DNA of 10,363 bases from an uncultured Lachnospiraceae bacterium (lineage in GTDB: Bacteria; Bacillota; Clostridia; Lachnospirales; Lachnospiraceae): assembly GCA_937915975.1 (NCBI GenBank), contig CALGGL010000269.1:1-10363 (forward strand). The letters are read 5' to 3'. This document shows, piece by piece, positions 1 through 10,363 of this stretch. The translations under genes were made by a program, and so were the position numbers. The notes beneath the pieces were generated by a model. It searched no databases. It saw only the letters and a list, made by a program, of their open reading frames with translations, and was not told the DNA's origin. How positions within the stretch are numbered: position 1 is the stretch's first letter; each line of letters starts with the position of its first letter.

Positions 1-2943
1 GGATATAAGACTGACACCAGGAGTGGAATGTCTGGTCTTAGCTATCCAAGGATAAACCTTTTTTCCCGGAAGATGTCCGCCCTCACCAGGCTTGGCACCC
101 TGTGCCATCTTAATCTGTATCTCTCTTGCACTTACAAGATATTTGCTGGTTACGCCAAATCTTCCGCTTGCAACCTGCTTTATGGCAGAGCTTCTGTCAT
201 GTGAAGTTCCTGCCGAAGCAAGCCTCTCATCACTCTCTCCGCCCTCGCCACTGTTAGACTTACCATGAAGGTGATTCATGGCAACCGCAAGTGCCTCATG
301 AGCCTCCTCGGATATGGAACCGTAGGACATGGCTCCTGTCTTAAATCTTTTTACGATCTCATCCTCCGACTCTACCTCATCAATAGATATGCCGCTTTCA
401 GGATAATTAAAATCTATAAGACTTCTTAAATAGCCTGTTTTCTCACTGTCGACCATACTTGTGTACTGCTTGAACTTATCGTAATTACCTTCTCTGGTTG
501 CAGTCTGAAGCATATGTATGGTCTGTGGATTATATCTGTGTGCCTCACCCTGACTTCTCATCTTGTGTCTTCCTACAGATGAAAGTGTAAGGTCACTGTT
601 TAAGCCAAGAGGATCAAAGGCTTTAGAGTGCTCTTTATCCACTCTCTTAGCTATATCATCAAGGGTAATTCCTCCTACTCTGCTGACGGTTCCGGTAAAG
701 TACTCGTCTATAACCTCTTTGGATATACCTATTGCCTCAAATATCTTACTGCCCTGATAGGACTGGATGGTTGAAATACCCATCTTGGATGCTATCTTAA
801 CTATGCCATGCAAAACCGCATCATCATAATCACTTACCGCTGCATAATAATCCTTATCAAGTCTTCCCTCATCTATAAGCTCCTGTATGGAAGAATGTGC
901 AAGATACGGATTGACAGCACACGCACCAAAGCCAAGTAAGGTAGCAAAATGATGCACCTGACGAGGCTCTCCGGATTCAAGAATAAGTGACATAGCTGTA
1001 CATTTCTTGGTCTGAACGAGGTATTTATGAACTGCTGCCACAGCAAGAAGTGAAGGTATGGCAACATGATTTTCATCAACTCCCCTGTCTGAGAGAATCA
1101 GTATATTTGCACCCTCTTTGTATGCCTTATCAACCTCAACAAAAAGATGATCTATTACTCTTTTCATAGGTGTGCTCTTGTAATAAAGAGTTGAAACCTT
1201 GGCAACCTTAAAGCCCGGCTTATTCATCTTCTCAATCTTAAGAAGGTCAAGGTCTGTAAGTATAGGATTGTGTATCTTTAACACCTGACAATTCTCAGGT
1301 TTTTCCTCAAGAAGATTACCGTTTTTACCCACATAAACCGTAGTTGAGGTAACAATCTTTTCTCTCTCCGCATCTATAGGCGGATTGGTAACCTGTGCAA
1401 AAAGCTGTTTGAAATAATAAAACAGCGGCTGGTACTCCTCGGAAAGTACCGCAATAGGGGTATCAACACCCATGGCACCTATTGCCTCGGCACCGTTAAG
1501 TGCCATATTTCTTATGCCCTCCTGATAATCTTCATATGAATATCCAAATGCCTTTTGAAGTCTCTGCCTTTCCTCATTTGTGTAGGATATAACCTTTTCA
1601 TTTGGAATCTTGATGTCGTGAAGCTCTAAAAGACTGCTGTCAAGCCACTCTCCGTAAGGCTCCTTTTTAGCATATTTTTCCTTTATCTCCTCATCGGAAA
1701 GAATAACCTTATTAATCGTGTCTACCAAAAGCATCTTGCCCGGATGAAGCCTCTCCTTCTTTAAAATGTGTCGCTCATCAAGTGAAAGGACTCCAATCTC
1801 GGATGAAAGGATAAGTCTTCCGTCATCCATAACATAATATCTTGATGGTCTAAGGCCGTTCCTGTCAAGGATAGCACCCATCACATCTCCGTCTGAAAAA
1901 AGGATTGATGCAGGTCCGTCCCAAGGCTCAAGCATGGTTGCATAATACTGGTAAAAATCTCTTTCCTCCTGCGTAAGGGTATCATTGTGTGCCCAAGGCT
2001 CAGGTATCATAATCATAGCTGCAAGCGGCAGATCCATACCACTCATAACAAGGAATTCAAGGGTATTGTCAAGCATGGCAGAGTCAGAACCACTCTGTGA
2101 TATAACCGGAAGAACCTTGGTCATATCATCTGCCGAAAAATGATCCGAATGCATGGTTTCTTCTCTTGCAAGCATCTTATCAGCATTACCCTTAATAGTA
2201 TTAATCTCTCCGTTATGTACGATAAATCTGTTAGGATGAGCCCTCTCCCAGCTTGGATTGGTATTGGTTGAAAATCTCGAGTGAACCATGGCTATAGCTG
2301 AATCATAATCCTCATCCTGTAAATCCTTGAAAAATGTCCTAAGCTGTCCTACTAAAAACATACCCTTATAAACTATAGTTCTGCATGAAAGCGACGGAAC
2401 ATAGGTATTGTCATTACTCTGTTCAAATTCTCTTCTTATAACATAAAGCTTTCTGTCGAATTCAAGGTCTGTCAAAGGTGTATCCGGTCTTTTAATAAAT
2501 GCCTGATATATCGAAGGCATACACTCTCTTGCCCTGCTTCCTAATACTTCAGGTACAATATCCACCTCTCTCCAGCCTAAAAATTCAAGCTTATCCTTTG
2601 CCACAATTATCTCAAACATCTTCTTGGCCTGACTTCTTTGCAGCTCATTTTGAGGGAAGAAAAACATACCTACCGCATATTCTCTTTCGTTTCCGATTTC
2701 TATGTTTATTTCCTTACAAATCTTCTTAAAGAACTTATGTGATATCTGTGTAAGGATACCTACACCGTCACCGGTTTTTCCCTCTGCATCCTTACCGGCA
2801 CGATGCTCAAGGTTTTCCACTATGCTTAAAGCATCCTTTACAACATCGTGTGACTTTACTCCGTTTATATTGACGATTGCGCCTATACCGCAGTTGTCAT
2901 GCTCAAATTCCTGATTATATAATCCGTTTTTTTGTATGTTCAT
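1..2943 (-). CDS. gltB: Glutamate synthase large subunit (partial, C-terminus beyond window)
   Basis: The large subunit of glutamate synthase converts glutamine plus 2-oxoglutarate into two glutamates in the cytoplasm. I translated the minus strand from the ATG at 2943 and found one open frame of 981 codons running off the window at position 1; family members are about 1500 residues, so about one third is missing. An AAAGGTAGG ribosome binding site precedes the ATG. Cys18 in the context DNCGIG is the expected N-terminal nucleophile of the class II glutaminase domain, implying removal of a 17-residue propeptide. HRAG and KTGDGVG follow near residues 47-63. The central domain covers roughly residues 450-760. 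The FMN/synthase domain starts near residue 780, with SYGSISEEAHEAL and NSGEGGE near residues 870-900 and GAKPGEGGHLPG near 960. The cysteines of the 3Fe-4S cluster would lie outside the window. I saw no frameshift. The partner gltD is not visible. Confidence 0.96.
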   Translation of the reverse strand, partial: MNIQKNGLYNQEFEHDNCGIGAIVNINGVKSHDVVKDALSIVENLEHRAGKDAEGKTGDGVGILTQISHKFFKKICKEINIEIGNEREYAVGMFFFPQNELQRSQAKKMFEIIVAKDKLEFLGWREVDIVPEVLGSRARECMPSIYQAFIKRPDTPLTDLEFDRKLYVIRREFEQSNDNTYVPSLSCRTIVYKGMFLVGQLRTFFKDLQDEDYDSAIAMVHSRFSTNTNPSWERAHPNRFIVHNGEINTIKGNADKMLAREETMHSDHFSADDMTKVLPVISQSGSDSAMLDNTLEFLVMSGMDLPLAAMIMIPEPWAHNDTLTQEERDFYQYYATMLEPWDGPASILFSDGDVMGAILDRNGLRPSRYYVMDDGRLILSSEIGVLSLDERHILKKERLHPGKMLLVDTINKVILSDEEIKEKYAKKEPYGEWLDSSLLELHDIKIPNEKVISYTNEERQRLQKAFGYSYEDYQEGIRNMALNGAEAIGAMGVDTPIAVLSEEYQPLFYYFKQLFAQVTNPPIDAEREKIVTSTTVYVGKNGNLLEEKPENCQVLKIHNPILTDLDLLKIEKMNKPGFKVAKVSTLYYKSTPMKRVIDHLFVEVDKAYKEGANILILSDRGVDENHVAIPSLLAVAAVHKYLVQTKKCTAMSLILESGEPRQVHHFATLLGFGACAVNPYLAHSSIQELIDEGRLDKDYYAAVSDYDDAVLHGIVKIASKMGISTIQSYQGSKIFEAIGISKEVIDEYFTGTVSRVGGITLDDIAKRVDKEHSKAFDPLGLNSDLTLSSVGRHKMRSQGEAHRYNPQTIHMLQTATREGNYDKFKQYTSMVDSEKTGYLRSLIDFNYPESGISIDEVESEDEIVKRFKTGAMSYGSISEEAHEALAVAMNHLHGKSNSGEGGESDERLASAGTSHDRSSAIKQVASGRFGVTSKYLVSAREIQIKMAQGAKPGEGGHLPGKKVYPWIAKTRHSTPGVSLIS

Positions 2944-2966
2944 GTGTTTTACCTACCTTTCTGGTT
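2944..2966 (-). promoter_or_regulatory. gltB ribosome binding site and 5' leader end
   Basis: On the minus strand an AAAGGTAGG purine block sits about 8 nt before the gltB ATG. It decides the start, because Cys18 of the glutaminase domain is then preceded by a propeptide of ordinary length. Confidence 0.7.
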
Positions 2967-3160
2967 TGGCTTACGAGCTTGGATTAAATCCATCGCAGGC
3001 ACGCTCTCGCTACTCTCACACGTAGCGGTTCTAAGCTCTTTGTATGCCAATTATAATCAACTTCTTACTTTGTAAAGTTGATTATAATCGTCATCCAATT
3101 CGCTAAGTACCGACGTGTTCAAAGTACCTGCTTATGGATTTATTCAAGCTTCGTAAGCCA
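2967..3160. repeat. 194-bp nested imperfect palindrome between pyrG and gltB
   Basis: The outer arms TGGCTTACGA (2967-2976) and TCGTAAGCCA (3151-3160) are perfect reverse complements. Pairing continues inward through GGATTAAATCCAT opposite ATGGATTTATTC, then GCAGGCAC opposite GTACCTGC, then ACACGT opposite ACGTGT, with small gaps. At the centre lies a perfect 14-bp inverted repeat, 3050-3063 with 3075-3088, around an 11-nt loop. The element fills most of the 305-bp gap between pyrG and gltB and would form the gltB leader or an upstream regulatory region. It could be a MITE-like or extragenic palindromic repeat, or a large structured leader. I see no transposase and no clear target-site duplication. 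Confidence 0.75.
3050..3088 (-). promoter_or_regulatory. Candidate gltB promoter/operator at apex of the palindrome
   Basis: The perfect 14-bp inverted repeat contains the self-complementary ATTATAAT in each arm, so each arm carries a TATAAT on the minus strand (3055-3050 and 3086-3081). For the gltB-proximal copy a TTTACA lies 15 nt upstream (3076-3071), shorter than the ideal 17. The symmetry could also be a dimeric repressor or activator site. It does not match the GlnR/TnrA or GltC boxes I know. Low confidence as a promoter; the inverted repeat itself is certain. Confidence 0.35.
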
Positions 3161-3227
3161 TTTAAATATTGTTTAAAGATAAATAGTAATATTACTCAAC
3201 AAATTTTATATATCCTTCATATATCAA

Positions 3228-3250
3228 AAACTGCATATATAATTCAGTTT
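3228..3250 (-). terminator. Weak hairpin at the pyrG stop codon
   Basis: On the minus strand AAACTG pairs with CAGTTT around an 11-nt AT-rich loop and is followed by a short T run. The stem is only 6 bp and overlaps the pyrG stop, so this is at best a weak terminator. Confidence 0.25.
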
Positions 3251-4847
3251 ATGTTCGATGTGTTAATGCTGCTTCTATCAATCCATAAAACAGTGGGTGT
3301 GGATCATCCGGTCGTGATTTGAACTCGGGATGTGCCTGAGTTGCCACAAAGTAAGGATGATCTTTTAGCTCTATCATTTCTACTATCCTGCCGTCAGGTG
3401 ATAGTCCTGAAAGTATCATTCCATTTTCGATAAGCTTTTCTCTGTAGTCATTATTTACTTCATATCTATGTCTGTGTCTTTCCGATATATCAAGCTTACC
3501 GTACAGCTTCGCTGCCCTTGTTCCTTCCTTTAATACACAAGGATATGCGCCAAGTCTTAAGGTTCCTCCGATATTTACTACTCCGTTTTGCTCCGGCATA
3601 AGGGCTATAACCGGATTTTTGGTATCAGGCTCAAGCTCAATGCTTGCCGCATCCTTTATGCCTATTACATTTCTTGCAAATTCTATAATCGCAAGCTGCA
3701 TTCCGAGACATATGCCAAGGTATGGAATATTTTTTTCTCTTGCATACTTTATGGCAAGTATCTTTCCTTCCGTTCCTCTCGGGCCAAAGCCTCCCGGAAC
3801 AAGTATTCCGTCCGTATCATGAAGAAATTCTTCTATATTTTCACTTGTAAGCTTTTCAGCATCTATCCATCTTATATTTACTTCAGCGTGATTGGCTATG
3901 CCTGCGTGCTTTAATGCTTCTGCCACACTCAAATATGCATCATGAAGTGCAACATATTTTCCAACCAAGGATATAGTAACCTTATTGTTCGGATGATTTA
4001 ATCTTGAAACCATATCCTTCCACTTATCAAGATCAGGCTCCGGACAAGGAAGCTTAAGACATTCACAGACAGCCTGTGCAAGCTTTTCCTTCTCTAACAT
4101 AAGCGGAACCTCGTAAAGCGAAGGTGCATCAAGATTCTGTAAAACATGCTCTTTCTTTACATTACAGAATAACGCAATCTTTTCACGCATGTTGTCATCT
4201 ATCGGATAATCCGAACGACACACCAGAATGTCCGGCCATATACCCATACTCTGAAGTGCCTTGACACTCGCCTGTGTCGGCTTGGTCTTCATTTCCCCCG
4301 AAGCCTTAAGATATGGGATAAGCGTAACCTGAATCATAATCGCATTTTCTCTTCCCACCTCAGCCTGAAACTGCCTTATGGCTTCAAGGAATGGCTGGCT
4401 CTCTATATCTCCCACCGTGCCGCCGACCTCAATAATCGAGATTGTATAATCATCATTATTATCCTTATAAATGTGGTCCTTTATCTCATTGGTAATATGC
4501 GGAATAACCTGAACCGTACCTCCGCCGTATTCTCCGCGTCTTTCCTTATTTAAGACCGACCAGTATATTTTTCCTGTTGTAATGTTGGAATTATGATTGA
4601 GACTTTCATTTATGAATCTTTCGTAATGTCCTAAGTCAAGGTCCGTCTCCGTTCCGTCATCCGTTACGAAAACCTCACCATGCTGTATAGGATTCATAGT
4701 TCCGGGATCAACATTGATGTAAGGGTCAAACTTCTGCATTGTAACCCTGTATCCTCTTGCTTTGAGGAGTCTTCCGAGCGAGGCAGCGGTGATACCTTTA
4801 CCCAGTCCCGATACAACTCCACCTGTTACAAATACATACTTAACCAT
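3249..4847 (-). CDS. pyrG: CTP synthase
   Basis: PyrG makes CTP from UTP using ATP and ammonia released from glutamine, the last step of de novo pyrimidine nucleotide synthesis, in the cytoplasm. The 532 residues match the usual full length. The N-terminal synthetase domain (1 to about 270) begins [16 protein letters not shown], with the P-loop at 14-18 and [14 protein letters not shown] at 38-51. [12 protein letters not shown] is at 139-150. The C-terminal class I glutamine amidotransferase (about 290-532) has GGFGPRG at 352-358, the nucleophile Cys380 in GICLGMQ, and the catalytic pair His506/Glu508 in AHPEF. A GGGAGGG ribosome binding site lies 7 nt before the ATG. It is transcribed towards gltB. 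A promoter at 5008-4980 and an immediate leader terminator at 4965-4931 suggest control by attenuation. No anomalies in the protein. Confidence 0.98.
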
Positions 4848-4873
4848 CTTTGGTCCCTCCCTATTATTTATTC

Positions 4874-4922
4874 TTACGACATGCTACACCTCGCCTGTCG
4901 GCTCGGTGATACGACTTCGTAA
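4874..4922 (-). other. Long hairpin in the pyrG leader with tandem G-A mismatches
   Basis: Between the leader terminator and the pyrG ribosome binding site, TTACGA (4874-4879) pairs with TCGTAA (4917-4922). The tip pairs CACC with GGTG and GCC with GGC around a 4-nt loop (4887-4908). In the RNA read towards pyrG, the two tip helices are separated by GA opposite GA, a classic tandem sheared mismatch. The outer arm TTACGA/TCGTAA is also the core of the outer arms of the 2967-3160 palindrome, so this may be a short member of the same repeat family or part of the pyrG leader structure. Confidence 0.55.
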
Positions 4923-4965
4923 ATAAAAAAAAAGGCACTTCGAGTGTTAAACTCGAAGCGCCTTT
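4922..4965 (-). terminator. Intrinsic terminator/attenuator in the pyrG leader
   Basis: On the minus strand a 15-bp stem (4965-4951 with 4945-4931, one G-U pair) around a 5-nt loop is followed by a run of nine T before ATTTA. This is a strong rho-independent terminator. It lies only about 8 nt downstream of the predicted pyrG start site, so it sits inside the pyrG leader and also stops any readthrough from the HigBA operon. Confidence 0.9.
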
Positions 4966-4979
4966 GCTTCATCTCTAAT

Positions 4980-5008
4980 ATATTAATTGTTTGGTAAAAA
5001 AATGTCAA
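4980..5008 (-). promoter_or_regulatory. pyrG promoter
   Basis: On the minus strand TTGACA (5008-5003) and TAATAT (4985-4980) are separated by exactly 17 nt. Transcription should begin near 4974-4972. It lies after the HigA stop and before the leader terminator, so it is dedicated to pyrG. Confidence 0.8.
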
Positions 5009-5061
5009 GGGGAAATTTACTATTTACCCATTTGCTAAAAAATCACTATGAAATCTTTTTT

Positions 5062-5349
5062 CTATATTTTTTGTTTTGGAACAAACTCTATTTTTAAAAC
5101 CATACCCATCCCTTCAGCCAGGCGTTTAAGCAAATTAACAGAAGGATTTCTTGTACCATTCTCAAGCTTACTTATATCAGCCTGATTAATGCCGGTTCGT
5201 TCAGCGAGTTCCTTCTGTGTAATATTTTGAGAAGTTCTTGCCTCAACAATTGCTCTTATAACATCCATTTCCGGTTGAATAGCTTCATATTCTTTTGCAA
5301 ATTCAGGATCTTTCATATGACTTTCTTTATATTGTTTTAACGTTCTCAT
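5062..5349 (-). CDS. HigA-like antitoxin, Xre-family helix-turn-helix
   Basis: A 95-residue DNA-binding antitoxin that should neutralise the upstream toxin and repress the shared promoter. Residues 1-30 are charged and probably helical. Residues about 31-88 form a Cro/CI-type helix-turn-helix, with TQKELAERTGINQADISKLE marking the turn and recognition helix, followed by NPSVNLLKRLAEGMG and the terminal strand LKIEF. Its ATG overlaps the toxin stop by 4 nt (ATGA), so the two are translationally coupled; an AAGGATGG block inside the toxin gene serves as ribosome binding site. The toxin-first order is typical of HigBA rather than RelBE. The likely operator is the palindrome at 5724-5743. Confidence 0.88.
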   Translation of the reverse strand: MRTLKQYKESHMKDPEFAKEYEAIQPEMDVIRAIVEARTSQNITQKELAERTGINQADISKLENGTRNPSVNLLKRLAEGMGMVLKIEFVPKQKI

Positions 5350-5702
5350 TGTTTACCCATCCTTTCCTTAAAATCTGCTCTTCGTTCTTTTGCTAATTTT
5401 ATTTCTTCTTTCGGTGTTTTTTGCCTCTTTTTAACGAAACCATTTGTAAGTATTATCTTTCCCTCATAATAGAAAAAATATAGTATTCTCGTAATATTGT
5501 TTCCTGCCTGACACCGTATTTCAAATATTCCGTCATCAATAGATTTACTGTATGGTTCTCTTAGCTGATTACCCTTTTCTTCCAGCAATTCAAGTAAACC
5601 AATAATTTTAACTCTCATCTTTAAATCAAGCGAATTAATAAAATCTTCTACAGGGCAATCACCATTTTCTTTCTCATAAAAAATAACTTCAAACTTTGCC
5701 AT
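5346..5702 (-). CDS. HigB/Gp49-like toxin (RelE superfamily mRNA interferase)
   Basis: A 118-residue member of the phage-derived Gp49-like/HigB family, whose members cleave mRNA at the ribosome. Visible family marks are EPYSKSIDDGIFEIR (49-63), RILYFFYYEGKIILTNGF (72-89) and FVKKRQKTPKEEI (89-101), ending in a lysine/arginine-rich tail. The usual His before GF in many homologues is Asn87 here. I start at 5702: AAAGGAG (5714-5708) is correctly spaced for it. An in-frame ATG at 5741, 13 codons upstream, lies inside the operator, before the predicted transcription start, and has no binding site. It is the first gene of a two-gene operon with the antitoxin. It is AT-rich compared with pyrG. Confidence 0.9.
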   Translation of the reverse strand: MAKFEVIFYEKENGDCPVEDFINSLDLKMRVKIIGLLELLEEKGNQLREPYSKSIDDGIFEIRCQAGNNITRILYFFYYEGKIILTNGFVKKRQKTPKEEIKLAKERRADFKERMGKQ

Positions 5703-5720
5703 ACCTTCTCCTTTATAATA

Positions 5721-5749
5721 ATTATATGGCATATATGCCATATTGTCAA
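5721..5749 (-). promoter_or_regulatory. HigBA promoter with operator palindrome filling the spacer
   Basis: On the minus strand TTGACA (5749-5744) and TATAAT (5726-5721) are both perfect consensus hexamers, 17 nt apart. A perfect 20-bp palindrome, half-site ATATGGCATA, spans 5724-5743: it fills the whole spacer and touches the -10 box. A HigA dimer bound there would exclude RNA polymerase, which is the expected autoregulation. Transcription should start near 5714, giving a very short leader that begins almost at the AAAGGAG ribosome binding site. Confidence 0.88.
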
Positions 5750-6077
5750 CATGTATAATTCAAATATAATAAATTGTTTTTATATTTACGCAAGCAAAAA
5801 ATGCCATTATCATTAATATTGATTTGATATCTCTGCTCGGATATTCCATAACTATATTTAGCTTTGGGTTAAGGGTAGAAATTTATTTATCTGATAATAG
5901 AGATAAAAATAACCGCCCTACGCCTAAATAGTACGGTCATTTTTATTATCTTATAACTATTAAGTGCAACCATCTATCGGTAACACCTTTTCTAAAATAT
6001 ATCATTAAAGCCTCTTACTGTCAATGTTCATTATTATACCTTTTCAAAAGGGTACTCTTTTATTATGTCACAAAATT
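5750..6077. other. AT-rich intergenic stretch
   Basis: About 330 bases between the HigBA promoter and the stop of the small membrane protein. Apart from the hairpin at 5903-5946 I see no coding frame with a ribosome binding site, no tRNA and no clear promoter. A short TACCTTTTCAAAAGGGTA inverted repeat near 6039-6056 could be incidental. Confidence 0.5.
5903..5946. terminator. Terminator-like hairpin, possibly bidirectional
   Basis: ATAAAAATAACCG (5903-5915) pairs with CGGTCATTTTTAT (5934-5946) with one mismatch, around an 18-nt loop. Both strands have a T-rich stem edge and a T-rich flank. It lies downstream of the minus-strand gene at 6078-6398 and could end its transcript. The GC part of the stem is only 3-4 bp, so strength is doubtful. 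Confidence 0.45.
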
Positions 6078-6398
6078 TCAAATAGGTAAAAACGCCAAAA
6101 GCAACGAATATCCCAGACATAAAATCAGGTTTACAATTACAAAAGACTTTGTGTATTTTTCTTGGTATTTTGCTTCATCATCAATCTTTTCCTTTTGCCT
6201 TTTAGTCATTCTCCATGTCGCAGGAAATAATGCTGCCACAAAGAAAATAACAAACAACATAATACCAATAAAAATTAAAACACCTAACAGGCCTCCATCC
6301 ACATCACAGGATACAGCTTTATAAATACCTGCTGCAACGATTAATAAAAAAGAAATTATTTCAACAATTTTTTCCCATGTTTTAAATCTACCTGTCAA
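6078..6398 (-). CDS. Small three-helix membrane protein, function unknown
   Basis: I do not recognise this 106-residue protein. It has three hydrophobic segments, about residues 11-29, 36-58 and 85-104. A charged stretch (TKRQKEKIDDEAKYQEKYTK, 65-84) separates the second and third segments and is probably cytoplasmic. It starts with TTG: AGGAGGT lies 7 nt upstream, an excellent ribosome binding site, and no ATG fits that spacing. It follows the lipoprotein gene on the same strand with a gap of 100 bp, so co-transcription is possible but not shown. Base composition is AT-rich like the rest of the block. The general look is of small DUF-type membrane proteins common in Firmicutes genomes; no role can be assigned. 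Confidence 0.75.
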   Translation of the reverse strand: MTGRFKTWEKIVEIISFLLIVAAGIYKAVSCDVDGGLLGVLIFIGIMLFVIFFVAALFPATWRMTKRQKEKIDDEAKYQEKYTKSFVIVNLILCLGYSLLLAFLPI

Positions 6399-6468
6399 TT
6401 TCGTTACCTCCTATCATTCTCAATTTTTTGATTTTCTTATTGCTATACAGCAAAATACATACAAAATC

Positions 6469-6489
6469 CATATCAAAACATCTGATATG
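6469..6489 (-). terminator. Weak hairpin after the lipoprotein gene
   Basis: A perfect 7-bp stem, CATATCA with TGATATG, and a 7-nt loop lie just past the lipoprotein stop. On the minus strand it is followed by GATTTTG only, so termination would be weak and readthrough into the membrane protein gene is plausible. Confidence 0.3.
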
Positions 6490-6498
6490 ATACTCCTT

Positions 6499-7110
6499 TT
6501 ACAAATCATTTTTCCTACTATAATTATATACTGTACCTGCCTTAATTAAATTTAAATCGGATTCAGTGATTGTAAGGCGTATTCCGGTATCTGTTTTTTC
6601 TACGATACCATAAAAACTTGAATTATTATCCCAGAATCCCTGATTTATACTTAGTCCTTCTCCGTCAATATTGGCATTAGCCGTAGCTGATGCAGCATTA
6701 TATATAACAATTTCCAAATAATATCCACCTGTCTGAGGATTATCCTCAGATATTGTTATGGTACTTACCCCATCGTCATCAGAAACCCAATCACCTAAAA
6801 AAATTTCATCAGTTGCGCCATAATACTCAGCTGTACGAGGTACATCAGGCGCACCGGAAGGTTCTATCTCTTCCTCTGTATTATTATTCTCTGTTTCAAC
6901 TTTTTCCTCTGTTTTAATTTCTTCCTCAGTTTTCTCCTCTGTTTCTGTTATAGCCTCCGTCTCTGTTTTATCTTCCTCTACTCCTGTTGATGTGACTTCT
7001 GTTTCTTTCTCCGTGGTCTTACCTCTTTCAGAACCATTATCAGAATTACCACATCCTGACATCAAAGCAATACATAAAATTACAATAGCTACGAACTTAA
7101 ATCTTCTCAT
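6499..7110 (-). CDS. Predicted lipoprotein with Glu/Thr-rich linker
   Basis: A 203-residue exported lipoprotein of unknown role. From the chosen ATG at 7110 the N-terminus MRRFKFVAIVILCIALMSGC is a lipoprotein signal peptide with the lipid-anchored Cys at residue 20. I prefer this start to the in-frame ATG at 7125 because GGAGGAG lies between them, 6 nt before 7110. Residues about 21-90 are a low-complexity Glu/Thr/Lys tether expected to span the cell wall. The C-terminal part (about 90-203) looks like a small beta-rich globular domain (FLGDWVSDDDGVSTITISE, then GGYYLEIVIYNA, then GIRLTITESDL). GDW followed by alternating strands recalls small ligand-binding or lipocalin-like folds in Firmicutes lipoproteins, but this is only an impression. 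It is transcribed divergently from the plus-strand unit at 7353-8256. Confidence 0.8.
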   Translation of the reverse strand: MRRFKFVAIVILCIALMSGCGNSDNGSERGKTTEKETEVTSTGVEEDKTETEAITETEEKTEEEIKTEEKVETENNNTEEEIEPSGAPDVPRTAEYYGATDEIFLGDWVSDDDGVSTITISEDNPQTGGYYLEIVIYNAASATANANIDGEGLSINQGFWDNNSSFYGIVEKTDTGIRLTITESDLNLIKAGTVYNYSRKNDL

Positions 7111-7352
7111 TAAATGCTCCTCCATCTTTTAATTAACTCATATAACTTCCTACAATGAAATAAAATATTTTCCCTGAATTCATTTTATCACAGCTTCTAT
7201 ACATTAGATAATTAAAACAATATTTTGTTCGATTTTTTATAAAAAATATTTACATATTAAAACTATTATATTATACTTGTTTCAAAATAAATATTATTTT
7301 CATAATTCTATATATTTTTACAAAAGATTCCAATAAAAAGAATATTTAAATA
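7111..7352. other. AT-rich divergent intergenic region
   Basis: Very AT-rich stretch between the lipoprotein start and the promoter at 7353. It must hold the lipoprotein promoter, but I could not pick a convincing -35/-10 pair on the minus strand. No coding frame with a ribosome binding site and no long repeats are visible. Confidence 0.4.
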
Positions 7353-7381
7353 TTGACATAATATCAGCTCAATCATATAAT
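7353..7381 (+). promoter_or_regulatory. Perfect consensus promoter of the repeat RNA/PBECR-like unit
   Basis: TTGACA at 7353-7358 and TATAAT at 7376-7381 are both full consensus with a 17-nt spacer. Transcription should begin near 7388-7390, directly at the first hairpin of the repeat RNA and about 210 nt before the protein start. Such a strong promoter fits a highly expressed small RNA rather than a rare toxin. Confidence 0.88.
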
Positions 7382-7431
7382 ACTAATAGAAACAGCGTGC
7401 TGTTTCAGGTGGGCTAACACCCTAATCCGAT

Positions 7432-7482
7432 ATTCTTGCCGAACGAATGTGTCGGTAGTTGGCAGGCAACAGAAAAACCTGA
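7432..7482 (+). repeat. RNA repeat unit 1 (51 nt)
   Basis: Begins ATTCTTG, stem GCCGA (7438-7442) with TCGGT (7452-7456) around a 9-nt loop, then GTTG (7458-7461) able to pair with CAAC (7467-7470), then a single-stranded GAAAAA and CCTGA. The 3' end can pair with TTCAGGT at 7404-7410 of the leader. Confidence 0.8.
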
Positions 7483-7533
7483 ATTCTTGTTAGACAGATG
7501 GTGCTAACCGTTGGCGGACAACAGAAAAATTAG
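7483..7533 (+). repeat. RNA repeat unit 2 (51 nt)
   Basis: Directly follows unit 1 with no spacer. Begins ATTCTTG, stem GTTAG (7489-7493) with CTAAC (7504-7508) around a 10-nt loop, then GTTG/CAAC around GCGGA, then GAAAAA and TTAG. Four of five stem pairs differ from unit 1 on both sides while pairing is preserved. Confidence 0.8.
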
Positions 7534-7540
7534 TCATTTT

Positions 7541-7583
7541 AAGAGAGTTGATAATGCTAAAGTATTATTCAACTCTCTTTTTT
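7541..7583 (+). terminator. Intrinsic terminator between repeat RNA and protein gene
   Basis: AAGAGAGTTGA (7541-7551) pairs perfectly with TCAACTCTCTT (7569-7579); TAAT pairs with ATTA above a one-base bulge, and six T (7578-7583) follow. It lies 17 nt before the start codon of the protein gene, so the protein mRNA must come from readthrough. This fits the terminator that sets the antitoxin-to-toxin ratio in type III loci. Confidence 0.9.
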
Positions 7584-7599
7584 ATTTTAGGAGAAAGAA

Positions 7600-8256
7600 A
7601 TGAAATATACATCTAACACATATAAAAATGCTATTAATATAATTACAAATGCGGCTAAAGATTACAAGCAAATACTTAGTAATCAAAACTTTATTTTTAT
7701 TTTTAAAAACAGAAATGATAATTCAATAGATTATTTCGAAGCTGTATTTTTAGATCGTAATTTTCAACATTTAACAGGTATTGATTTTACCGATACAAAC
7801 GGAAAAATACTACATAAGTCATTATATTTTTATAAAAAATGTCTTAATGGCAAAATAAAAGAAAATGAAATAAGTTATAAAGCTGATGGAACAACAGAAC
7901 TAAAACTAAAAGCTCTTCCATTGATAATTAATTTTCTTAATTCATCAAAAATGACTGCAACTTATAATTCATTTAAACCCAAATTATCAGTTGACAGATT
8001 GGTTGGAACTACTAATTTTTGTATCGGTTTCACAAAAGATAAAGACTTTTTTGTTCCAAGTTCCTGTTTATTAGAAGATATACGTAATCTTTCTGATGTT
8101 ACACATCAAATTTTAGCAATTTATTCAAAATCATCCAATAATAAAAAAACAGTTTATAATAATTTGAGATACATAGCTAAAGGTATAACTATTGAAAAAT
8201 TAAATATGTCTGACGGCTTAAAAACTTTAATTGGATTATCAAAAAATAATATATAA
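7600..8256 (+). CDS. PBECR-like putative nuclease, candidate toxin of a type III-like TA system
   Basis: A 218-residue soluble protein with no signal peptide or membrane segment. AGGAG (7589-7593) is 6 nt before the ATG. An N-terminal helical part (1-30) is followed by strands FIFIFKN (31-37) and YFEAVFLD (45-52), then FQHLTGIDF (55-63). This F-x-H-L-T-G motif is, from memory, the hallmark of PBECR (phage Barnase-EndoU-Colicin-RelE-like) nuclease domains such as PBECR4. Downstream, FFVPSSCLLEDIRN (150-163), ILAIYSKS (171-178) and KKTVYNNLRYIAKG (182-195) also fit that family, with His57, Ser154/155 and Lys/Tyr near 175-186 as plausible active-site residues. It lies after the repeat RNA and its terminator, in the place of the toxin in type III systems. 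It is markedly more AT-rich than pyrG, gltB or amt, suggesting transfer. The family call is recall, not a search; the toxin role is inferred from context. Confidence 0.62.
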   Translation: MKYTSNTYKNAINIITNAAKDYKQILSNQNFIFIFKNRNDNSIDYFEAVFLDRNFQHLTGIDFTDTNGKILHKSLYFYKKCLNGKIKENEISYKADGTTELKLKALPLIINFLNSSKMTATYNSFKPKLSVDRLVGTTNFCIGFTKDKDFFVPSSCLLEDIRNLSDVTHQILAIYSKSSNNKKTVYNNLRYIAKGITIEKLNMSDGLKTLIGLSKNNI

Positions 8257-8263
8257 CGTTTTT

Positions 8264-8280
8264 ATCATGCGAAGCATGAT
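8264..8280. repeat. Short hairpin after the PBECR-like gene
   Basis: A perfect 7-bp stem, ATCATGC and GCATGAT, with a GAA triloop. The tip is GCGAAGC, known as an exceptionally stable mini-hairpin. There is no T run, so it is not a terminator by itself; it may protect the mRNA 3' end. Confidence 0.6.
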
Positions 8281-8372
8281 GTCGGTTGGATAGAGGTGTA
8301 TGTAAGCCCTTGTAGGTTTCAGATGCTTAGCGTAGCCTTTTGAAACAAGTGAGCACTTAGCTTATAGATAAC

Positions 8373-8399
8373 TTTTCTCCTTGCGTAGCAAGGAGAAAA
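8373..8399. repeat. Perfect 12-bp hairpin with GTA triloop
   Basis: TTTTCTCCTTGC and GCAAGGAGAAAA are exact reverse complements around GTA. The arm GCAAGGAG resembles a ribosome binding site, but no start codon follows at a useful distance. Confidence 0.8.
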
Positions 8400-8455
8400 A
8401 TAAATAATATCCCACATTTGCATTTATGCAAAACTGTGGGATATTATTTATTTTT
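8396..8455. terminator. Bidirectional intrinsic terminator
   Basis: A perfect 21-bp inverted repeat (8396-8416 with 8435-8455) whose upper part is CCCACA/TGTGGG and whose outer part is A-rich on one side and T-rich on the other. The loop itself folds as TTTGCAT/ATGCAAA. On both strands the stem ends in a T-rich run (plus: TTATTTATTTTTGTTTTTG), so it can end the PBECR-like transcript and the convergent amt transcript. Confidence 0.85.
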
Positions 8456-8594
8456 GTTTTTGATATGCATTAGTAGAAAACATATATATATGTTTAGTAC
8501 TCCTACTTGTTTCAATGAGTGCGAACGCGCTACGCGAGTATCTGAAGCCTACAAGGGCTTACATACACCATTCTATCCAACCGACCACAAAGCT

Positions 8595-10349
8595 TTAATT
8601 GTCACTCTGTAGTGCATCGTATCCGGTCTCGCCGGTTCTTACTTTAACTACATTTTCCACATCGTATACGAAGATCTTACCATCGCCGATATGGCCTGTG
8701 TAAAGCACCTTACGTGCAGTGTTGATAACATCCATAACAGGAACCTTTGAAACAACCATCTCTACCTGAACCTTTGGCAAAAGAGACATCTCCATCTTAA
8801 CTCCACGGTAGTATTCCGGTGCACCGTTCTGTACACCACAGCCAAGAACCTGAGTTACGGTCATACCTGTTACGCCGATATTGTTCATCGCTTTCTTTAA
8901 CTTCTCGAAACGTTCCTGTTTAAGGATAATTTCAACCTTGGTAATCTTATGCTCATTAGGTATATCAGAAGTCTTAACCGCTGCCGGTACCGCTTCATCC
9001 ATAGGAACGCTGCCTATCATCTCGTAGTCGTCAAGATCAGAGGTATCCGAGATACCGGTCGGAGCAAATTCAAAGCCTGCATAAGCGCTTGTAAGACCGT
9101 GCTCAGTAAGGTCAAGACCTTTGATTTCCTCCTCCTTGCTTGCACGAAGACCAAGAGTTGCTCTTATAATTGCAAATGTAATGTAAATCGTAACTGCAGT
9201 CCATGCAGCAGTACAAATCATACCTAAAAGCTGAATACCAAGCAGCTTAAATCCGCCGCCGTAGAAAAGACCTACCATCTCATTTCCTGCTGAATCGGCA
9301 ACCGAGTAACCCGGTACAGTATTTGTTGAGAAAAGACCAACTGCGATAGTACCCCAGATACCATTTAACATATGTACCGCTACCGCACCTACAGGATCGT
9401 CAACATGAAGCACATAATCAAGGAACCATACACCAAATACTACAAGCACGCCCGATACTGCACCGATTATGATAGAACCTAAAGCATCTACTGTATCACA
9501 AGGAGCTGTGATTGCAACAAGTCCGGCAAGGGAAGCATTAAGACACATTGAAACATCCGGCTTGCCATATCTGATCCAAGTGAAAATCATACATACTACT
9601 GTTGCTACTGCAGGTGCAATTGTAGTTGTTACAAATATATCACCAAGCTGTGGAACACTTGTTGCGGCTGCACCGTTAAAGCCGTACCAACCAAGCCAGA
9701 GGATAAATACACCTAAAGCACCGATTGGGATATTGTGTCCCGGAAATGCATTTACCTTTGTTACCTTACCATTTTCATCCTTCTCAAATTTACCGATTCT
9801 CGGACCAAGCATTGCAGCACCTACAAGTGCGCAGATACCACCTACCATATGAATACAGTTTGAACCGGCAAAATCATGGAAGCCTATCTTTGCTAACCAG
9901 CCGCCGCCCCAGGTCCAGTGAGCCTCAACCGGATATATAACAGCGGAAATAACTGCCGAATATACACAGTATGAAATAAATCTTGTTCTTTCAGCCATGG
10001 CACCTGAAACTATGGTTGCCGTAGTTGCACAGAACACTAAGTTAAATACAAATCCTGACCAGTCAAAGTCAGCATAGTTTGTGAAAATATCAAAGTTCGG
10101 AATACCAACCAAACCGCACAAAGCATCTTCACCTAAGAATAGTCCAAAACCAAGCAGGATAAATGTAACTGTTCCTATACAAAAATCCATCAGGTTCTTC
10201 ATAATGATGTTACCTGCATTCTTGGCTCTTGCAAAGCCTGTCTCGACCATTGCAAAGCCTGCCTGCATCCAGAATACTAGAGCAGCGCCTATAAGGAACC
10301 ACACTCCAAAAATTTCTGAATTAACAGTTTCTAAAATCTCCTGAGCCAT
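8595..10349 (-). CDS. amt: Ammonium transporter Amt fused to a C-terminal PII (GlnB/GlnK) domain
   Basis: A 584-residue inner-membrane ammonium channel with its own PII regulator attached. Residues 1 to about 402 are the Amt channel: WGGGWLAKIG (147-156), DFAGSNCIHMVGG (159-171) with the first pore His167, GWYGFNGAAA (220-229), and DDPVGAVAVHMLNG (317-330) with the second pore His326. A hydrophilic linker of about 65 residues leads to a complete PII domain (about 468-575). There Q507, K526 and GDGK (555-558) match the PII residues that bind ATP and 2-oxoglutarate (Q39, K58, 87-90 in E. coli). R515, matching R47 that plugs the AmtB pore, is kept, but the uridylylated Tyr51 is Met519. GGAGGA (10363-10358) precedes the ATG at 10349. 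Amt-PII fusions are known in some anaerobes. The fusion suggests a channel gated by its own energy and nitrogen sensor. Confidence 0.95.
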   Translation of the reverse strand: MAQEILETVNSEIFGVWFLIGAALVFWMQAGFAMVETGFARAKNAGNIIMKNLMDFCIGTVTFILLGFGLFLGEDALCGLVGIPNFDIFTNYADFDWSGFVFNLVFCATTATIVSGAMAERTRFISYCVYSAVISAVIYPVEAHWTWGGGWLAKIGFHDFAGSNCIHMVGGICALVGAAMLGPRIGKFEKDENGKVTKVNAFPGHNIPIGALGVFILWLGWYGFNGAAATSVPQLGDIFVTTTIAPAVATVVCMIFTWIRYGKPDVSMCLNASLAGLVAITAPCDTVDALGSIIIGAVSGVLVVFGVWFLDYVLHVDDPVGAVAVHMLNGIWGTIAVGLFSTNTVPGYSVADSAGNEMVGLFYGGGFKLLGIQLLGMICTAAWTAVTIYITFAIIRATLGLRASKEEEIKGLDLTEHGLTSAYAGFEFAPTGISDTSDLDDYEMIGSVPMDEAVPAAVKTSDIPNEHKITKVEIILKQERFEKLKKAMNNIGVTGMTVTQVLGCGVQNGAPEYYRGVKMEMSLLPKVQVEMVVSKVPVMDVINTARKVLYTGHIGDGKIFVYDVENVVKVRTGETGYDALQSDN

Positions 10350-10357
10350 AAATTTTT

Positions 10358-10363
10358 TCCTCC
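10358..10363 (-). promoter_or_regulatory. amt ribosome binding site
   Basis: GGAGGA on the minus strand, 8 nt before the ATG at 10349, fixes the start of the Amt-PII gene. The promoter lies beyond the window. Confidence 0.8.

Follow-up and report, generated by a model that had tools for sequence, protein, structure and literature searches.

A cross-paired two-repeat RNA upstream of a PBECR4-family protein as the likely antitoxin of a type III-like module

Type III toxin-antitoxin systems make their RNA in excess and their toxin through read-through (according to excerpts of PMC5086642), and the question raised by the locus analysed here is whether a structured RNA, encoded upstream of a predicted RNase gene, acts as the antidote of the encoded protein. 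The locus is part of the window, by which the whole analysed stretch of 10,363 nucleotides is meant, and comprises the following features, of which the promoter, the repeats, the terminator, the ribosome-binding site and the ORF were read directly:

7353..7381, + strand: promoter TTGACA-N17-TATAAT, zero mismatches
7389..7406, + strand: 5' hairpin GAAACAGCGTGCTGTTTC, which some relatives lack
7408..7421, + strand: leader hairpin P1 (GGTG-GGCTAA-CACC), the loop of which (L0) pairs with S2 at 7530-7535
7426..7477, + strand: repeat 1, with strand S0 (7426-7429), stem P2a (7439-7455) and hairpin 1 (7458-7470), the loop of which (CAGG, + strand) has S1 as its partner
7478..7529, + strand: repeat 2, with strand S1 (7478-7481), stem P2b (7489-7508) and hairpin 2 (7510-7522), the loop of which (CGGA, + strand) has S0 as its partner
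7530..7535, + strand: 3' strand S2 (TTAGTC), partner of leader loop L0
7541..7583, + strand: intrinsic terminator (stem and T run) between the RNA and the ORF
7589..7593, + strand: ribosome-binding site AGGAG
7600..8256, + strand: PBECR4-family protein of 218 aa with an ATG start, a predicted RNase toxin

The two-repeat RNA as a whole spans positions 7408-7535. A preliminary description of this DNA had reported an exact TTGACA-N17-TATAAT promoter, two adjacent 51-nt repeats of conserved structure, an intrinsic terminator, AGGAG and a 218-residue ORF, and had recognized in this succession the order of a type III system. The promoter (7353-7381), the terminator (7541-7583), the ribosome-binding site (7589) and the ORF (7600-8256) were all confirmed, as were the adjacent repeats with their conserved structure, the spacing of which is corrected to 52 nt (hairpins at 7458 and 7510). 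The order promoter, repeats, terminator and toxin ORF is matched in the window and is supported by script across loci carrying the same RNA type (represented by model R1): a promoter-like site (≤3 mismatches, 110 nt 5' of the RNA) was retrieved in 42 of 47 R1 loci, the shuffled mean being 18.4, and a terminator was called in 29 of the 47 (shuffled mean 8.6). Beyond that description, the present analysis shows that the leader hairpin (7408-7421) takes part in the pairing, that the repeats pair with each other, that there is a link to drum RNA and that phages carry copies.

The 205-nt stretch 7381-7585, which includes the terminator, folds at -60.5 kcal/mol (z -3.87), a value as low as which was obtained for none of 200 shuffled sequences. 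The repeat pair was not reported by Tandem Repeats Finder, because the repeat copies are too diverged. Homologous RNA was seen in the DNA upstream of homologous PBECR4 genes, and 23 two-repeat RNAs were assembled in an alignment (A2), with the exclusion of one-repeat, three-repeat and very diverged RNAs; compensatory changes are seen in every helix that was counted. In this alignment, the partner of the leader loop is the 3' strand, and the loop of each repeat is paired with the opening bases of the other repeat (loop 1 with those of repeat 2, loop 2 with those of repeat 1). Such loop-strand pairing is formed in 99.1% of 322 cells across the 23 RNAs, a percentage reached by 0 of 500 shuffles, and changes on both sides occur at 9 of 14 loop-strand pairs, a number reached by 2 of 500 shuffles, while the number of further pair types in these helices was not above that of the shuffles. 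When loops 1 and 2 exchanged partners, pairing in these helices amounted to 82.6% and 69.6%, with zero both-side changes. The stems of P1 and of both loop hairpins were paired in 100% of the cells of the 23 RNAs, and P2a and P2b in 85.9% and 71.3% of cells, respectively, the alignment being unsure in the latter two stems. The pairing and swap results therefore indicate that the two repeats represent one closed, cross-wired object, and the earlier view of the repeats as independent ToxI-like units had to be abandoned, each loop being paired with the start of the other repeat.

As far as excerpts of PMC5086642 describe them, ToxIN, CptIN and TenpIN share with the window one promoter, a repeat RNA, an intrinsic terminator and a downstream (predicted) endoribonuclease, as well as pseudoknotted RNA units. 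Tandem pseudoknot repeats of the type III kind are present in the window, with a wiring that is unlike that of independent H-type units: the repeats are cross-wired and closed by the leader hairpin, whereas the units of these three systems, in the excerpts, each fold alone. Repeat number was taken from script counts, since model R2, built for repeat counting, mostly gives one match per RNA; unlike the three systems as there described, the RNA class of the window usually has two repeats (43 of 48 RNAs, the others having one in 3 cases and three in 2). Rfam returned zero matches at gathering score in the window, and the 9 weak matches of the window stretch at E ≤ 10, all below gathering (the best being Yfr11 with 26.1 vs 44 bits), were rejected.

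The encoded protein had previously been considered PBECR4-like and unlike ToxN/AbiQ, and Pfam bears out both assignments. It matches PBECR4 (PF18813) with an E-value of 6.2e-27 and 95.6 bits, over the curated cut-off of 27, so that the HMM placement proposed as a check puts it in PBECR4 and in no non-nuclease family; at E ≤ 1, Pfam gives no ToxN-type family, and no homology to ToxN, CptN or TenpN was detected at sequence level at this threshold. Given that its toxin matches PBECR4 and not a ToxN-type family in Pfam, in contrast to ToxIN, CptIN and TenpIN, the locus is, as judged by sequence, not a member of these three families. Run against PDB sequences, profile A1 yielded 3 matches, none of them useful (best E 0.24). 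Structure prediction produced a confident model, for which the RelE matches obtained with Foldseek and VIA were weak and two unnamed viral models matched well; neither search named the family with confidence, and ToxN, colicin and barnase were absent among the matches listed. The attribution of a BECR fold to the window protein rests on Pfam's assignment. PBECR families possess an active-site histidine and, in five of six, a C-terminal Thr/Ser; H57, the candidate active-site histidine of the window protein, is invariant in 32 sequences and is located at the end of a predicted helix.

The nuclease activity of PBECR4 is itself a prediction (PMC5512222, in excerpts). The PBECR domains of phage polyvalent proteins, for which solo versions are mentioned in these excerpts, belong to the same predicted RNase superfamily; they differ in that an RNA partner is not mentioned in the excerpted text, which proposes that they function within proteins that phages and mobile elements deliver (PMC5512222). 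The word PBECR4 was not found in the literature library searched, nor was an RNA antitoxin-PBECR4 system among the papers listed when that library was searched for type III systems.

The association between RNA and protein was assessed in a sample of 299 genomes from the family of the nearest genome, using model R1 and the Rfam model of drum RNA (RF02958). PBECR4 was present in 56 of the 299 genomes (72 matches), R1 RNA in 28 (33 matches) and drum RNA in 26 (30 matches), with PBECR4 located 14-198 nt downstream on the same strand for 18 of the 33 R1 matches and 23 of the 30 drum matches. R1 or drum was found upstream of 41 of the 72 PBECR4 matches; for the strongest ones (E ≤ 1.6e-21) one of the two RNAs occurs within 200 nt upstream in 33/33 cases, as compared with 8/39 for the weaker matches, many of which are partial. 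The check for a conserved RNA upstream of homologues, put forward in the preliminary description, thus came out positive for every one of the 33 strongest matches, and the proposed pairing of RNA and protein stands as a linkage, though not as a pairing with one RNA alone, a second PBECR4 clade having drum RNA instead.

PBECR4 was also found in 22 of 341 genomes of a class sample and in 3 of 348 of a phylum sample, and the R1 model was run on 77 and 38 loci. The range of R1-PBECR4 comprises Lachnospiraceae, Synergistales, one Erysipelothrix phage record and one Enterococcus phage record. In tblastn searches, the window PBECR4 retrieved one phage record and zero plasmids, and a drum-type PBECR4 retrieved 21 plasmid records (20 Enterococcus, 1 Streptococcus) and zero phages. 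Among neighbouring ORFs (61 of 97 at 13 loci, considered with no control set), a few matches to Cas, IetA, methylase, relaxase and resolvase were obtained.

In the window, what we take to be a glutamate-synthase-like gene and pyrG on one flank and an ammonium transporter gene on the other, all of the housekeeping type, enclose an accessory block that contains an HTH/Gp49 gene pair (5062-5741, by Pfam), a small lipoprotein-like ORF and the RNA-PBECR4 module. This block is regarded as extra relative to the nearest genome, G001, because the distance from pyrG to the transporter is ≈1.1 kb in G001 as compared with 3.6 kb in the window. The pair at 5062-5741, on the minus strand and near the PBECR4 module, consists of an HTH antitoxin and a Gp49/RelE-like toxin, and similar DNA is present elsewhere in G001. 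Directly 3' of the PBECR4 gene, noncoding positions 8264-8544 correspond to more than 15 copies in G001 (70-91% identity), often close to contig ends, and the inverted repeats at both ends of this sequence suggest a MITE-like element. An accessory insertion adjoining a dispersed repeat, together with the broken state of some PBECR4 copies elsewhere, could be taken to mean that RNA and gene are adjacent by chance or through a common mobile origin, with no joint function; this is very improbable when set against the 33/33 strongest matches with RNA, the correspondence between RNA class and toxin clade described below and the occurrence of the pair across the range given above.

Several individual arrangements were observed in addition. 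At L015 (3402-5429), the RNA and a shortened PBECR4 gene are parted by ≈1.4 kb of foreign-looking DNA, and at L045 (3230-3377) a second R1 RNA (77.5 bits) lies on the opposite strand, 3' of a PBECR4 gene having its own RNA. In the Erysipelothrix phage phi1605 record (L050/L350), which also has annotated macrolide-resistance genes, an R1-PBECR4 module is flanked by type III restriction-modification genes on one side and by a site-specific recombinase on the other. In L210, L211 and L343, R1-type RNA is followed by PBECR4 proteins that are diverged and show an HLCG motif; L343 stems from an Enterococcus phage record that is unverified and has a host-like gene alongside.

The RNA of the second clade, drum, reportedly goes back to an original description by Weinberg et al. 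in 2017, and the papers listed for drum RNA and RF02958 in the literature library searched concern, by title, RNA structure prediction or Rfam itself. It was detected at gathering score in 17/17 R1-less PBECR4 loci vs 0/3 R1 loci, in 3/3 Enterococcus/Streptococcus plasmid loci examined and in 10/20 further loci. Drum RNA resembles the window RNA in being located upstream of a PBECR4 clade, with a terminator-type layout by eye; it differs in that it is one unit of ≈112 nt, whereas the window RNA has two repeats and gives no Rfam match to drum, even at E ≤ 10.

A tree was constructed from 68 toxins (37 R1, 25 drum, 4 class III and 2 class IV, the latter two labels being assigned by reading), following the exclusion of 3 short frames. 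RNA class changes 3 times on this tree, the minimum possible, as compared with 25.8 for shuffled labels; branch support was 100 for the drum clade, but only 47 for the branch that sets R1 apart. The R1 and drum toxin clades are related, sharing a common Pfam family and a profile comparison with E 3.8e-5 and a probability of 71%. RNA class follows toxin clade. This match, reminiscent of RNA-guided nucleases, and the conserved structure, which suggests binding, would also suit an RNA that activates the PBECR4 nuclease as a cofactor or guide within an RNA-protein effector. We nevertheless consider such a role unlikely: a variable guide segment was not apparent by eye in the 23 aligned RNAs, the terminator would, like that of type III systems, yield RNA in excess, and phages would have no obvious gain from a cofactor alone.

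The upstream DNA of 27 PBECR4 loci devoid of R1 or drum was inspected by eye, and 12 of these fell into three other leader types, the remaining loci showing other leaders, being unclear or representing fragments. One leader type (L083, L090, L091, L093 and L096) has two hairpins, the loops of which are apparently complementary to strands after them, and is a candidate third RNA class; Rfam gave zero matches for the leaders of L090, L091 and L096. Two further recurrent leader types were seen before weak PBECR4 matches (L081, L082, L084 and L057; L105, L108, L109 and L111). A drum pattern applied to IMG/VR returned at least 120 stretches and was rejected as it looked too loose.

RNA copies that lack the toxin gene were encountered in bacteria and in phages. 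The bacterial locus L145 holds an intact R1 RNA and terminator with zero PBECR4 in the 3.1 kb examined, and L151 and L164 hold R1 RNA with decayed PBECR4 remains. A screen of IMG/VR with a hairpin-and-linker sequence pattern retrieved 43 contigs, 32 of which had an R1 match (E ≤ 0.001, the E-values being rough), while PBECR4 was present in the stretch examined for 7 of the 43, namely 5 identified by profile (1 of which is disrupted), L210 by Pfam and L211 by the same ORF. Two phage copies are immediately adjacent to a tRNA-Thr gene: an R1 RNA of 141.9 bits in L188, where the stretch contains 19 tRNA genes, and a single-hairpin match in L205, which scores lower at 35.7 bits. In L193, R1 RNA is placed between tRNA-Ile and tRNA-Thr (3-nt gap, 4-nt overlap); and in L180, L201 and L217, it lies within 120-270 nt of tRNA genes. 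According to a permissive script, all three loop-strand pairings form in each of the five phage copies without toxin for which a leader hairpin was recognised (L188, L193, L201, L217 and L212), loop 1 being different in each, while L207, L200, L205 and phi3T form local pairings only and L198 none. A free-pair count on pattern-picked phage copies (20/33 with and 6/8 without an R1 match) was discarded on account of the bias of the pattern and of the loops of last repeats, which have their pairing partners elsewhere.

Seventeen IMG/VR contigs have in common, by eye, the flanking DNA of an SPbeta-like Bacillus group, and 2 of these, compared with named phages, matched Bacillus phages only. In phi3T, R1-type hairpins are located in the yonN-yonK gap, two by the strict rule. 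SPbeta itself was rejected as a carrier: SPBc2, SIOphi and 000TH008 match neighbouring DNA only, with no such hairpin in the stretch examined. Long unannotated gaps of SPBc2 (yonN-yonK; L341, 1773-3453) and SIOphi (L342, 1639-3106) measure 1.5-1.7 kb and have noncoding DNA in common. The stretch of L188 with the free RNA (1529-6885) encodes a DUF2828/DUF7788 protein, an AAA_33 (kinase-like) protein, a metallophosphatase, a PTH2 peptidyl-tRNA hydrolase and the 19 tRNA genes. In L212 (451-1251), from a 42.5 kb viral contig, a two-repeat RNA and a terminator-like stretch are followed by a Fic/Doc gene, with zero PBECR4 in the 3.2 kb examined.

These copies bear on the possibility that the RNA serves purely as a cis-acting leader, that is, an attenuator or a ligand-sensing element setting PBECR4 read-through. 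Its position between the promoter and terminator of one transcription unit is riboswitch-like, and the AbiF RNA also lowers expression in cis (excerpts of PMC12373285). However, repeat number varies among the RNAs; complementarity between the RNA and a terminator arm averaged 4.7 bases vs 5.2 in shuffles across 20 loci, showing no excess; and there are copies with no gene, including those at phage tRNA genes, for which a terminator was detected in 0/7 cases and a good promoter match in L217 as the sole one of the 7. A cis attenuator is less likely because of this missing complementarity and the gene-less copies, and we regard a purely cis-acting leader as improbable.

The recurrence of the RNA-PBECR4 pairing in related genomes and the presence of toxin-less RNA in phages therefore make it likely that the RNA is the antidote, in which case the phage copies would be decoys. 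With a probability of roughly 0.77, the knotted RNA upstream of the PBECR4 predicted RNase acts in trans as the antitoxin of this toxin, and the locus is likely a type III-like RNA antitoxin-RNase module; the type III-like reading of the preliminary description is upheld overall, with PBECR4 identified by Pfam and the strongest homologues having a conserved RNA upstream. The more encompassing proposition, to which we give somewhat better than even odds, is that the PBECR4 superfamily consists of RNA-caged toxins for which there are four or more different structured RNA antitoxins, including drum and the window RNA, and that large phages (tRNA-rich ones and the phi3T group of Bacillus) carry free antitoxin RNA copies, some excised by tRNA processing, as anti-defence decoys.

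For the PBECR4 module, we infer inhibition, toxicity, a target RNA, a trigger and phage defence along the following lines. Most transcripts would end at the terminator and generate excess RNA, with read-through supplying the toxin. The toxin would bind the cross-paired repeats, perhaps as two molecules per RNA, and be held inactive. Upon loss of the RNA, e.g. when a phage shuts down host transcription, the RNase would be freed and growth or infection would stop. Phages with a free RNA copy would keep the toxin silent, and where this copy lies beside tRNA genes, tRNA processing could excise it.

Known systems offer counterparts to individual elements of this proposal. AbiF-RCd22 combines a HEPN RNase with the abiF motif RNA (RF03085), which binds and silences the toxin in trans, and resembles the window, according to excerpts of PMC12373285, in having a promoter, an RNA with two motif copies, a terminator and an RNase toxin; its protein and RNA families are unrelated to those of the window by Pfam and Rfam, neither of which gave a match in the window to the AbiF/HEPN protein or the abiF RNA motif. 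AvcID, a type III system with a deoxycytidylate deaminase toxin, indicates that a type III toxin may be unlike ToxN and is comparable to the window in pairing an RNA antitoxin with a non-ToxN toxin, but differs in that the toxin is a deaminase and in that, in the excerpted text, a terminator is not predicted between RNA and toxin (PMC10511110). Pseudo-ToxI of phage PhiTE, an antitoxin-like RNA shown to suppress ToxIN (excerpts of PMC3475682), parallels the R1 phage copies as an antitoxin-like RNA carried by a phage that lacks the toxin; whereas suppression was shown for pseudo-ToxI, a decoy role of R1 would be by analogy and would involve other phages, with some copies at tRNA genes.

The toxin family and the RNA class of the locus are likely new ones of the type III-like kind, linked to the orphan drum RNA and to candidate phage decoys. 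If true, type III-like toxin-antitoxin systems would gain one toxin family and two or more RNA classes, and the borrowing by each repeat of its partner strand from the other would constitute an unusual antitoxin-RNA design. The orphan Rfam drum RNA would acquire a testable function and PBECR4, known by prediction only, a partner, while unannotated structured RNAs at phage tRNA genes would be explained as counter-defence, phi3T of B. subtilis being a laboratory phage in which the decoy idea is testable.
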